This document shows positions 1-64,000 of a stretch of DNA of 64,000 nt, one piece after another; the first letter of the stretch is position 1; every line of letters starts with the position of its first letter. A model generated the notes under the pieces. The model made no database searches. It was not told where the DNA came from and saw nothing but the letters and a program-made list of their open reading frames with translations. The DNA comes from Flavobacteriales bacterium. Its GTDB lineage: Bacteria > Bacteroidota > Bacteroidia > Flavobacteriales_D > Crocinitomicaceae. The stretch covers positions 1-64,000 of the forward strand of contig CANFRV010000004.1 of assembly GCA_947449575.1 (NCBI GenBank). The letters are read 5' to 3'. The translations under genes and the position numbers were made by a program.

Positions 1-207
1 ACAGAATACGATCCGCAACTTCAACTGAAATTTAGTAGTTCATAAAATGTAGGGGGCTTACTTTTCAATTTCATCAATAAGTTCCAATAAAATAAAGTAT
101 TTCTGTGAGTAAAAGGATTAATTCATATTTTTATCGGACACTAGTGATATTAAATATAATAGTTTAGTTTTCTCCTTAGATAACTCAATTGATAAATAGT
201 TAAAAAA
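1..207. other. Upstream spacer, no gene seen
   Basis: AT-rich sequence before the first methyltransferase gene. I see no convincing reading frame, hairpin or TAnnTTTG promoter box. It may hold the end of an off-window transcript. Confidence 0.4.
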
Positions 208-987
208 ATGAATGATTTAGAAAAACATTTTCGTGAAAATGATGACAGGTTAATCCATAAATGGATACATTATTTTGACGTATATGATCGACATTTCTCG
301 AGATTTAGAGGGAAAGAGATTTCTATTTTAGAAATAGGTGTTTCTCAAGGTGGGAGTTTACAAATGTGGAAAAAATATTTTGGTGCCAAAGCAACAATTT
401 ATGGTATTGATCTAGATCCTGATTGCAGAAATCTAGAAGAAGAAAACATTAAGATATTTATAGGTTCTCAATCTGACCGGAATTTCTTAAGTGAGGTTAA
501 AAAGCAAATACCAAAAGTTGATATATTTATCGATGATGGAGGACATACTATGAGACAGCAAATTGTTTCCTACGAAGAATTATTCGATCATGTTAAAGAT
601 GATGGGGTCTATTTATGTGAAGACATGCATACTTCGTATTGGTTGAAGTTTGGCGGTGGACATAGAAGGAAAGGTACTTTTGTTGAATACAGCAAGAAAT
701 TTATTGATCTATTAAATGCTCATCATTCAGAAGAAAGAAGTTTAAAAGTGAACTCTTTCACAGAATCAGTTGATTCTATTCATTATTATGATAGTATCGT
801 AGTTCTTGAAAAGAAAAAGAGAGAAAAGCCATATGATGAAAAAACAGGAATTCCAAGTTTTGAGAAAAAACCTGTTTATACTAACCTTTCTTCTAGATTT
901 GAGGACACAAAATTCGGGAGAATTATTTTGACGATTATAAATAAAATATTACGATTTTTTAAAATACGGGGATTTATTTGGAAATAA
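208..987 (+). CDS. Class I SAM-dependent methyltransferase (sugar O-methyltransferase-like)
   Basis: The 259-residue protein has a Rossmann methyltransferase core. The SAM-binding glycine motif LEIGVSQGGSLQMW lies near residues 41-54, an acidic ribose-binding strand (YGIDLDPD) near 65-72, and the metal-site-like DIFIDDGGH motif near 105-113, followed by a YLCEDMH strand. This pattern is shared by MycE-like and cephalosporin hydroxylase/rhamnosyl O-methyltransferase-type proteins that act on sugars of natural products or surface polysaccharides. There is no signal peptide, so it is probably cytosolic. The substrate cannot be read from the sequence. It is monocistronic in this window and followed by a hairpin. 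A role in modifying a surface glycan is inference only. Confidence 0.75.
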   Translation: MNDLEKHFRENDDRLIHKWIHYFDVYDRHFSRFRGKEISILEIGVSQGGSLQMWKKYFGAKATIYGIDLDPDCRNLEEENIKIFIGSQSDRNFLSEVKKQIPKVDIFIDDGGHTMRQQIVSYEELFDHVKDDGVYLCEDMHTSYWLKFGGGHRRKGTFVEYSKKFIDLLNAHHSEERSLKVNSFTESVDSIHYYDSIVVLEKKKREKPYDEKTGIPSFEKKPVYTNLSSRFEDTKFGRIILTIINKILRFFKIRGFIWK

Positions 988-1010
988 TATTATTCTTTTG
1001 AATCAGGATC

Positions 1011-1044
1011 TAGTGATGTTTCAATTAATTTGAAAACATCACTA
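1011..1044 (+). terminator. Candidate terminator hairpin
   Basis: An 11-bp perfect inverted repeat (TAGTGATGTTT at 1011-1021 with AAACATCACTA at 1034-1044) sits just downstream of the methyltransferase stop codon. It lacks a strong T-run, so it may be a weak terminator or an mRNA-stabilising hairpin. Confidence 0.45.
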
Positions 1045-1166
1045 CATTTAAAATATTTTATTTCAAGGGAAAATTCCGAATAATAATTTGCACGGTAAGA
1101 AATTTAGTCTTATTTCACTATTATTTGAGTCTTGAAGGAAGATATAGTAAACAAATTATAACTATT

Positions 1167-1673
1167 TTATTTGACAAAAGCTTTAATTTTAAGGACTGTC
1201 AATCTTGGATCGGTGTTAGCAGTAACCGTTACCTTTTTGTTTTGGTCGCCAATTTGACCTGGTTTAGGATGAAAAACTACTTTTATTTTATCTGATTTCC
1301 CTGGTAAAATTGGTTTTTCTGGTTTCATCGGAGTTGTACAACCACAGCTTGCATCAACAGATTCTATAATTAATGGTTTTTTCCCTGTATTAGTGACGAT
1401 AAAAAAGGCTGTATTATCAGAGTCCGGCTTTACATTTCCATAATCATGCAACATTTCATTAAAAGAAAGGGTTGTGTGACTTGCAAGCTCTTCTTTTTCT
1501 CTCTTTTTTTCTGCTTTAGCGATATCACTAAGTGAATTTGATAATACTTCCTCATTTTCACTCCCCGCAACAATAGCTGATTTTTTTTCTCCTTTACCTT
1601 CGGAAATACTTATTGAATCATTGCAAGAACACAAAATCAAAATTACACTTATTGCTGGAATTATTTTTTTCAT
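1167..1673 (-). CDS. DUF1573 domain lipoprotein
   Basis: A 168-residue exported lipoprotein. I start it at the internal ATG (1671-1673) because this puts a normal lipoprotein signal (MKKIIPAISVILILCSC) at the N terminus; a longer frame opening at 1700 adds nine charged residues ahead of it. The C-terminal half is a DUF1573 Ig-like domain: DYGNVKPDSDNTAFFIVTN, then the hallmark SCGCTTP and the PGQIGDQNKKVTV strand. The family is widespread in Bacteroidota and its biochemical role is unknown. The gene lies 57 bases downstream of the S41 protease on the same strand and is probably co-transcribed with it. Confidence 0.8.
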   Translation of the reverse strand: MKKIIPAISVILILCSCNDSISISEGKGEKKSAIVAGSENEEVLSNSLSDIAKAEKKREKEELASHTTLSFNEMLHDYGNVKPDSDNTAFFIVTNTGKKPLIIESVDASCGCTTPMKPEKPILPGKSDKIKVVFHPKPGQIGDQNKKVTVTANTDPRLTVLKIKAFVK

Positions 1674-1730
1674 ACTTCTAATAGCTCTATTTTTTATCAA
1701 AATTAGTGAAAAGTTCTTTTTACTAAAAAA

Positions 1731-3335
1731 TTACTTTTTGTGTTTTTCTAAATTCATGTTATCATATTGATTTGTTTCAATGACTTTTATTGCTTTTTTG
1801 AGTGCCTCATTAGAATCATTATAAATCTCATAAAACTCATTGTAACCCCATAAATCTTGCGCTAAAAGCGATTTTAATCGAAGTTTTATTAATTTTTCAC
1901 TGATGGCATATTCTTCCTTATTAAACGCTAACGAAGGTAAATCTTTCTTAACATAAGCAAAGAATTCATCCATAAACTCTTTATCACAATTAAATTCATT
2001 CTTATAATTCGTAAAAGTCGGATACTTTTTAAAAAGTTGGTCTCTTTTCTCATTCGCATAGGTCAGTGAAAAAGAATTCACAACACCACCGCTTACAATA
2101 CTTCTAAAATATTCGGTCACTTCCGAAGTATCCATTGGAACAAAAATATCTGGCATAATACCTCCACCATTGTATACAGTTCGTTTTGTTATCAGCGTTT
2201 GAGCCTTCAGTGAATCTGGCAAGTGAATTGAGTCAGCATGTTGAAATTCACCATTTTTATATCTTTTACTTAAATCTTTACTATACTCATCTTTATCTTT
2301 GTATGACTTTTGTATAAATCTTCCAGCAGGAGTGTAGTACCTTGCAATTGTTAGTCTAATTTGAGAACCATCCGTTAAATCAATTGGTCTTTGCACCAGC
2401 CCTTTCCCAAAAGTTCTTCGTCCTACAATTAAACCACGGTCCCAATCTTGAATTGCACCTGATACAATTTCACTCGCAGATGCTGAGTATTCATCTGTTA
2501 ATAGTATTAAATTCCCATCTTCCCATACACCTAAATTTTCAGCTTTCAAGTCTGCTCTAGGTTGAGAACGTCCTTCTGAATAAACAATTAGTTTACTTTT
2601 AGATAAAAATTCATCTGCTACCAGTTGTGCCGCATATAGTAACCCCCCTCCATTACCTTGAAGATCAAAAATAAGGTGTTTCATTCCTTTTGTTTTTAAA
2701 TCTATAATTCCTTTCCGCATTTCTTCGGAAGTAGATCTTGAAAAGCTATTTAACTTTATGTATCCAATTTCAGGGGTCACCATGTAATAACAATCAACTG
2801 AATTGACAGGAATACGATCCCTAGTTATTACGTAGGATATTTTTTTCTTAGCGTGCTTTCTTAAAATTTCGATTTTAACTTTCGAACCTAATTCTCCCAT
2901 TAATTTTTCACGCACTTGACCCGTTTTCAAACCAATGCCCGCAACATTTTTACCTTCAACGCTGACAATTTTATCACCAGCTAAAATACCAAGTTTTTCA
3001 GAAGGACCTCCTGGAATTGTGGCCACTACGAGCAAAGTGTCTTTTAATATTTGAAAACGAATTCCGATTCCTACAAAACTACCATCTATTTGCTGGTTAG
3101 CTCCATCAACTTCTTCCTTGGAAATATAAACGGAATGCGGATCCAATTTTTCAAGCATCGCAACAATTGCTGCCTCTGTAAGTTGTTGCTTATTGATAGT
3201 ATCTACATACATTTTATCAATGTACATCATCACTTCTTCAAATTTGAGCGTAGTATTAACTTTATTCGAAGATACTTGTGCAAAGGGACTATTAACAAAA
3301 AATAGAATGAAGGCACATAAAAAGAAACGAATCAT
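1731..3335 (-). CDS. S41 family C-terminal processing protease
   Basis: A 534-residue periplasmic serine protease of the CtpA/Prc type. The order is a signal peptide (residues 1-19, ending FAQ), a helical lead-in, a PDZ domain around residues 85-165 (GSFVGIGIRFQI to GDKIVSVEGKNVAGI), and the S41 core with the Ser/Lys dyad. The Ser lies in the DEYSASASEIV block, and the Lys lies in RTFGKG 25 residues later, the same spacing as in E. coli Prc. The substrate is unknown; the family trims or degrades envelope proteins from their C termini. It is the first gene of a probable two-gene unit with the DUF1573 lipoprotein. Confidence 0.9.
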   Translation of the reverse strand: MIRFFLCAFILFFVNSPFAQVSSNKVNTTLKFEEVMMYIDKMYVDTINKQQLTEAAIVAMLEKLDPHSVYISKEEVDGANQQIDGSFVGIGIRFQILKDTLLVVATIPGGPSEKLGILAGDKIVSVEGKNVAGIGLKTGQVREKLMGELGSKVKIEILRKHAKKKISYVITRDRIPVNSVDCYYMVTPEIGYIKLNSFSRSTSEEMRKGIIDLKTKGMKHLIFDLQGNGGGLLYAAQLVADEFLSKSKLIVYSEGRSQPRADLKAENLGVWEDGNLILLTDEYSASASEIVSGAIQDWDRGLIVGRRTFGKGLVQRPIDLTDGSQIRLTIARYYTPAGRFIQKSYKDKDEYSKDLSKRYKNGEFQHADSIHLPDSLKAQTLITKRTVYNGGGIMPDIFVPMDTSEVTEYFRSIVSGGVVNSFSLTYANEKRDQLFKKYPTFTNYKNEFNCDKEFMDEFFAYVKKDLPSLAFNKEEYAISEKLIKLRLKSLLAQDLWGYNEFYEIYNDSNEALKKAIKVIETNQYDNMNLEKHKK

Positions 3336-3585
3336 ATATATATTATTGAAAAGATAAATTATAGTATAAATATAACTAAAAACAGAACAATGACAATTAG
3401 GTTAAAAGTAAACAGTTAAAAATATTGTTAAATTGAAGTACAAACTCCCAAACGATTCTCACTAACTTGTTTTTTCTACTCAACTTTCACCTATTTTAAT
3501 CATAAACATTTTGTTGTTAAAGCTTTTGTGAGATTAAAAAAAATGAAAACGTTTTTTTTTCGAACTTAGCCTATATTCAATTTTT

Positions 3586-4485
3586 ATGCAAAAACTAAAT
3601 TTCAGCAAGGTTTGTTTGTTTGTTTTCATGATGGTTTCTCCTTCGCTGTTCAGTCAGATACGAAGTTTTGATAAATTAGAAATGCTATATTCTCAGGGGC
3701 ACTATAAGATGGTGTATAGAAAGGCGAACTTATTATTAGATAAACCTGATTTAGACTTTTCTATGATGCCAAAATTTTACAAAAGTTTAAGTCTTTTTCA
3801 GTTATCTCAAAATGAATATTGGCTAAAACATCATTCTGAAGCTCTTAATGAGGCTAGAGAATTGTTTTTAGAAGTCAAGAATTCTAATGATGGTTCGAAA
3901 ATATTTAACGCCCACATCAATGAACTTATTTTCTTGAAAAGTGATATGATGTCGTGGATAGATGATCTGATGCTCCAAGAAAACACAACCAAAGCAACCC
4001 AAGTTCAAACGAGCATTCTCGGTTTATTTGACAAAATACCAAGCCTAGAGCGAGGAAACGAAAGTAAGGATAATGAAGCAGTAAAAGATTCACCACTGAC
4101 AAATAAGAAAAGAAATGAAGTTGTAGCATATGCTAAAAAACAGATTGGGGTTCCTTATGTATGGGCCGGAGTAGACCCCAGCGGTTTTGATTGCAGTGGT
4201 TTTACAGGGTATGTGATGAAAAAAATTAACAAGTCTATCCCTAGACGAGCCGTGGATCAAGAACATGCGTCAGTAAAAGTGAAGCGTAAGAATGCACAAA
4301 TGGGAGATCTCATTTTTTTTGACAATGGTTCAGGCGTCTCTCACGTAGGGATTATTCTCTCTGAAAAAGGGGCTCCATTAAAAATGATACATGCCAGTTC
4401 TTCAAAAGGTGTGATAATTACAGATCTTGAAACGTCAGAATATTGGTTGCAAAGAATCTATTCGTTTGGAACTTTTATTGAATAG
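3586..4485 (+). CDS. NlpC/P60 family cell-wall hydrolase
   Basis: A 299-residue exported protein with a signal peptide (MQKLNFSKV to LFSQ). Residues about 25-170 are a helical, TPR-like region with no clear family, and the C-terminal NlpC/P60 (C40) peptidase domain spans about 180-295. The catalytic Cys is in FDCSGFTGYV (about residue 203), the His in SHVGII (about 251), and the third polar/His position in MIHASS. Enzymes of this family cleave peptide bonds in peptidoglycan stems. The gene is divergent from the S41 protease and convergent with the next gene, 21 bases away. Confidence 0.85.
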   Translation: MQKLNFSKVCLFVFMMVSPSLFSQIRSFDKLEMLYSQGHYKMVYRKANLLLDKPDLDFSMMPKFYKSLSLFQLSQNEYWLKHHSEALNEARELFLEVKNSNDGSKIFNAHINELIFLKSDMMSWIDDLMLQENTTKATQVQTSILGLFDKIPSLERGNESKDNEAVKDSPLTNKKRNEVVAYAKKQIGVPYVWAGVDPSGFDCSGFTGYVMKKINKSIPRRAVDQEHASVKVKRKNAQMGDLIFFDNGSGVSHVGIILSEKGAPLKMIHASSSKGVIITDLETSEYWLQRIYSFGTFIE

Positions 4486-4506
4486 TATTTTCTTGAAAAA
4501 AAATCA

Positions 4507-5022
4507 CTAATTTTCTTTAGTCTTAGGGCTGAATAAAGTGGACAGAAAAATTATTCCAGAAGTGATACTTAGGATTATAAGTGCAATTTTGTAATAAAAT
4601 GGGTCGGTTACCTGAAAAATTAAAATGGCTATTAGAGATATTCCAGTGCTAATTAGACTAAGAAGAGATAAAAAAGAAAGTATTTTATTTGATCTTTTTA
4701 CGGAGTAATAAATCGCAGAAACTAATAGAAAGCTAATCCCAGAAATTAGGTAAGGCCATAAAAGGTGTAAAAAATCGTTTCTATATATCCCCAAACAAAA
4801 TAACGAAAACAATAATAACCCTACCCCAAGGAAAATTTTAAAGTATTTAGAGTCTCCTCTTCGTATAATATAGAGCGAAAAAAAAGTGCAAAAACCTACA
4901 ATTGAGCACATAATTAACTGGATGCCTAGTAAATCAGTACTTGCTCCTAAAAGTACGACTGCAAAGGAAATAAGTAATCCAACGCTAGCAATGATCGATA
5001 AAAAAAACAACACCTTTTTCAC
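4507..5022 (-). CDS. Small polytopic membrane protein, unknown function
   Basis: A 171-residue, strongly hydrophobic protein with about six predicted transmembrane helices (near residues 4-25, 33-54, 60-80, 84-107, 113-136, 143-164) and short charged loops such as RRGDSKYFK and VKRSNK. I do not recognise the family. The start codon appears to be GTG (5020-5022), since no ATG is available upstream and the first helix begins right after it. It follows the polyamine operon on the same strand with a 55-base gap and could be read through from it, but nothing in the protein ties it to polyamines. Confidence 0.6.
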   Translation of the reverse strand: MKKVLFFLSIIASVGLLISFAVVLLGASTDLLGIQLIMCSIVGFCTFFSLYIIRRGDSKYFKIFLGVGLLLFSLFCLGIYRNDFLHLLWPYLISGISFLLVSAIYYSVKRSNKILSFLSLLSLISTGISLIAILIFQVTDPFYYKIALIILSITSGIIFLSTLFSPKTKEN

Positions 5023-5077
5023 AACAAAATAAATAATTGGCTGAAATAAAAGTAGTCATAAAAAAGACAACTTTATT

Positions 5078-6124
5078 TTATTTAAGAATTCTCCTATTTT
5101 TCTCGACTGCACAAACAACATTCCAAAGTACTCTAGAGCCTACATTCGCATCCCAATCTCCGTCTTTACCGGGTGAAACTTCGTTTAAGTCAAACCCAAC
5201 GATTCTTTTTCCTGATTCTGCTACTTTGAAAAGCAAATAATTAATTTCTTCTAATTTAAATCCACCAACAACTGGAGTTCCTGTATTTGGACATAGTTCT
5301 GGAGATAAACCATCAATATCAAAAGATATATACACTAAGTCGGGAAGTTCACTTACGATTTTATCAACTTGAGAATTCCAAGTTACACCGTTAAATTGAC
5401 CTTCTTTCAAATCCCAATCAAAGTAGGTAGAAATTCTACCATTACTTGAACTAATTAGGTCTACCTCAGATTGTGCAACATCACGTATACCAACTTGAAC
5501 TAATTTTGTTAAGTTTTTACAGTTTTCTAAAGCATTATACATTATACTGGCATGAGATTGAACAAAACCTTCATACGCATTACGCAAATCAGCATGTGCA
5601 TCAATTTGAAGAATTCCAAACGGTTTTCCTGTCGAATCAATCGCTTCGAACAGCCCTAAAGGAACACTATGTTCACCTCCTAAAACACCTACTATTTTAC
5701 CTTGATTCATTAATTCCAAAGATCTTTCTTTGAGATTATTTTTTAAGGCTATTTGTGCTTCATTAATTGTATTGACAGTATTTTGAAAATCAATACTGTC
5801 ATTGATGTCTCCACCTTCTTCTAAAAAAGAAATATATTCGATTGCTTCAATACACAATTTTGAATTTATTTTTGACCATTCTTGAGAAATAGGAGCGAGG
5901 TATACCTTTGTATTCCAAGCATCTTTCAATTTTGGGTGATAAAAATCCAATTGAGTAGAAGCTTCTAAAATTACTTTCGGACCTTCACTTGTTCCTTTTC
6001 CGTAAGACGCCGTAGCATCCCAAGGAATTGGAATAATGACAATATCTGCTTCTGCTTCGCTTACAGGGAAACCAAATAAATTACCATTTGCTATACCTAC
6101 ACCATTCGGATCGAAGTTTGACAT
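5078..6124 (-). CDS. speB: Agmatinase/arginase-family ureohydrolase
   Basis: A 348-residue ureohydrolase. All six metal-binding positions of the arginase superfamily are visible: the His of GGEHSVPLG, the D, H and D of DAHADLR, and the two Asp of SFDIDGLSP, followed by CPNTGTPVVGG. The family hydrolyses guanidino compounds on two manganese ions. The start lies two bases after the stop of the spermidine-synthase fusion, so the two are one operon. That context favours agmatine to putrescine plus urea, which would feed the aminopropyltransferase encoded upstream. Arginase or formimidoylglutamase activity is the alternative and motifs alone cannot exclude it. The LSPELCPNT segment differs from the more usual LDPA-APGT. 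Confidence 0.8.
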   Translation of the reverse strand: MSNFDPNGVGIANGNLFGFPVSEAEADIVIIPIPWDATASYGKGTSEGPKVILEASTQLDFYHPKLKDAWNTKVYLAPISQEWSKINSKLCIEAIEYISFLEEGGDINDSIDFQNTVNTINEAQIALKNNLKERSLELMNQGKIVGVLGGEHSVPLGLFEAIDSTGKPFGILQIDAHADLRNAYEGFVQSHASIMYNALENCKNLTKLVQVGIRDVAQSEVDLISSSNGRISTYFDWDLKEGQFNGVTWNSQVDKIVSELPDLVYISFDIDGLSPELCPNTGTPVVGGFKLEEINYLLFKVAESGKRIVGFDLNEVSPGKDGDWDANVGSRVLWNVVCAVEKNRRILK

Positions 6125-6126
6125 AT

Positions 6127-7410
6127 TTATTTCTTGAGTAATGTTTTTACAAAATTAGGAGTAGCAAAACTTCCCTTATGAACATCAGCATTGTAATAAC
6201 GAAGTCCATTCGCTTCAGAAAAAGCATCTATTTCTGCTTCATTTGTGACATATTTCGGGTGTTTATCTCCTTTTATCCCATATTGAAAACACCACATTCC
6301 TGTTGGATAAGTTGGGACAAAGAACAAAGAAATAGGCGCTTTATTTTCTCCAAAAATATCTTGTAATGTATGATTCAATTCTGTAAAAGCTTTCTCATTA
6401 AATTTTGGTGATTCACCCTGAGCTAACATAATACCATCTTTCTTCAACGCATTGTAACAATTGGTGTAAAATTCAACTGAAAACAAACCCTCCGCTGGAC
6501 CAACTGGATCGGAACCATCTACAATAATAATATCATACGACTCTGGTTTTACATTTTTAATAAATTCAATTCCGTCATCTACTAATAATTCTAATTTTGG
6601 GTGATCGAATGAATTAGCAATTTCGGGTAAAAATTCTTTACAAGCTTTAATAACTTCGCCATCAATTTCAACCATTGTTACTTTTTCAACACCTTCATGA
6701 CGCAGAATTTCTCGAATAGACCCACCATCACCGCCACCAATCACTAGAATGTTTTTAGCATTTCCATGGGTAAACATTGCTGGATGAGATATCATCTCAT
6801 GATAATGAAACTCATCTTGAATTGTCGTCATAACCATGTCGTCAAGGGCTAACATTTTTCCATATTTGTATGATTCAAGAATTCTAACACGTTGAAAAGG
6901 AGATTGCACATCATAAAACACTTCTCCTGTAAAACGCAAAGACAAGGCTTGCATATCATCTTTATCTGTAAACCAAACGTTTCGTGTGTAGAAATCAGGA
7001 TTTGCCCATTCACTAGCTTTTTGACGCATGCTAGTCATATCGAAATCATTTCTTTGTAATAACTTTACAGAACCACGCTTCATCTCAAGTGCAGAATATG
7101 ATTTTGCGCCAAAAGCTTCTTTCAACCAATCAAATGAAATCCATGCATCCATTTCTCCACAGGTGAATAAATCAACTGCTGCGTAACCATATTCTGGCCA
7201 CGTATGAATAGCTAAATGACTTTCTTGAATCACTACAACACCTGAAACACCATAGGGTGAAAAATGGTGAAATGTTGAGTTAATAACCGTCGCTCCAGCT
7301 TTTTGCGCTGCTGCAACCATATCTTTCTCAATCGCCGCTACATCGTTCATAATGTGCGGATCGCAATTCATAAATTCAACTAGAATATGATTCCCTAATG
7401 CTGTACTCAT
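6127..7410 (-). CDS. Fused S-adenosylmethionine decarboxylase-spermidine synthase
   Basis: A 427-residue two-domain polyamine enzyme. Residues 1 to about 120 are a bacterial SpeD-type AdoMet decarboxylase. They include the [11 protein letters not shown] self-cleavage site, whose Ser should become the pyruvoyl cofactor, and the DLFTCG motif. Residues about 150-420 are a SpeE-type aminopropyltransferase with [12 protein letters not shown], the SAM-binding VIGGGDGG motif, VEIDGEV and the catalytic [13 protein letters not shown]. One protein would thus make decarboxylated SAM and pass its aminopropyl group to putrescine, giving spermidine. Fusions of this kind are known in several bacterial phyla. 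It is first in an operon with the ureohydrolase gene, under a good -7 box. Confidence 0.92.
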
Positions 7411-7445
7411 TGTTTCGGTTTACTTAATTTTTAACTAATTATTTG

Positions 7446-7453
7446 CAAAAGTA
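7446..7453 (-). promoter_or_regulatory. -7 promoter box of the polyamine operon
   Basis: On the minus strand this reads TACTTTTG, a match to the Bacteroidota TAnnTTTG element. It lies 35 bases ahead of the fusion gene's ATG, with a weak TTTCG-like -33 region. Confidence 0.55.
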
Positions 7454-7617
7454 AGGTTTTCAGCTAATCGAAAGGGCATTTTACGAAAAAAAAGATAACT
7501 GAAAAGGATTATTAATTGTAACCTAGGACTATAAAATTCAATTCATAAAATTTTGACTTTGGTATTATTAGAAAAGAATCATTAAAAAGAAAAATGACCA
7601 CGCTATTAAAAAATGCA

Positions 7618-7645
7618 TTGATTTCCATAAAATAATGTATATTTA
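7618..7645 (+). promoter_or_regulatory. Candidate promoter of the fadL-like gene
   Basis: TTG at 7618-7620, 17 bases of spacer, then TATATTTA at 7638-7645, a one-base departure from TAnnTTTG. It lies 20 bases upstream of the FadL-family start codon. Confidence 0.4.
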
Positions 7646-7665
7646 ACATATAAAAGATGTAATAT

Positions 7666-8886
7666 ATGCTAAAACTACTATCCTCCATTTTAATTCTTCT
7701 TCCTTTTTGCTCATATAACCAAGGTTTTCAAGTTGCTCTTCAAGGACAAGCGCAGCAAGGTATGGCAAGTGCAGGGACAGCTTTATTGCAAGATGCTAGT
7801 TATATTTTTTACAATCCAGGAATTGGTGCTTTTTACAATAAGTCAGAAATAAATATTGGCGGAACTGCTGTTTTTTCTAAAATTTTATTTGAAGATCAAA
7901 ATAGTCACACTTTTAATCGATCTAATTCTCCAATCGGCACTCCCTTTAGTGCCTATGGAGTTTATCAGCGACATGAACTAAGTAATTTAAAAGTAGGGTT
8001 TGGAATATATACTCCATTTGGCAGCACTGTCTCGTATGAGGATGGTTGGGTAGGTCGTTTCGCGCTAACTCGATTAGAATTAAAGGCAATATTCTTTCAA
8101 CCAACAATTAGCTACAGAGTGAATGATTACATTGGAATAGGGGCGGGTTTTGTATATTCTATCGGAAGTGTAAATCTGCAAAAAGACATTCCTGTAGTGG
8201 ATGAAAATAGCGTGTACGGTAAAGCGGAATTGCAGGGAAAAGCAAAAGGGTTTGGTTATAATATTGGCGTATTTATTCGAGCTTCAGAAAGATTAAAAAT
8301 AGGATTAGATTATCGTTCACAAGTTGACATGTCGATTGAAAAAGGGGAAGCTATTTTTACTGTTCCATCCGGTTTAGCTTCTAGTTTCCCAAGCGGCACT
8401 TTCACATCTTCACTTCCTTTGCCAAAAATTATTTCCTGTGGCTTAGCTTACAACTTGACTGAAAAAACCGAGTTAAGTTCTGAAGTTAATTTTGGTGGCT
8501 GGAAATCATACGATACGCTTGCTTTTGATTATCAACAAAATACTTCATCCTTGGTAGATACAAAGTCTGCTCGAATGTATAAAAATTCATTCGTTATTCG
8601 ACTAGGAGCTCAATACAAATTAAACCCTTCGATGTCATTACGTTTTGGATCATCTTATGGGGTAACACCGGTTCAAAATGGGTATGTCACACCAGAAACA
8701 CCAGATGCTAATCGGATTTCGGTCACAACTGGATTTGGATATAAATTGAATTCAAAAATGGTGTTAAACATGTCTATTTTATATACGAGTCTGCAAAGAG
8801 AGGATACAAATATTGAAACGCAGTTGAGCGGAATTTATCGAACGAATGTAATTGCAACTGGATTTTCATTTGCTTATAATTTTTAA
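7666..8886 (+). CDS. OmpP1/FadL family outer-membrane transporter
   Basis: A 406-residue outer-membrane beta-barrel. After a signal peptide, the mature N terminus QGFQVALQGQAQQGMASAG and the following ASYIFYNPG segment are the typical FadL/TodX hatch region. The remainder alternates aromatic and polar residues as in barrel strands and ends in a terminal aromatic (FAYNF), as barrel proteins do. The family lets hydrophobic molecules such as long-chain fatty acids enter by lateral diffusion. It is followed 39 bases later by a GDSL-family lipoprotein and then a secreted esterase, so the three may serve lipid or ester uptake. The substrate is not known. Confidence 0.88.
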   Translation: MLKLLSSILILLPFCSYNQGFQVALQGQAQQGMASAGTALLQDASYIFYNPGIGAFYNKSEINIGGTAVFSKILFEDQNSHTFNRSNSPIGTPFSAYGVYQRHELSNLKVGFGIYTPFGSTVSYEDGWVGRFALTRLELKAIFFQPTISYRVNDYIGIGAGFVYSIGSVNLQKDIPVVDENSVYGKAELQGKAKGFGYNIGVFIRASERLKIGLDYRSQVDMSIEKGEAIFTVPSGLASSFPSGTFTSSLPLPKIISCGLAYNLTEKTELSSEVNFGGWKSYDTLAFDYQQNTSSLVDTKSARMYKNSFVIRLGAQYKLNPSMSLRFGSSYGVTPVQNGYVTPETPDANRISVTTGFGYKLNSKMVLNMSILYTSLQREDTNIETQLSGIYRTNVIATGFSFAYNF

Positions 8887-8925
8887 TAGTAAAAGATGAG
8901 AAAAACGACAACAAACTATTTAAAA

Positions 8926-10230
8926 ATGAAAAAAATACTGTTTTTAGTTATAGCTTCTAGTATTTTATTAGTTAGCTGTAAACCAAAAATTCAGAATATT
9001 GATCCTGAAAAAGGGTTAATCAATCCTGAGCGAATAGTTATGATTGGTGGTAACGCAATAGCTGGTTATACGGATGATGCGTTATCAGAAGACGGACAAA
9101 AATTTTCAGTTGCATCACTTCTAGCCCAACAATTACAAACAATTGGTTCGCTGGCTTTGGTAAGTCCCTTTATTGATTTTAGTTCAGTAGGAACTAACAT
9201 CAGTGGGAAATCAAAAATGAAATTAGGCTATAAAACAGATTGCAATGGCATTTCATCACTTTCTCCAATTAGAATTGCTTCTTCAGGTGATCCAAGTATT
9301 TTTTCTAATCTTTATTCAGCAACCAACCCATATACAAATCTAGGGGTTCCAGACTTAAAAGCAATTGACATAAACAACTCATTTTTTGCAGATACTGATC
9401 CGTTTTTTGCACGTATAACATCAAGTAACACCTCTTCACTTCTAAATAATATTACCGCATTAAATCCTACCTTTTTTACGCTCATGATTGGTGAAAGTGA
9501 TATTTTAGATTACGCTCTAAGCGGTGGTTCTGGAGTAAATTTACCTGCATCTGTGAATTTTGAATCGGATGTTAATCTGGCAGTAAATACAATTACATCG
9601 AATGGATCACGTGGTGTTTTGACAAACATTCCCGATGTGACTCAGTATCCTTATTTCACAACTATTCCATGGAATGGATTAACATTAAGCGCTGAAAAAG
9701 CAGCATCTTTAAATACAGCACTTGCGGCATTAAACTTTGGTACATATGTGGAAGGCGCTAATCCTTTTATAATTAATGATTCTAGCTCACCATCTGGTTT
9801 TAGATGGGCTAAAAAAGGTGAATTAGTACTGCTGAACGTCCCTCTTGATTCTATTAAATGTTTCGGGATGGGATCCACATCTGGTGGCATTCCTGAGAAA
9901 TACATTTTAACATTAGAAGAAATTGCTACCATAAAATCGACCACTTTAGCATTTAATTCTAGTTTGGCTTCCATTGCAAATAACGCTGGATTAGCTTTTT
10001 CAAATATTAACGCTTTATTTGAAAAAATTACTGTGGGCTTCCCTCAAAATGGAGTTACACTTTCTTCTAAATTCGTGTCGGGAGGAGTCTTTTCAGTTGA
10101 TGGATTAAATTTAACACCGCGCGGAAATGCTTTAATTACGAATGAAATAATTAAATCAATCAATAAAACATATAATTCTACGATACGAACATTGGATATA
10201 AGTGCTTATCGAGGGGTGATTTTTCCCTAA
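8926..10230 (+). CDS. GDSL/SGNH-family lipoprotein lacking catalytic residues
   Basis: A 434-residue lipoprotein starting at the ATG at 8926, where MKKILFLVIASSILLVSC is a proper lipoprotein signal; an earlier in-frame ATG at 8896 adds ten residues. The fold follows Bacteroidota SGNH/GDSL lipoproteins that accompany FadL genes: a VMIGGNAIAGY block, NPTFFTLMIGESDILDYAL, VLTNIPDVTQYPYFTTIP, and a closing FSVDGLNLTPRGNALITNEI block. The active residues are altered, however. The GNS nucleophile is GNA, the GNND block is GESD, and the DGxH block is DGLN. Structure seems kept while hydrolysis is probably lost. A binding or accessory role beside the FadL porin is inference. Confidence 0.7.
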   Translation: MKKILFLVIASSILLVSCKPKIQNIDPEKGLINPERIVMIGGNAIAGYTDDALSEDGQKFSVASLLAQQLQTIGSLALVSPFIDFSSVGTNISGKSKMKLGYKTDCNGISSLSPIRIASSGDPSIFSNLYSATNPYTNLGVPDLKAIDINNSFFADTDPFFARITSSNTSSLLNNITALNPTFFTLMIGESDILDYALSGGSGVNLPASVNFESDVNLAVNTITSNGSRGVLTNIPDVTQYPYFTTIPWNGLTLSAEKAASLNTALAALNFGTYVEGANPFIINDSSSPSGFRWAKKGELVLLNVPLDSIKCFGMGSTSGGIPEKYILTLEEIATIKSTTLAFNSSLASIANNAGLAFSNINALFEKITVGFPQNGVTLSSKFVSGGVFSVDGLNLTPRGNALITNEIIKSINKTYNSTIRTLDISAYRGVIFP

Positions 10231-10278
10231 TTTTTTTCAGTAACAAATAATTTTTAATTTCACTAATAACTAAATAAC

Positions 10279-11562
10279 ATGAAAATTTTTACTTTACTAT
10301 CATTTATTTTTTTCATTTCTCTACATGGTTATTCACAATGTAGCGGAGGTCGTTATGAATCAGATGTATTCCCTGCGGTGACTGTAACTAGCAATATCGT
10401 TTACGGATCCAATATTTCATCTTCAGGAGCTACAACTTCTTTGAAGCTAGATTTTTACGAGCCAACTGGAGATACTGAAACAAAACGACCAATAGTAATA
10501 TTCGCTCATGGAGGTAGCTTTATCGGAGGTTCAAAAACAGATACAGACGTTACAGAACTTTGTACTCGCTTTGCAAAAAAGGGGTTTGCGTGCGCTTCAA
10601 TTGATTACAGAGTAGGTTTTTTTCCTTTTGATTCAGTTAATTCTGTAAAAGCAGTAGTAAGAGCGGTACAAGATATGAAAGGTGCTCTTCGTTTTTTTTA
10701 CATGAATACCTCTACAAACCCAAGCTTATATAAAATTGATACGGCAAACATTTTTATCGGTGGCTCTTCAGCAGGGGCAATTACGGCCTTGCATACGGCC
10801 TATTTAGATAAAGAATGTGAGATGAATTCTCACTTGTCATCTGTTACATACAATTCGATGGGAGGTATAGATGGATCGAGTGGGAATGCTGGATATTCAT
10901 CTGCTGTCAAAGGAGTAATTAACTTGTGTGGAGCACTTGCTGTATATAAATGGTTAGATGCAGGTTCTGTACCTTTCGTTTCTCTTCACGGGACGACCGA
11001 TGCTGTGGTCGGTTACAATAGACAAATTGTAAATCCAGGAGTGCCATTAATATACTTAGATGGAAGTCGCATGCTTTTTGAGCAAGCGGCAGTAGTTTCG
11101 GTTCCTAATTCATTTTACACTTTTAAGGGAGCTGGACACGTCCCTTTTGCAGGAACATCTGCTACGCAAATTGCTTATATGGACACCGTTGTGAATTTTA
11201 CAAGAGATTTTTTAGTTGATCAACTTGGTTGCACAGCAACTCCTTTACAGCTTGCAAATATCCCGGCACAAACGGCAATTCTTTACCCAACAATTGTATG
11301 TGGTGTAGGAGGTGTTGCTACTCTTGAAGAAGAAAAGACATGTGTCATTTTTCCAAATCCATCAGAGAATCGTATTTTTATTGAGTCTACAGAAACTATT
11401 AAAAACATTGATATTCTTGACTTAACAGGTAAGTTATTATATACTGCTCAACCTACTAAGACAACTTTTGAGTTGAAAAAAGAGGGAATTGGGGAAGGAA
11501 TGTTTTTTGTGAAAATCAAAACCGAAAAAGGAGAAGTGACTAGAAAAATAATTTTTAAGTAA
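10279..11562 (+). CDS. Secreted alpha/beta-hydrolase esterase with T9SS sorting domain
   Basis: A 427-residue secreted protein. It has a signal peptide (MKIFTLLSFIFFISLHGYSQ) and an alpha/beta-hydrolase domain from about residue 35 to 320. That domain carries the oxyanion motif VIFAHGGSF and the nucleophile elbow IGGSSAGA, then a likely acid (Asp of HGTTDAVV) and base (His of GAGHVPF). The last 75 residues form a type A T9SS C-terminal sorting domain (VIFPNPSENRIFIES, then MFFVKIKTEKGEVTRKIIFK). The enzyme is therefore probably exported by the type IX system and either surface-attached or released. It is likely a carboxylesterase; the substrate is unknown. It is the third of three co-directional genes with fadL. 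Confidence 0.85.
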   Translation: MKIFTLLSFIFFISLHGYSQCSGGRYESDVFPAVTVTSNIVYGSNISSSGATTSLKLDFYEPTGDTETKRPIVIFAHGGSFIGGSKTDTDVTELCTRFAKKGFACASIDYRVGFFPFDSVNSVKAVVRAVQDMKGALRFFYMNTSTNPSLYKIDTANIFIGGSSAGAITALHTAYLDKECEMNSHLSSVTYNSMGGIDGSSGNAGYSSAVKGVINLCGALAVYKWLDAGSVPFVSLHGTTDAVVGYNRQIVNPGVPLIYLDGSRMLFEQAAVVSVPNSFYTFKGAGHVPFAGTSATQIAYMDTVVNFTRDFLVDQLGCTATPLQLANIPAQTAILYPTIVCGVGGVATLEEEKTCVIFPNPSENRIFIESTETIKNIDILDLTGKLLYTAQPTKTTFELKKEGIGEGMFFVKIKTEKGEVTRKIIFK

Positions 11563-11563
11563 A

Positions 11564-11598
11564 AAAATAACGGTAAGCAAAGTGTTTACCGTTATTTT
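11564..11598. terminator. Bidirectional terminator between esterase and clpB
   Basis: A long inverted repeat (AAAAATAACGGTAA paired with TTACCGTTATTTTT) with A/T runs on both sides lies between two convergent genes, so it can stop transcription in both directions. Confidence 0.85.
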
Positions 11599-11623
11599 TA
11601 TATTTTCTAAAAGGAAGAAATAA

Positions 11624-14248
11624 TTATTTAGGGATAGATATTTCTTCCAGCTCTGTAATAGGTTTTCTAAAAATAACCTTAGAATCAAAAACATCCATCA
11701 CTACATTATGATTGGTATCAACTTTCCCTGCTAATAGAGCTTTGGACAATTCATTAAGCACTTCTTTTTGAATGGTTCGTTTAATAGGTCTTGCGCCGAA
11801 AAATGGGTCATATCCAACATCTGCAATGTGGTTGAAAGCATCTTTCGTTACAATCAAGTTAATACTTTTTTCTTCTAATAATTTTGTTAAATTATTTAAT
11901 TGAATTTGTACTATTTCTTTGACATTTTCTTTCGTCAAAGGCAAAAACATAATCGTCTCGTCGATTCGATTTAAAAATTCTGGACGAATGGTTTGCTTTA
12001 ATAATTCCATTAGTTCAAACTTAGCTTTTTGACCTGCTGCTTTTTCTTCTCCAGGTTTAATTGAGTCAAATTTCTCATGAATAATGTGAGAACCCAAATT
12101 TGAAGTCATTATAATAATGGTGTTCTTAAAATTAACAACTCTACCTTTATTATCTGTCAATCGTCCATCATCTAATACTTGTAATAATATATTAAAAACG
12201 TCCGGATGCGCTTTCTCAATTTCGTCTAGTAAAATAATAGAGTAGGGGCGTCTTCGCACAGCTTCCGTTAATTGGCCACCTTCTTCGTAACCAACATATC
12301 CTGGAGGGGCACCAATCATTCTACTCACAGAATGCTTTTCTTGATATTCACTCATATCTATTCGTGTCATTGCATTTTCATCATTGAACAAATATTCCGC
12401 TAATGCTTTTGCTAATTCAGTTTTTCCAACTCCTGTGGTCCCTAAAAAAATAAATGAGCCAATCGGTTTTCTAGCATCCTGAAGTCCAGCTCTTGAACGT
12501 CTAACCGCATCTGAAATTGCTTCAATCGCTTCTTCTTGCCCAACCACTCTTTTAGAAAGTTCTTCTTCCAATTTCAGCAGTTTAGAAATTTCACTTTCAA
12601 TCATTTTGTTCACTGGTATTCCAGTCCATTTCGAAACTACTTCTGCGATTGCTTCTGCATCAACTTCTTCTTTAATCATTTTAGAATGAAGCTGCATTTC
12701 ATGAAGTTTTTCTTTTATTCGCTCTAAACTCTCTTCGGCTTGTTTGATTTTTCCGTAACGAATTTCAGCAACTAATCCATAATCTCCAGAACGTTCTGCC
12801 TGATCCGCTTGAAGTTTGAAATTTTCAATATCTTCCTTTCCTTTTTGTAGCGATTCAACAACATCTTTTTCAGCTTGCCATTTGGCTTTAAAAACATCTC
12901 TCTGTTCTGTATAATTAGAATATTCTTTTTCTAAAGTTTCGAGTTTTTTCGAGTCATTTTCTCGTTTAAGAGCTTCTCTTTCAATCTCCAATTGCATAAT
13001 TTTACGTTCTAATTCATCCAACTCTTCCGGTTTTGAATTAATTTCCATCCGAACTTTAGATGCAGCTTCATCAATTAGGTCAATCGCTTTATCAGGTAAC
13101 TGTCGATCTGTAATATATCTCTGCGAAAGTTCAACTGCGGCAATAATTGCTTCATCTTTAATTAATACTTTATGATGATTTTCGTATTTCTCTTTAATTC
13201 CTCGGAGGATTGAAATCGCATCTTCGGTGGTTGGTTCATCTACTAATACCGTTTGAAACCGTCTAACCAATGCTTTATCCTTTTCAAAATATTTTTGATA
13301 TTCATTTAATGTGGTTGCTCCAACCGCTCTTAATTCTCCTCTTGCTAAGGCCGGTTTTAAAATATTAGCAGCATCCATTGCTCCTTCGCCACCACCAGCT
13401 CCCACTAATGTGTGAATTTCATCAATAAAAAGGATAATTTCACCCTCAGCATTTATAACTTCTTTAATTACGGCTTTTAAACGCTCTTCAAATTCACCTT
13501 TATATTTTGCTCCAGCTATTAAAGCGCCCATATCAAGCGAATAAACAATTTTAGATTGCAAATTTTCAGGGACATCTCCATCAACTATCCTGTGCGCAAT
13601 TCCTTCTGCTATTGCGGTTTTTCCAACGCCAGGTTCCCCGATTAAAATTGGATTGTTTTTGGTCCTTCTTGATAAAATTTGCAATACGCGACGAATTTCC
13701 TCATCACGACCAATGACAGGATCTAATTTTCCTGCTTTTGCCAAATCATTTAAATTTTTCGCGTATTTCTCGAGTGATTTATATGTTTCCTCTTGATTAT
13801 TAGAAGTAACTTTTTCTCCATTTCTTAAATCCATAATAACTTGTTTTAAATTTGACTTCGTTATTTTATTGTCTTTTAATAATTTTCCTGCCGAATCATT
13901 TGAATCTAACATGGAATATAGGATCAATTCAATTGTGACAAACTCATCACCGAAATTTTTAGCTTCCAGAAGAGCGTTTGTCAATACTTTTTGAGTATTA
14001 TTTGACAGATAAACTTGGCCACCAGTAACTTTTGCGTAAGATTCTAAAATACTATCCAGTGCACTTTCTAGCATATTTTGATTCACATGAAGTTTCGTTA
14101 ACAAATACGGAACCACATCTTTATCCTCCATGAATAGTGCTTTCAGCACATGTCCTGGCTCAATCGCTTGTTGGCCTTTTTCTTCCGTCAAAAACTGAGC
14201 TTTTTGAATTATCGCCTGCGATTTGTTTGTGAATTTAGTAAAGTCCAT
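11624..14248 (-). CDS. clpB: ATP-dependent chaperone ClpB (Hsp100)
   Basis: An 874-residue disaggregase. The start is the ATG at 14246-14248 (MDFTKFTNKSQAII), where ClpB proteins begin; a frame reaching 14341 adds 31 unrelated residues. Domains in order: Clp N-terminal repeats (1-145), AAA1 with Walker A GEPGVGKTAIAEG near 205 and FIDEIHTLVGAGG, the long M-domain coiled coil (about 400-530), AAA2 with GTTGVGKTELAKAL near 605 and ILLDEIEKAHPDVFNILLQ, and the C-terminal ClpB-D2 small domain. The M domain marks it as ClpB rather than ClpC or ClpA. It works with the DnaK system in the cytosol to resolve aggregates after heat stress. I saw no clear heat-shock operator upstream. Confidence 0.96.
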   Translation of the reverse strand: MDFTKFTNKSQAIIQKAQFLTEEKGQQAIEPGHVLKALFMEDKDVVPYLLTKLHVNQNMLESALDSILESYAKVTGGQVYLSNNTQKVLTNALLEAKNFGDEFVTIELILYSMLDSNDSAGKLLKDNKITKSNLKQVIMDLRNGEKVTSNNQEETYKSLEKYAKNLNDLAKAGKLDPVIGRDEEIRRVLQILSRRTKNNPILIGEPGVGKTAIAEGIAHRIVDGDVPENLQSKIVYSLDMGALIAGAKYKGEFEERLKAVIKEVINAEGEIILFIDEIHTLVGAGGGEGAMDAANILKPALARGELRAVGATTLNEYQKYFEKDKALVRRFQTVLVDEPTTEDAISILRGIKEKYENHHKVLIKDEAIIAAVELSQRYITDRQLPDKAIDLIDEAASKVRMEINSKPEELDELERKIMQLEIEREALKRENDSKKLETLEKEYSNYTEQRDVFKAKWQAEKDVVESLQKGKEDIENFKLQADQAERSGDYGLVAEIRYGKIKQAEESLERIKEKLHEMQLHSKMIKEEVDAEAIAEVVSKWTGIPVNKMIESEISKLLKLEEELSKRVVGQEEAIEAISDAVRRSRAGLQDARKPIGSFIFLGTTGVGKTELAKALAEYLFNDENAMTRIDMSEYQEKHSVSRMIGAPPGYVGYEEGGQLTEAVRRRPYSIILLDEIEKAHPDVFNILLQVLDDGRLTDNKGRVVNFKNTIIIMTSNLGSHIIHEKFDSIKPGEEKAAGQKAKFELMELLKQTIRPEFLNRIDETIMFLPLTKENVKEIVQIQLNNLTKLLEEKSINLIVTKDAFNHIADVGYDPFFGARPIKRTIQKEVLNELSKALLAGKVDTNHNVVMDVFDSKVIFRKPITELEEISIPK

Positions 14249-14448
14249 TTTCTTGTTTTTATAATATGTATGACTATTCAAAATGCAAACCAAAGAATAA
14301 TTAGATGAAAAATAAATGATCTTTGTCAGATATTTTGTCAAAAATGGTACCTCTTGCGATAAAATGGCTTATTAACCTGCTTTCAACCTTCAAAAACATC
14401 TTCCTTTTCTTGAGAAAAATATACTTCTTTTTAGACACTTCTTCAGCA

Positions 14449-17445
14449 CTAACGAATCGTCTTCAGCACCGTTCCATCAGAATAATAGACAAAAACAATG
14501 CCTCTATATTGACCATCTATATCACTGCCTAAAACATTTTTCACGGCAATAATTGACTTTTCATTTAATCTATTATCGATCGAAACGGGTTCATAATACC
14601 TGAAGTTTCCGTCAAAATCGGTCTCTTTTAAGCGATAGTAATTTATTTGATTTTGTACATCACAATCCATTAGCAGATAGCTTTTGCATTCGGAAGAATT
14701 CCCAGCGCCATTCTGAATACCGATTAAATCGTAATTGGCTGTATCTGTTTTTTTCTCAATGCTAAAATAATCATTATTTAACTCTGTTAAAGTCATCCAT
14801 TCTATTTGATTATTAATACCTGATTTTTTTACTGAAAATGAACCTAATTCTATTGGTAGAACTGTATATACACTAATTTTTGAATTTAAAAAAACTGGGC
14901 AAAACGAAGAAGGAACTTCAAAAGCTTTTACATTAAGAGTTGTGGGTCCTAATAATACTCCTGAAGTTAATGTAATTGTTCCTCCATTTCCTTTTACAGA
15001 GCTTCCTGTAGCAGTTATTCCGTCGGCTAAATATAATTGATAGATTGTAGTCGGAGATGATGATGATACTTGTATATTTGAAATGGTAGTTCCCACAACT
15101 AACACTGCACTTGGCGGCAGCACAGTTAAGGAAGCAACTGGAGGAAGACAAACTACTGTTCCTCCCGAAACCGCAAGACTTGGGCATTTGCCTACTTGGG
15201 TTACTTTTGCAGTCACTATACCGCCAGTCGTTAAAACATAAGATGCTAGACCAGTTACTGACCAGATACCACCAGTAACAATCGCTGGTAAACCTATTGC
15301 GGAACCATCTAAATACAACTGAACTGAAGAACCATTCGTGGAATATGTACCGTAAATAGAAGATGACTGTTCAATGATAGGATTTGTTGTAACTACTAAC
15401 GTGGTAGCTAAAGATTGAGTAGAAACAAGAACTGCATTAGAAGCAACACTTTGCGAACTACAATTGGCCGTTTTTGTGGCTTTAGCTGTAATTGTGTGTC
15501 CTGGAAGAATATTTATTCCAGTAACACTCCAAACTCCATTTAGAACAGTAGTGACGGCTCCTACCGCAATCCCATTATCATATAGTTGGATATTTGTTCC
15601 GTTTGTTTCTGAAGAAAAACCAGTTACTGTATTTATCGATGTTAATATACATAAAGGGTCCGCGATAATTGGCGGAGAAGTGATTCCAGGGCTAATTGTT
15701 TGGGAAATTGAAAATAAAGACGAGCACTTTGCGCTTGCACCTGTTTTTATTGCTTTGACTTTCACTACATCACAAGCAGAGAAGACCAATCCAGTAATGG
15801 TCCAAATCCCATTACTTGTTGAAATACTGCCCATTAATATATTGTTTTTATATAAATAAACAGTCACTGGCACCAAATTATCTGGTGCTGGAATAGTCCC
15901 AGAAACAGATGTTGTTGCAGTTGTGATAGTTGTTGATATTGTTGGCGTTGCGGTTGTTGAAGATAAATCATTACAAATCCATAAAGGAGTAGATTCACAT
16001 TGACCAGCAGATTGCGCTGTTAAATAATAATTACCACTTGTCAAACAGGTTGGTCCTGAAATAGTACATGCCGCACTTGCTCCTGATCCTCCGCATTTCC
16101 ATAAAAAATTATCAGAACTAGGCGTGAGTATGGAAGGAATTGTAGATGCTGTGATTGTAGATGAACCTGAATTCCAAACGGTACCCGAAGCACAAGGTAT
16201 TAAAACCCCGGCAGCACTGTATACTCTAATCGTAGAACCTACGGTAGCAACACCTTGCACGGATTTACTATTTGCACAGACAAACGCACTCGAAATGGCT
16301 GCTGTACAACTAGGTCCAGAAACAGTTGAAGAACTACAACTTGCTGAAGAAACAAATTCACCTGAAGCTGTGGCTGTTGCATTAATAACATCTCCACTTA
16401 TCAGGGATGTCAAACCCGAAATAGACCATGTTCCAGCAGTAACTGATGCAGAACCAATTAAAACCCCATTTTTATATAAATTAATTAAAGTACCGGTTGC
16501 CTCTGTGGAGGTTCCAGAAATTACTGTTACACCTGCTGTTAAACTACTAGTGATAACTGGACAAGTAGACCGAAGTAAACATCCTGTTCCATCAGGAGCA
16601 CAGGGACCTTGAGCATCAACTACAGATGTAAAAGCGGTACCTACGTTTACAAAACTTCCAGCTCCATCAACATCAGAAGCGGAGGAAGGGTTGCATACGG
16701 TGGATGTTTTTGAATTCGTATTACTCACAATACCAAATCGCATGGGAGTAGCAGTTGTAATACCAAAAACACTGGTTAAATCACTAAAAGTCACAAAAAA
16801 ATCTAAAAAATAATCGGGAGTTCCGCAAATAGTAGTTAAAGCAATAGATTTCTGATAATTAGTTGTGCCTGGGTATGAGATCACAGGTGTGCAATTAGGT
16901 GTATTAACATTGTACACAAATACTCCGAAATTGGTAGCTAAAACAATTTCAATTTCAAAGCCAGGATTGTAAATGGTGTAATTAGGATCTGCAGTTGGCC
17001 CTGAATCCCCAAACAATCCATCAGAATCAATCAAAACAGAATAACTTTTGGAATTAGAAGAAGTACCACCCATTCTTAACCTAAATTTCCATTTCCCTCC
17101 TGATAAACATCTTTGTGCAGCATCCTTATCGCCTTGATCAACGAAATCAGTATAACCACAAGTTGGCGCGCTAAGAATGTCGGAATTTGGTTCAACAAGC
17201 GGTACAACAAAGGATGTGTAAGGAATTTCACTTTGAAGTTGATCATCTGTAGTGAATCCAGCTGTTGAAAGAGAAGTATAACCATCTCCATTTGGGTCCA
17301 AAACAGCAATACCTGCTCCAGTTGCGGATTCATAAATCAGACCAGGAGTTTGCGAATAGGAGTGAGGTGAAAATAGGCAAATGAGGCCTATTAAAGTGAT
17401 CATAATACACCTATATTTTTTTAATGCTCTATGAGAATTTTTCAT
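14449..17445 (-). CDS. Large secreted protein with repeated Ig-like modules
   Basis: A 998-residue exported protein. After a 31-residue signal peptide (ending SYSQ) comes an N-terminal region (about 35-290) of a kind seen in flavobacterial secreted proteins: ATGAGIAVLDPNGDGY, KWKFRLRMGGTSSNSKSYS and GFEIEIVLATNFGV. Then at least four tandem Ig-like repeats follow, each built as LYKNGVLIGS, a short linker, then TWSISGL or VWSVTGI and a TAKAT strand. Between them is a Cys-rich stretch with FLWKCGGSG. The C terminus starts with LPIELGSFSVKKSG and ends in YRGIVFVYYSDGTVLKTIR, probably a T9SS-type sorting region. It is likely a surface or matrix adhesin; function is not otherwise visible. The same tail occurs in the next gene upstream. 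Confidence 0.75.
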   Translation of the reverse strand: MKNSHRALKKYRCIMITLIGLICLFSPHSYSQTPGLIYESATGAGIAVLDPNGDGYTSLSTAGFTTDDQLQSEIPYTSFVVPLVEPNSDILSAPTCGYTDFVDQGDKDAAQRCLSGGKWKFRLRMGGTSSNSKSYSVLIDSDGLFGDSGPTADPNYTIYNPGFEIEIVLATNFGVFVYNVNTPNCTPVISYPGTTNYQKSIALTTICGTPDYFLDFFVTFSDLTSVFGITTATPMRFGIVSNTNSKTSTVCNPSSASDVDGAGSFVNVGTAFTSVVDAQGPCAPDGTGCLLRSTCPVITSSLTAGVTVISGTSTEATGTLINLYKNGVLIGSASVTAGTWSISGLTSLISGDVINATATASGEFVSSASCSSSTVSGPSCTAAISSAFVCANSKSVQGVATVGSTIRVYSAAGVLIPCASGTVWNSGSSTITASTIPSILTPSSDNFLWKCGGSGASAACTISGPTCLTSGNYYLTAQSAGQCESTPLWICNDLSSTTATPTISTTITTATTSVSGTIPAPDNLVPVTVYLYKNNILMGSISTSNGIWTITGLVFSACDVVKVKAIKTGASAKCSSLFSISQTISPGITSPPIIADPLCILTSINTVTGFSSETNGTNIQLYDNGIAVGAVTTVLNGVWSVTGINILPGHTITAKATKTANCSSQSVASNAVLVSTQSLATTLVVTTNPIIEQSSSIYGTYSTNGSSVQLYLDGSAIGLPAIVTGGIWSVTGLASYVLTTGGIVTAKVTQVGKCPSLAVSGGTVVCLPPVASLTVLPPSAVLVVGTTISNIQVSSSSPTTIYQLYLADGITATGSSVKGNGGTITLTSGVLLGPTTLNVKAFEVPSSFCPVFLNSKISVYTVLPIELGSFSVKKSGINNQIEWMTLTELNNDYFSIEKKTDTANYDLIGIQNGAGNSSECKSYLLMDCDVQNQINYYRLKETDFDGNFRYYEPVSIDNRLNEKSIIAVKNVLGSDIDGQYRGIVFVYYSDGTVLKTIR

Positions 17446-17868
17446 ACGAAGTATTTTTAAATTAATATTCCAAATTCAATAGTTTTTAAGTATTGAATAA
17501 GTGCTTATTATTGAATTAATGTGAACTTAAAGTAGATGATGAATCTTACTCAATGTACAATGTCAAAGAATAAAAATCTGTCTACTTATAGTACTACAGT
17601 AAAATTATCGAACTGACTCTGAATTAATTATGATTGCCATCAATTTTAGGAATGTAATTGATTTTATATGGAAGAAACAAGCTTTTCAATTGAGATAGAG
17701 TAACGATATAAGACATCTAAGAAAATGGATAACTGAAGAAAAACGTAATCTATTATGATTAGAAACTGATACTTATTCGGATAATAAATTATCTTTCTCA
17801 GGTTTCGAAATACTTAAATGCCTTATATGGTTTAATTAGAATAATAGCTTGAAAAAAGTAGTATTATT
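17446..17868. other. 423-base spacer without a gene
   Basis: An AT-rich stretch between two secreted-protein genes read on the same (minus) strand. It must hold the promoter of the large Ig-like protein gene, but I see no full TTTG-N19-TAnnTTTG match and no convincing hairpin or small reading frame. Confidence 0.4.
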
Positions 17869-18429
17869 TCATTGAATGATTGTAAGCATTGATCCATCGG
17901 AATAGTGAATAATCACTCGGCCGCGATAAAACTCATTCACTTCTTCACCAAGTAAATTTAATTTGGAAGATATTTCTTTTGTGGGGATACTATTCTGACA
18001 TGCTTGTGTACCATGTAAAGTATGCTCAATTTTGTAATTAGTTTTAGGTAAATGAACCTTAATTAAGTTATCAAGTAACGGGAAATTAACAGAGTCACAT
18101 GAATTTAAAGAATCCACCTTTTGCGAAAGTGCAGAATTCATAAATATAGAAGCTCTTTTTACCATTGGGGCAATAACATTATTACTTTTTATAGAAAGCT
18201 TTAAACGATAATTTTTAATCTTTTTAATCGAATGGTACTCTTGTTTAGATGAACTATGGTTAGTGCTATTTTTAGTTTTTTTGAGATCTGTCTCACTCTT
18301 TTTATTACTTGCATGACCATCTTTAAATAAGACCCCTGCTGTTTGAACAAAAATAAACAGGTAAAAAACGATAAAAATTGACCTAAAATTAAGGGTTGTC
18401 TTGCTGAAAATTCTATAAATATCCATCAT
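17869..18429 (-). CDS. Small exported protein sharing the C-terminal tail of its neighbour
   Basis: A 186-residue protein with one N-terminal hydrophobic segment (about residues 17-33), probably a signal peptide. A Lys/Ser-rich low-complexity stretch follows, then a middle region with CDSVNFPLLDNLIKVHLPK, and the tail LNLLGEEVNEFYRGRVIIHYSDGSMLTIIQ (given here as its key residues LLGEEV, YRG and YSDG). The tail matches the end of the 998-residue neighbour. I recognise no domain otherwise. The common tail suggests both are exported by the same route, most likely type IX secretion. It could be a remnant of a longer protein, but the frame is intact. Confidence 0.55.
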   Translation of the reverse strand: MMDIYRIFSKTTLNFRSIFIVFYLFIFVQTAGVLFKDGHASNKKSETDLKKTKNSTNHSSSKQEYHSIKKIKNYRLKLSIKSNNVIAPMVKRASIFMNSALSQKVDSLNSCDSVNFPLLDNLIKVHLPKTNYKIEHTLHGTQACQNSIPTKEISSKLNLLGEEVNEFYRGRVIIHYSDGSMLTIIQ

Positions 18430-18699
18430 TCATATTTTTTTTAAAAAAAAAGTGCAATAAGAAATGTAGTAGAGTTGCACTTGAACAAAAATATTTAAAG
18501 AACAATCAAATAATTATGAGTATCATCAAGAATAGAGATGAAAAACAAATAAATTACTTTAAAATCTAAAAACTAATACTATTGATTTGAATAGGTATTG
18601 CGTTTGCTTAAAACCAAAACTAAAAAGGACAGGATCAGCATGAGTTATGTAACAAAAATCCAAAATTCACGTACTTGTTTTTAATTAATCTTTTTTACT

Positions 18700-19608
18700 A
18701 TGGCAAGTAGATTCTTAATAGCTATTTCATTTTTAACATTGTCTTTTTTGGGGTACTCTGAAAGACTGATCTCTAAAGAGGAATATAAAACGTCTTGGAG
18801 TCAAACTGCTGTCAGGCAAATGATTGATTATAAAATACCTGCTAGCATCACGTTAGCGCAGGGGATCCTAGAAAGTGGGAGTGGGAATTCTTCTCTTGCT
18901 AAAAATGGAAATAATCATTTTGGAATTAAATGTCACGACTGGACTGGTGAGAAAATGTATCTGGATGATGATACAAAAAATGAATGTTTTAGAGTATATC
19001 CTAGTCCTGAAGAATCATTTTTAGATCATAGTAAATTTCTTACAACACAATCTCGATATTCAAAATTATTCACTTTCGAATCAACAGATTATCGAAATTG
19101 GGCGAACGGATTGAAACTCGCCGGCTATGCGACAAATCCTAAGTATCCAGAATTGCTCATTGAAATCATCGAAAATCTTAAGTTGTATGAATTAGATCTT
19201 TTGGGAAATCCTCAACCAACTTCAAAAATAGAATTAAGTAATTCAAAATCAAAAACTAGTTCACGCGCAGTTACCATGCATAGTAACAATGTAACTTTTA
19301 TCACCGTGAAAAAAGGGGATACTTTCTATCGTATTTCAAAAGAATTCAATCTCGGATTAGGGCAGTTATATCGATATAATGACTTCGATGCAAAAAAAGA
19401 TGTTTTGATCGAAGGTGATATAATTTACCTAGAACCAAAAAGAAGGCATTCAAAAACAAAACTAATTAATATTGTAGTTAGCACTCCGATGAGTTTAAGA
19501 CAGATTTCCCAAAAGCAAGCCATCAAACTTAAAAATCTAATGAGAATTAATAACATTGATTTACCCGATGAAATAATAAAAAAAGGAGAAATAATTCGGC
19601 TTAAATAA
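18700..19608 (+). CDS. Glucosaminidase-LysM peptidoglycan hydrolase
   Basis: A 302-residue exported cell-wall enzyme. The signal peptide (1-20) is followed by a glucosaminidase (FlgJ/LytG-like) domain at about 25-165. It shows ITLAQGILESGSGNSSLA with the catalytic Glu, GNNHFGIKCHDWTG, FRVYPSPEESFLDHSKFL and WANGLKLAGYATNPKYPE. A LysM motif at about 200-243 (VKKGDTFYRISKEFNLGL) and a second, degenerate one at about 255-302 bind the glycan. It should cleave GlcNAc-MurNAc glycan bonds in the periplasm, for cell separation or wall turnover. It stands alone in orientation and spacing. Confidence 0.9.
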   Translation: MASRFLIAISFLTLSFLGYSERLISKEEYKTSWSQTAVRQMIDYKIPASITLAQGILESGSGNSSLAKNGNNHFGIKCHDWTGEKMYLDDDTKNECFRVYPSPEESFLDHSKFLTTQSRYSKLFTFESTDYRNWANGLKLAGYATNPKYPELLIEIIENLKLYELDLLGNPQPTSKIELSNSKSKTSSRAVTMHSNNVTFITVKKGDTFYRISKEFNLGLGQLYRYNDFDAKKDVLIEGDIIYLEPKRRHSKTKLINIVVSTPMSLRQISQKQAIKLKNLMRINNIDLPDEIIKKGEIIRLK

Positions 19609-19816
19609 ATTCAGGATTTAGTAGGTCAATATTCTTTCTAGTATATTCATGATCAGTAATTTAATCTCTTCATTTCTTTAAATTCCAATGCAGATTAATA
19701 ACAGGAGTGCAAATGATAGGATTAAAAGGGATTGATTGAAAATTGCTAACACTTGTAAGATTCTGCATGAAATAATAAACTTTAGCTTTTAAATAGCTTA
19801 TTTCAATATTTTAGTC

Positions 19817-19824
19817 TACATTTG
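19817..19824 (+). promoter_or_regulatory. -7 promoter box ahead of helical-repeat gene
   Basis: TACATTTG fits TAnnTTTG and lies 24 bases before the ATG at 19849. The -33 region is weak. The box covers a possible upstream TTG start at 19822, which supports the later ATG. Confidence 0.45.
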
Positions 19825-19848
19825 GTACTAAGGAATAAACTATTTGCT

Positions 19849-21387
19849 ATGAAGCCTTCAACGGAACTTTTTAAACTGATAAAGTCTCTTACTAAATCCG
19901 AAAAAAGATTTTTTAAACTTTCTTCTTCGCTACAAGCAGGCGATAAAAATTACCTCAAAATTTTTGATTATATAGAAAAACAAAATGAATACAACGAGGA
20001 AGACTTAAAAGCCGCGTTCGTAAAAGAAACCTTCATAAAGCATTTACCCTCAGAGAAAAATCATTTATATAAATTAATCTTAAAAAGTCTCCGTTCATTT
20101 TACAGCGAACAATCAATGATCAGTCTTTTGAAGCAAGAGATGAAAAATATAGAAATCCTCTACAATAAAGCCCTCTATAAAGAATGTGCGAAGTTTGTTT
20201 CTAGGACAAAAGATATTGCCAAAGAATATGAGAAATTTTATTATTGGTTCGAGTTAATTTCGTGGGAGAAGAAACTGCTTGAAGAAGCATACGAGGCTGG
20301 TGAATTTTCAACAAATTTAGATGAACTTATTGAGGAAGAAGAATTAGTTATTGCAAAACTTAGAAATTTAGCGGAATACCAAGTAATCTACTCTAAAATT
20401 AATTTTGTTTTTAGAAGTGGCGGATTCACAAGAAATGAAACAGAAAGAAAGGTGGTTGAAAGTATTGCTGATTACCATTTAATAAAGGGTAAAAATACAG
20501 CTTTATCGACGCGAGCAGCCTCGATGTGTTATTACATAAAAGGCTTATGTGCGGCAACAAACCGAAATTACATCGAAAGCTACCAATTTTTCACTAAAAC
20601 TCGTGAAATTCTTGAAAATAACCCGAAAATTAAAGAAGATTCTGCTCAACGATATGTTTTGACGCTAGCTCACTTATTGCGGTGCTTTATTGAGGGAAGA
20701 GAATTTACCAGTGCTCAAAAGATGATAGAAGATATTCGGACATTCGAAGGTGAAAAAGGATCGAATTCGATGGATATACAAGTAAGATTATTTACAAGTT
20801 CTTATGCACAAGAATTAACTTTACTGCATGCTATGGGGGAATTCCAGAAAAGCGTTGATTTAATTCCTAAAATTGAAGAATTACAAGTGTTTTTTGGAGA
20901 AAAAGTGAACAAAGAACAAGAAGTTGTTTTAAGCTACAAGAAAGCATACAGTTACTTTGGAATTGGAGATTATAAAAAAGCACTATTTTACGTGAACCTT
21001 GTTTTAAATGACAATGAACAAAATTTACGGCAAGATATTTATAGTTTCTTGCGTTTATTCAATCTAGTATTGCATTTTGAATTAAAGAACTATGACTTTT
21101 TGGAATATGTCATAAAATCAACAAATCGTTTTTTAAATAAACAAGAACGTGATTTTGAAGCAGAAGGAGTTTGTATCAAGCATATTAAAAAATTAGCTAA
21201 AACAAGTCTAAGCAATGAAAAAATGACAATTTTAAACCAATTTAAAAAAGAACTAAATCAATTACTCACTGATCGTAACGAAGGTGTTCTGCTTGAATAC
21301 ATTAACATAACCGCTTGGATTGATAGTAAAATTAATAAGATATCTTTTTCAGATGCTGTAAAAGAAGAACTTCAGTGCGTGAAGTAA
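19849..21387 (+). CDS. All-helical hypothetical protein, TPR-like
   Basis: A 512-residue cytosolic protein starting at ATG 19849 (MKPSTELFKLIKSLTKSEKR). It is almost wholly alpha-helical and rich in Lys, Glu, Leu and Tyr. Helix pairs resemble degenerate tetratricopeptide repeats, e.g. YYIKGLCAATNRNYIESYQF and YKKAYSYFGIGDYKKALFYV. There is no signal peptide or enzymatic motif. Similar proteins beginning with the LFKLIKSLTKSEKRFFK segment occur in Flavobacteriales, but I know no assigned role. A scaffolding function is a guess from the fold. Confidence 0.6.
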   Translation: MKPSTELFKLIKSLTKSEKRFFKLSSSLQAGDKNYLKIFDYIEKQNEYNEEDLKAAFVKETFIKHLPSEKNHLYKLILKSLRSFYSEQSMISLLKQEMKNIEILYNKALYKECAKFVSRTKDIAKEYEKFYYWFELISWEKKLLEEAYEAGEFSTNLDELIEEEELVIAKLRNLAEYQVIYSKINFVFRSGGFTRNETERKVVESIADYHLIKGKNTALSTRAASMCYYIKGLCAATNRNYIESYQFFTKTREILENNPKIKEDSAQRYVLTLAHLLRCFIEGREFTSAQKMIEDIRTFEGEKGSNSMDIQVRLFTSSYAQELTLLHAMGEFQKSVDLIPKIEELQVFFGEKVNKEQEVVLSYKKAYSYFGIGDYKKALFYVNLVLNDNEQNLRQDIYSFLRLFNLVLHFELKNYDFLEYVIKSTNRFLNKQERDFEAEGVCIKHIKKLAKTSLSNEKMTILNQFKKELNQLLTDRNEGVLLEYINITAWIDSKINKISFSDAVKEELQCVK

Positions 21388-21480
21388 GAACCATAAACAA
21401 TAAGTTAAAAATAGCACACAGACCTTATATATTTTTTTAAACCTTACTTACTACTGCTTTCATAATTTCGGTTAATTTCT

Positions 21481-21488
21481 TACCTTTG
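21481..21488 (+). promoter_or_regulatory. -7 promoter box of proS
   Basis: TACCTTTG matches TAnnTTTG, 47 bases before the proS ATG. The -33 region is only TTTC-like. Confidence 0.5.
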
Positions 21489-21535
21489 CAGACATTTTCA
21501 GGTAAAACACGCCTGATATTTTATATTTAAGAAAA

Positions 21536-23014
21536 ATGGCGCAAAAATACACCACAAGAGCAGAAGATTATTCAAAATGGTACAATGATCTTGTAGAAAG
21601 AGCTGATCTAGCGGAAAATTCAGGAGTAAGGGGCTGCATGGTTATAAAACCATATGGTTATGCAATCTGGGAAAAAATACAAGCTCAGTTAGATAAAATG
21701 TTCAAAGAGACGGGGCATCAAAATGCGTATTTTCCATTATTCGTTCCAAAAAGTCTTTTTGAGGCAGAAGAAAAAAATGCAGAAGGTTTCGCTAAAGAAT
21801 GTGCTGTTGTAACTCATTATAGGTTAAAAACAGATCCTAATGATAAGACCAAATTAATTGTCGATCCTGACGCAAAATTAACAGAAGAATTAATTGTTCG
21901 ACCAACTAGTGAAGCGATCATCTGGAGCACTTACAAAGGTTGGATTCAATCCTATAGAGATCTCCCAATATTAATTAATCAATGGGCAAATGTAGTTCGC
22001 TGGGAAATGCGTACACGTTTATTCTTAAGAACATCTGAGTTTTTGTGGCAAGAAGGGCATACAGCGCATGCTACAAAATCAGAAGCGATTTCGGAAGCTG
22101 AATTAATGCTAGACGTATATACTGAATTTGCGGAACAATTCATGGCAATGCCCGTGATTAGAGGTAAAAAAACAGAAAGTGAACGTTTCGCTGGAGCTGA
22201 TGACACGTATTGTATAGAATCAATGATGCAAGATGGGAAAGCATTGCAAGCTGGAACTTCTCATTTTTTAGGTCAAAATTTCGCAAAAGCATTTGATGTT
22301 AAATACGCTGATAAAGAAGGCAAATTAGAACATGTTTGGGCAACTTCCTGGGGAGTTTCCACTCGATTAATGGGCGCGTTAATTATGACGCACTCAGATG
22401 ACGAAGGACTTGTGTTACCGCCAGCATTAGCGCCTATTCAAGTGGTTATCATTCCGATCCACAAAACAGATGAAGAATTAGAACTGATTACAAATAAAGT
22501 ATTTGAACTTTCTTCTAACCTGAAAAAATTGGGTATTTCTGTGAAATACGACGATGATGTCAATAGAAGGCCAGGGTGGAAATTTGCTGAATATGAAACC
22601 AAAGGAGTTCCTGTTAGAATAGCAATAGGACCAAGGGACCTTGCGAATGGAAAAGTTGAATTAGTTCGCAGAGACACAAAAGAAAAAGCAATCGTTGATT
22701 TTGATGGTTTAGAAGAGTATGTAGAGGAATTACTTGGCGATATACAAGATAATTTATTTGCAAGATCAAATCAATTTCGTTCAGAAAACATGCACTCAGT
22801 TGATACGTATGCAGAATTCAAAGAACAATTAGAGAGCAAGGGAGGTTTTTTTCTAGCACATTGGGATGGTACTAGTGAAACAGAAGAGAAAATTAAGGAA
22901 GAAACAAAAGCGACAATTCGATGCATTCCACTTGATTCAAAAGAAGAAAATGGCTTTTGTATGGTGACTGGTAAACCATCAAAATATAGAGTTGTAATTG
23001 CTAAAGCGTATTAA
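21536..23014 (+). CDS. proS: Prolyl-tRNA synthetase, archaeal/eukaryotic type
   Basis: A 492-residue class II aminoacyl-tRNA synthetase charging tRNA-Pro. Class II motifs are visible: [18 protein letters not shown] (motif 1), RPTSEAIIW and [24 protein letters not shown] (motif 2 region), [16 protein letters not shown], and [14 protein letters not shown] (motif 3). The anticodon-binding domain follows (about 300-400), then the extra C-terminal domain of this subtype ending in VVIAKAY with the characteristic terminal Tyr. The lack of the editing insertion typical of the long bacterial form confirms the short subtype. The tRNA-Glu/rpsT unit lies just downstream. Confidence 0.95.
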
Positions 23015-23061
23015 TAAAGAGCAGTTAATGCATGTTTTTTCTAAAAAAAATGAGATTTAGG

Positions 23062-23092
23062 TTTGCTATTAAAGAATTTCACCTTATATTTG
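23062..23092 (+). promoter_or_regulatory. Consensus promoter of tRNA-Glu/rpsT unit
   Basis: TTTG at 23062-23065, exactly 19 bases, then TATATTTG at 23085-23092. This is a perfect Bacteroidota vegetative promoter, 32 bases before the first tRNA. Confidence 0.85.
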
Positions 23093-23124
23093 CACTCCCA
23101 AATTGATGGGTAAACATACATTTT

Positions 23125-23196
23125 GGCCCATTCGTCTAGTGGTTAGGACGCCAGGTTTTCATCCTGGTAACAGGAGTTCGATTCTCCTATGGGCTA
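23125..23196 (+). tRNA. tRNA-Glu (anticodon TTC), copy 1
   Basis: A 72-base cloverleaf. The acceptor GGCCCAT pairs with ATGGGCT (with a G-U at the first pair), the anticodon stem is CCAGG/CCTGG with loop TTTTCAT and anticodon TTC at 23158-23160, and the T arm AGGAG/CTCCT has a TTCGATT loop. No CCA is encoded. It is the first RNA of a likely transcript tRNA-tRNA-rpsT. Confidence 0.95.
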
Positions 23197-23217
23197 CGAA
23201 GTTTTAAATATATATTT

Positions 23218-23289
23218 GGCCCATTCGTCTAACGGTTAGGACATGCGGTTTTCATCCGTAAAATAGGAGTTCGATTCTCCTATGGGCTA
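23218..23289 (+). tRNA. tRNA-Glu (anticodon TTC), copy 2
   Basis: A 72-base cloverleaf with the same acceptor and T arm as copy 1, 21 bases downstream of it. The anticodon stem differs, TGCGG/CCGTA with one G-U pair, and the variable loop and part of the D loop also differ. The anticodon is TTC at 23251-23253. No CCA is encoded. Confidence 0.92.
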
Positions 23290-23328
23290 CAAGAACTAAA
23301 GTTCTATTTTAAATAAAAAATAAAGAAG

Positions 23329-23580
23329 ATGGCGAATCATAAATCTGCAAAAAAGAGAATAAGATCTAACGATGTTAAAAGACTTCGTAACAAATATCAA
23401 CACAAAACGACTCGTAATGCTTTGCGTAAATTACGTGCGTCTGAAAGCAAGTCTGAAGCTGAAAAAATTTTCCCAACAGTTATCACGATGATTGATAAAC
23501 TGGCAAAAACGAAAGTTATTCATGCGAACAAAGCAGCGAATTTAAAATCAGGATTACAAGTTTTAATAAACAAAATGTAA
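23329..23580 (+). CDS. rpsT: 30S ribosomal protein S20
   Basis: An 83-residue, strongly basic protein with the S20 start MANHKSAKKRIRSNDVKRLRN and the C-terminal helix HANKAANLKSGLQVLINKM. It binds 16S rRNA at the base of the small subunit. It lies 39 bases after the second tRNA-Glu without an obvious promoter between, and is closed by a strong terminator, so it is probably co-transcribed with the tRNAs. Confidence 0.96.
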   Translation: MANHKSAKKRIRSNDVKRLRNKYQHKTTRNALRKLRASESKSEAEKIFPTVITMIDKLAKTKVIHANKAANLKSGLQVLINKM

Positions 23581-23600
23581 TTTCTGTTTATACTATATTT

Positions 23601-23624
23601 AAGGGGGCTTTTGCCCCTTTTTTT
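23601..23624 (+). terminator. Rho-independent terminator after rpsT
   Basis: AAGGGGGC, a TTTT loop and GCCCCTT followed by a T-run. Confidence 0.9.
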
Positions 23625-23668
23625 ATATATTTATAGTTCTTTTAAAACTTACTTATATAGAATCAGCA

Positions 23669-25393
23669 ATGCGTTTCCTTCTCTATATTGTATTTTTCGT
23701 GCCTTTTCACTTGATTTGTCAAGAAAATAAGATATTTATAGAAAATGATAGTATTAAATATTCTCACAGAACAGGAGGGAAGATAGACTCTCTCGATATG
23801 ACATTTTCGAATTCTCTATCGACATTTCCCGGAGGTGGCCTCAATACTTCAAACAACGTTTTCACTCTAGCCCTATTAAATAATCATACTGGTTTACAAA
23901 ATTTTAGAAATCCTATTTCATTTAAAAATATGCGGTTTTCAGGAACACCGCATGTGGGTTTTTCATACAGCTTTGGTTCAAAAGGTACGCAGTTTTTACA
24001 CTTTGATTATCAACAAGCAATCTCAAAAAACACTTTATTAAATATAGAAGGAGAAAGAAATAGTTCAGCTGGCTTTCTTCGTAATAGTAAATATTCTGAC
24101 AATAACATTCAGGTTGCACTTCGAAAAAATACTAAATTCTACTCATATTCTCTGGAAAGTTTTTATGTAGCAAAAATGATTTCTGAAAATGGTGGAGTTA
24201 CTGACTTTTCCACTGTAGAAAGTCAGGGCCTAGAATTTCTGCCGGTTTCACAAGGAAATGCACAAAGTATTTTTAAAAATGCGAATATCAAATTATGTAA
24301 TTATTTCAATTTACTCAATGACTCAACAACTTTTATAGGAGTAACAACAAAACATCAATACGAAGTTACGAGCCGCGTATATACAGAAACATCTATCTAT
24401 TCAAATTGGAATATAAGCGAATTTGCGACAAGGGATCAATACAGAATTGCTAGCATCCGAAACAGCGCAGGTTTTTTTACAAAAAAGAAGGGCCTTTATC
24501 TAGATTTATTGCTGCAACATCGCTTCTGGGATTATCAGAATTTAGGGATCCATAAAGATACAAATGAAGTAAATTTAACTTCTACGCTACAATTCATAAA
24601 AAAGAATTTCACTCTAAAAAATGAACTTTACTATAATATAGATGGAGCAGGAGGAGAGTGGTCGAATAAAAGTTTCACTTCAACCAATGTAGGGAAATGG
24701 AATTTTGCAGGGGTAGTAGAAGCAGGACAAAAATGGCCTGATCAATTCCAAAGATTCTATTATGCTAATTTAACAAATTATAAATTAACTAATCTTGAAT
24801 TACAAGGACGATTCTTATCAAGTTTTACTTCAAAATACAACTTCTCTAATTCTACATTTGTTCAGGTTTCACTGCAAAGCATGATGTTGAAGAATAACTA
24901 TTTTTTTCTTGATAACACGTGGAGAAATGATACCTTAAATTCGATTTTAATAAATAACCTTATATTTTCTGGCGCAATAAAACTAGGGATACTCCATATT
25001 CAACCTAAAATAACCATTACAATTCCAAGTGATAATTTTAATTATATACCAAGTTCAACGTTTAATTCTCGCATTTTCATTAAGAAAAAGATGTTTAAAG
25101 CCAAGAAAATGGAAGGTGTTTTCGGAACTGATATTTCATGGATATCCTCTTATCGATTGATGTCCTATACTAGTTCTATGGACGTTTTCTCACTTGAAAA
25201 TACAAATATGAATTTTAATTCAATGATGAATATAAGCGCTTTTTTCGGTTTTTCGCTAGGTGAATTTAGATTTTATACCCGCATAGAAAATTTAGGGTAT
25301 TTTTGGAACAACCCTCAAAATCAAGTATTAATAGGATATCCCATACAGAAAAATTTCATACGTCTTGGAATCACATGGGATTTCTTTAACTAA
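23669..25393 (+). CDS. Putative porin, Porin_10-like outer-membrane protein
   Basis: A 574-residue exported protein with a signal peptide (MRFLLYIVFFVPFHLICQ). The sequence then alternates polar and aromatic residues throughout, as in a large beta-barrel, e.g. TPHVGFSYSFGSKGTQFLHFDY and FFGFSLGEFRFYTRIENLGYFW. It closes with FIRLGITWDFFN, a barrel-like C terminus with aromatic ends. The length and the early GLNTSNNVFTLALLNNHTGLQNF segment resemble Bacteroidota putative porins (Porin_10). Substrate and true porin activity are not shown. It begins 89 bases after rpsT, beyond its terminator. Confidence 0.6.
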   Translation: MRFLLYIVFFVPFHLICQENKIFIENDSIKYSHRTGGKIDSLDMTFSNSLSTFPGGGLNTSNNVFTLALLNNHTGLQNFRNPISFKNMRFSGTPHVGFSYSFGSKGTQFLHFDYQQAISKNTLLNIEGERNSSAGFLRNSKYSDNNIQVALRKNTKFYSYSLESFYVAKMISENGGVTDFSTVESQGLEFLPVSQGNAQSIFKNANIKLCNYFNLLNDSTTFIGVTTKHQYEVTSRVYTETSIYSNWNISEFATRDQYRIASIRNSAGFFTKKKGLYLDLLLQHRFWDYQNLGIHKDTNEVNLTSTLQFIKKNFTLKNELYYNIDGAGGEWSNKSFTSTNVGKWNFAGVVEAGQKWPDQFQRFYYANLTNYKLTNLELQGRFLSSFTSKYNFSNSTFVQVSLQSMMLKNNYFFLDNTWRNDTLNSILINNLIFSGAIKLGILHIQPKITITIPSDNFNYIPSSTFNSRIFIKKKMFKAKKMEGVFGTDISWISSYRLMSYTSSMDVFSLENTNMNFNSMMNISAFFGFSLGEFRFYTRIENLGYFWNNPQNQVLIGYPIQKNFIRLGITWDFFN

Positions 25394-25461
25394 CTATATA
25401 TTATTGATCACGATTTTTCTTGATAAATAGAGAACAGAAATGTACTTATGAAATAAAAACG

Positions 25462-25492
25462 TTTAAAATAAGCATCTTTTAACGTATATTTG
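25462..25492 (+). promoter_or_regulatory. Promoter of cold-shock-domain gene
   Basis: TTTA at 25462-25465, 19 bases, then TATATTTG at 25485-25492. It lies about 97 bases before the ATG, which implies a leader of roughly 90 bases. Confidence 0.65.
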
Positions 25493-25588
25493 TATTCTGG
25501 TAGATTAATTTCAAAAAAACTCTTTCATTAGACATTCCTTTAGAATTGAGAATTACCATTTTTAATAATTAAAATCATATAATAAAGC

Positions 25589-26122
25589 ATGGGAAAATCT
25601 CAAGAAACTTGGAATAAAAAAGAAAAGGAAAATAAAAAGAAAAAAAAGAAAGAAGATAAAGCCAAAATAAAGGAAGAGAGAAAAGCTAATCCAGGTTCAA
25701 GTGCTTTTGAAGATATGCTTATGTATGTTGATGAAAATGGTAACTTATCTGCAACACCACCAGATCCAGCTAAGAAAAAGAAAGTGATTGCTGAAAATAT
25801 TTCATTGGGAGTTCCAATACGTGAAGAAGCTGACGAAAATGATGGATTAAGAACAGGTACAGTTACTTTTTTCGATAGTTCAAAAGGATATGGATTTATC
25901 AAATGTCAAGATTCACAAGAAAGTATTTTCACACATATTAATGGACATTTAGAAGAAATCAAAGAAGGAAACAAAGTTGTTTTCCGAACAGAAAAAGGTC
26001 CTAAAGGATTAAATGCAATTGAAGTTAAAGTTGATAAACCAAAAGCTACTCCAATTAAAACTGAAGTTATCGAGGAGGAAAAATCTGAAAACGAAGAATC
26101 AACAGAGGAACCTGAAGTGTAG
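25589..26122 (+). CDS. Cold-shock-domain protein with Lys-rich N terminus
   Basis: A 177-residue nucleic-acid-binding protein. Residues 1-40 are a very Lys/Glu-rich coil (KKEKENKKKKKKEDKAK), then a linker with MLMYVDENGNLSATPPDP that is typical of this Bacteroidota subfamily. A cold-shock OB-fold follows at about 88-150, with RNP1-like KGYGFIK and RNP2-like SIFTHI, and an acidic tail (EEEKSENEESTEEPE) ends the protein. The family binds single-stranded RNA or DNA. A role as an RNA chaperone is likely but untested. The gene has its own promoter, a long leader and a terminator. Confidence 0.88.
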   Translation: MGKSQETWNKKEKENKKKKKKEDKAKIKEERKANPGSSAFEDMLMYVDENGNLSATPPDPAKKKKVIAENISLGVPIREEADENDGLRTGTVTFFDSSKGYGFIKCQDSQESIFTHINGHLEEIKEGNKVVFRTEKGPKGLNAIEVKVDKPKATPIKTEVIEEEKSENEESTEEPEV

Positions 26123-26150
26123 ATAAAGAAAAATTAATATTTTATAATTC

Positions 26151-26179
26151 ACCCAATGCTTTTAGCGTTGGGTTTTTTA
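26151..26179 (+). terminator. Rho-independent terminator after cold-shock gene
   Basis: ACCCAATGCT, loop TTT, AGCGTTGGGT with one T-G pair, then a T-run. Confidence 0.9.
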
Positions 26180-26213
26180 TTGAATAGTGGAACCGTTTAG
26201 CAAATATCTCATG

Positions 26214-26630
26214 TGAATTACTATTTAACATAATATTAATTATAAGACAAATACAATAATCGTATTATTACTATAACATTGAATTACATTATTTATGGTT
26301 GTCAAGGTGATTATAGAAGTATCTATTAGTCTACACTGCTTTATACCATTAAAGTTAAATAAAACAGAACTAACAAAATACAACATTATAGAGAGATCCA
26401 AAAATAAAAAATCAACATTAGTTAATTATAGAGAATGATAATTACTTTATCAATTACAGAATATTCTTAGAGAGTCACTTAATAATTCTATAAATATTTA
26501 GATACGATTAATACTATATAAATTTTCAATGACTTAATAATTAATAATTTATATACTATTACTTAATTCTATAGATTATATAAAAGTGTATTTTAATACA
26601 CTAACATATTTGAATCTCTATTTAACATAA
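26214..26630 (+). repeat. Pair of 20-base direct repeats
   Basis: TGAATTACTATTTAACATAA at 26214-26233 recurs as TGAATCTCTATTTAACATAA at 26611-26630, 18 of 20 bases identical. The function is unknown; chance is possible in such AT-rich DNA. Confidence 0.35.
26585..26602. repeat. 18-base inverted repeat
   Basis: AGTGTATT-TT-AATACACT is a perfect 8-base dyad around two bases. It could be an operator or a small hairpin. It lies about 140 bases before the -7 box of the DUF4268 gene. Confidence 0.35.
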
Positions 26631-26716
26631 CATCCGAGAAATAGAAACTATAAAAACAACTATTCATGTAATTGCTGGTGTATTTCAGTCTTATAAAGGT
26701 TACATACATCGATTAA

Positions 26717-26751
26717 TTGAATCCTAATTACAAGTAAAAATTGTATCTTTG
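26717..26751 (+). promoter_or_regulatory. Promoter of DUF4268 gene
   Basis: TTG at 26717-26719, 24 bases, then TATCTTTG at 26744-26751. The -7 box is a full consensus match and lies 20 bases before the ATG; the spacer is longer than the usual 19. Confidence 0.6.
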
Positions 26752-26771
26752 GACTATCTACACAATTAAAT

Positions 26772-27236
26772 ATGTTTTCAAAGGAAGAATCCCGTCAATT
26801 AAATCTTGCTTTTTGGAATGGCTTTCAAGATTATATTTCAAAAAACAGGTCTTCCAATGGTCGTAAAATTAATTGGTTGAATTATCCTTCAGACATTAAA
26901 TCAATATTCATCAGACTTGAGGTAGATTCTAAGGGTGCTCGTCTATGTTTTGATATTCAACCAAAAGATGATGAGATTAGAGCACTATTATTTGAACAAA
27001 TGTCAGAATTAAAAGTTGTATTAGAAGAAATTACCGTCGAAAAACCTACTTGGATAGAAAACCATTATTATCTGAACAAGCAATATATCTCTCGAATCGT
27101 TTGGGAAAACAACTTTCTAAATTTTTACAAATCGGAACATCGCGATTTAATTTATACGTTTTTGGCAGAAAGATTGTTAAAGTTCGATTTGTTTTATCAA
27201 GAATACAAAGAAATATTAATTGCTTTGGCTAATTAA
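26772..27236 (+). CDS. DUF4268 domain protein
   Basis: A 154-residue cytosolic protein that is one DUF4268 domain from end to end: MFSKEESRQLNLAFWNGFQ, INWLNYPSDIKSIFIRLEVD, CFDIQPKDDEIRALLFEQM and a closing helix LFYQEYKEIL. The domain is sometimes found fused to restriction-like nucleases, but here it stands alone without catalytic partners. The function is unknown. The next gene follows 26 bases on and has its own promoter overlapping this gene's end. Confidence 0.7.
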   Translation: MFSKEESRQLNLAFWNGFQDYISKNRSSNGRKINWLNYPSDIKSIFIRLEVDSKGARLCFDIQPKDDEIRALLFEQMSELKVVLEEITVEKPTWIENHYYLNKQYISRIVWENNFLNFYKSEHRDLIYTFLAERLLKFDLFYQEYKEILIALAN

Positions 27237-27258
27237 TTAAGCTAAAATACTACATTTG
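27224..27258 (+). promoter_or_regulatory. Promoter directly abutting a start codon
   Basis: TTTG at 27224-27227, 23 bases, then TACATTTG at 27251-27258. Only four bases (TTCT) separate the -7 box from the next ATG, so the transcript should be leaderless or nearly so. Confidence 0.5.
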
Positions 27259-27262
27259 TTCT

Positions 27263-28063
27263 ATGAAAAAAAACATCATTTCTTTCTCGTTTATTATTTC
27301 TATGACTTCTATTTTTTCACAAGTTGAAATTTTAAATGAAAATTTTCAAACAGGGATGCCTATAAATTGGGAAATAATAAATCAAAATCCAGCTCCTCCA
27401 GTTGACCCAGCATATGTTAACGGATGGATTGTCATTGCAGATCCTGAAAATAATTCAGATTCTGTCATTGCTTCCACATCCTACTTCTCCCCTGTTGGTG
27501 TTTCAAACAATTGGTTAATAACTCCCCAAATCACGCTAGGTAATTATGGCAACTTTCTTTCTTGGGACGCGAAATCTCATGACGCCTCTTTTCCAGATGA
27601 TTATCTAATATTATTATCAAAAACAGGTAAATTAATGACGGATTTCATTGATACAATTGGTTCTATTCATCAAGAAAATTTCGAATGGATCTCCAGAAGC
27701 ACCAATTTGAATAATCCTACATTTCTTGGACAAGATATTTACATTGCCTTTGTGAATACTACTAATAATGGTTTTAAACTATATCTTGACTCAATAATTG
27801 TAACAAAAAACGACCCTGTTTCACTTACAGAAATTAGCAGTACAGAAATTAGTATTTTTCCAAATCCAGTAACTGAATATTTGCAAATTCAATCTCCTTT
27901 CGAAGTTTCATTCGTGTCAATAAAAAACACTTCTGGCCAGGTATTGATTGAACAAAATAGCAATAATAAAATAGACACCTCTCTTTTGAGTCCTGGCTAT
28001 TATATAATTGAAATTACTGCAAAAGGATATACAATTAAACGAAAATTCTTAAAAATAGATTAA
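27263..28063 (+). CDS. Choice-of-anchor J protein with T9SS sorting domain
   Basis: A 266-residue secreted protein. It has a signal peptide (residues 1-19), then a cleaved-adhesin/choice-of-anchor J type jelly-roll domain (about 22-185): ILNENFQTGMPINWEIIN, NNWLITPQITLGNYGNFLSW and DIYIAFVNTT. A type A T9SS sorting domain ends it (ISIFPNPVTEYLQI, LSPGYYIIEITAKG, KRKFLKID). It is probably delivered to the cell surface by type IX secretion and may bind glycans or proteins. It is convergent with the following lipoprotein gene, nine bases apart. Confidence 0.82.
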   Translation: MKKNIISFSFIISMTSIFSQVEILNENFQTGMPINWEIINQNPAPPVDPAYVNGWIVIADPENNSDSVIASTSYFSPVGVSNNWLITPQITLGNYGNFLSWDAKSHDASFPDDYLILLSKTGKLMTDFIDTIGSIHQENFEWISRSTNLNNPTFLGQDIYIAFVNTTNNGFKLYLDSIIVTKNDPVSLTEISSTEISIFPNPVTEYLQIQSPFEVSFVSIKNTSGQVLIEQNSNNKIDTSLLSPGYYIIEITAKGYTIKRKFLKID

Positions 28064-28072
28064 TTATTTTGT

Positions 28073-28717
28073 TTAAAAGATCATTTTGTGCTTAGTTATA
28101 TCTTTCTCTACTTCTATCGAGATTGAATCTTTTAGTTCAGCTTTTACAGCACCTCCCCAGCCAGGACCTTCGATTACCTCTACAGATTTATACTTATAAC
28201 AGTTTCCATTCCAGGAAAATAAACAATTATAAAACACATCCTGCCCTTGATCTTTGTCATTAAATCTCAACAATAAATCATCATGTTTCGTTTTTGACTT
28301 TTTAGTACCGATCAGATTTGCTACAAAACCATTAACTTTGACTAATTCTCCTCTTTCCCTTACAAAAATCAAAAGGCGTCTTAATGGGAATCCATTGGTT
28401 TTAGCCTTTACCTGAATTAAAAAGGCATCTTCAATTGATACATTTTCAATAAATGGCAATACATGAAAGAAACGCGGAGAACAATCCGGATTCAAATAAT
28501 CACCAGTCACGCTATTTTTAGTTGAACAAACGTGAAGCTCCTCTAAAAGTTTAACAACTTTCGGATCATCAAATTGATCTTTATCAAATAGTGTTTCAAT
28601 ATTTCTCATACCTGATAGACCATTTTTGTTATTTTTTGGACTTGCTAATTTTTCATCATTATCAGTTGAACAAGAAAAAATTGAGAAGAGTAAAGAAAAA
28701 ATAAGTAAATATTTCAT
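28073..28717 (-). CDS. Hypothetical lipoprotein
   Basis: A 214-residue lipoprotein with the signal MKYLLIFSLLFSIFSC. The mature part has a Cys-containing pair, LHVCSTKNSVTGDYLNPDC, and a beta-rich C-terminal region with NCLFSWNGNCYKYKSVEV. I recognise no family. It follows mvaB with a 57-base gap on the same strand, so co-transcription is possible, but the proteins suggest no shared task. Confidence 0.65.
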   Translation of the reverse strand: MKYLLIFSLLFSIFSCSTDNDEKLASPKNNKNGLSGMRNIETLFDKDQFDDPKVVKLLEELHVCSTKNSVTGDYLNPDCSPRFFHVLPFIENVSIEDAFLIQVKAKTNGFPLRRLLIFVRERGELVKVNGFVANLIGTKKSKTKHDDLLLRFNDKDQGQDVFYNCLFSWNGNCYKYKSVEVIEGPGWGGAVKAELKDSISIEVEKDITKHKMIF

Positions 28718-28774
28718 TTTTTATAAATTATTAAACTGTTAATAATGAAAACCTTGCACTTTTATTAAGGTGTT

Positions 28775-29632
28775 TCAGGATGGAAAAATAGATAAAGCTA
28801 ATTCTAACGATTTATTAAATAACTTAGAATTAATCCCCGTTTTAATTTCATTGGTATCAAACCAATTCAACATTATTTCGGTTGGCATATTACCTGTTAA
28901 TTCGTTGGAAGCCATTGGACATCCACCAAATCCTTTTATTGCTCCATCAAATCTCCGGCACCCAGCATTATAAGCAGACTCAACTATAGAAATTGCGTTT
29001 TCAGGAGTTGTATGTAGGTGTGCTCCAAATTCCACATGAGGTAAGGATGGAATTAAAGCTTTAAACAAATAATCAATGGATGCAGGAGTTGCAATCCCAA
29101 TTGTATCGGATAATGCTTGAATTTTTATATCAAATTTTGAATATAATAGTTCGCACCAATTAATCACTATATCTGAATTCCACTCATCCCCATAGGGATT
29201 TCCAAAACCCATTGAAAGATACAAGACCATTTCTTTATTACTTTTTACTGCTAATTCTCGAATAGCCTCTACTCTTTTTAACGACTCAGCTATTGATGAA
29301 TTTGTATTTCTTTGCTGAAATGACTCGGAAACAGAGAACGGAAATCCTAAATAATTAATTTCTTCGAATTTACAAGCATCGACAGCACCTCTTTCGTTCG
29401 CTATTATCGCTAATAATTTAGTGGAATTTTTTAGCTCTAAATTCTGTAATACTTCTGCTGTATCTTTTAACTGAGGAATTGCCTGAGGAGAAACGAAACT
29501 TCCAAAATCGATTGTATCAAAACCACAGTTAATAAGAGAGTTGATGTATTTTACTTTTATTTCCGTAGGAATAAAATCATGCAATCCTTGCATGGCGTCC
29601 CTTGGACATTCAATAATTTTGATTTCTGACAT
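28775..29632 (-). CDS. mvaB: Hydroxymethylglutaryl-CoA lyase
   Basis: A 285-residue HMGL-like TIM barrel that should cleave HMG-CoA to acetoacetate and acetyl-CoA, the last step of leucine breakdown. Visible motifs are ECPRDAMQGLHDFIPTEIKV (substrate and metal Asp), FGSFVSP, ALSDTIGIATP, AHLHTT with metal-binding His residues, and the signature FGGCPMA with the catalytic Cys. It starts four bases after the pyrD stop, so it is probably co-transcribed with pyrD although the pathways differ. HMGL proteins can be confused with other DRE-TIM enzymes, but the GGCPMA motif is specific. Confidence 0.9.
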   Translation of the reverse strand: MSEIKIIECPRDAMQGLHDFIPTEIKVKYINSLINCGFDTIDFGSFVSPQAIPQLKDTAEVLQNLELKNSTKLLAIIANERGAVDACKFEEINYLGFPFSVSESFQQRNTNSSIAESLKRVEAIRELAVKSNKEMVLYLSMGFGNPYGDEWNSDIVINWCELLYSKFDIKIQALSDTIGIATPASIDYLFKALIPSLPHVEFGAHLHTTPENAISIVESAYNAGCRRFDGAIKGFGGCPMASNELTGNMPTEIMLNWFDTNEIKTGINSKLFNKSLELALSIFPS

Positions 29633-29636
29633 ATTT

Positions 29637-30677
29637 TTAAGTCGTTAATTTATGCAGAATTGCCTTGTTTATTCGTTTCACCAATGCAGGTCCTTCATAA
29701 ATAAATCCTGTATATAATTGCACTAAATCAGCACCAGCCTCTATTTTCTCTAATGCATCCTCCGCAGAATGTATTCCTCCAACACCTATTATAGGAAAAG
29801 ACTTGTTCGATTTGTTTGATAAATATCGAATCACCTCCGTAGACCTATTTTTTACTGGAATTCCGGATAAACCACCAGTGCCAATAGATTCTATTTTTTG
29901 AGAACTAGTGTGCGTCAAATTATCTCGTGAAATAGTTGTGTTCGTAGCAATAATTCCATCTAATTTAATTTCATCAACAATTTCTATAATATCATCTAAT
30001 TGCTCATTTGTTAAATCAGGAGCGATTTTCAGTAAGATAGGTTTCGGATTAACTTTAAGTTCATTATGTCTTTTTATTTCAACTAATAATTGCTTAAGAG
30101 GTTCTTTTTCTTGTAATTCTCTAAGATTAGGTGTATTAGGTGAAGAAACATTTACAACAAAATAATCAACGTAATCGAATAACTCATTGAACGCATAAAC
30201 ATAGTCATTCAAAGCGTTTTCATTGGAAGTAATTTTATTTTTCCCAATATTCCCTCCTATTATAATTTTTGTTTTTTTCTTCTTTAGATTCTCAATCGCA
30301 ATTTTAACCCCATCATTATTAAACCCCATACGATTAATAATACCTTGATCATCTTTCAATCGAAACAAACGAGGCTTCTCATTACCTGGTTGTCCCTTTG
30401 GCGTTACTGTTCCAATTTCAATAAAACCAAAACCACAATATGCTAAATCATTGTACATTGTTGCATTCTTATCAAAGCCAGCAGCTAGTCCAACTGGGTT
30501 TTCAAATTTTATTCCAAAAACAGTTTTTTCTAATCTAACATCTTTCACCAAATACAGTTTTGTCCAAATAAATTTCATACCAGGTATCTTTAGCATGCTT
30601 TTAATTAAAAATGCAGTAAAATAATGAACTTTTTCAGGGTCAAATAAAAATAGTATATTTCTTATGATTTTATACAT
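29637..30677 (-). CDS. pyrD: Dihydroorotate dehydrogenase (quinone), class 2
   Basis: A 346-residue FMN enzyme of pyrimidine synthesis, oxidising dihydroorotate to orotate with electrons going to quinone. The start is ATG 30675-30677 ([20 protein letters not shown]), giving the N-terminal membrane-associating helices of class 2. Core motifs include [62 protein letters not shown] (catalytic Ser) and the FMN phosphate loop [17 protein letters not shown] longer frame to 30710 overlaps the promoter and is unlikely. It is followed closely by mvaB. Confidence 0.95.
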
Positions 30678-30693
30678 ATGACGATCTTTTATA

Positions 30694-30723
30694 CAAAGAT
30701 ATAAATGCAAAACGAGGTAACAA
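30694..30723 (-). promoter_or_regulatory. pyrD promoter
   Basis: On the minus strand: TTG (30723-30721), 19 bases, then TATCTTTG (30701-30694), 16 bases ahead of the pyrD ATG. The upstream element lies in the loop of the preceding gene's terminator. Confidence 0.8.
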
Positions 30724-30737
30724 CCGCTACCTCGTTT
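30710..30737 (-). terminator. Terminator after DUF6089 gene
   Basis: A 10-bp perfect stem (AAACGAGGTA with TACCTCGTTT) with an 8-base loop, followed on the minus strand by a short T-run. It overlaps the pyrD promoter. Confidence 0.7.
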
Positions 30738-30764
30738 AATTTAAAAAATAAATATTTTAAATTA

Positions 30765-31856
30765 TTAGAATTTGTATTTACCTTTCTGCAATTTATAATG
30801 TTTATGCGTTTTGGTATAATTTCTATAGGTCACATTTTTTGTTAAAATTACACTAATATAGTAATAAGAATCTTTTTGAATATCACCACGCTGTTGTCCT
30901 GTACCAAACCATTGATTATTACCACTTCTGTCAGATAATGCCGCTGCAGTAGCTCCTTTTTGAGCCTGTAATAAACCTTTGTCGTAATAAGAACCATGAA
31001 CGTCATCAATATAATCAGAAAAAGTTTTAACATAAGAAGCTTCAACACCAATTCTCCACGCTCTGCTAATTCCAACGCGAAAACCTACACCAATTGGCAC
31101 ATTTACGGTTACAGGAAGATGTTTTTTTATCCCACCCGCTAATCCTTCTCCCTCCGTTGATAATGGTCTCAAATTAACCCATTTCCCTTGGTATTTAGCT
31201 TGACTAATAAATCCAACAAGACCAATTCCTGCAAAAACAAAAACCTGTTCATTTCTGTTCTTAAAACCGTGAAGTCCTCTAATATTATATCGCCTACCTA
31301 CTTTTTCTTTTTTGTAAATCATGAAATCCAAACGCTGTGAAATATCAATGATTGGAGCTCTAAAACTAAGATTCCGAACACTTCGGTATTTATCTTTCGT
31401 TAAAGCATCATCCCCTTTTAACATTCCTACATACAAAGATGTCGTTGTAGCGAAAATAGAATGAAATCGATAACGATACCCTAAATTAATTGCCACAGAG
31501 GTAGAAGGCCAATCCAAATCTTTTAACCTATAATCTGTTCCTATCTGGTCTTTCCCTCCTAAGTCACCTAGAAATTGAGTTGCAGAAAAACCAATTCGAA
31601 TTTCCTTTTTATTCAAGGTCCAATTTTTTTTACCATTGAATCGAGTTGCCCCTCCATCGAAAACATCATAAGGCATTTCACTGCTCAATAAGGAAGAATA
31701 AACGGTGGGTTGATTTTTTTTAATGAGTTCGTATGAAGGTAGTACGTAGGGGTTTTTTATGTTTAATGAAAAATTACTAATCACTGAAGAAGACTGCTGA
31801 GACAGTAAACTTGATGTTATAGTAATAATTAAAATTAAACTTAAAATATACTTCAT
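30765..31856 (-). CDS. DUF6089 (PorG-like) outer-membrane protein
   Basis: A 363-residue exported protein starting at ATG 31854-31856 (MKYILSLILIITITSSLLSQ signal peptide). The mature part holds the DUF6089-type pattern: IRIGFSATQFLGDLGG, VAINLGYRYRFHSIFATTTSLYVGMLKGDDA, FVFAGIGLVGF and VNVPIGVGFRVGISRAWRIGVEASY. This family includes PorG, an outer-membrane component linked to type IX secretion and gliding, but many paralogues exist and this copy is not near other por/gld genes. It has its own terminator. Confidence 0.7.
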   Translation of the reverse strand: MKYILSLILIITITSSLLSQQSSSVISNFSLNIKNPYVLPSYELIKKNQPTVYSSLLSSEMPYDVFDGGATRFNGKKNWTLNKKEIRIGFSATQFLGDLGGKDQIGTDYRLKDLDWPSTSVAINLGYRYRFHSIFATTTSLYVGMLKGDDALTKDKYRSVRNLSFRAPIIDISQRLDFMIYKKEKVGRRYNIRGLHGFKNRNEQVFVFAGIGLVGFISQAKYQGKWVNLRPLSTEGEGLAGGIKKHLPVTVNVPIGVGFRVGISRAWRIGVEASYVKTFSDYIDDVHGSYYDKGLLQAQKGATAAALSDRSGNNQWFGTGQQRGDIQKDSYYYISVILTKNVTYRNYTKTHKHYKLQKGKYKF

Positions 31857-32015
31857 TTTGTTATTATTGAATAAGTCGAAACTATATACAGCCACGAAAA
31901 TAAGAAAAAAAAATTAATAATAGTTTAAGTTCAAATAAAATAATTAAAATCTATTTGTTAAAAAAAATAATCACTATTATTAATTTTCGTCACTCATTAT
32001 TCATAATTTTCTTTT

Positions 32016-32447
32016 TTACTGTATTTGTAGTTCAAAACAATACACAATTCCATCCGTCAACGATGTCAAAACAATAGTACTGTTTGAAGTTTTATCGAGA
32101 TAGAAATTTAAGATGTCTGCTGTATCATTTGGCTTAGAAAAATGCAATGTTTTATATGAATTCATTCCAATCCCTTGAATTCCTTCACTTTGAAAAAGAC
32201 TCGCTTTATAGATGTTTTGGCTATCCTTAAATCGTACAAACCATTCATAAATAGTTTCGTAAGGCCTATCTAAATTAGCTAAATAATAATCACCTTCCGC
32301 ATCGGTCAACAAGTACCATGATTTTGTTTCCGCTAAAGCTCCTCTGTAGAGTTTATAATTTGATTTCTGAATAATAACTGTTTCTTTTTCTTGTGAAAAA
32401 ACAGTTATTTGTGTCATTAGAAAAAGAAATAGTAATTTTCTAATCAT
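32016..32447 (-). CDS. Small secreted protein, last gene of ECF operon
   Basis: A 143-residue exported protein. I use the ATG at 32445-32447 (MIRKLLFLFLMTQITVFSQ), which overlaps the stop of the gene before by eight bases. The signal-peptide end and first mature residues (ITVFSQEKETVIIQKSNYK) resemble those of the preceding gene (ITVFCQKESVILKKEYQ). The rest is beta-rich with SWYLLTDAEGDYYLANLD and NSTIVLTSLTDGIVYCFELQ, and I know no family. The two genes look like diverged partners. It is the end of a four-gene unit with an ECF sigma factor. Confidence 0.65.
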   Translation of the reverse strand: MIRKLLFLFLMTQITVFSQEKETVIIQKSNYKLYRGALAETKSWYLLTDAEGDYYLANLDRPYETIYEWFVRFKDSQNIYKASLFQSEGIQGIGMNSYKTLHFSKPNDTADILNFYLDKTSNSTIVLTSLTDGIVYCFELQIQ

Positions 32448-32829
32448 TGCGAACAAGCGTTAAGTTCATCGGAGCTAAAAAAACTTGTTTACCATTCAAG
32501 ACATGTGTTGCGGAGATATTGGTAATAAAAATCATGCTATTATAACTGCAACATTTCCTGATTTCTTCACAAAGTGAGTCAGGTAAATAATTTCCAATAA
32601 TTTCAAGTTCTTTCTGTCCATACTGTATTTTAAATCCATCGACTGTAAAATCATTCCTACCGTTGACTTCAATTCTATTACAAACCAAAGCATAATCTAT
32701 ATTCCCAGATGATAATCCGGCAATATTACCAAAAAATGAATTTTGATATTCTTTTTTTAAAATTACTGACTCTTTTTGACAAAATACAGTAATTTGAATA
32801 AAAAAACTAAGAATTAATAGCGTTTTCAT
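32440..32829 (-). CDS. Small secreted protein, possibly GldM C-terminal-like
   Basis: A 129-residue exported protein with a signal peptide (MKTLLILSFFIQITVFCQ). The mature part (IDYALVCNRIEVNGRNDFTVDGF, then GNYLPDSLCEEIRKCC, then IFITNISATHVLNGKQVFLAPMNLTLV) follows the strand-helix-strand order seen in the last domain of the gliding/secretion protein GldM. That resemblance is by eye and moderate. Its start overlaps the membrane-protein gene before it by 23 bases, suggesting translational coupling. A surface or periplasmic partner for the anti-sigma-like protein is inference. Confidence 0.65.
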   Translation of the reverse strand: MKTLLILSFFIQITVFCQKESVILKKEYQNSFFGNIAGLSSGNIDYALVCNRIEVNGRNDFTVDGFKIQYGQKELEIIGNYLPDSLCEEIRKCCSYNSMIFITNISATHVLNGKQVFLAPMNLTLVRND

Positions 32830-34447
32830 TTATTAAGTTATGAATAAATTCAATATTTTCATCCTTCTTGTTAATGACAGTCACCTTAATAAATCCATTT
32901 TTTATAGATTTGGCAGTATAGTCTAACACATACCCCATACTACCATTAGAATCTAATACAAATAACGTATTTGAATTTTTCTCAAAACAACCAAATTTAT
33001 CTAAATCACGTGCTGTATTTGAACCGAAAGAAAAACAAAGGTCCTGATCGTTATCGAATATATAAGCAGATTTTACATCAGCAATAGTATTACCATAAAA
33101 GGAGAAACCAACTTCTTCTTTATACGCTAAAGGATACTCAATTGGATGATCACAATTAAAAATCCCAAATGTAACCGTTTGAAAACTTGCTGCAAACCTG
33201 TTTGGTTTTCCCGCCGAATTCTCTTCTTGCCGCATAGCATTGTAAAGCAAAGTTTCACTTGGATTATCAACTAATGTTTTTAGTTTGGATTCCTGTTGTA
33301 ACTTTTCGAATATCAGTTTTTTCTTTTCGATTTCTAATTCTTGTTTCTTATTTTGACAAAAAGCGATTGACTTAGATAAATTTATTTCAGCCTCTTCCTT
33401 TTTAATGCCATTCAAGACGGGTCGGACACCTATTTTGAACTTCTCCGTTTTCGAAGAAAATGAGGCGAAATAAGTATCATTTTCTTTCACTAAATCAACC
33501 TCACTCCAAATCTTTTTCGTGAATGATTTATCGTATTTCTTTTTTGAATTAACTTCAAATTCCATACCTATAAATTTTTCTAATTCTGGGAATTCATTTT
33601 CATCAAATGCTAAGTCAAATCTCTGATTTCCTTCAATGGGTAAGAAATTCTCTATTCTTGTAGGTTCGATTATTTTTTTACTTGAGATTTCATTCGAAGT
33701 AATTTTAGCGGTCGTTTCAACTAACTCTTTTTTTAGCTGATTTAGTTCGTTCCTTTTATCTGAAATAGAATTTTTTGAAGTATTAAAACTAGCAGGATAA
33801 TTGATCCACTCTTTTTGATCTTCTTCAAGCTTCCAAAATGTAAAAGAAGATGGATCTTTTCTTAATACCATAGAAACCTCAATAGGTTTTGAAGGAGATA
33901 TCTTAATTTTCTCACCTGTTTCCCCTCCTCTAATTTCTATCATCCCAGCCGATTCAAAAGCACTATTTTTTTGATAATCCATTGGAATTCCTGCGATAAA
34001 AGCATCTGCTTTATCATTAAACTCTCTTATTTTTATCTCCACTTTTTTTTCAGGAGAACTTGGAATTAAACTTCCTTTTGGAATAAAAATACTGGTTCCT
34101 GAAGGGAGATTAATGGTTTGCTCTACCGAGGCGTCGATTGAATAAGTTGTGAATTGTTGAACTAAACTTTCTTTAATAGGATGAAAACACTTTGTGTCCT
34201 CTGGCAATAATGCTGAACTTTGTTTAGTAGAGGTATTATCATTTATTAATTCTTTTGAATTTACAATACTTATGGACATTAACAATGTGAGAGAAGCCAA
34301 GCCTACAGGTCCATAAAACCATGGATTTTTCCAAATTGGAGGTTTTAACTTTTTAAACTCATTAAGGACTTGATTAAAATCCTGTTTCGATGCAACGTGA
34401 TTTGAATTCATCGGTTTCCTGTCCAGAATTATTTTTAGTTTTTTCAT
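32807..34447 (-). CDS. Single-pass membrane protein paired with ECF sigma factor
   Basis: A 546-residue protein with a short cytosolic N terminus (about 1-42, with KQDFNQVLNEFKKLKPPIW), one transmembrane helix (about 45-63) and a large periplasmic part. The first periplasmic domain (about 105-215) has LPSGTSIFIPKGSLI, VEIKIREFNDKADAFIAGIP and SAGMIEIRGGETGE, a pattern I associate with Bacteroidota envelope proteins. Coiled-coil-like stretches lie near 225-255 and 355-392. The topology and its position eight bases after the sigma gene fit an anti-sigma factor or sensor, but no known zinc anti-sigma motif is present. An alternative start is the ATG at 34411. Confidence 0.65.
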   Translation of the reverse strand: MKKLKIILDRKPMNSNHVASKQDFNQVLNEFKKLKPPIWKNPWFYGPVGLASLTLLMSISIVNSKELINDNTSTKQSSALLPEDTKCFHPIKESLVQQFTTYSIDASVEQTINLPSGTSIFIPKGSLIPSSPEKKVEIKIREFNDKADAFIAGIPMDYQKNSAFESAGMIEIRGGETGEKIKISPSKPIEVSMVLRKDPSSFTFWKLEEDQKEWINYPASFNTSKNSISDKRNELNQLKKELVETTAKITSNEISSKKIIEPTRIENFLPIEGNQRFDLAFDENEFPELEKFIGMEFEVNSKKKYDKSFTKKIWSEVDLVKENDTYFASFSSKTEKFKIGVRPVLNGIKKEEAEINLSKSIAFCQNKKQELEIEKKKLIFEKLQQESKLKTLVDNPSETLLYNAMRQEENSAGKPNRFAASFQTVTFGIFNCDHPIEYPLAYKEEVGFSFYGNTIADVKSAYIFDNDQDLCFSFGSNTARDLDKFGCFEKNSNTLFVLDSNGSMGYVLDYTAKSIKNGFIKVTVINKKDENIEFIHNLINENAINS

Positions 34448-34455
34448 ACCCTATT

Positions 34456-35025
34456 TTATTTTTTAATAAACAGTTGTTTTAATTTTTCCAAGGCTCTAAA
34501 AGTCTTTACTTTAGCATTGTTTTCTGTTAAATCTAATATTTCCCCCATTTCTCTAAAACTTCTTTTTTCAAAAAAGCGTAATTCAATTAATTGCATATCA
34601 TTCTCTTTTAATTGCGATAAACATGCAAACATTTGCTTTTTATTGATTTCATTTGAATCCTCTTCAAGTTCTTCAGCAATTTCAAAAAGGTGCACACTTT
34701 CAACATTCACAACCCTTTCTGCTTTTTTATCCCTAAAAGCCTGGTACAATTCACTTTTAGCAATTCTATATAACCAAGAAGCAAAAGGCACTCCTCTATA
34801 TTCATATTTATTAATATTATTTAAGGCCTTCATAAAAACTTGCGAAGTAACATCAAATGCTAAATCTTCATCATCCATTCTTTGAAAAATGTATCTAAAA
34901 ATTTGCTCATGGTACTCTTTGTATAAGGGAGCAAAGCACGCAGGATCCTTCTGGGCTTTCTGTATCCAAGTCAGCTCTTGCTCAAGCCAAACGTTGGATT
35001 TGTGGTACAATGGGTTTACTGACAT
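34456..35025 (-). CDS. ECF-type RNA polymerase sigma factor
   Basis: A 189-residue sigma-70 family protein with regions 2 and 4 only. Region 2 includes YKEYHEQIFRYIFQRM, DLAFDVTSQVFMKAL and VPFASWLYRIAKSELYQAFRDKK. The region 4 helix-turn-helix includes LIELRFFEKRSFREMGEILD and ENNAKVKTFRALEKLKQLF. There is no region 1 or 3, so it belongs to the extracytoplasmic-function class. It is the first gene of the four-gene unit and its downstream neighbour has a transmembrane segment, as sigma/anti-sigma pairs do. Target promoters are unknown; autoregulation is probable but not shown. Confidence 0.9.
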   Translation of the reverse strand: MSVNPLYHKSNVWLEQELTWIQKAQKDPACFAPLYKEYHEQIFRYIFQRMDDEDLAFDVTSQVFMKALNNINKYEYRGVPFASWLYRIAKSELYQAFRDKKAERVVNVESVHLFEIAEELEEDSNEINKKQMFACLSQLKENDMQLIELRFFEKRSFREMGEILDLTENNAKVKTFRALEKLKQLFIKK

Positions 35026-35254
35026 GGTTTTTGAGTTTGAGTTTTATTTTCTAGTTTTTTATAAAGTTTTAGCTTTACAAATTAATAACGCACATATTTC
35101 AATCCGTTACACTTCAAACGCAATTATTTTTCTACTTCGTATATTTAACTTATAAATTCATTAGAATTATATTGGATTATTTAAAACTGAACTACCTACA
35201 TCCAAACTATATAATAAAAAACGAATCTATTTGAACAAATAAAAGATAACTTAT

Positions 35255-36028
35255 TTACAGTTTACGCGCGATGTATAAAATTTCACCTGGTTGTAATCTG
35301 TATCGCAGTATAAGTTCCTTGCTAAAAAAAGACTCTTGAATAAACTCATCCACTTGAAAACCGGCTTTTCTCAACCAATCGGGATAATCCTTACCAAATA
35401 GACGTACATGATCTTTTTGCCAATAAAACTTTTCCCTATCTTGAGGTGAAATTATTTTTGAATCCTCAAACGTAAGTTCTCGAGAAAAATCTTGGGGTAC
35501 TTGCATAATACCCCAGCCTCCTGGCTTCATTACCCTATACAATTCAGTCATGCACTGCAAAGCATCATCCACATGTTCCAGCACATGATTGCAAAAAATA
35601 ACATCAAATCTATTATCCTCTAATGGAATAGCATGTAAATCAAAGTGAATATCCGCTAAAGGTGAAATTAAATCCCCCGTCAGATATTTTATATTAGCTT
35701 GTTTTTTAAATTTCTCATAAAAACATTGTTCAGGAGCAATGTGCAAAACATCTAAATTATTACCTGTAAAAAAATTAGAAAAATCCCTCAAATATAACCA
35801 CATTAACCTATGCCTTTCAAGTGTTAAATCACAAGGGCATAAAACGTTGTCTCTTTGAGCAGCCTTGGAACCATACGATAAAAATTTGCTAAAAGTTCTC
35901 TCACAAACTGGACACTCAACATTTGAACCTTTATAAAGAAATGGAGCGATTTTTTTAAATGGATAGCTCATTCGAATCAATAAGGGACGAGGTAATTTAT
36001 TCAATAAAAAGGAATAAAGTTTTTTCAT
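35255..36028 (-). CDS. SAM-dependent methyltransferase with N-terminal zinc ribbon
   Basis: A 257-residue protein. An N-terminal Cys-rich segment (VECPVCERTF at about 38-47, then NVLCPCDLTLERHR) looks like a zinc ribbon. A class I methyltransferase follows: DVLHIAPEQCFYEKF in place of the usual glycine motif, YLTGDLISPLADIHFDL, and the DVIFCNHVLEHVDDALQCMTELYRVMKPGGWG core typical of Methyltransf_11. There is no signal peptide. The substrate is not evident. The first SAM motif has a reduced glycine content, so cofactor binding may be atypical. It has its own -7 box. Confidence 0.75.
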   Translation of the reverse strand: MKKLYSFLLNKLPRPLLIRMSYPFKKIAPFLYKGSNVECPVCERTFSKFLSYGSKAAQRDNVLCPCDLTLERHRLMWLYLRDFSNFFTGNNLDVLHIAPEQCFYEKFKKQANIKYLTGDLISPLADIHFDLHAIPLEDNRFDVIFCNHVLEHVDDALQCMTELYRVMKPGGWGIMQVPQDFSRELTFEDSKIISPQDREKFYWQKDHVRLFGKDYPDWLRKAGFQVDEFIQESFFSKELILRYRLQPGEILYIARKL

Positions 36029-36047
36029 TTTTCGTTATGTAATTACG

Positions 36048-36055
36048 CAAATTTA
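36048..36055 (-). promoter_or_regulatory. -7 promoter box of zinc-ribbon methyltransferase gene
   Basis: TAAATTTG on the minus strand, 19 bases before the ATG, with TTTG 22 bases further upstream. Confidence 0.55.
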
Positions 36056-36206
36056 AACAAGAATTAACAAAGAACTGCAAAAGGGTATGAAAGTATTCAT
36101 AAATCATAGTAAATTTATGGCTTGGGGACATTAAATTTTCCAGTAGAATTAGATATAAGAATTTTGAGCAATAGATATAATTTTTCAAAAAAGAAGTGAA
36201 TATAGT

Positions 36207-38243
36207 ATGAGAGAAGCACCAAAATGTAAGAGTGAAAAAACGGAATTAATCAACCATGGAAACACTCGAATTGATAATTATTTTTGGTTAAACAACAGAG
36301 ATTCTGAAGAGGTTTTAGAATACATAAAAGATGAAAACCAATATACAGCAGCATATTTTAAAAATTTAGAACCTTTAAAAGATCTCCTTTTAGCTGAATT
36401 TGAAGCAAGAATAAACCCCAATGATGTCAGTACTCCCTTTACAATTAACGGTAAAACCTACCAAGAAAGAAGTAAAGAAGGAAAAGATTATAATTATATT
36501 TATGTACTCAATGATAAGAGTGAAGAACTATTTTTTGACGAAAACAAGCGCGCTGAGAAAAAAAGTTATTATTCACTTGCAGAGTGGTCACCTTCCCCAG
36601 ACAATAAGATATTAGCAATCAGCGAAGATTTTATAGGTAGAAGGAATTATACGATAAGCTTTCTTACCCTAATAGATCAAACATATCTCCTAGACAAAAT
36701 AAAAGATACAGATGGATCGATAATTTGGGCCAATGACAATCGTACTATTTTTTATGTAAAAAAGGATAAAGATACACTTCGTGAATTTCAAGTATACAGA
36801 CATGTATTAGGCACAAAATCAACTAAAGATCTGCTGGTTTACGAAGAGAAGGATGAACGATTTAGTGTATTTATTTCAAAAACCTTAACCAATAAATATA
36901 TTGAAATCCACAGTCAAAGTTCGACTACTTCTGAAACTCAATTTATTGATGCAGATTTTCCTGAGCAGTCACCGTTTATTTTTTTACCTAGGAAATCTGG
37001 CCATCTTTATTCAGTTGAACACCATGAAAATGGTTTTTACATACTTACCAATCAAAAAGCAAAAAATAACCAACTTGTATATTCTGAAGAAGTTCCGAGT
37101 GAAATTAGTCACTGTAAAGTTATTATTCCCCACAGCAAAGAAACCCTTCTAGAAAATGCTTTAGTCTTACAAAAATTCATTTTAACAGAAGAAAGAGTCA
37201 ATGGATTGCAAAAAATAAGAATTATCGACATTGATACGAAGTCAGAAAAATTTATTCATTTTAAGGAAGAAACGTATTATTTAGCGTTAAGTATCAATGA
37301 TAATTACAAGGCCACCACTGTTTTTTTTACTTATAACTCATTAACAACGCCCTCAACAGTTTATGAATATAATCTAATAAAAGAAAGTCGAGAAGTCTAT
37401 TTCAGAAAAGAATTGTTAGACAAAAACTTTTCACCAGACGATTACGAGTCAAAAAGAACATGGGCTAGAGCAAATGACGGTGCTAATATTCCCATTTCAC
37501 TTGTATACAAAAAAGGGGCAATTTTAGAAGATGCTCCCCTCCTATTATACGGTTATGGCTCCTACGGAATCACTATTCCCGATGTTTTTAGTGCGATTAG
37601 ATTAAGTTTACTAAATAGAGGGTTCGTCTATGCGATCGCTCACATAAGAGGTGAAAAATATTTAGGAGAAGAATGGTATGAAAACGGGAAATTTTTAAAA
37701 AAGAGAAATACTTTCACCGATTTCATCAATGCAGCAGAATACCTAGGAATGAAAGGATTCTGTGACAAAAATAAGATCTATGCACAAGGAGGAAGCGCAG
37801 GAGGATTATTAATGGGAGTTATCGCTAATTTAGCACCCTATCTATGGAAAGGCATTATTGCTCAAGTACCATTTGTTGACGTCGTTACAACCATGTTAGA
37901 TGAAACTATTCCGTTGACAATTGGAGAATATGAAGAATGGGGAAATCCTAAGGATGAAGACTATTATTGGTATATGCTTAGTTACTCTCCCTATGACAAT
38001 GTAAAATCAATGAATTATCCAGCGATGTTTATTACCACTGGGTATCATGATTCGCAAGTGCAATATTGGGAACCTTTAAAGTGGGTAGCTAAAATTAGAT
38101 CCCTTAAAACCAATAATTTACCACTAATTTTTGATTGTAACATGGATGCTGGACATGGAGGAGGTTCAGGAAGATCGAATGAACGATTAGAAATTGCGAA
38201 AGAATACGCTTTTATTCTTAATTTTGAGAGTCTTTTAAAATAA
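36207..38243 (+). CDS. Oligopeptidase B (S9A prolyl oligopeptidase family)
   Basis: A 678-residue serine peptidase with an N-terminal seven-blade propeller (about 70-400) and a C-terminal alpha/beta-hydrolase domain (about 410-678). The catalytic triad is Ser in AQGGSAGGLLMG, Asp in TTGYHDSQVQYWEP and His in MDAGHGGGSGR. The YGSYGITIP and RGGEKYLGEEWYENGK-type segments are typical of PtrB; here the latter reads IRGEKYLGEEWYENGKF. Oligopeptidase B cleaves short peptides after basic residues. No signal peptide is seen, so it is probably cytosolic. The next gene starts four bases after its stop. Confidence 0.92.
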   Translation: MREAPKCKSEKTELINHGNTRIDNYFWLNNRDSEEVLEYIKDENQYTAAYFKNLEPLKDLLLAEFEARINPNDVSTPFTINGKTYQERSKEGKDYNYIYVLNDKSEELFFDENKRAEKKSYYSLAEWSPSPDNKILAISEDFIGRRNYTISFLTLIDQTYLLDKIKDTDGSIIWANDNRTIFYVKKDKDTLREFQVYRHVLGTKSTKDLLVYEEKDERFSVFISKTLTNKYIEIHSQSSTTSETQFIDADFPEQSPFIFLPRKSGHLYSVEHHENGFYILTNQKAKNNQLVYSEEVPSEISHCKVIIPHSKETLLENALVLQKFILTEERVNGLQKIRIIDIDTKSEKFIHFKEETYYLALSINDNYKATTVFFTYNSLTTPSTVYEYNLIKESREVYFRKELLDKNFSPDDYESKRTWARANDGANIPISLVYKKGAILEDAPLLLYGYGSYGITIPDVFSAIRLSLLNRGFVYAIAHIRGEKYLGEEWYENGKFLKKRNTFTDFINAAEYLGMKGFCDKNKIYAQGGSAGGLLMGVIANLAPYLWKGIIAQVPFVDVVTTMLDETIPLTIGEYEEWGNPKDEDYYWYMLSYSPYDNVKSMNYPAMFITTGYHDSQVQYWEPLKWVAKIRSLKTNNLPLIFDCNMDAGHGGGSGRSNERLEIAKEYAFILNFESLLK

Positions 38244-38247
38244 AGTG

Positions 38248-39273
38248 ATGAATTTAAAAATACTTTACTTATGCTTTATGGCTTTTTGCAGTTCCAATAG
38301 GGTGATTGCTCAAACAGACTCCTTGCCATACGAAATGTACAAAAAAAAAGTTATTTTATATTCTGATTTCGGATACACTTCGGCCCCCTTTTCGCTATCT
38401 TACAACTTCCCAGGGTCTATTAATAAGATTTCTTATCGGAATAATTATAAAGAAGTATTGGGATTTGGAATCTGTCATAAATGGTTTGCACTGCGACTTT
38501 TTCATTCATCTAAGGGAAATGCTAAGTCTGAAGAAATGTTTGGGAAAACTGCCTATTTTGGTTTAGGATTTAATTTTAATTTAGGTAAATCCTACTGGGA
38601 TATTGATTATCGAACATTTACAGGTTATGCGGTAAAAAATGCATATCTATGGAATCCAGCATTAACTTCACAACTACCAAACGATATTAGACCTGATACA
38701 AAATCTATAGGTTTTTCAATAAATTCATGGTATTTCTACAATAAAGATTTTAAAATACAAGCTGTTTTAGGAAAAACGGGGCATTTCATACGAGAAGTAA
38801 GATCTTGGTATGTAAAATCTACCTTTAATATTTATGGGGTCACCAATGAAAAAAACTCACTTATCCCCATTCAACTTGCTGATCCTGAAAATAGTAAAAC
38901 ATCATCCAGTTATTTTTCTGCTGTAGATTTTGGCGTCGTTCCAGGCTATGCATATGCCAACAGGAAAAATAATTGGCAAATTACAGGTATTTTTGGTTTA
39001 GGCGCAGTAATTCAAAATAAACATTACACAATAGGCCCAAACGGAACTGATAGAGGGTTTGTAGGGTTAGCTCCTCGTTATGATATAAAAATAGTTGGTG
39101 GGTATTCCGTCCCTAAATTTTTCGTTTTTTTAGTAACCGACTTTGACAATAAATCAATAAGATTCAATGATCTCATCTATAAACAAAGTTTTTTCTCAAT
39201 AAAACTTGTTGGAGGTGTGCGCATTAACACAAAAGAGAAAGAAAAGAAGAAGAATAAGAAAGAAAAAAATTAA
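38248..39273 (+). CDS. DUF4421-like outer-membrane protein
   Basis: A 341-residue exported protein. I use ATG 38248, though a GTG lies one codon before. A signal peptide (MNLKILYLCFMAFCSSNRVIAQ) is followed by a beta-rich sequence: KISYRNNYKEVLGFGICHKWFALRLF, TAYFGLGFNFNLGKSYWDIDY and VDFGVVPGYAYANRKNNWQITGIFGLGAVIQ. These resemble DUF4421 barrel proteins of Bacteroidota. It ends with a very basic tail (KEKEKKKNKKEKN) that is odd for a barrel protein. It is closely coupled to the oligopeptidase gene. The function is unknown. Confidence 0.6.
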   Translation: MNLKILYLCFMAFCSSNRVIAQTDSLPYEMYKKKVILYSDFGYTSAPFSLSYNFPGSINKISYRNNYKEVLGFGICHKWFALRLFHSSKGNAKSEEMFGKTAYFGLGFNFNLGKSYWDIDYRTFTGYAVKNAYLWNPALTSQLPNDIRPDTKSIGFSINSWYFYNKDFKIQAVLGKTGHFIREVRSWYVKSTFNIYGVTNEKNSLIPIQLADPENSKTSSSYFSAVDFGVVPGYAYANRKNNWQITGIFGLGAVIQNKHYTIGPNGTDRGFVGLAPRYDIKIVGGYSVPKFFVFLVTDFDNKSIRFNDLIYKQSFFSIKLVGGVRINTKEKEKKKNKKEKN

Positions 39274-39292
39274 GAGAAAATCACACAATTTA

Positions 39293-39847
39293 TCACTTAT
39301 TATTATAATGGATTTCAATAGCAGTGGCACCTTTACCATACTCTCTAAAGTCCGCATCAAAATACTCCACTCCTTCTTGCTTATCTAAATAAGACCTAAT
39401 TTCCTGTTTCAAAACACCTTCACCAACGCCATGTATGGCCACTATTTTTCTGATATTTTTACTCTTCGCTTTTTTAAAGAATGATTTAAATTCTGACAAT
39501 TGTTTTGTTAGCATTTGAAAATTAGTTAACCCTAAATTTGTTTCTGTGATAACGTCAATATGTAAATCAATTTCCCAAACATCAATTGATTTCTTCGAGC
39601 CAGATGCTTTTTCTTTGAGAACAAAATGTTTTTGAATTGAAAGTGTTTCATCGTCATTCATTTTTAGATCAGAAGAAGTAGAAAGTTGATAGTTATCGCC
39701 ATGAATTTTAACCATTTCATCGATTTGAAAAGTTCGTTCAAAGCCTGTCTCATCTTCCACCATGTATACATTTTGGCTTATAATTTTACGAATAATTCCT
39801 CCTCCGACTTCGTATAAAAAACCTACTTTTTCTCCTAAAGTGAACAT
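39293..39847 (-). CDS. Smr-domain protein (MutS2-like C terminus)
   Basis: A 184-residue protein. The N-terminal half (about 1-60) is an SH3-like/DUF2027-type domain (MFTLGEKVGFLYEVGGGIIRK). The C-terminal half (about 95-184) is a Smr domain with the conserved EIDLHID and the HGVGEGVLKQEIRSYL active motif. Smr domains act on branched DNA or as RNA endonucleases in ribosome rescue. Which applies here cannot be told. It starts one base after the M50 protease stop, so the two are co-transcribed. Confidence 0.82.
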   Translation of the reverse strand: MFTLGEKVGFLYEVGGGIIRKIISQNVYMVEDETGFERTFQIDEMVKIHGDNYQLSTSSDLKMNDDETLSIQKHFVLKEKASGSKKSIDVWEIDLHIDVITETNLGLTNFQMLTKQLSEFKSFFKKAKSKNIRKIVAIHGVGEGVLKQEIRSYLDKQEGVEYFDADFREYGKGATAIEIHYNNK

Positions 39848-39848
39848 C

Positions 39849-40778
39849 TTAAAATTTTAAACTATTTATATTATACGCCAAAACGATGGGTAGTAAAAAT
39901 GATGCTATCCATACCAAAATCACAATAAACTTAAATAATGAACTTGCGTTTCGATCAATTGGAGCCACTAACGCATTGTTGACATGTTCAGCGAGAAGCG
40001 GGTTTGTTATCTCTTCCTCTTCATTGTCAAGATATTTTCGTAAAGCGGGAGTATACCCTAACACGATCTCTTTCAGTTTAGAAAAATCTTTATTCGATAA
40101 GGCTTGGTAAGTTGTTTTGTAATTAATATTTTCGTCCTCACATTCTTTTTGAATTTGATATTTTTTTTGAGCGGATCTTACTCTTAGCCCCATTAAAAAT
40201 CCAAAAACAATCAAGAAAGTAAGACTAAAATACCAGCCAATCATAATCATTAATAGAGATGAAACGAAAGACATAATTACCTGAAACCTTCCTTGGTTTT
40301 TATCAAAAAACAACTTTAACATCTGTCCACCATCTAGCATATCTAGGGGTAAAAGGTTAATCATATTTATAAATAAAAACAAAATAGACAACTCTTTCAT
40401 CCAATTATAATTGAGAACCTCCCCGAAATAAAGTAAAATCGTACCGAGGAGAACCCCAGGAATCGGGCCAGCCATAATGACAAAAAAACTTTGTTTTTCT
40501 TGGTAAGACTCTTTTTTTCCTTGCACAAATGCACCCATAAGAGGAACGAACAGCATTCTAACATTTTTATACTGATAGATTTTCATGAAAGAAAAATGAC
40601 CTATTTCGTGCACGAAAAGTACTAGAATAACGAAAAAAATAAAAAGAAAATCTTTAGAACCAATAAGAGCCAACCCAAGAGCAAAAAGAAGCATTGAAAA
40701 AAAAGTTAAACTTGTTTTTCGATTTATTTTACTTTCAATTAATTCTGGTTTTTGTGGATAAAAATCAAACTCCTCCAT
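39849..40778 (-). CDS. M50 family membrane metalloprotease
   Basis: A 309-residue polytopic membrane protein with the zinc site HEIGH in the helix LFVHEIGHFSFM (about residue 61) and the third ligand in LLPLDMLDGGQML (about 146). Several transmembrane helices surround these and one lies near the C terminus (about 285-305). It belongs to the site-2 protease/YdiL-like M50 class that cuts within membranes. The substrate is unknown; such proteases often release anti-sigma factors, and an ECF unit lies about 5 kb away, but a link is speculation. It is co-transcribed with the Smr gene. Confidence 0.85.
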   Translation of the reverse strand: MEEFDFYPQKPELIESKINRKTSLTFFSMLLFALGLALIGSKDFLFIFFVILVLFVHEIGHFSFMKIYQYKNVRMLFVPLMGAFVQGKKESYQEKQSFFVIMAGPIPGVLLGTILLYFGEVLNYNWMKELSILFLFINMINLLPLDMLDGGQMLKLFFDKNQGRFQVIMSFVSSLLMIMIGWYFSLTFLIVFGFLMGLRVRSAQKKYQIQKECEDENINYKTTYQALSNKDFSKLKEIVLGYTPALRKYLDNEEEEITNPLLAEHVNNALVAPIDRNASSLFKFIVILVWIASFLLPIVLAYNINSLKF

Positions 40779-40855
40779 AATATATATTTAGGAAGTAAAG
40801 GTACTAAAAATAGAATCAGAAATTTCCACTTCTTCCTAAAAGACCCTAAAAACAT

Positions 40856-41452
40856 TTACTTTGCTCTCGAAGATAAAACAGCAAGAACATCTTCTAGTTT
40901 AAACCCTTTGGCTTGCAAGAGTATTAAATAATGAAACAATAAATCCGCTGATTCATTTAAGAATAAGTCATCATCGGACCCCAAAGCCTCAATTACAACT
41001 TCCACTCCTTCCTCTCCCACTTTTTGAGCTACTTTATTTATTCCTTGTTCGATAAGGGAAGAAACATAGGACTTTTCAGTTGGATTATTGATTCTATCTG
41101 AAATTACATTTTCTAATTGTGCAATAACATCAAAACTCGTTGTTTTCTCTTCGTTCCAACATGTTTTCGTGCCTTTATGACACGTTGGTCCCTTTGCATC
41201 TGCCTTTATTAATAAAGTATCATTGTCACAATCTAAAGAAATAGATTTCAAGTTTAAAAAATTACCACTTTCCTCCCCTTTCACCCAAATTCTATTTTTT
41301 GAGCGAGAGAAAAAAGTAACTAGTTTCGTTTCTATCGTTTGTTGAACAGCCACAGCGTCCATATAGCCAAGCATTAACACTTGTAAGGTTGAATTATCTT
41401 GTACAATGCAAGGAATTAAACCATTACTTTTTTCAAAATTTATTTTATCCAT
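40856..41452 (-). CDS. hisIE: Bifunctional HisIE
   Basis: A 198-residue fusion catalysing steps 2 and 3 of histidine synthesis. The HisI (PRA-cyclohydrolase) half carries the SRSKNRIWVKGEESGN and CHKGTKTCW metal-site motifs. The HisE (PRA-PP pyrophosphatase) half carries SLIEQGINKVAQKVGEEGVEVVIEA. It is the last gene of the his operon, 84 bases after hisF. Confidence 0.95.
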   Translation of the reverse strand: MDKINFEKSNGLIPCIVQDNSTLQVLMLGYMDAVAVQQTIETKLVTFFSRSKNRIWVKGEESGNFLNLKSISLDCDNDTLLIKADAKGPTCHKGTKTCWNEEKTTSFDVIAQLENVISDRINNPTEKSYVSSLIEQGINKVAQKVGEEGVEVVIEALGSDDDLFLNESADLLFHYLILLQAKGFKLEDVLAVLSSRAK

Positions 41453-41536
41453 TTTATTTACTTTTTATTTTGAAGATTTTGATACTTAAATTACATATAA
41501 AATTGATTTTTAAATATTTGAGTTGATTATCATGAA

Positions 41537-42292
41537 TCATATTCTTACATTAATTTTATTTTCTTTCAAATATTCTTTTAAATATGGAATCTCAATTTCC
41601 CCAAAGTGAAAGACACTTGCAGCTAAAGCTGCGTCTATATTTCCCGATTTAAAAACATCTAAAAAATGTTCTTTCAAACCGCAACCTCCAGAGGCGATAA
41701 TTGGGACAGATACCATTTTAGCTACTTTCTCCAAAGCTAGGACAGCAAACCCATTCTTCGTACCATCATGATCCATGGATGTAAAAAGTATTTCACCAGC
41801 ACCTAATTCAACTGCATCTTTCACCCAATTAAATAATTTTAAATCCGTTTGTATTTTCCCACCGCTCAAAAACACAATCCATTCGTCGTCTATTAATTTT
41901 GCATCAACAGCTAACACAACACATTGATTACCAAATTTATCTGATAATTCTCTTATTAATTTAGGATTTCGTACTGCAGACGAGTTAACGCTGATTTTAT
42001 CAGCACCTGCTCTCAGTAGAGCAGCAGCATCATCTACTGAACTTATTCCTCCGCCAACGGTGAATGGAATGTCAATTTCAGAAGCCACTTTTAAAACCAT
42101 ATCAATCATGGTTTTACGCCCTTCTTGCGTCGCTGTAATGTCAAGAAAAACAAGTTCATCTGCACCCATTTTTGAATAGTATTTTGCCAGTTCAACTGGG
42201 TCACCTGCATCTCGTAATTCTTCAAAATTGACACCTTTTACAGTCCTTCCATTTTTAATGTCTAGACAAGGAATTATTCTTTTTTTTACCAT
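41537..42292 (-). CDS. hisF: Imidazole glycerol phosphate synthase subunit HisF
   Basis: A 251-residue TIM barrel cyclase. It has the catalytic Asp in [17 protein letters not shown] and the second Asp region [14 protein letters not shown], with phosphate sites TVGGGISS and IIASGGCG. It works with HisH to form IGP and AICAR. It lies between hisA and hisIE. Confidence 0.97.
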
Positions 42293-42340
42293 ACTTATAT
42301 GAAAATTTTAAAGCTCAATGAATACTAATTTTACACTTTT

Positions 42341-43066
42341 TTATTTCCTTGTATTATATTTTACTAATTCTTTTAAATCAATCTTGTTTTCATAGATTGC
42401 TTTTCCAATAACGACAGCAGGAATTCCATTTTCCTTCAATTTAATGACATCATTGATACAGGAAATACCTCCGCTTGCAATTAAATCGAGGTCGGGATAT
42501 TGATCCATTATTGTTTGATATAAGTGAAAAGAAGGTCCTTGCAGCATCCCATCTTTGGCAATATCCGTGCATAAAACAGTACGAATTCCTCGCAGGTAAA
42601 ATTCTTTTAAGAAATTAAACAAGGATAGGTCGCTTGTTTCCAACCATCCATCAGTAGCGATATTTAATCCTTTTACATCTGCCCCTAAAATAATTCTATC
42701 CGCACCATAATCATTTATCCATTCACACAATAAAATTGGGTTTTTAACAGCCACACTTCCAACCGTAACTTGATCTGCACCAGCATCTAAAACCCTTTTT
42801 AAGTCATCAGTTGATTTAATACCTCCTCCAAAATCAATTTTTAAGTTTGTGTTTTTAGCAATAGATTCAAGAATATTAAAATTCACTACTTTACTAGATT
42901 TTGCCCCATCTAAATCAACTATATGTAAATAATTGAATCCATGATCTTCAAATAATTTCGCTACTTCTAAAGGATTCTCATTATAGATAATTTTTGAATT
43001 GTAATCACCTTTACTCAAACGGACACATTTCCCATCTATTATGTCAATTGCTGGTATAATTTTCAT
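42341..43066 (-). CDS. hisA: Phosphoribosyl-formimino-AICAR ribotide isomerase HisA
   Basis: A 241-residue TIM barrel isomerase. The first catalytic Asp is in IIPAIDIIDGKCVRLSKGD and the second in LCTDIAKDGMLQGP. The phosphate sites are DFGGGIKS and LIASGGIS. It is a homologue of HisF encoded next to it. Confidence 0.96.
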   Translation of the reverse strand: MKIIPAIDIIDGKCVRLSKGDYNSKIIYNENPLEVAKLFEDHGFNYLHIVDLDGAKSSKVVNFNILESIAKNTNLKIDFGGGIKSTDDLKRVLDAGADQVTVGSVAVKNPILLCEWINDYGADRIILGADVKGLNIATDGWLETSDLSLFNFLKEFYLRGIRTVLCTDIAKDGMLQGPSFHLYQTIMDQYPDLDLIASGGISCINDVIKLKENGIPAVVIGKAIYENKIDLKELVKYNTRK

Positions 43067-43082
43067 CTTCTAGTTTTATTAT

Positions 43083-43679
43083 CTAATTTTTAATTTCGTT
43101 CGTCACTAATCCCAAGAATTTAGCTATCATTTTACCTCCTGCTTCACCACTTTTTTCTGGATGAAATTGACAACCATAGAAATTATTTTTCTTCATAGAC
43201 GCTGTAAATTTTGAACCATATTCTACTTCTGAAATCGTAAATTCATTTAATGAAACAAAATAACTATGTACAAAATAGACGTCGGCATTGTCTTCGAGAA
43301 ATATACTTTTGCCGTTCATTAAAGTATTCCAGCCCATATGTGGTATTTTCGGAGCATCGATGAATTTTCTGACTTTTACACCAGAAAAGATATCCAAGCA
43401 ATCCACGTCACCTTCCTCTGTATAACTGCACATCAATTGCATGCCAAGGCAAATTCCTAAAAAAGGTTGTGTCAAAGTAGGAATCAATTTATCCAACCCT
43501 TTTACTTTCAATTGCTCCATAGCAGCTTTAGCATGACCAACACCAGGGAAAATAACAGCGTCTGCAGATTTAATTATTGTGGCGTCGGAAGTAATTATCG
43601 CTTCTACTCCAAGGCGCTTGAGCGCAGAAGAAACAGAAAAAACATTCCCAGAACCGTAATCAATTATCGCTACTATCAT
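43083..43679 (-). CDS. hisH: Imidazole glycerol phosphate synthase subunit HisH
   Basis: A 198-residue class I glutamine amidotransferase that supplies ammonia to HisF. The start is ATG 43677-43679 (MIVAIIDYGSGN); a longer frame runs into hisB. The triad is Cys in FLGICLGMQLM, His in CQFHPEKSG and the following Glu. PGVGHAKAAM is typical. It begins ten bases after the hisB stop. Confidence 0.96.
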   Translation of the reverse strand: MIVAIIDYGSGNVFSVSSALKRLGVEAIITSDATIIKSADAVIFPGVGHAKAAMEQLKVKGLDKLIPTLTQPFLGICLGMQLMCSYTEEGDVDCLDIFSGVKVRKFIDAPKIPHMGWNTLMNGKSIFLEDNADVYFVHSYFVSLNEFTISEVEYGSKFTASMKKNNFYGCQFHPEKSGEAGGKMIAKFLGLVTNEIKN

Positions 43680-43689
43680 ACATCGACTT

Positions 43690-44826
43690 TTATAAAACAC
43701 CTTTTGTACTTGGTAAAATTGCATTTGTACCATTTCTTTTTTTTGCCATTTTAATTGCTTTTGCAAATGCTTTGAAAATTGATTCAATTTTGTGGTGTTC
43801 GTTTGTTCCTTCCACTTTAATATTTAGATTGCATAAGGCCCCATCCGTAAATGATTTAAAAAAATGAAAAAACATTTCAGTAGGCATTTGGCCTATCATT
43901 TCACGTTTAAAATCTGCATCCCAAACTAGCCAATTTCTTCCACCAAAATCAATTGCTACCTGAGCTAAACAATCATCCATTGGTAAACAAAATCCGTATC
44001 TTTCCATTCCAATTTTATTTCCCAACGCTTGTTTAAAACATTCACCTAATGCAATTGCAGTATCCTCAATCGTGTGATGCTCGTCTACTTCTAAATCACC
44101 TTTTACTTGTATATCGAGATCCATTTGACCGTGTCTGCCCAACTGGTCTAGCATATGATCAAAAAAAGCAATTCCTGTATTGATTTTAGTTTTTCCAGTA
44201 CCGTCTAAGTTTAATTTGATGTGGATCTTTGTTTCATTGGTATCTCTTTGTTTATCTACACTTCGGGAACCTAATTTCAAAAAAGTATAAATTTCTTCCC
44301 AATCACATGTTTCAAGTTCGACTATATCAGAAAGCACCTCAGGACTTAAAGAACTTTCATTTTTCCCCACACTTTTATCTATTGACATAAAAATACCTTT
44401 TGCACCTAGATTTTTGGCTAATTCCATATCAGTAATGCGATCCCCTATCACAAATGAATTACCCAAGTCATATTCACCATTCAAATATTTTGTCAGTAAT
44501 CCTGTTCTAGGTTTCCGCGTGTCAGCATTCTCTGAAGGAAACGTCCTATCAATACAAACATCTGAGAAAATTATTCCTTCAGAAGCAAGCGAATCAATCA
44601 TGAATGTTTGAGGCCCAATAAAAGATTCATACGTAAATTCCTTTGTCCCTAATCCATCTTGATTAGTTACCATAACTAACTCATAATCTAATTCATAAGC
44701 TATTTTACCTAAACCCGAAAACACCTTTGGATAAAACTTAAGTTTTTCAAAACTATCCACCTGATAGTCAATTGGTGGCTCAATTAACAAGACACCATCT
44801 CTGTCAATAAACAAGACTTTCTTCAT
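43690..44826 (-). CDS. hisB: Bifunctional HisB: histidinol-phosphatase and IGP dehydratase
   Basis: A 378-residue fusion. The N-terminal HAD phosphatase (about 1-165) has the nucleophile motif [18 protein letters not shown] and [19 protein letters not shown]. The C-terminal IGP dehydratase (about 190-378) has [43 protein letters not shown] and [16 protein letters not shown] with the metal-binding His pairs. In the phosphatase half, the Cys/His zinc knuckle of enteric HisB is not preserved: the matching segment reads [17 protein letters not shown] with a single Cys. Both steps 6 and 8 of the pathway should be covered. It starts six bases after hisC. Confidence 0.95.
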
Positions 44827-44832
44827 ATTTTT

Positions 44833-45861
44833 TTATTTAAATTCAATTAATTTCTCGAGGAGTAAATTATTCTCATCGATTGTACCAATGGTAACACGAA
44901 TACAATTTGCGCACAAAGGTTGATTCGTTCTATTTCTAGCAATTATCTTATTAATAATTAAATAGTTATACAACTTATCTGCATCTAACACTTTAATTAA
45001 AATGAAATTTGAATCACTTGGATAAACTTTTAAAATGTTTCCTATTTTTTGCATTTCGAGAGTAATCCTTTCTCTTTCTTCAAGTAAATAATTAATTTGT
45101 TTTCTTATCAATTCGCTATCTTTTATCCTTATAATAGCTTCATTTTGAGTGAGTTGACTAATATTATAAGGAGGTTTAACTTTATTTAGCCATTCAACTA
45201 TTTCAATTGAACCGAAAAGAAGTCCTAAACGCAAACCAGCTAAACCATAAGCTTTTGAGAATGTCTGCAAAACAATAAGATTGGGATAATTATCTAGCTC
45301 ACCAAGCAAGGTTTCCTCTTGAGAAAAATCAATATATGCCTCATCTACAACTACTAGACAGCTATTTGATTGAAGTATAGAAATAATTTCTGATTTTGGA
45401 AATGCGTTCCCTGTTGGGTTATTAGGTGAACAAAGTAAAATCATTTTCGCATCAACAGCAGCCTCGTTCAATTTTTCAACATTCAAGCTATAATCTGGAT
45501 TTAAAAGTACTTCACAGATTTCAATCTGGTTTATTTTTGCGGAAACTTTATACATCCCATACGAAGGACTTATCGTCACAACCTTGTCTATTGTTGGGAT
45601 ACAAAACAATCTGAAAAGTAAATCAATACATTCATCGGATCCATTACCCAAAAATATTTTAGATGAAGACACACCTTTGGTAACAGAAACCTTCTCCTTT
45701 AAATTCTTTTGAAGAGGATCTGGGTAACGATTAACACCATTTTCAAAAGGATTCTCATTGGCATCTAAAAATACACCTTCACTCCCTGAGTATTCATCAC
45801 GAGCAGAAGAATACGGTTGTAGATCACGTAAATCGGGACGAATTAATTCTAATATATTCAT
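44833..45861 (-). CDS. hisC: Histidinol-phosphate aminotransferase HisC
   Basis: A 342-residue fold-type I PLP enzyme. It shows LDANENPFENGVNRYPDP, FLGNGSDECIDLL, CSPNNPTGNAFP, VVDEAYIDFS and the PLP lysine in LQTFSKAYGLAGLRLG. It transaminates imidazole acetol phosphate with glutamate. The start codon overlaps the hisD stop by four bases. Confidence 0.96.
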   Translation of the reverse strand: MNILELIRPDLRDLQPYSSARDEYSGSEGVFLDANENPFENGVNRYPDPLQKNLKEKVSVTKGVSSSKIFLGNGSDECIDLLFRLFCIPTIDKVVTISPSYGMYKVSAKINQIEICEVLLNPDYSLNVEKLNEAAVDAKMILLCSPNNPTGNAFPKSEIISILQSNSCLVVVDEAYIDFSQEETLLGELDNYPNLIVLQTFSKAYGLAGLRLGLLFGSIEIVEWLNKVKPPYNISQLTQNEAIIRIKDSELIRKQINYLLEERERITLEMQKIGNILKVYPSDSNFILIKVLDADKLYNYLIINKIIARNRTNQPLCANCIRVTIGTIDENNLLLEKLIEFK

Positions 45862-47141
45862 TTTCTTAACGCATTTAATCGAACAGTGATGGCATTTTTG
45901 TGAGCGTCTAAACCCTCTGCTTCCGCCATTATTTTAACAGTTTTACCAATATTAACAATTCCAATTTCTGATATTTTTTGAAAAGTAATTTTCTTAACAA
46001 ATGAATCCACTGAAACACCTGAATATTGCTTCGCAAAGCCGTTCGTCGGAAGCGTATGATTTGTACCAGAGGCATAATCTCCAGCACTTTCAGGAGTATA
46101 TTGACCTATAAAAACAGAACCAGCATTTACAATAGAAGGGATTATTTCAGTATTAACACTTGTATTTAAAATAAGATGTTCAGGAGCGTATATATTGATA
46201 ATGGAAGGAATAGACTCCTTCTTAGTCAAGATTGCAATTGAATTGACTAGCGCCGATTTTGTTATATTCCCCCTTGATAAATTGACCAATTGTTTACCTA
46301 TTTGTACTTGAACCTCTTCAATCTTAGCTTCTTGCGTAGACACTAGAATAACTTGGCTATCAATACCATGCTCAGCTTGCGATAGTAAATCAGCTGCAAC
46401 AAACTCAGCATTCGCAAATTCATCGCAAACCACCATTACCTCACTTGGTCCAGCAGGCATATCAATTGAAACATTCAAACGTTGTGCGTATTGTTTAGCA
46501 GCCGTTACATATTGATTACCAGGCCCGAAAATCTTATAAACCTTCTTAATTGATTCAGTTCCATAGGTCATTGCCGCAATTGCCTGCGCTCCACCCACTT
46601 TAAATATTTTAGTTATCCCAACGAGATTTGCAGCATATAAAATCGCAGCATTCACTTCCCCATTTTTGTCAGGAGGCGTGCATAAGATTACTTCTTTGCA
46701 TCCTGCAATCTTTGCAGGTATACCCAACATGAGCACAGTTGAAAATAGAGGAGCTGTCCCTCCTGGAATATATAAACCAACTTTTTCAATACCTACAGAT
46801 TTTCTCCAACAAGTAACACCTTCCATTGTTTCAACTTCGACAACTTTTTCTTTTTGTGTCGAGTGAAATTTTTCAATATTTACTGCTGCCAGATTAATAG
46901 CCTGTTTTAGCTCAGATGGCACTTTTGTTTCAACCTCGATCATTTCTTCCTTGCTCACTTCCAAAGAAGAAAGTGAAATAGCATCATATTTCAATGTCAA
47001 TGCTTTTAAAGCATCGTCACCATCCTTTTTAACGTTTTCAAATACTTCCGCAATTAAAGAATCCAAATCAATGGATTCGATCTCCTTCCTTCGCAAAATA
47101 ACTTCAAGTTCAATTTCTGAAGGATATTTATATAATTTCAT
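45858..47141 (-). CDS. hisD: Histidinol dehydrogenase HisD
   Basis: A 427-residue zinc enzyme oxidising histidinol to histidine in two NAD-linked steps. Motifs include VGLYIPGGTAPLFSTVLML, GPGNQYVTAAKQYAQ, DMPAGPSEVMV, LLSQAEHGIDSQVIL (zinc Gln/His), and SAGDYASGTNHTLPT with the catalytic and metal His. It overlaps hisC by four bases. Confidence 0.97.
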   Translation of the reverse strand: MKLYKYPSEIELEVILRRKEIESIDLDSLIAEVFENVKKDGDDALKALTLKYDAISLSSLEVSKEEMIEVETKVPSELKQAINLAAVNIEKFHSTQKEKVVEVETMEGVTCWRKSVGIEKVGLYIPGGTAPLFSTVLMLGIPAKIAGCKEVILCTPPDKNGEVNAAILYAANLVGITKIFKVGGAQAIAAMTYGTESIKKVYKIFGPGNQYVTAAKQYAQRLNVSIDMPAGPSEVMVVCDEFANAEFVAADLLSQAEHGIDSQVILVSTQEAKIEEVQVQIGKQLVNLSRGNITKSALVNSIAILTKKESIPSIINIYAPEHLILNTSVNTEIIPSIVNAGSVFIGQYTPESAGDYASGTNHTLPTNGFAKQYSGVSVDSFVKKITFQKISEIGIVNIGKTVKIMAEAEGLDAHKNAITVRLNALRK

Positions 47142-47168
47142 ATGTATTTTATTGTTTTGATATAAAAA

Positions 47169-48026
47169 TTAATTTACCATCTTCTCAATCGGCACCACAA
47201 GAATACCTTCAGCTCCCGCTTCTTTTAAAGCATCAATGGTATCCCAAAATTGTTCTTCACCAATTACAGAATGAACAGAACTCCAACCTGAAACAGCAAG
47301 TGGCAGTATGGTTGGGCTTCTCATCCCCGGAAGAATTTCTGTGATTTCTTTTAACCGATCATTAGGCGCATTTAAAAGAATATATTTAGAATTCTTAGAT
47401 GCTAAAACAGCCTTTATCCTAAAAACCAATTTATCCAGAATACCTTTTTTTATTGTAGATAAATTTGAATTACAAACTAATACAGCTTGCGAACGTAAAA
47501 TAACTTCCAACTCCTTTAAACCATTCATAAACAAAGTGTTTCCTGAAGATACAATATCACAAATCCCATCCGCTAAACCAATATTTGGAGCTATTTCAAC
47601 CGAACCAGAAATAGTGTGAATATCAGCGTTTACATTACTTTCATCTAAATATTTCTGCAGCGTAACGGGATAAGAAGTAGCGATTTTTTTACCTTCGAAA
47701 TCTTTTACACAAAGTATCTCTGAAGATTTAGGTACTGCCAAACTCACTTTACATTTAGAAAAACCAAGAGGTAGAAGTGAGGTAATATCACCCCCTTTTT
47801 CAATTAATAGATTTTCACCAACAATGGCTAAATCTACCACTCCATCAATTATATACTGAGGAATATCACTGTTTCGCAAGAATAAGATTTCCAATGGGAA
47901 ATTTGACACTTCTGACTTTAAAGCTCCATTACTCGTTTCAATCTTTAATCCACAATCTCGCAATAATTGAAGTGAATCATCTAATAATCTCCCTGATTTC
48001 TGAATTGCAATCGTTAATTTATTCAT
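47169..48026 (-). CDS. hisG: ATP phosphoribosyltransferase HisG, long form
   Basis: A 285-residue long-form HisG with its own C-terminal regulatory ACT-like domain (about 210-285, GWSSVHSVIGEEQFWDTI), so it needs no HisZ. The start is ATG 48024-48026 (MNKLTIAIQKSGRL); an upstream in-frame TTG lies in the terminator tail and is rejected. Catalytic parts include LDDSLQLLRDCG, VDLAIVGENLL, KIATSYPVT and the PRPP loop ISGSVEIAPNIGLADGICDIV. It catalyses the first, feedback-regulated step. It is preceded by a leader peptide and terminator (attenuator). Confidence 0.96.
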   Translation of the reverse strand: MNKLTIAIQKSGRLLDDSLQLLRDCGLKIETSNGALKSEVSNFPLEILFLRNSDIPQYIIDGVVDLAIVGENLLIEKGGDITSLLPLGFSKCKVSLAVPKSSEILCVKDFEGKKIATSYPVTLQKYLDESNVNADIHTISGSVEIAPNIGLADGICDIVSSGNTLFMNGLKELEVILRSQAVLVCNSNLSTIKKGILDKLVFRIKAVLASKNSKYILLNAPNDRLKEITEILPGMRSPTILPLAVSGWSSVHSVIGEEQFWDTIDALKEAGAEGILVVPIEKMVN

Positions 48027-48063
48027 AATATAAAATTTAAAACTTAGCAATTCAGAAGGGCAC

Positions 48064-48095
48064 AAAAAAACCCACTTGGATTGCCAAGCGGGTTT
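48064..48095 (-). terminator. Attenuator terminator ahead of hisG
   Basis: On the minus strand AAACCCGCTTGG and CCAAGTGGGTTT form a 12-base stem (one G-T pair) with a CAAT loop, then a run of T. It lies between the His-rich leader and hisG. Its first arm contains CGCTTG (48090-48085), which can pair instead with CAAGCG in the leader peptide codons (48139-48134), giving an antiterminator. Confidence 0.88.
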
Positions 48096-48127
48096 GAAAA
48101 AATATGTATGATCATCGCATACTCATT

Positions 48128-48175
48128 TCATAACGCTTGAAGGCGAATAAAATGATGATGTAATTGTTGTTTCAT
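48128..48175 (-). CDS. hisL: His operon leader peptide
   Basis: A 15-residue open frame, MKQQLHHHFIRLQAL, with three consecutive His codons (CAT CAT CAT). It is ten or so bases from the likely transcript start and upstream of a terminator and hisG. If ribosomes stall at the His codons, the downstream CAAGCG codons stay free and can pair with the first terminator arm, so the operon is read. If the ribosome reaches the stop it covers CAAGCG and the terminator forms. This is the standard logic of histidine attenuation. The mechanism here is inferred, but all the parts are visible. Confidence 0.85.
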   Translation of the reverse strand: MKQQLHHHFIRLQAL

Positions 48176-48191
48176 TTTTAAAATCATAATG

Positions 48192-48199
48192 CAAATGTA
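48192..48199 (-). promoter_or_regulatory. -7 promoter box of the his operon
   Basis: TACATTTG on the minus strand, 16 bases ahead of the leader ATG. The -33 region is only T-rich. Confidence 0.55.
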
Positions 48200-48373
48200 C
48201 ACTATTTTTTAATGTTAAAAAAAATATCTGCTTAAATTCAAAAAATAAATTATTTTATTTACTGAATTAAATCATTTATTAACAGTATTTTAAAATAAAA
48301 TATACAATAATAAAACTAGGACAATTTATATAAAGAAGACAAAATAAGGTGCGTGAATTTCCTGGAAAAAGTT

Positions 48374-49345
48374 TTATTTTTTTAATAATTGAGCAAAATC
48401 TTTCGCGAAATAAGTTAAGATTCCATCTGCTCCTGCCCTTCTAATACTTAATAACATTTCTGACATCGTAGCTTCGTAATTTAACCATCCATTTTGTGAT
48501 GCGGCATAAACCATAGCACATTCACCGCTAACATTGTAAGCCGTAATAGGAATATTAAAATTCTCTTTTAACATGTGAATAATATCTAAATAACACAAAG
48601 CAGGTTTCACCATTAAAAAATCTGCCCCTTCATTGAAATCTAATTCAGCTTCCAATAAGGCCTCTCTTTTATTAGCAGGATTCATCTGATATGTTTTCTT
48701 ATCTCCAGATTTAGGTGCAGAATTTAAAGCATCTCTAAAAGGTCCATAAAAGGCACTTGCATATTTCACAGTATACGACATAATACTAACATCAGTATAT
48801 CCATTTTTATCTAATTCATTTCTAATAAAGCCTACTCTACCATCCATCATATCTGAAGGTCCTATAATATCTACTCCTGCTTGAGCTTGAGCGACTGCCA
48901 TTTTCGCAAGAATAGGTAAAGTTTCATCGTTCAATATTTTCCCATTTTGCACTAAACCATCATGACCATCGGAAGAATATGGGTCCATCGCCACATCACT
49001 CATGATGACAATATCAGGAAATGTTTCTTTTAATTTTCGGATTGCATGCAAATAAAAATTCTCTTCCGCATAACTGTAAGTAGCAGTAATATCTTTTAAA
49101 TGTTCTGATACGGCTGGGAATATGTCAAACGTTTTGACTCCTAAATTTAAACATTGCTCAATTTCAGGAAGTAACAAATCTAAAGACCATCGATAATTAT
49201 TGGGAAGTGATTTAATTTCCGTCTTGATACCTCGTCCATCCTCTAAAAAGATTGGGTAAATTAAGTTTTCAGCGCCTAATTTTGTTTCTTCAACCATAGC
49301 ACGTATTGCAATGCTTTTTCTATTTCTTCGAGGACGATTGTACAT
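48374..49345 (-). CDS. hemB: Porphobilinogen synthase (ALA dehydratase)
   Basis: A 323-residue TIM barrel that condenses two 5-aminolevulinate molecules in tetrapyrrole synthesis. It shows SYTVKYASAFYGPFRDALNSAP and FLMVKPALCYLDII, which hold the two catalytic Lys. The metal segment reads MSDVAMDPYSSDGHDGL, with Asp where the zinc-type enzymes have Cys. It should therefore be of the magnesium-dependent type. The gene is monocistronic and divergent from the following lipoprotein gene. Confidence 0.95.
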   Translation of the reverse strand: MYNRPRRNRKSIAIRAMVEETKLGAENLIYPIFLEDGRGIKTEIKSLPNNYRWSLDLLLPEIEQCLNLGVKTFDIFPAVSEHLKDITATYSYAEENFYLHAIRKLKETFPDIVIMSDVAMDPYSSDGHDGLVQNGKILNDETLPILAKMAVAQAQAGVDIIGPSDMMDGRVGFIRNELDKNGYTDVSIMSYTVKYASAFYGPFRDALNSAPKSGDKKTYQMNPANKREALLEAELDFNEGADFLMVKPALCYLDIIHMLKENFNIPITAYNVSGECAMVYAASQNGWLNYEATMSEMLLSIRRAGADGILTYFAKDFAQLLKK

Positions 49346-49573
49346 TTTTGCTTTTATTTAGCGTAAAATTAGTGATTGATATGCAAAAATCCTACATTAC
49401 AACAAATTCCATAAGGCTTAATCCTTAAACTCAAATGGACTAATTTAATTATTCAAACAGCATAAGATTGATGATAAACAATTGTTTGTGTGAAAATTTT
49501 CCCCTTTATATTAGTTATTGAGGTTTATTTTTTATTAATTTAGCAAGTTGAAAGAGAATAATTATACGTACTT

Positions 49574-50461
49574 ATGAAAATTAATTTAAAAAATATTTCG
49601 TCTCTGTTTATAGCAGGTTTAATGCTTCTTTCTTGTGGTACTTCATCCGATGAAAAAGATAAAATTAATAGTGAGCTTTTAGACCCAACAAATTCATTGA
49701 ATACAGATTTTGACGGTAAGATTTTTAGTATTCCATCTCCTATTCAAATGGCACTTTTATTAAAGGAAACGAATGTTCCTTTTAATATAGAGTTATTGAA
49801 TGACACAAAAAACGTTGAAAAATACACAACTGAATATAAACAAGCTTTAAATCTAGGGATTTATGGTGCGGATTTAGGATATGCTAGCATAAACGAAGAA
49901 AACAGTGCTTCGTTAAGCTGTCTTTCTGTCGTTGAAACCTTGACCGATAAATTAGGATTGAGTGGTGTTTTTAATAAAAGTTTCATCGCTCGATATGAGA
50001 AAAATAAGACGCATAAAGATTCCTTGCTAATGATTGTCTCAGAAGCGTTCAGAAATGGTGATGACTATCTGAAAAATGAGAAAAGGAAAAACACGTCTGC
50101 TTTAATACTTACTGGCGGGTGGATTGAATCAATGTATTATGCATGTGCTTTGAATAAAGCAGCCCCAAATAAAAAAATAGTACAACGAATTGGAGAACAA
50201 AAACAGACAATGTCAACGATTATTGAAATATTGGTAGAAAATAATGAAAAAGGTGTAAACAATCAATTAATCAAAGAATTGCAGAATCTAAAAGTTTCAT
50301 TTGACTTGATAAAGATTGATTATAAATTTGTTCAGCCAAAAACGGATGAAGCTAGAAAATTAACAACATTGCAACACACATCAAGTGTTATTGTTGATGC
50401 TAAAGTGATAGAAGAATTAGCAACAAAAGTTATTTCAATAAGAGAATCGATCATTAATTAA
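49574..50461 (+). CDS. Conserved hypothetical lipoprotein
   Basis: A 295-residue lipoprotein with the signal FIAGLMLLSCG. The mature part is helical: SPIQMALLLKETNVPFN, LGIYGADLGYASINEENSASLSCL, and a WIESMYYACALN segment. I know the type from other Bacteroidota but not its function. It is the first gene of a three-gene unit with a small secreted protein eight bases on and the big ABC transporter after that. A role with the transporter in the envelope is inference. Confidence 0.7.
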   Translation: MKINLKNISSLFIAGLMLLSCGTSSDEKDKINSELLDPTNSLNTDFDGKIFSIPSPIQMALLLKETNVPFNIELLNDTKNVEKYTTEYKQALNLGIYGADLGYASINEENSASLSCLSVVETLTDKLGLSGVFNKSFIARYEKNKTHKDSLLMIVSEAFRNGDDYLKNEKRKNTSALILTGGWIESMYYACALNKAAPNKKIVQRIGEQKQTMSTIIEILVENNEKGVNNQLIKELQNLKVSFDLIKIDYKFVQPKTDEARKLTTLQHTSSVIVDAKVIEELATKVISIRESIIN

Positions 50462-50469
50462 TAGCAATT

Positions 50470-50889
50470 ATGAATAGGATATATACAATATTTTTGGCTA
50501 GTTTCATCTCATTAGGTGCTTTTTCTCAAGATTGTGAAGGAATAGTAAGGGCTTGTAAAGCAAATTTAAATAAGGGAAACGCCCAATTTATTTCAGATGG
50601 GCAAGTTTATACGGCATTTTTAGATAGAGAAAAGGCTGAATTTAAAACAACTTTTTTTGGAGGTTCTTTGTATAGAATAGCTACAAGTGCTGGGACAGCT
50701 GATGATTACGTCATTTTTACTGTAAAAGATTTATTAGGGAACGTCATTTTTACTAATAAAAATTACAAAAATTCACCTTACTGGGATTTCAAAGTACCTA
50801 ATACAGTGCCCGTTATCATTGAAACTGAGTTAGATGTTGATAAAAAAATTACAGGTTGTGCGGTAATGCTTATTGGATTTAGACAATAA
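50470..50889 (+). CDS. Small secreted protein of the ABC operon
   Basis: A 139-residue exported protein with a signal peptide (MNRIYTIFLASFISLGAFSQ). It is beta-rich with EFKTTFFGGSLYRIATSAGTA and IFTVKDLLGNVIFTNKN, followed by PYWDFKVPN and CAVMLIGFRQ. I recognise no family, though it resembles a small beta-sandwich. It lies between the lipoprotein and transporter genes, 8 and 42 bases from its neighbours, and probably works with them. Confidence 0.65.
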   Translation: MNRIYTIFLASFISLGAFSQDCEGIVRACKANLNKGNAQFISDGQVYTAFLDREKAEFKTTFFGGSLYRIATSAGTADDYVIFTVKDLLGNVIFTNKNYKNSPYWDFKVPNTVPVIIETELDVDKKITGCAVMLIGFRQ

Positions 50890-50931
50890 AAATTACGCCA
50901 GCTGGTTACATAAAATAACAACGGCTATTGA

Positions 50932-53900
50932 ATGAGTGAACGGATTTTAAGAGCGCTGATGCAGCTTTTTGCGATAATAGCGAAAGATGATCTTCTTCCT
51001 GAATCATTTTATTCCGATGAGAATACTAGTTTTACAAGAACAAATTTCGGTGAAGATTCTGCTGTCGTAGAATCTTTTTTACGTTCTGAACTCAATGCTT
51101 CTTTAGTTAAGAAATACCTTGATCTTTTTGAAGAGTTTATTCAAATTCATCACGGTGAAAGTAGTAAAAAGGACGGTGTAAAGAAAAGAACTTCCGTCAA
51201 TTCAGTGAAAGTACTTCGTATTTGTGCCCAAATAAATGAGGAGCTAACGCAACGTCAAAAATTTATTGTACTTATTCGTTTGTTTGAGTTTATCAATTCT
51301 ACGGACCGAGTTAGTGAACAAGAACTCGTATTTGTTGCTACTGTTTCTGAGATGTTTAATATTTCCCAGGAGGAGTTTAGTCTGTTAAAAGTATTTCTAG
51401 AAAGCTCGAGCGCAACAATAATCGACGAAACGGATATATTATATATTTCACCAACTAATGAAAATTTAGAAATTTCTAAAAGCTTTATTTTAGAAGGTCT
51501 TGACAGCGAAATTAGAGTTCTAAGAATAAAAAGTATTAATACTCTTTTCTATCGCTATTTTGGGACAGATGAATTAACGATGAATGGGCAAACGGTTCAA
51601 AATCGTACCCACATATTAAATCAAGGTTCCACCATTAAAACTTCAAAAAGCCAGCCTGTTTATTATAGCGATATTATTTCTAAATTTTTAAAAGATGGGT
51701 TAGATGAAAAGATAACATTTAAAGTAACGGATTTAAATTACAAATTCTCTCGAAACACTACAGCAATTCACAACGTTAATTTCATCGTTGAATCTGGCCA
51801 ATTATTTGGTGTTATGGGAGGGTCAGGAACTGGTAAATCTACTTTTCTAAATATCTTAAACGGCAATTACACTCCAACAAGTGGTTCTGTCACCATTAAT
51901 ACCATTAACATTCACACTCAAAAACAATTAATTGAAGGTGTTATTGGGTATATTAGTCAAGATGATTTATTGATTGAAGAATTGTCTGTCTATCAAAACT
52001 TATTTTTCAACACAAAACTCTGCTTCAACAACTTAAACGATAGAGCGATTCACAAAAAAGTAATGTCTTTATTATCAATTATTGGTTTAATTGATGTTAA
52101 AGACTTAATTGTGGGAAATCCTTTGGATCAAAAAATATCTGGCGGTCAACGAAAAAGATTAAATATTGCACTTGAATTAATTAGAGAACCTTCTGTCTTA
52201 TTTGTCGATGAACCAACTTCTGGATTATCTTCAAGGGATTCTGAAAATATTATTGATTTGTTGAAGGAGTTAACCTTCAAAGGTAAGTTGGTATTTGTTG
52301 TCATTCATCAACCTTCTTCTGAGATTTTTAAAATGTTTGATCGATTGTTAATTTTAGACAAAGGTGGGTATCCTATTTTTGACGGAAATCCAATAGATGC
52401 CGTTGTCTATTTTAAAACCCATATTCATCATGTAAATGCTGAAGAACGAGAATGTTATGCTTGTGGAAATGTTAATCCTGAACAAATATTTAATGTAATA
52501 GAATCAAAAGTTGTAGATGAATACGGGAATTTAACAACGCTTAGAAAAACGACTCCTCAAGAATGGAATGAATTATTTCTGCTGCATAAACCGTTGATGG
52601 ATATTCAAGAACAAGCTTCAGTTTTATCTACAAGTTCAAAAAGACCTAATAAATTCGCACAATTCAAAGTATTCTTTCAACGAGATATACTGAGTAAGAT
52701 TACCAATAAACAATATTTATTAATCAATTTACTGGAAGCTCCATTATTAGCATTATTGTTAGCTTTTTTCGTTAAATATCTAAATACTTCAAGTACAAAA
52801 GGATATTCTTTTTTTGAAAATGTTAATATTCCTCAATATATTTTCATCGCGGTAATTGTCGCGCTATTTCTGGGACTTACCGTAGCGGCAGAAGAAATTC
52901 ATAAAGACAAGAAAATACTTAAGCGAGAAAGTTTTCTAAATCTTTCTAGAAGTAGTTATTTACTGTCCAAAGTTTCTATTTTATTTATTATTTCAGCTAT
53001 TCAAACTTTTACTTTTGTAGTAATTGGAAATTACATTCTAGAGATTAGAGGAATGTGGGTTGAATACTGGATTGTATTGTTTTCAATATCTTGTCTTTCC
53101 AATATTGTAGGGTTGAATATTTCGAGCACTTTCAATTCTGCAAAGGTTATTTACATTTCAATTCCTTTAATCATTATTCCTCAATTACTTTTTAGTGGAG
53201 TAATCGTGAAATTTGACAAATTAAATCCAGTACTATCTAGTTCAAATGAAGTTCCTTGGTTGGGGAATATTATGTCTACAAGATGGGCCTATGAATCTAT
53301 GGTTGTAGCTCAATCAATTGACAATAAATTAGATAAATATTTTTTTAAACTGAACGAGAAGAAAAGTAACGCTGCTTGGAAGAGAGATTATTGGATTCCT
53401 GAAATGAATAACCAAATTCAAAAACTGAACAAACCTGGCATTTCAATACTTCAATTTGATGACACTAAAGAACTGTTAATAAATGAAATAACAAAAGAGG
53501 AAAAAAATTGGACGAACTTAAAATGCAAGAATTGTTTAAATGATTTAAAAAGTCTAAAGCTTGCATCAGATAAAACAGTACTTACAAAAGATTTAAATTC
53601 ATTTTTGTTCATTCTAAAGAAACAATACATCTTGACTAAAAATAAAATAACAGATGATATTGAAAACTTAATCAATAAGCTTGGTGATAAAAAATACCAA
53701 GAGTTGACTGCAAAATATCAAAATGAAAGTTTAAAGGACCTTGTCACAAACAGGAGAGAAATTGACAAGATAATAAACATAGATAATGAATTAGTTCAAA
53801 AAGATAATCCTATTTATCACGACCCACTAGATACTCGATTTTTAGACGCTCATTTCTATGCGCCAAATAAGTATATTTTGGGAATAAAAGTATCTACTTT

Positions 53901-54024
53901 TTGGTCTAACATTGTTGTATTATGGGGCATGAGTATTCTTTTTGGAATATTTTTGTACTTTGACTTTTTTACATTAATTATCAATAAAATATCTTTTCTT
54001 CAACGAAAAAAATCTGACAAATAA
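50932..54024 (+). CDS. ABCG-type transporter with N-terminal TerB-like domain
   Basis: A 1030-residue fused protein. Residues about 1-160 are a helical TerB-like region (LRALMQLFAIIAKDDLLPE, VLRICAQINEELTQRQK, RLFEFINSTDRVSEQELVF). After a linker comes the ABC ATPase (about 265-500) with Walker A GGSGTGKSTFLN near 295, signature ISGGQRKRLNIALEL near 402 and Walker B LFVDEPTSGLSSRDS near 422. An ABC-2 type permease follows (from about 600), whose last two helices are split by a 190-residue soluble loop (about 790-985) containing a CKNC pair. The order ATPase-then-membrane is that of ABCG exporters. The substrate is unknown. A terminator follows. Confidence 0.85.
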   Translation: MSERILRALMQLFAIIAKDDLLPESFYSDENTSFTRTNFGEDSAVVESFLRSELNASLVKKYLDLFEEFIQIHHGESSKKDGVKKRTSVNSVKVLRICAQINEELTQRQKFIVLIRLFEFINSTDRVSEQELVFVATVSEMFNISQEEFSLLKVFLESSSATIIDETDILYISPTNENLEISKSFILEGLDSEIRVLRIKSINTLFYRYFGTDELTMNGQTVQNRTHILNQGSTIKTSKSQPVYYSDIISKFLKDGLDEKITFKVTDLNYKFSRNTTAIHNVNFIVESGQLFGVMGGSGTGKSTFLNILNGNYTPTSGSVTINTINIHTQKQLIEGVIGYISQDDLLIEELSVYQNLFFNTKLCFNNLNDRAIHKKVMSLLSIIGLIDVKDLIVGNPLDQKISGGQRKRLNIALELIREPSVLFVDEPTSGLSSRDSENIIDLLKELTFKGKLVFVVIHQPSSEIFKMFDRLLILDKGGYPIFDGNPIDAVVYFKTHIHHVNAEERECYACGNVNPEQIFNVIESKVVDEYGNLTTLRKTTPQEWNELFLLHKPLMDIQEQASVLSTSSKRPNKFAQFKVFFQRDILSKITNKQYLLINLLEAPLLALLLAFFVKYLNTSSTKGYSFFENVNIPQYIFIAVIVALFLGLTVAAEEIHKDKKILKRESFLNLSRSSYLLSKVSILFIISAIQTFTFVVIGNYILEIRGMWVEYWIVLFSISCLSNIVGLNISSTFNSAKVIYISIPLIIIPQLLFSGVIVKFDKLNPVLSSSNEVPWLGNIMSTRWAYESMVVAQSIDNKLDKYFFKLNEKKSNAAWKRDYWIPEMNNQIQKLNKPGISILQFDDTKELLINEITKEEKNWTNLKCKNCLNDLKSLKLASDKTVLTKDLNSFLFILKKQYILTKNKITDDIENLINKLGDKKYQELTAKYQNESLKDLVTNRREIDKIINIDNELVQKDNPIYHDPLDTRFLDAHFYAPNKYILGIKVSTFWSNIVVLWGMSILFGIFLYFDFFTLIINKISFLQRKKSDK

Positions 54025-54025
54025 A

Positions 54026-54050
54026 AAAACCGTAACATAATTACGGTTTT
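54026..54050. terminator. Bidirectional terminator between ABC gene and fabG
   Basis: AAAACCGTAA, loop CATAA, TTACGGTTTT, with A and T runs on the sides, between convergent genes. Confidence 0.85.
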
Positions 54051-54078
54051 CAAGACTTTTATTATTTCTAATGTGGAT

Positions 54079-54825
54079 TTACATTAACATTCCTCCACAC
54101 ACATTTATCGTTTGCCCTGTAATATACGTAGACATATCTGAACCTAAAAAAACCGTTAAATCTGCAACATCTTTTGGTGAACCTCCTCTTTTTAAAGGAA
54201 TTGACTTTCTCCATTCTGCTACCACATTTTGATCCAACGCTGCTGTCATTTCGGTTTCAATAAAACCTGGTGCGATTGCATTACAACGAATATTTCTAGA
54301 CCCCAATTCTTGTGCTATTGACTTTGTGAAACCAATTAAACCCGCTTTAGATGCAGCGTAATTGGACTGACCTGCATTACCACTTACTCCGACAACGGAA
54401 GACATATTGATAATAGATCCCTTCTTCGCTTTTAACATCGGACGTTGCACTGCTTTTGTTAAATTAAAAGCAGATTTCAAGTTTGTATTCATGACTTCAT
54501 CCCATTGTTCTTCTGACATTCTCATCAACAATGTATCACGCGTAATACCGGCATTGTTAACTAATACGTCAATTGTTCCAAACTCTGCCACAACATCATC
54601 TACTAACTGTTGAGCTTCATCGTATTTTCCTGCATCCGATTTAAACCCTTTTGCCACTCCACCGTTCACTGAAAGCTCCACCTCTAATGCTTTTGCTTTT
54701 TCTTCAGATGACAAATAGGAGAAAGCTACAATTGCTCCTTGTTTCACACATTCTTCTGCAATTGATTTTCCAATTCCTCTAGAAGCTCCTGTAATTAATA
54801 CTACTTTATCTTGTAATAATTTCAT
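54079..54825 (-). CDS. fabG: 3-oxoacyl-ACP reductase FabG
   Basis: A 248-residue short-chain dehydrogenase. The cofactor loop is VVLITGASRGIGKSIAEECV, NNAGITRD follows, the active Ser is in IINMSSVVG, the Tyr and Lys in NYAASKAGLIGFTKS, and the IAPGFIETEM loop closes the site. The close match to FabG and the NVCGGMLM end support fatty-acid synthesis, where it reduces 3-ketoacyl-ACP with NADPH. It has a -7 box and is alone in its unit. Confidence 0.93.
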   Translation of the reverse strand: MKLLQDKVVLITGASRGIGKSIAEECVKQGAIVAFSYLSSEEKAKALEVELSVNGGVAKGFKSDAGKYDEAQQLVDDVVAEFGTIDVLVNNAGITRDTLLMRMSEEQWDEVMNTNLKSAFNLTKAVQRPMLKAKKGSIINMSSVVGVSGNAGQSNYAASKAGLIGFTKSIAQELGSRNIRCNAIAPGFIETEMTAALDQNVVAEWRKSIPLKRGGSPKDVADLTVFLGSDMSTYITGQTINVCGGMLM

Positions 54826-54847
54826 TTTTTAAATCTTTTAGTGGTTT

Positions 54848-54855
54848 CAAAGATA
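54848..54855 (-). promoter_or_regulatory. -7 promoter box of fabG
   Basis: TATCTTTG on the minus strand, 22 bases before the ATG. No clear -33 element is seen. Confidence 0.5.
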
Positions 54856-54977
54856 GTAATTCTATAAAAGAGTTGATTTCTTTTTTTGAAAAGTTAATAA
54901 CGTCAAATAGTTGAAGATAAAATATACTATTCCCTTGCATAATCTTATTTTATTTAATTTTACACAAAAAGATTATA

Positions 54978-55946
54978 TTGAATACATCAACAAAGAAACA
55001 TCAAATTCTATTAGCTCCTTTGCAAGGGTTGACAGATTTCAGATTTCGAAACGCATTTAATAAACATTTTAAAGGTATTGATGTCTTTTACTCGCCCTGG
55101 ATTTGTTTGAATCACGATAAGTCGATGAAGAAAGCTCATACTATTGATGTTCAGCCTGAAAATAATAAAGGATATAAAATTATCCCGCAAATAATGACCA
55201 ATGATGTAGAAGATTTTTTGTTTTTAGCCAACTACCTGTCCGATTTAGGGCACACGGAAATGAATTGGAACTTAGGTTGCCCCTATCCAATGGTTGCCAA
55301 AAGAGGAATGGGTTCAGGAATGCTATGTCAACCTTTGAAAGTAGTTGAAATTTTAGAAACGGTTTTAAATAAAATTTCAATAAAGCTTTCTATGAAAATG
55401 AGATTGGGATATGAAAATAATCAGGAAACTTTAAATCTTATGCCCTATTTAAATGATTTCCCTCTCACTGAAATTTTAATTCATGGAAGAACAGCGAAGC
55501 AAATGTATACTGGTTCAGTTGACAGAGATGTCTTTGAAAAATGTGTGTCGCAATCAAAGCACAGCATGGTTTATAATGGGGATATCACCAACTATGGGGA
55601 ATTAGCAACTCTGCAAAATCGTTTTCCTTCCGTCAATAAGTGGATGATTGGAAGAGGTGTGATTTCAAATCCTTTTTTACCTGAAATGATTCTGAATAAA
55701 AGTGATATCTTTCCGTCTGAAACAGTTCCAAAATTCATGAAGTTTCATGATGAACTAATGGAAAATTATGGACAACAACTTTCAGGAGAGAAACATCTTT
55801 TGATGAAAATGGCCTCTTTTTGGGAATATTTCGCCAAATGTTTCACCGATCCTCATGCGGTAAATAAACGCATAAAAAAAGCTAAAAATATAAATTCTTA
55901 CTACGATGCAGTGGCTATGAATTTATCGAATGGATTTGGCAAATAA
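54978..55946 (+). CDS. tRNA-dihydrouridine synthase
   Basis: A 322-residue FMN-dependent TIM-barrel enzyme that reduces uridine in tRNA D loops. It shows LLAPLQGLTDFRFRN, IPQIMTNDVEDFLFLA, MNWNLGCPYPMVAKRGMGSGML with the catalytic Cys, LSMKMRLGY, ILIHGRTAKQMYTGSVDRDVF and MVYNGDITNYGE. The start appears to be TTG at 54978, since no ATG precedes the essential first strand; the next Met is too far inside. The length suits the short Dus forms. The exact tRNA position cannot be assigned. Confidence 0.9.
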   Translation: MNTSTKKHQILLAPLQGLTDFRFRNAFNKHFKGIDVFYSPWICLNHDKSMKKAHTIDVQPENNKGYKIIPQIMTNDVEDFLFLANYLSDLGHTEMNWNLGCPYPMVAKRGMGSGMLCQPLKVVEILETVLNKISIKLSMKMRLGYENNQETLNLMPYLNDFPLTEILIHGRTAKQMYTGSVDRDVFEKCVSQSKHSMVYNGDITNYGELATLQNRFPSVNKWMIGRGVISNPFLPEMILNKSDIFPSETVPKFMKFHDELMENYGQQLSGEKHLLMKMASFWEYFAKCFTDPHAVNKRIKKAKNINSYYDAVAMNLSNGFGK

Positions 55947-55947
55947 A

Positions 55948-56433
55948 TTAATCAATTACAGCGCAAGCTTCTTCGATATCACGAAGATAATCATATTGTA
56001 AATCTTCATGTAATTTTAAAAGTGCTTTGTCGATAGCATTCAACTGGCGTTTGTAAATATTGAGAATAATTGGATTTCTATGTAATGGTATTTTCAAAGC
56101 CCTCATTCTCATGCAAAAGAATAAAAGTAATTCAATCTCCGTCTGAGGCTGTTTCGAATATTTTATATATTTCTTTAATAGACGTAAAATTCGTTGAATG
56201 GACTTCTTCATAGTCTTCCAGCTACGACTATCAATTCCATCAAATTCAATTCCAACCTCTTCTTTTATGGATAAAATATAATTTTCCTCAAAATCAGCTT
56301 CGAATAAAAGATAATGCAGGAGTTCTTTATTTTCCTTACTATATTTAATAAACGTATTGAGAAGTTCAGCCAAATCTTCTTTTGAATGCTGAAATAATTC
56401 CTTCTTAAGAACGCTTAAACTGCTTATCTTCAT
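55948..56433 (-). CDS. Hypothetical helical protein
   Basis: A 161-residue protein, all-helical and rich in Lys, Leu and Glu. It begins MKISSLSVLKKELFQHSKED, contains a basic helix SWKTMKKSIQRILRLLKKYIKYSK, and ends LHEDLQYDYLRDIEEA. There is no signal peptide and no family I can name. It converges on the Dus gene, the two stop codons being one base apart. Confidence 0.6.
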   Translation of the reverse strand: MKISSLSVLKKELFQHSKEDLAELLNTFIKYSKENKELLHYLLFEADFEENYILSIKEEVGIEFDGIDSRSWKTMKKSIQRILRLLKKYIKYSKQPQTEIELLLFFCMRMRALKIPLHRNPIILNIYKRQLNAIDKALLKLHEDLQYDYLRDIEEACAVID

Positions 56434-56540
56434 ATCAAATAAAATATTTAGTAAATATACCCTTTTTTACAATTTAACTTTCATGTCTATTTCTTTGGCA
56501 AACTTATTGATATTATCTCTTTAAAAAAACCTGAGAAATC

Positions 56541-56684
56541 ATGAAAACGAAATTGAATATTCCAAAAAAAAATCAAGATGCTTCTTTTTTGAAAAACATA
56601 AATAGAAATGGTTTTGATTGTGCTTTGCTTAATTTGGGCGTCAAACACGTTGGTACTTTCTCTGACAAATCTAGGTCGAAATAA
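56541..56684 (+). CDS. Possible 47-residue small protein
   Basis: An open frame from ATG to TAA: it begins MKTKLNIPKKNQDASFL, has a central NRNGFDCALLNLGVKHVG, and ends TFSDKSRSK. It occupies the only gap between two minus-strand genes, has an A-rich stretch upstream like many Bacteroidota starts, and overlaps nothing. No domain is recognised. It could equally be a chance frame or a decayed gene. Confidence 0.35.
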   Translation: MKTKLNIPKKNQDASFLKNINRNGFDCALLNLGVKHVGTFSDKSRSK

Positions 56685-56705
56685 TAGATATACTATTTTT
56701 TTTAC

Positions 56706-59156
56706 TTAAAAATCATTTCCTCCTCCTTCTGTTGGATTTTTCTTGTTAGACATTTCAAGTTTTCCAAATTTATAACTTATTGTTAAGTAATACCTTCTCG
56801 TTAGCCATTTAAATTCTGAAGTCTGAATAATACTAGGTTGTTCAACTCTAAACGAAAACCCTTGTCGATTGAAAATGTCAGTTACTCTGCATCCAATGGC
56901 CCACTTCCCTCCTTTTAGCGTCTTTTCGGTTGAAAAATCAACAGAACCTCTCCTTTGAGCTGTTCCTTGCGCAGTAATATTAGGAGCAATATAATTTACA
57001 TTTAATTGCGCAATCATTGTCTTTTTCCAAAAATCTACCGTTCCAACGTATTTAAATCCCCATGTGAATCCGCTATTATTGTAATTAAAATTGGCTGTAT
57101 TATCATGGTACTGAATTGCACTTCCATTAAAAGAAAACGTATTTTTCCACCATTTAAATGTTTTAGAGATCGCCACTAATTCAAATCCAAGACTTTGACT
57201 TTGGTCAATATTTATAAAAGTGACCGCTGACGTATTGTCCGGATAAAATATTTTTGCTCGTTGGATTACATTATTTGTTTCACGAAAATAAACACTTGTC
57301 GTGATTGTTATTTTCGGTTTTTCAATAGAATATCCTAAATCAAATGAATTAATATATTCAGGTCTTAACGCTGGATTTCCTTTTCTAAGATTGTAAGGAT
57401 CTGCATAACTTGTAAAAGGATTCATATCAGCAGAAGACGCACGATTTATTCTACGGCTATAACTTAAACTCCATTCTGTATTAGCTTTTTTGTTATATTT
57501 AATATGACCTGACGGATACATATTAAAATAATTATTTGTGAATTTTTCATTCTTTGAAACGAGGTATGGTGATTGAAATGCCTGCTCTATGCGCAAACCA
57601 CCTTGATATTTAAACTTGCCTAATTGTTGACCAAAAATACCATAAGCGCCATACACCTGCTCATTATATGCATAAACAAAATTAGCAATCGTATCCGACT
57701 GAAATAGTTGGCTAGACGAATTGAATGTTTGCGAATTCGTATTTACGCTCAAATTACGTACAATTGATTTTACACCAGCTTCCAATCGTGCATTTTTCTT
57801 TGCGAAGATTCTAGAATAATCCACTTGAGAAGTATTGATATTATTTTTTTCAAAGTCAAACAACCTTTGTTTCAATAGTGGTTGATTATTCAAAGTACCA
57901 TCTACATTGTAATAACGCTCTTCATATTCACCTCTAATATCATCTGTACCAATAGACTGAGTAACATCAGCAGTTAAAGTACCTTTACTGTTTTTAAAAT
58001 CAATCTTATAACTTAAATTAAAATCTATAGTATGCTGTGTGGAAGGATCGTATGAAGATCTAGCCCATTTTCTAACTAAATTTGAACTTCCATCAAACAT
58101 TGTATTAAACAAATCACCCTCACGATTTCTTACACCAATATTCCCAGTAACAGAAACACCAATTGTTTGATTTGCTGAAAGATAAAAATCACTTCCCATT
58201 CTAAAAGTATGTCCCGCATTTAAGTCACTACCTATTCTATTTTGCTCTAATCGGGAAGTAGAATCATTTGTGAAAATCTGAGTTAAACTCCCGTAATTAT
58301 TCCTGAATCCATCACTGTAACGATTTGTGTAACTAGAATATGCATTAAATTTTGAATTTCGATAACTAAAACTAGCAGAACCATTAAACAATGGACCATT
58401 TGCACCAGATGTGCTAATCATGCCATTCGTTCCTTTCAACTTATTTTTTTTCAATACTACATTTATTATTCCTGCAGTTCCATCTGGAGAATATTTTGCG
58501 GATGGATTAGTCACAATTTCAATTCGTTCTATTGAACTTGCAGGAATAGCATCCAACAAACTTTTACCATTACCACCTGAAAATGAACTAGGACGACCAT
58601 CTATCAATATAGTCACGTTGCCATCACCACGTAACGAAATATTACCATCTTGATCCACACCAACAGAGGGAACTTTATTTAAAACATCATTTGCTGTGCC
58701 GCCTTTTGAAGACATGTCATCTGCCACATTATAAATCTTTTTATCAATTCCGGTTTTTAAAACTTCTAATTTTCCAATGACTTTTACTTCCCCCAAGTCT
58801 GTAACATTTAATAAGGTTAGTTTCACCACTCCTAAATCAATTTTCTGCATGGCGTTGGAGAATTTTAAGTTGTCAATTATTTTACTGTCGTATCCTAAAA
58901 AAGTAACTTTTGCATAATAATTTCCAAAAGGGATTTTATCCAGATAAGCCATCCCTTTTTCGTCAGAATATATACCTGAAATAAGAACTGAGTCTTTTTG
59001 AGAATATAATTTTAATTGAACATATTCAATTGGTAAATTTGTTGATTCGTCTATAAATTTGGCAGATAAAGAACTGTTTTCTAAATTTTTACCACCTAAA
59101 TCTTGAGAAAAAGAACTAAAAGAAAAAAGAATTACACCAATTAAATATTTATACAT
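56706..59156 (-). CDS. TonB-dependent receptor-like outer-membrane beta-barrel protein
   Basis: An 816-residue outer-membrane protein. A signal peptide (ends FSQ) is followed by a carboxypeptidase-regulatory-like domain (about 28-110: AKFIDESTNLPIEYVQLKLY, KIPFGNYYAKVTFLGYD). A plug domain comes next (about 125-225: NDVLNKVPSVGVDQDGNISLRGDG, ILIDGRPSSFSGG, IEIVTNPSAKYSPDGTAGIINVVLKK). Then a large barrel of the OMP_b-brl_3 type follows, ending ISYKFGKLEMSNKKNPTEGGGNDF. It should import or bind an outer-membrane ligand; the ligand is unknown. It lies 41 bases after a MarR gene on the same strand, likely its regulator. Confidence 0.88.
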   Translation of the reverse strand: MYKYLIGVILFSFSSFSQDLGGKNLENSSLSAKFIDESTNLPIEYVQLKLYSQKDSVLISGIYSDEKGMAYLDKIPFGNYYAKVTFLGYDSKIIDNLKFSNAMQKIDLGVVKLTLLNVTDLGEVKVIGKLEVLKTGIDKKIYNVADDMSSKGGTANDVLNKVPSVGVDQDGNISLRGDGNVTILIDGRPSSFSGGNGKSLLDAIPASSIERIEIVTNPSAKYSPDGTAGIINVVLKKNKLKGTNGMISTSGANGPLFNGSASFSYRNSKFNAYSSYTNRYSDGFRNNYGSLTQIFTNDSTSRLEQNRIGSDLNAGHTFRMGSDFYLSANQTIGVSVTGNIGVRNREGDLFNTMFDGSSNLVRKWARSSYDPSTQHTIDFNLSYKIDFKNSKGTLTADVTQSIGTDDIRGEYEERYYNVDGTLNNQPLLKQRLFDFEKNNINTSQVDYSRIFAKKNARLEAGVKSIVRNLSVNTNSQTFNSSSQLFQSDTIANFVYAYNEQVYGAYGIFGQQLGKFKYQGGLRIEQAFQSPYLVSKNEKFTNNYFNMYPSGHIKYNKKANTEWSLSYSRRINRASSADMNPFTSYADPYNLRKGNPALRPEYINSFDLGYSIEKPKITITTSVYFRETNNVIQRAKIFYPDNTSAVTFINIDQSQSLGFELVAISKTFKWWKNTFSFNGSAIQYHDNTANFNYNNSGFTWGFKYVGTVDFWKKTMIAQLNVNYIAPNITAQGTAQRRGSVDFSTEKTLKGGKWAIGCRVTDIFNRQGFSFRVEQPSIIQTSEFKWLTRRYYLTISYKFGKLEMSNKKNPTEGGGNDF

Positions 59157-59197
59157 TTTTCTTTTTTATTGTACAATTGACTACAAAAATAGAAAAA

Positions 59198-59656
59198 TTA
59201 ATAGGCTTCTCTTACTTTATCTAATAATAAACTTAGCGTTTCGGCTTCCTCATCCGTTATAGAGTGCGGGAGTAAAATGTTTTTCTTTTCATTTATAGCT
59301 TCATCAAGCACAGCTAGAATTTCGAGACCAATCTCAGTAATCTCTGCAAAAACCACTCTTCTATCATCCGCTGAGTTTGAACGAATAATAAATTTTTTTG
59401 CATCTAATTTATCCATCAATCGGGTTAAATTAGGAGATTTCTCAATCATTCTTTCTTTGATTGTATTGATATTTAGTTCTCCTTTAGCTCCTCTTAAAAT
59501 TCTAAGAATATTAAATTGTGGTTCGCTTAATCCATACGTATTCAGAAATGAATTTTGAATATTACTGATGAAATTTGAGGTAAATCGAATATTAACCATC
59601 GCCTTATGCTGAATATTCTGAAATTTATTTTGATTTAGCTCCTCCTCAATCTTCAT
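59198..59656 (-). CDS. MarR family transcriptional regulator
   Basis: A 152-residue winged-helix dimeric repressor. The core is NTYGLSEPQFNILRILRGAKG, then the recognition helix region INTIKERMIEKSPNLTRLMDKLDAKKFI and the wing RSNSADDRRVVFAEITEIG. It probably responds to a small ligand. It is upstream of and co-directional with the beta-barrel receptor, so autoregulation of this pair is plausible. A consensus promoter lies only four bases before the ATG, so its mRNA may be leaderless. Confidence 0.9.
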   Translation of the reverse strand: MKIEEELNQNKFQNIQHKAMVNIRFTSNFISNIQNSFLNTYGLSEPQFNILRILRGAKGELNINTIKERMIEKSPNLTRLMDKLDAKKFIIRSNSADDRRVVFAEITEIGLEILAVLDEAINEKKNILLPHSITDEEAETLSLLLDKVREAY

Positions 59657-59660
59657 GTGA

Positions 59661-59691
59661 CAAAGTTAGTATTTGAACATCTATTTACAAA
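59661..59691 (-). promoter_or_regulatory. Consensus promoter abutting the marR start
   Basis: On the minus strand TTTG (59691-59688), 19 bases, then TAACTTTG (59668-59661), a perfect match in sequence and spacing. Four bases (TCAC) separate it from the ATG. Confidence 0.75.
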
Positions 59692-59751
59692 ACAATTCGT
59701 TACATAATTTAAAAAATAATTACATCAACTAACAATCTATTTTTCAATTAA

Positions 59752-62241
59752 CTATCTCCATTGAAATTGAAATTGCTTTAGATTCACAGAATCCGCAGAG
59801 TATTTAATTTTAACAACATGTTTTCCAGGCAAATAGTCCATGAAGTTTTCTGAAAACACCACTCCTAGAACATCACTGTAAATCCAAAAATCACTAATAA
59901 AAGACTTGTTTTCAATAACTAAATTTGCTGTTTTACCTACTAAATCAATACTTTCTAAAGAGTATTTAATATTCTTCGCCGCCGTCTTTTTATGCTTTGC
60001 TGATAGATGAGAAAACCATCTATCTTGCCCTGATCCTGCAGCATTTTTCCATTCAAAGTGAACCATATAACTTTTATCGATAGGGAACTTTTGAATGTGA
60101 GAAATAAATAATTCTTCGACAGAACCCTGATTTACAGTTAAATAGATAATACTATCCACTTCTTTTTTTCCTTTTAGATCAAAAATTGTATATTTTACAG
60201 CACATTTAAATTGTTCTGGAGAATCTGAAACCAGAAAATATTTTTCTTCGCCAATCTTTTCAATTTTAGAGACAACAGCTACATCTTCATAATCTTTCTT
60301 GACAACATACTGCAAGGCCTTCCAATTCCCGAAATAATCAATACCTGACCACGTTGGAGCTTGCCAACAATCATTTATTTGCCAATATAAAGTTCCCATG
60401 CATCGAGGCATTCCTGCTCTATGACTCGCAATAGCAATACTAATTGCTTTTGATTGAGTTAATTGTGAAAAATAAATAAATTCTTCAAAGGATTTAGGCT
60501 TACCGTACAAAATAGTCGCTTGTTTTAACATCATTCCATTTCCAACATAGCTTTTTTGATGATGCTTCATCACAAGAGACTCCAAGTTAAAATCTTTTTT
60601 TTCGGCGAAAGTATGCAATGTAGAAAACTCTGGGAACGATTGAAAACCATATTCAGCATTAAACCTCCCCGACTTTTTTCCAAAATCCTCTATTGGATCT
60701 TTCCCATGCCAAACTCCCCAGTAATGCATTGAACCACTGTTGTAATATTCATCCTTACCCCAATTACTGAGCGGAGAAGTATGGATATAGGGAGAATTTG
60801 TATAAAAAGAAATGACCTCTGGAGCTAATTTCTTAAATAAATCATCGTATGATTTTTCGACTTGTAAAGCATCTTCTCCATAGATTGAGTTCTTCTTTTG
60901 AAACCCCCAATTTTTCCAAGCAACATCTACTTCATTATTCCCATTAAAAAGAGTTAAGCAAGGATGAGAAGAAATTCTAGGTATTTGATGTTCAAATTCA
61001 CCTTTAACATTTGCAAGATAAGCCGAATCTCCTGGATACATTGCGCAAGCAAACATTAAATCTTGCCAAACCATTATGCCTAAATCATCACATGCATCAT
61101 AAAAAACCTCGTCAGGATAATAGCCTCCTCCCCAAACTCTCACCATATTAAAATTACTTTCGCACATAGTTTGCACCATTTTTCGAATGTCAGAATCTTC
61201 AACCCGTGTAGGGAAAATATCTTGCGGAATATAATCTCCTCCTTTACAAAAAATTGGACGACCATTTACTTTGACATAATAACTAGTTCCCCATTCATCA
61301 GGCTCCATAATCAACTCGGTCTTTCTCACTCCAAAATGAACCGTCAAACTATCCACTACTTTTCCTTCACTATCTAACAATAACCATTGATCTATATACA
61401 TATTTTGTTCACCTTGACCCCGAGGCCACCACAGTTTAGGATTTTGTAAAACCACTGATCTGGAAAAAGTAGTTGAATTCGAACTAGTTAAAGTAACATC
61501 ACCAAATATCTTACTTTTCCATACAAAATTCTCATGAATGGGAACAGTCACAAATAATTGAAAATCTATATTGGCTGTCGAATCCGTATAATTTATTGTT
61601 GTGCAATTTTTTCCAACGATTCTTGTTTTATCATACCAATGTAAAACTACTGGTTTCAAAAAACCAATCGTGTTCATTCTCAAAGCCCAATCCCAACCAA
61701 ATTGAAATTGAGGCTTCCTGCATAATGAAGCAATTGGAATTTTACCAACATCATTTGTGGCAGGATAATGAAACTTTTCGGTTTTGTATCTTTCTGCGTG
61801 ATATATTACTGGTGGCGTAAACACAACCCTTAACGAATTGTTTCCTAAGATTAAAAAATTTTCAATTTGAGCGCGATATGGTTTATAATTATTTTCCGCT
61901 AAAAATAGTAAACTATCATTTAAGTAGACAGCCGCATACGTATCAATACCAGGGAACTCAACTTCAAAATGGTTTGCAAGTAATTGTTCTTGAGATAAGT
62001 AAAACTGAGACGTAAATTCCCAACAATGATCTTCTATCCAAGTAAATTTATCTTCATTGAGACCATAAAACGGGTCTGGAAGTTCTCCGTTTTCTATGAG
62101 TGATTGCTGAACAGACCCATGAGTTCCTGCTTGAATCAACGTTTGTTTAATTGGATGCTTAAAACTCCAAGTCAATATTTTAGATTGTCCAAAACTTCCT
62201 ATTGAAACAAAGTTAATACATAGTAAAAATAAATATTTCAT
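59752..62241 (-). CDS. Secreted GH2 beta-mannosidase
   Basis: An 829-residue exported glycosidase. A signal peptide (MKYLFLLCINFVSIGSFGQ) precedes a jelly-roll sugar-binding domain, Ig-like domains and the GH2 TIM barrel. Mannosidase features are FGWDWALRMNTIGFLKPV, MVRVWGGGYYPDEVFYDACDDLGIMVWQDLMFAC, the acid/base Glu in LFNGNNEVDVAW (about residue 435) and the nucleophile Glu in RFNAEYGFQSFPE (about 530), then YWQINDCWQAPTWSGIDYFG. It should release terminal beta-mannose, for instance from the core of N-glycans or from mannans. It lies next to a glycosylasparaginase-like gene. Confidence 0.92.
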   Translation of the reverse strand: MKYLFLLCINFVSIGSFGQSKILTWSFKHPIKQTLIQAGTHGSVQQSLIENGELPDPFYGLNEDKFTWIEDHCWEFTSQFYLSQEQLLANHFEVEFPGIDTYAAVYLNDSLLFLAENNYKPYRAQIENFLILGNNSLRVVFTPPVIYHAERYKTEKFHYPATNDVGKIPIASLCRKPQFQFGWDWALRMNTIGFLKPVVLHWYDKTRIVGKNCTTINYTDSTANIDFQLFVTVPIHENFVWKSKIFGDVTLTSSNSTTFSRSVVLQNPKLWWPRGQGEQNMYIDQWLLLDSEGKVVDSLTVHFGVRKTELIMEPDEWGTSYYVKVNGRPIFCKGGDYIPQDIFPTRVEDSDIRKMVQTMCESNFNMVRVWGGGYYPDEVFYDACDDLGIMVWQDLMFACAMYPGDSAYLANVKGEFEHQIPRISSHPCLTLFNGNNEVDVAWKNWGFQKKNSIYGEDALQVEKSYDDLFKKLAPEVISFYTNSPYIHTSPLSNWGKDEYYNSGSMHYWGVWHGKDPIEDFGKKSGRFNAEYGFQSFPEFSTLHTFAEKKDFNLESLVMKHHQKSYVGNGMMLKQATILYGKPKSFEEFIYFSQLTQSKAISIAIASHRAGMPRCMGTLYWQINDCWQAPTWSGIDYFGNWKALQYVVKKDYEDVAVVSKIEKIGEEKYFLVSDSPEQFKCAVKYTIFDLKGKKEVDSIIYLTVNQGSVEELFISHIQKFPIDKSYMVHFEWKNAAGSGQDRWFSHLSAKHKKTAAKNIKYSLESIDLVGKTANLVIENKSFISDFWIYSDVLGVVFSENFMDYLPGKHVVKIKYSADSVNLKQFQFQWR

Positions 62242-62397
62242 TCAAAAAGAAGTATTAAAAATATAATGCTTTACTTTATCTAGAAAAAATTGCTCTTCGA
62301 GTAATTTAGAATCTCTATACCTTTAATGAAAAATAAAAATGGTTAAATTTTGCGAAAAAAATACAATTAAATGTGTAATATTAACAATACCAAAATT

Positions 62398-63393
62398 TCA
62401 CCATTTACGATCAAATGAAGCGTCGACTAATTTTTCATCTGTTCTATTTTTTTTTGCATAGTTAAACCCTTCAAAAACTGAATAAGCACCTACTTCACCT
62501 GACTTACTAATAGCTATAAAACCACATTGAAGCCCCGTCATATCTTTATTTTTTGAAATAATTCGTTCAACAGCTAATTTACATGCCTCTTGTGGTGAAA
62601 ATCCTTGTCGCATTAATTCTACCACAGTATGACTTCCAGCAATTCGAATAATAACCTCACCTAAACCTGTAGCGCAAGCTGCACCCACCTCATTATCAAC
62701 AAATAAACCCGCTCCAATTATAGGAGAATCTCCCACTCTTCCATGCAACTTGTAAGCCCAACCACTTGTAGTACAAGAACCACTTAAATCACCGTTTTCA
62801 TCCATTGCAATGATACCAATTGTATCGTGATTTTCGTGATTAATTTTTGGTTTATTAAACAAATCTTTATTTTCATTTTTCCATTTTTTCCATTCAGCCT
62901 TGACTGCCGGAATAGGTGTTTTTATCTTTGAAAAACCTTGTTCAATCGAAAATTGGTATGCACCTTCACCTACAAGCATTACATGTTGGGTTTTATCCAT
63001 GATACGACGAGCAACAGAAACAGGATGATCAATTCCTTCTAAAAAAGCAACCGACCCGCAACGTGATTGTTCGTCCATAATACATGCATCCAGTGTTACA
63101 TGTCCATCTCTATCTGGCATTCCACCTATTCCAACACTTCGATTGGTGATATCCGATTCAGTTACTCTCGCTGCAGCTTCCACTGCATCAATAGCTTTAC
63201 CGCCGGTTGATAAAATTTCCCATGCAGCTTTATTGGCTTCTAAACCATGTTTCCAAGTTGAAATAACAATAGGACCTTTCGTTTTTTTAGAATACGTCGC
63301 CGCAACCAATTCTTTAGCTTCTGAAGGTTTCACAAGTCCAAGAATCGCTCCAGTTAGTCCCCATTTAAAAAATGTTCGCCGTTTTACCTCCAT
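62398..63393 (-). CDS. N4-(beta-N-acetylglucosaminyl)-L-asparaginase-like Ntn hydrolase
   Basis: A 331-residue N-terminal-nucleophile amidase. The start is ATG 63391-63393, sharing one base with the mltG stop (TAATG). The first residues EVKRRTFFKWGLTGAILG look like a Tat export signal. The fold shows PIVISTWKHGLEANKAAWEIL, GIGGMPDRDGHVTLDACIMD and the autocleavage site NHDTIGIIAMDENGDLSG, with Thr near residue 190 as the nucleophile, then RVGDSPIIGAGLFVDNEVGAACATGLGE. Glycosylasparaginases split the GlcNAc-Asn bond of glycoproteins. Isoaspartyl peptidase activity is possible but the motifs favour the former. Overlap with mltG suggests co-transcription. Confidence 0.85.
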   Translation of the reverse strand: MEVKRRTFFKWGLTGAILGLVKPSEAKELVAATYSKKTKGPIVISTWKHGLEANKAAWEILSTGGKAIDAVEAAARVTESDITNRSVGIGGMPDRDGHVTLDACIMDEQSRCGSVAFLEGIDHPVSVARRIMDKTQHVMLVGEGAYQFSIEQGFSKIKTPIPAVKAEWKKWKNENKDLFNKPKINHENHDTIGIIAMDENGDLSGSCTTSGWAYKLHGRVGDSPIIGAGLFVDNEVGAACATGLGEVIIRIAGSHTVVELMRQGFSPQEACKLAVERIISKNKDMTGLQCGFIAISKSGEVGAYSVFEGFNYAKKNRTDEKLVDASFDRKW

Positions 63394-64000
63394 TAATTTC
63401 CTTTCTTTTTTAACTCGCCTGCCAACCAATTTTGGAAAATAGAAGCATTTTTAGTGTGTTCAGCTCCAGAAACCGCAAAATTATGTCGTCCAGAGTAATC
63501 TGGTTTAGCACACATAAAAATAAAATCAACGTCAGCCCTATTTAATACGGCATCTACTACAACCGTAGCAGGAATGCAAATTGGCCCCGGAGGCAAACCA
63601 TTGATTTTATATGTATTATAAGGACAATCTATTTCTCTATGTATGTTCAGTAAACGTTGAACACCTATTAATTGGTCACCCCAACAAAATTTAAAAGTGG
63701 GATCAGATTGTAATTTTACACCTTGATTTATTCGATTTAAATATAATCCTGCAATAATAGGCCATTCATCTGGATTTTGAGATTGCTCGGAATAGACAAT
63801 ACTAGCTAAAGTGACTACTTGTGAAGGAGATTTTAAGCCAATTTTAGTTATTTTAGCCATTCTTTCAGGTGTCCAAAAGTTTTTAAACTCCTTTGCCATT
63901 CTAGTAATAAATTGTTCTTCATCCGTATCATAATACATTTTATAGGTATTAGGCAGAAACAATGCAGGGATTTGAGCTAAAGTAAAATCATATTTCCCCA
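63393..64000 (-). CDS. mltG: Endolytic transglycosylase MltG, partial
   Basis: The C-terminal 202 residues of a YceG/MltG protein. The frame stays open to the window edge, so the N terminus (membrane anchor and LysM-like part) is outside. Visible motifs are FLPNTYKMYYDT, LASIVYSEQ with the catalytic Glu, GLYLNRINQGVKLQSDPTFKF and CPYNTYKINGLPPGPICIP, all hallmarks of MltG. It cuts nascent glycan strands at the inner membrane to end their growth. The stop overlaps the start of the amidase gene. Confidence 0.95.
   Translation of the reverse strand, partial: GKYDFTLAQIPALFLPNTYKMYYDTDEEQFITRMAKEFKNFWTPERMAKITKIGLKSPSQVVTLASIVYSEQSQNPDEWPIIAGLYLNRINQGVKLQSDPTFKFCWGDQLIGVQRLLNIHREIDCPYNTYKINGLPPGPICIPATVVVDAVLNRADVDFIFMCAKPDYSGRHNFAVSGAEHTKNASIFQNWLAGELKKKGN

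Follow-up and report, generated by a model that had tools for sequence, protein, structure and literature searches.

Among the closest described counterparts of the element reported here is the hisL leader of E. coli and Salmonella, in which a short leader peptide with a run of His codons and alternative terminator and antiterminator structures stand upstream of the his operon. A comparative genomics study by Vitreschak et al. (2004, FEMS Microbiol Lett) reportedly proposed candidate attenuators mainly in proteobacteria, with some in Bacteroidetes/Chlorobi. The enterobacterial his leader peptide has 18 residues, with seven consecutive His, according to the accessible part of PMC3896937. Leaders of Bacillus hisS and hisZ (Naville and Gautheret 2010, PMC2965389) likewise combine a His run with a premature terminator outside the proteobacteria, but they belong to Firmicutes and precede other genes than those studied here; before that find, as the accessible text of the paper has it, no leader-peptide system was known beyond Proteobacteria and Actinobacteria. 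The available text on F. psychrophilum reports 'strong clues' for leader-peptide attenuation before amino-acid biosynthesis operons (PMC9723704), and therefore the idea is already published for flavobacteria. This is control of the same type in the same phylum, but the main text of that paper contains neither 'his operon' nor 'histidine' and, in the part available and unlike the present case, gives no pairing or covariation. Short frames reminiscent of leader peptides have been noted in Bacteroides thetaiotaomicron (PMC7366714, in excerpt), leader genes near start codons have been surveyed in many phyla (PMC4833913, in excerpt), and a his gene study of this superphylum mentions attenuation once, for enterobacteria, with 'leader' absent from its accessible text (PMC8305728). 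Among titles and the beginnings of abstracts, mostly of papers outside subscription, we found no description of the his leader or the pairing presented here. The present his leader is a further case of the established leader-peptide attenuation of amino-acid operons, and similar predicted His leaders precede his genes in many related groups.

The leader lies in a window (the whole 64,000-nucleotide stretch that was analysed) containing an eight-gene his operon on the minus strand. By NCBIfam models, hisG is the first gene (47169..48026, ATG at 48026; a long form with a C-terminal domain, TIGR00070 and TIGR03455), and hisD, hisC, bifunctional hisB, hisH, hisA, hisF and hisIE follow (40856..47141; NCBIfam models and open reading frames). 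Upstream on the minus strand is hemB (49345-48374; NCBIfam models), with 347 bases between hemB and hisG. Compared with hisL of E. coli and Salmonella, the leader in this interval has three His codons rather than seven, a promoter of the Bacteroidota type and probably a leaderless start. Direct reading of the sequence confirmed the promoter box proposed in the initial annotation, a sigma-A -7 box (TACATTTG, 48199-48192, minus strand) of the Bacteroidota type (consensus TAnnTTTG), and an exact-pattern search also found the exact box in relatives, again four bases from the leader start. The consensus promoter scan is of the sigma-70 type and Bacteroidota promoters are outside its reach; the box was judged by eye and by exact pattern. 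No terminator was detected between hemB and the leader in a scan of 47500-48800, and since hemB is on the same strand, read-through transcripts could also enter the leader.

The coordinates given in the initial annotation for the frame, the His codons, the pairing segments and the hairpin all agreed with our direct reading, and the one point that we would revise is where the leader starts. That annotation described a 15-codon frame, ATG AAA CAA CAA TTA CAT CAT CAT TTT ATT CGC CTT CAA GCG TTA TGA (48175-48128), of which the stop and the three consecutive His codons stand; the latter (CAT CAT CAT, 48152..48160) are the putative control codons, and His runs are kept in relatives. An in-frame ATG at 48187, 12 bases 5' of the ATG at 48175 and separated from the -7 box by four bases, extends the frame to 19 codons and TGA (48128..48187, minus strand), encoding MILKMKQQLHHHFIRLQAL. 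The longer frame is the likelier one because of this four-base spacing and because a relative (L032, leader MKTKIEQQLHHHFHYSHQAL) shares both the spacing and the nine codons ahead of the His run. As the -7 box occupies -12 to -5 in F. psychrophilum (PMC9723704, in the part available), the four-base gap would place +1 on the A of the ATG at 48187, and the mRNA probably begins at the leader AUG itself, which would make the leader leaderless. Dinucleotide shuffling of the 347 bases between hemB and hisG, repeated 2000 times, never produced a short frame with three consecutive His on the his strand. Over the whole 64-kb window, one such frame was observed against 0-3 in each of 30 shuffles, so a run of three His is by itself not rare on that scale and the case rests on position and conservation. 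In position, the leader is a predicted short frame rich in codons for the operon's product amino acid, ahead of the biosynthetic operon.

An intrinsic terminator stands between this leader and the first structural gene. The strong terminator that had been noted before hisG is borne out by scan, by fold and by covariation of its helix in 29 aligned relatives: the hairpin, AAACCCGCTTGG-CAAT-CCAAGTGGGTTT (48068..48095, minus strand), has 12 pairs, six of them G-C, and a loop of 4, is followed by a U run and ends 41 bases before hisG. It is the sole terminator-like site in 47500-48800 (shuffle mean 0.4). The segment 48120-48060 folds at -17.9 kcal/mol and 48190-48060 at -33.5 kcal/mol (z -3.98), with no equally low value in 200 shuffles; the part running from the first His codon to the terminator has a z of -4.99. 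When the 3' terminator arm is left out of the fold, an antiterminator is predicted instead (-14.4 kcal/mol). This alternative helix draws on the terminator's 5' arm: region 2, CAAGCG (48134..48139, minus strand), lies within the last leader codons and forms the antiterminator 5' arm, and region 3, CGCUUG (CGCTTG in the DNA, 48085..48090, minus strand), is common to antiterminator and terminator. A protector hairpin is also predicted, with region 1 (UCAUUUUAU, 48147..48155, minus strand), which overlaps the end of the His codons, as its 5' arm and AUGAAAUGA (48123..48131, minus strand) as its 3' arm. Conservation of the protector hairpin across relatives is a weakly supported prediction (17/85 leaders at p<=0.05, mean score 14.7 vs 12.1 in shuffles; p 0.18 in the window). 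Rfam's His_leader, which we take to be RF00514, was absent here both at the gathering score and among the 13 matches listed up to E 10. Weak Rfam matches in the leader, the best by E-value being to LhrC (E 0.0035; 31.3 bits, where the gathering score is 110), were set aside as chance resemblance to a short transcript with a terminator at its end.

Conservation upstream of hisG was examined in two overlapping collections (L001/L034 and L015/L114, for example, are shared). One comprises 66 hisG loci from the family to which the window belongs; 150 genomes were searched, 67 of them bear hisG, and 65 of these supplied the loci, the remainder being the window's own genome and one cut-off match; the other comprises 80 named hisG loci, the best 80 of 395. 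With the window, these 146 loci make 147 entries, of which 144 have a His-run short frame before hisG (115 distinct leader DNAs, 105 distinct peptides). The frame lies within the last 250 bases in 142 of the 143 entries having at least 200 upstream bases; the opposite strand gives 4 such frames, and five shuffles give 5-12. In L031 and L113, in which no frame was found, the contigs end 129 bases upstream of hisG; in L007, a terminator is present and the His-run frame was not found upstream of hisG, which may be a leader loss or a sequence error. The HisG of L031 is 96% identical to that of the window, and the next best named match is an uncultured Flavobacteriales at 80%; this MAG is labelled Chryseobacterium gleum, possibly a mislabel.

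Among the 144 entries with a His leader, the first detector called a terminator in 137, one of them wrongly, as the hairpin in L040 spans the stop codon and is no terminator. Five of the seven that it missed carry a terminator, seen with the second detector in L037 and L140 and by eye, with a mismatch or bulge, in L136, L139 and L141. By detectors and by eye, L040, L065 and L089 are the only ones of the 144 in which no terminator was found. In L040, an inverted repeat, ATTCCTCC-TGA-GGAGGAAT, surrounds the stop codon. His leaders with no detected terminator were also seen in L183, L186, L192 and L232 (family f3) and in L233 and L234 (f8); together with L040 and L065, several of these leaders end in or beside short inverted repeats at the stop codon. 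The comparison with relatives that the initial annotation had proposed as a check thus finds both the His run and the terminator kept.

The pairing of region 2 with region 3 was tested as 7 alignment columns in 29 distinct leaders, hand-picked for diversity (33 were listed from the 144, and L006, L046, L124 and L133 were dropped). In these rows, 98.0% of cells are paired, and sliding the partner lowers pairing to 47.0% at most. Fifteen cells have changed on both sides, against a shuffle mean of 3.4 and with none of 500 shuffles as high, although kinship among the sequences inflates such counts, which are therefore not independent events, and 12 of the 15 fall in a single column pair (A-U 14, G-C 12, G-U 3). 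Both-sided change is seen in 3 of the 7 pairs (3/500 shuffles as high) and the covariation score is 0.302 (0/500 as high), whereas the number of further pair types is unexceptional (132/500). The terminator helix in the same 29 rows is 99.1% paired, with 30 double-changed cells. At the column that holds those 12 double-changed cells, regions 2, 3 and 4 read A/T/A in 12 rows and G/C/G in 12 and are mixed in 5, and such change as a set is expected where one segment must pair with either of two partners. The sequence elements themselves, their conservation and the covariation of both alternative helices are direct observations. The CAAGCG/CGCTTG pairing thus passed the proposed check, being conserved with both-sided changes in an arm that also co-varies with the 3' terminator arm; it had been presented as specific to this locus, and we find instead a design conserved across relatives.

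An alignment-free test gave a similar picture. The starting set held 117 distinct leader-terminator stretches, from which any row lacking a detected terminator, or having its hairpin ahead of the stop, had been dropped; collapsing leaders that share both region 2 and arm left 85. On average, the best score for region 2:3 is 16.9 in these leaders vs 11.3 in dinucleotide shuffles, and it reaches p<=0.05 in 65 of the 85, with 20 above that threshold; for the window, p=0.013. Four arm types occur: A, CGCTTG (24 leaders); B, CGTCTGA (21); C, GCTTACC (26); and D, CGTTTGA (14). When arms were swapped, type C leaders scored 18.7 with their own arms vs 11.5-11.9 on others, and type A leaders 16.6 vs 10.7-12.6; type B leaders did nearly as well with type A arms (15.3) as with their own (15.5), and type D leaders slightly better (16.6 vs 16.3). 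Three of the four types thus have similar arms, B and D being exchangeable with A to some extent. Spacing is more regular relative to the His run than to the stop. The median distance from the run to the start of region 2 is 13 bases (sd 3.3, range 5-28 in the 85 leaders), whereas the position of region 2 relative to the stop codon is -6 (sd 6.1, range -14 to +8); in the window, CAAGCG starts 12 bases past the last His codon and ends 6 before the final base of the stop codon. A register tied to the stall site more than to the stop favours a mechanism based on ribosome stalling. Given the size of a ribosome footprint, this spacing would leave the antiterminator arm free when the ribosome sits on the control codons and covered when it sits at the stop.

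Collectively, the conserved His run, the terminator and the co-varying pairing support the attenuation reading of the initial annotation, and we consider it very probable that the his operon is controlled by a ribosome-mediated transcription attenuator. From these elements we infer a start site, ribosome stalling, termination and a response to histidine, arranged as follows. Transcription would start at or beside 48187, and a ribosome would load on the leaderless, or nearly leaderless, AUG and trail RNA polymerase. With ample His-tRNA, the ribosome would reach the stop and cover CAAGCG in region 2, and the terminator would form. When His-tRNA is short, the ribosome would stall on the His codons with its front edge short of region 2, which would then be free to pair with region 3, the terminator 5' arm, so that transcription would continue into hisG. 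On an RNA that has loaded no ribosome, region 2 would be held by the predicted protector hairpin, which includes His codons, and the terminator would form by default.

Other arrangements of these parts can be envisaged. The hairpin could be the terminator of hemB, with hisG transcribed from its own promoter further downstream: hemB, with its end at 48374, is on the same strand, no other terminator was found between it and hisG, and TAAGTTTT at 48046-48039, between the hairpin and hisG, agrees with the -7 box at 7 of 8 positions. However, the interval from hemB to the hairpin holds both the His leader and an exact -7 box, no exact TAnnTTTG occurs between the hairpin and hisG, and the hairpin arm co-varies with the leader; we give this arrangement a very slim chance. 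Slimmer still is the prospect that the operon is controlled by a histidine T-box or another ligand-binding riboswitch, with the His run a by-product. In some phyla, hisS is preceded by a T-box, and an element resembling a T-box has been proposed before Corynebacterium hisD (PMC2965389 and PMC3896937, in the parts available). Here, however, Rfam gives no cis-regulatory family at its gathering score, the only matches at that level being two tRNAs elsewhere in the window; no T-box is among the 13 Rfam matches listed up to E 10; and relatives keep the His run within a frame read as translated.

We regard it as equally improbable that the leader acts on hisG translation or mRNA decay instead of termination. 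Some relatives do keep a His leader with no detected terminator, and such a leader can therefore apparently act in another way; in the window, however, and in all but 3 of the 144 entries (L040, L065 and L089), a terminator found by detector or by eye follows the leader, and it co-varies in the 29 aligned rows. Transcription attenuation thus remains the reading that we prefer for the his operon of the window.

The window's own genome carries a second candidate of this kind. At L255:346-470, a -7 box (TACATTTG) and a leader, MKNSFNIVIVILVIIIQLIN, are followed by a terminator and then by ilvE-ilvD, and this branched-chain leader has a predicted layout similar to that of the his leader. Its hairpin is built around GGTCTTTCTC-AAATA-GAGAAGGCC and is followed by nine T's. 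GAGAAAG, adjoining the leader stop, is complementary to CTTTCTC in the hairpin arm, and the two pair in the predicted fold without the remaining 3' arm (-11.9 kcal/mol, z -1.57); taken whole, the ilv leader has a fold no more stable than that of its shuffles (z -0.18). A search of the same genome for further leaders with a simple run pattern found none at L256 (homoserine dehydrogenase) or at L257 (a weak match to the anthranilate synthase N-terminal family), and leuA gave no match in this check.

We also surveyed the phylum more widely. Of 296 sampled genomes, 252 have hisG, and 90 loci were taken (the 30 best-scoring and 60 picked across families), of which 88 were placed and two (L213 and L229) were not. 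A His-rich short frame is found in the last 500 bases before hisG in 70 of the 88, and within 250 bases in 66, compared with 2 on the opposite strand and 3-8 in five shuffles; the sample favours high-scoring hisG, and a few of the 70 are doubtful (e.g. L220). No leader was found in the region before hisG in f13, f15, f17, f19 and f35, whose hisG is 23-32% identical, or in f14, f18, f25 and f47, at 47-50% identity over the compared stretch, the gene start being less certain in divergent loci; f21, f28 and f29 are mixed. By the second detector, from which all terminator counts in this sample come, a terminator is present in 41 of the 70 loci with a leader. Its distribution by family is uneven: 5/5 in f4, 7/7 in f6, 4/4 in f7, 2/2 in f11, 12/12 in f16, 4/4 in f34 and 2/4 in f8, with none detected in f3 (0/4), f10 (0/2) or f23 (0/16).

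Family f23 is the largest of these exceptions. With 18 loci beyond the initial 16, all 34 of its loci carry a His-rich leader, and the second detector found no intrinsic terminator in any of the 31 that were scanned (L149-L153, L158, L160, L163, L166, L171, L199, L201, L204, L210, L211, L238-L241 and L243-L254). L148, L237 and L242 bear leaders but are outside this count, L148 because the frame picked there was on the wrong strand, and L237 and L242 having four His, below the floor of 5; leaders within it have 5-11 His. In 25 of the 31, the start codon (19 GTG, 6 ATG) lies 4 or 5 bases past a TAnnTTT box, for which reason the f23 leaders look leaderless. In the 70 bases past the leader stop, G makes up 6.5% and C 24.5%, a C/G ratio of 3.75. 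The ratio ahead of these leaders is 0.98; it is 0.68 from stop to terminator in the set that has terminators, and 1.23 ahead of 105 mechanically called long frames in f23 loci. In seven of these loci (L149-L153, L158 and L160), a TGTCC...GGACA block within the leader frame might fold into a hairpin. A hairpin over the leader stop in f23 (GTGC...GCAC and variants) is not claimed, as 7 of the 31 reach p<=0.05 against shuffles.

Rho loading sites are typically C-rich, G-poor and unstructured RNA, and the composition of the f23 spacer, which is C-rich, poor in G and also U-rich, suggests that the read-out of its leader differs, perhaps being Rho-dependent; the leader ribosome there would gate Rho or another factor rather than a hairpin. 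A simple Rho view would predict the opposite sign of control, unless a ribosome on the last His codons covers the loading site, and we offer this as a lead. Possible, though on present indications somewhat doubtful, is the broader scheme of an old and widespread Bacteroidota His leader whose actuator has been swapped, an intrinsic terminator in the lineage of the window and in many others, and Rho or another factor in f23 and probably f3. If true, one sensor would have been conserved while its actuator was exchanged, and many members would be leaderless attenuators.

Attenuation of the leader-peptide type, as established in enterobacterial cases, needs the leader ribosome to be close to RNA polymerase, and conservation of the attenuator is therefore indirect evidence for coupling of transcription and translation on these leaders. 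Altogether, this study provides a base-resolved, covariation-backed his attenuator in a phylum with non-standard promoters and translation start, Bacteroidota-type features including an unusual sigma factor and translation start that does not rely on Shine-Dalgarno sequences (PMC9723704, in the part available). The his leader aids the annotation of missed small genes and points to relatives in which the same sensor appears to use another type of termination. These terminator-less relatives are the unexpected part of the finding and are worth pursuing.
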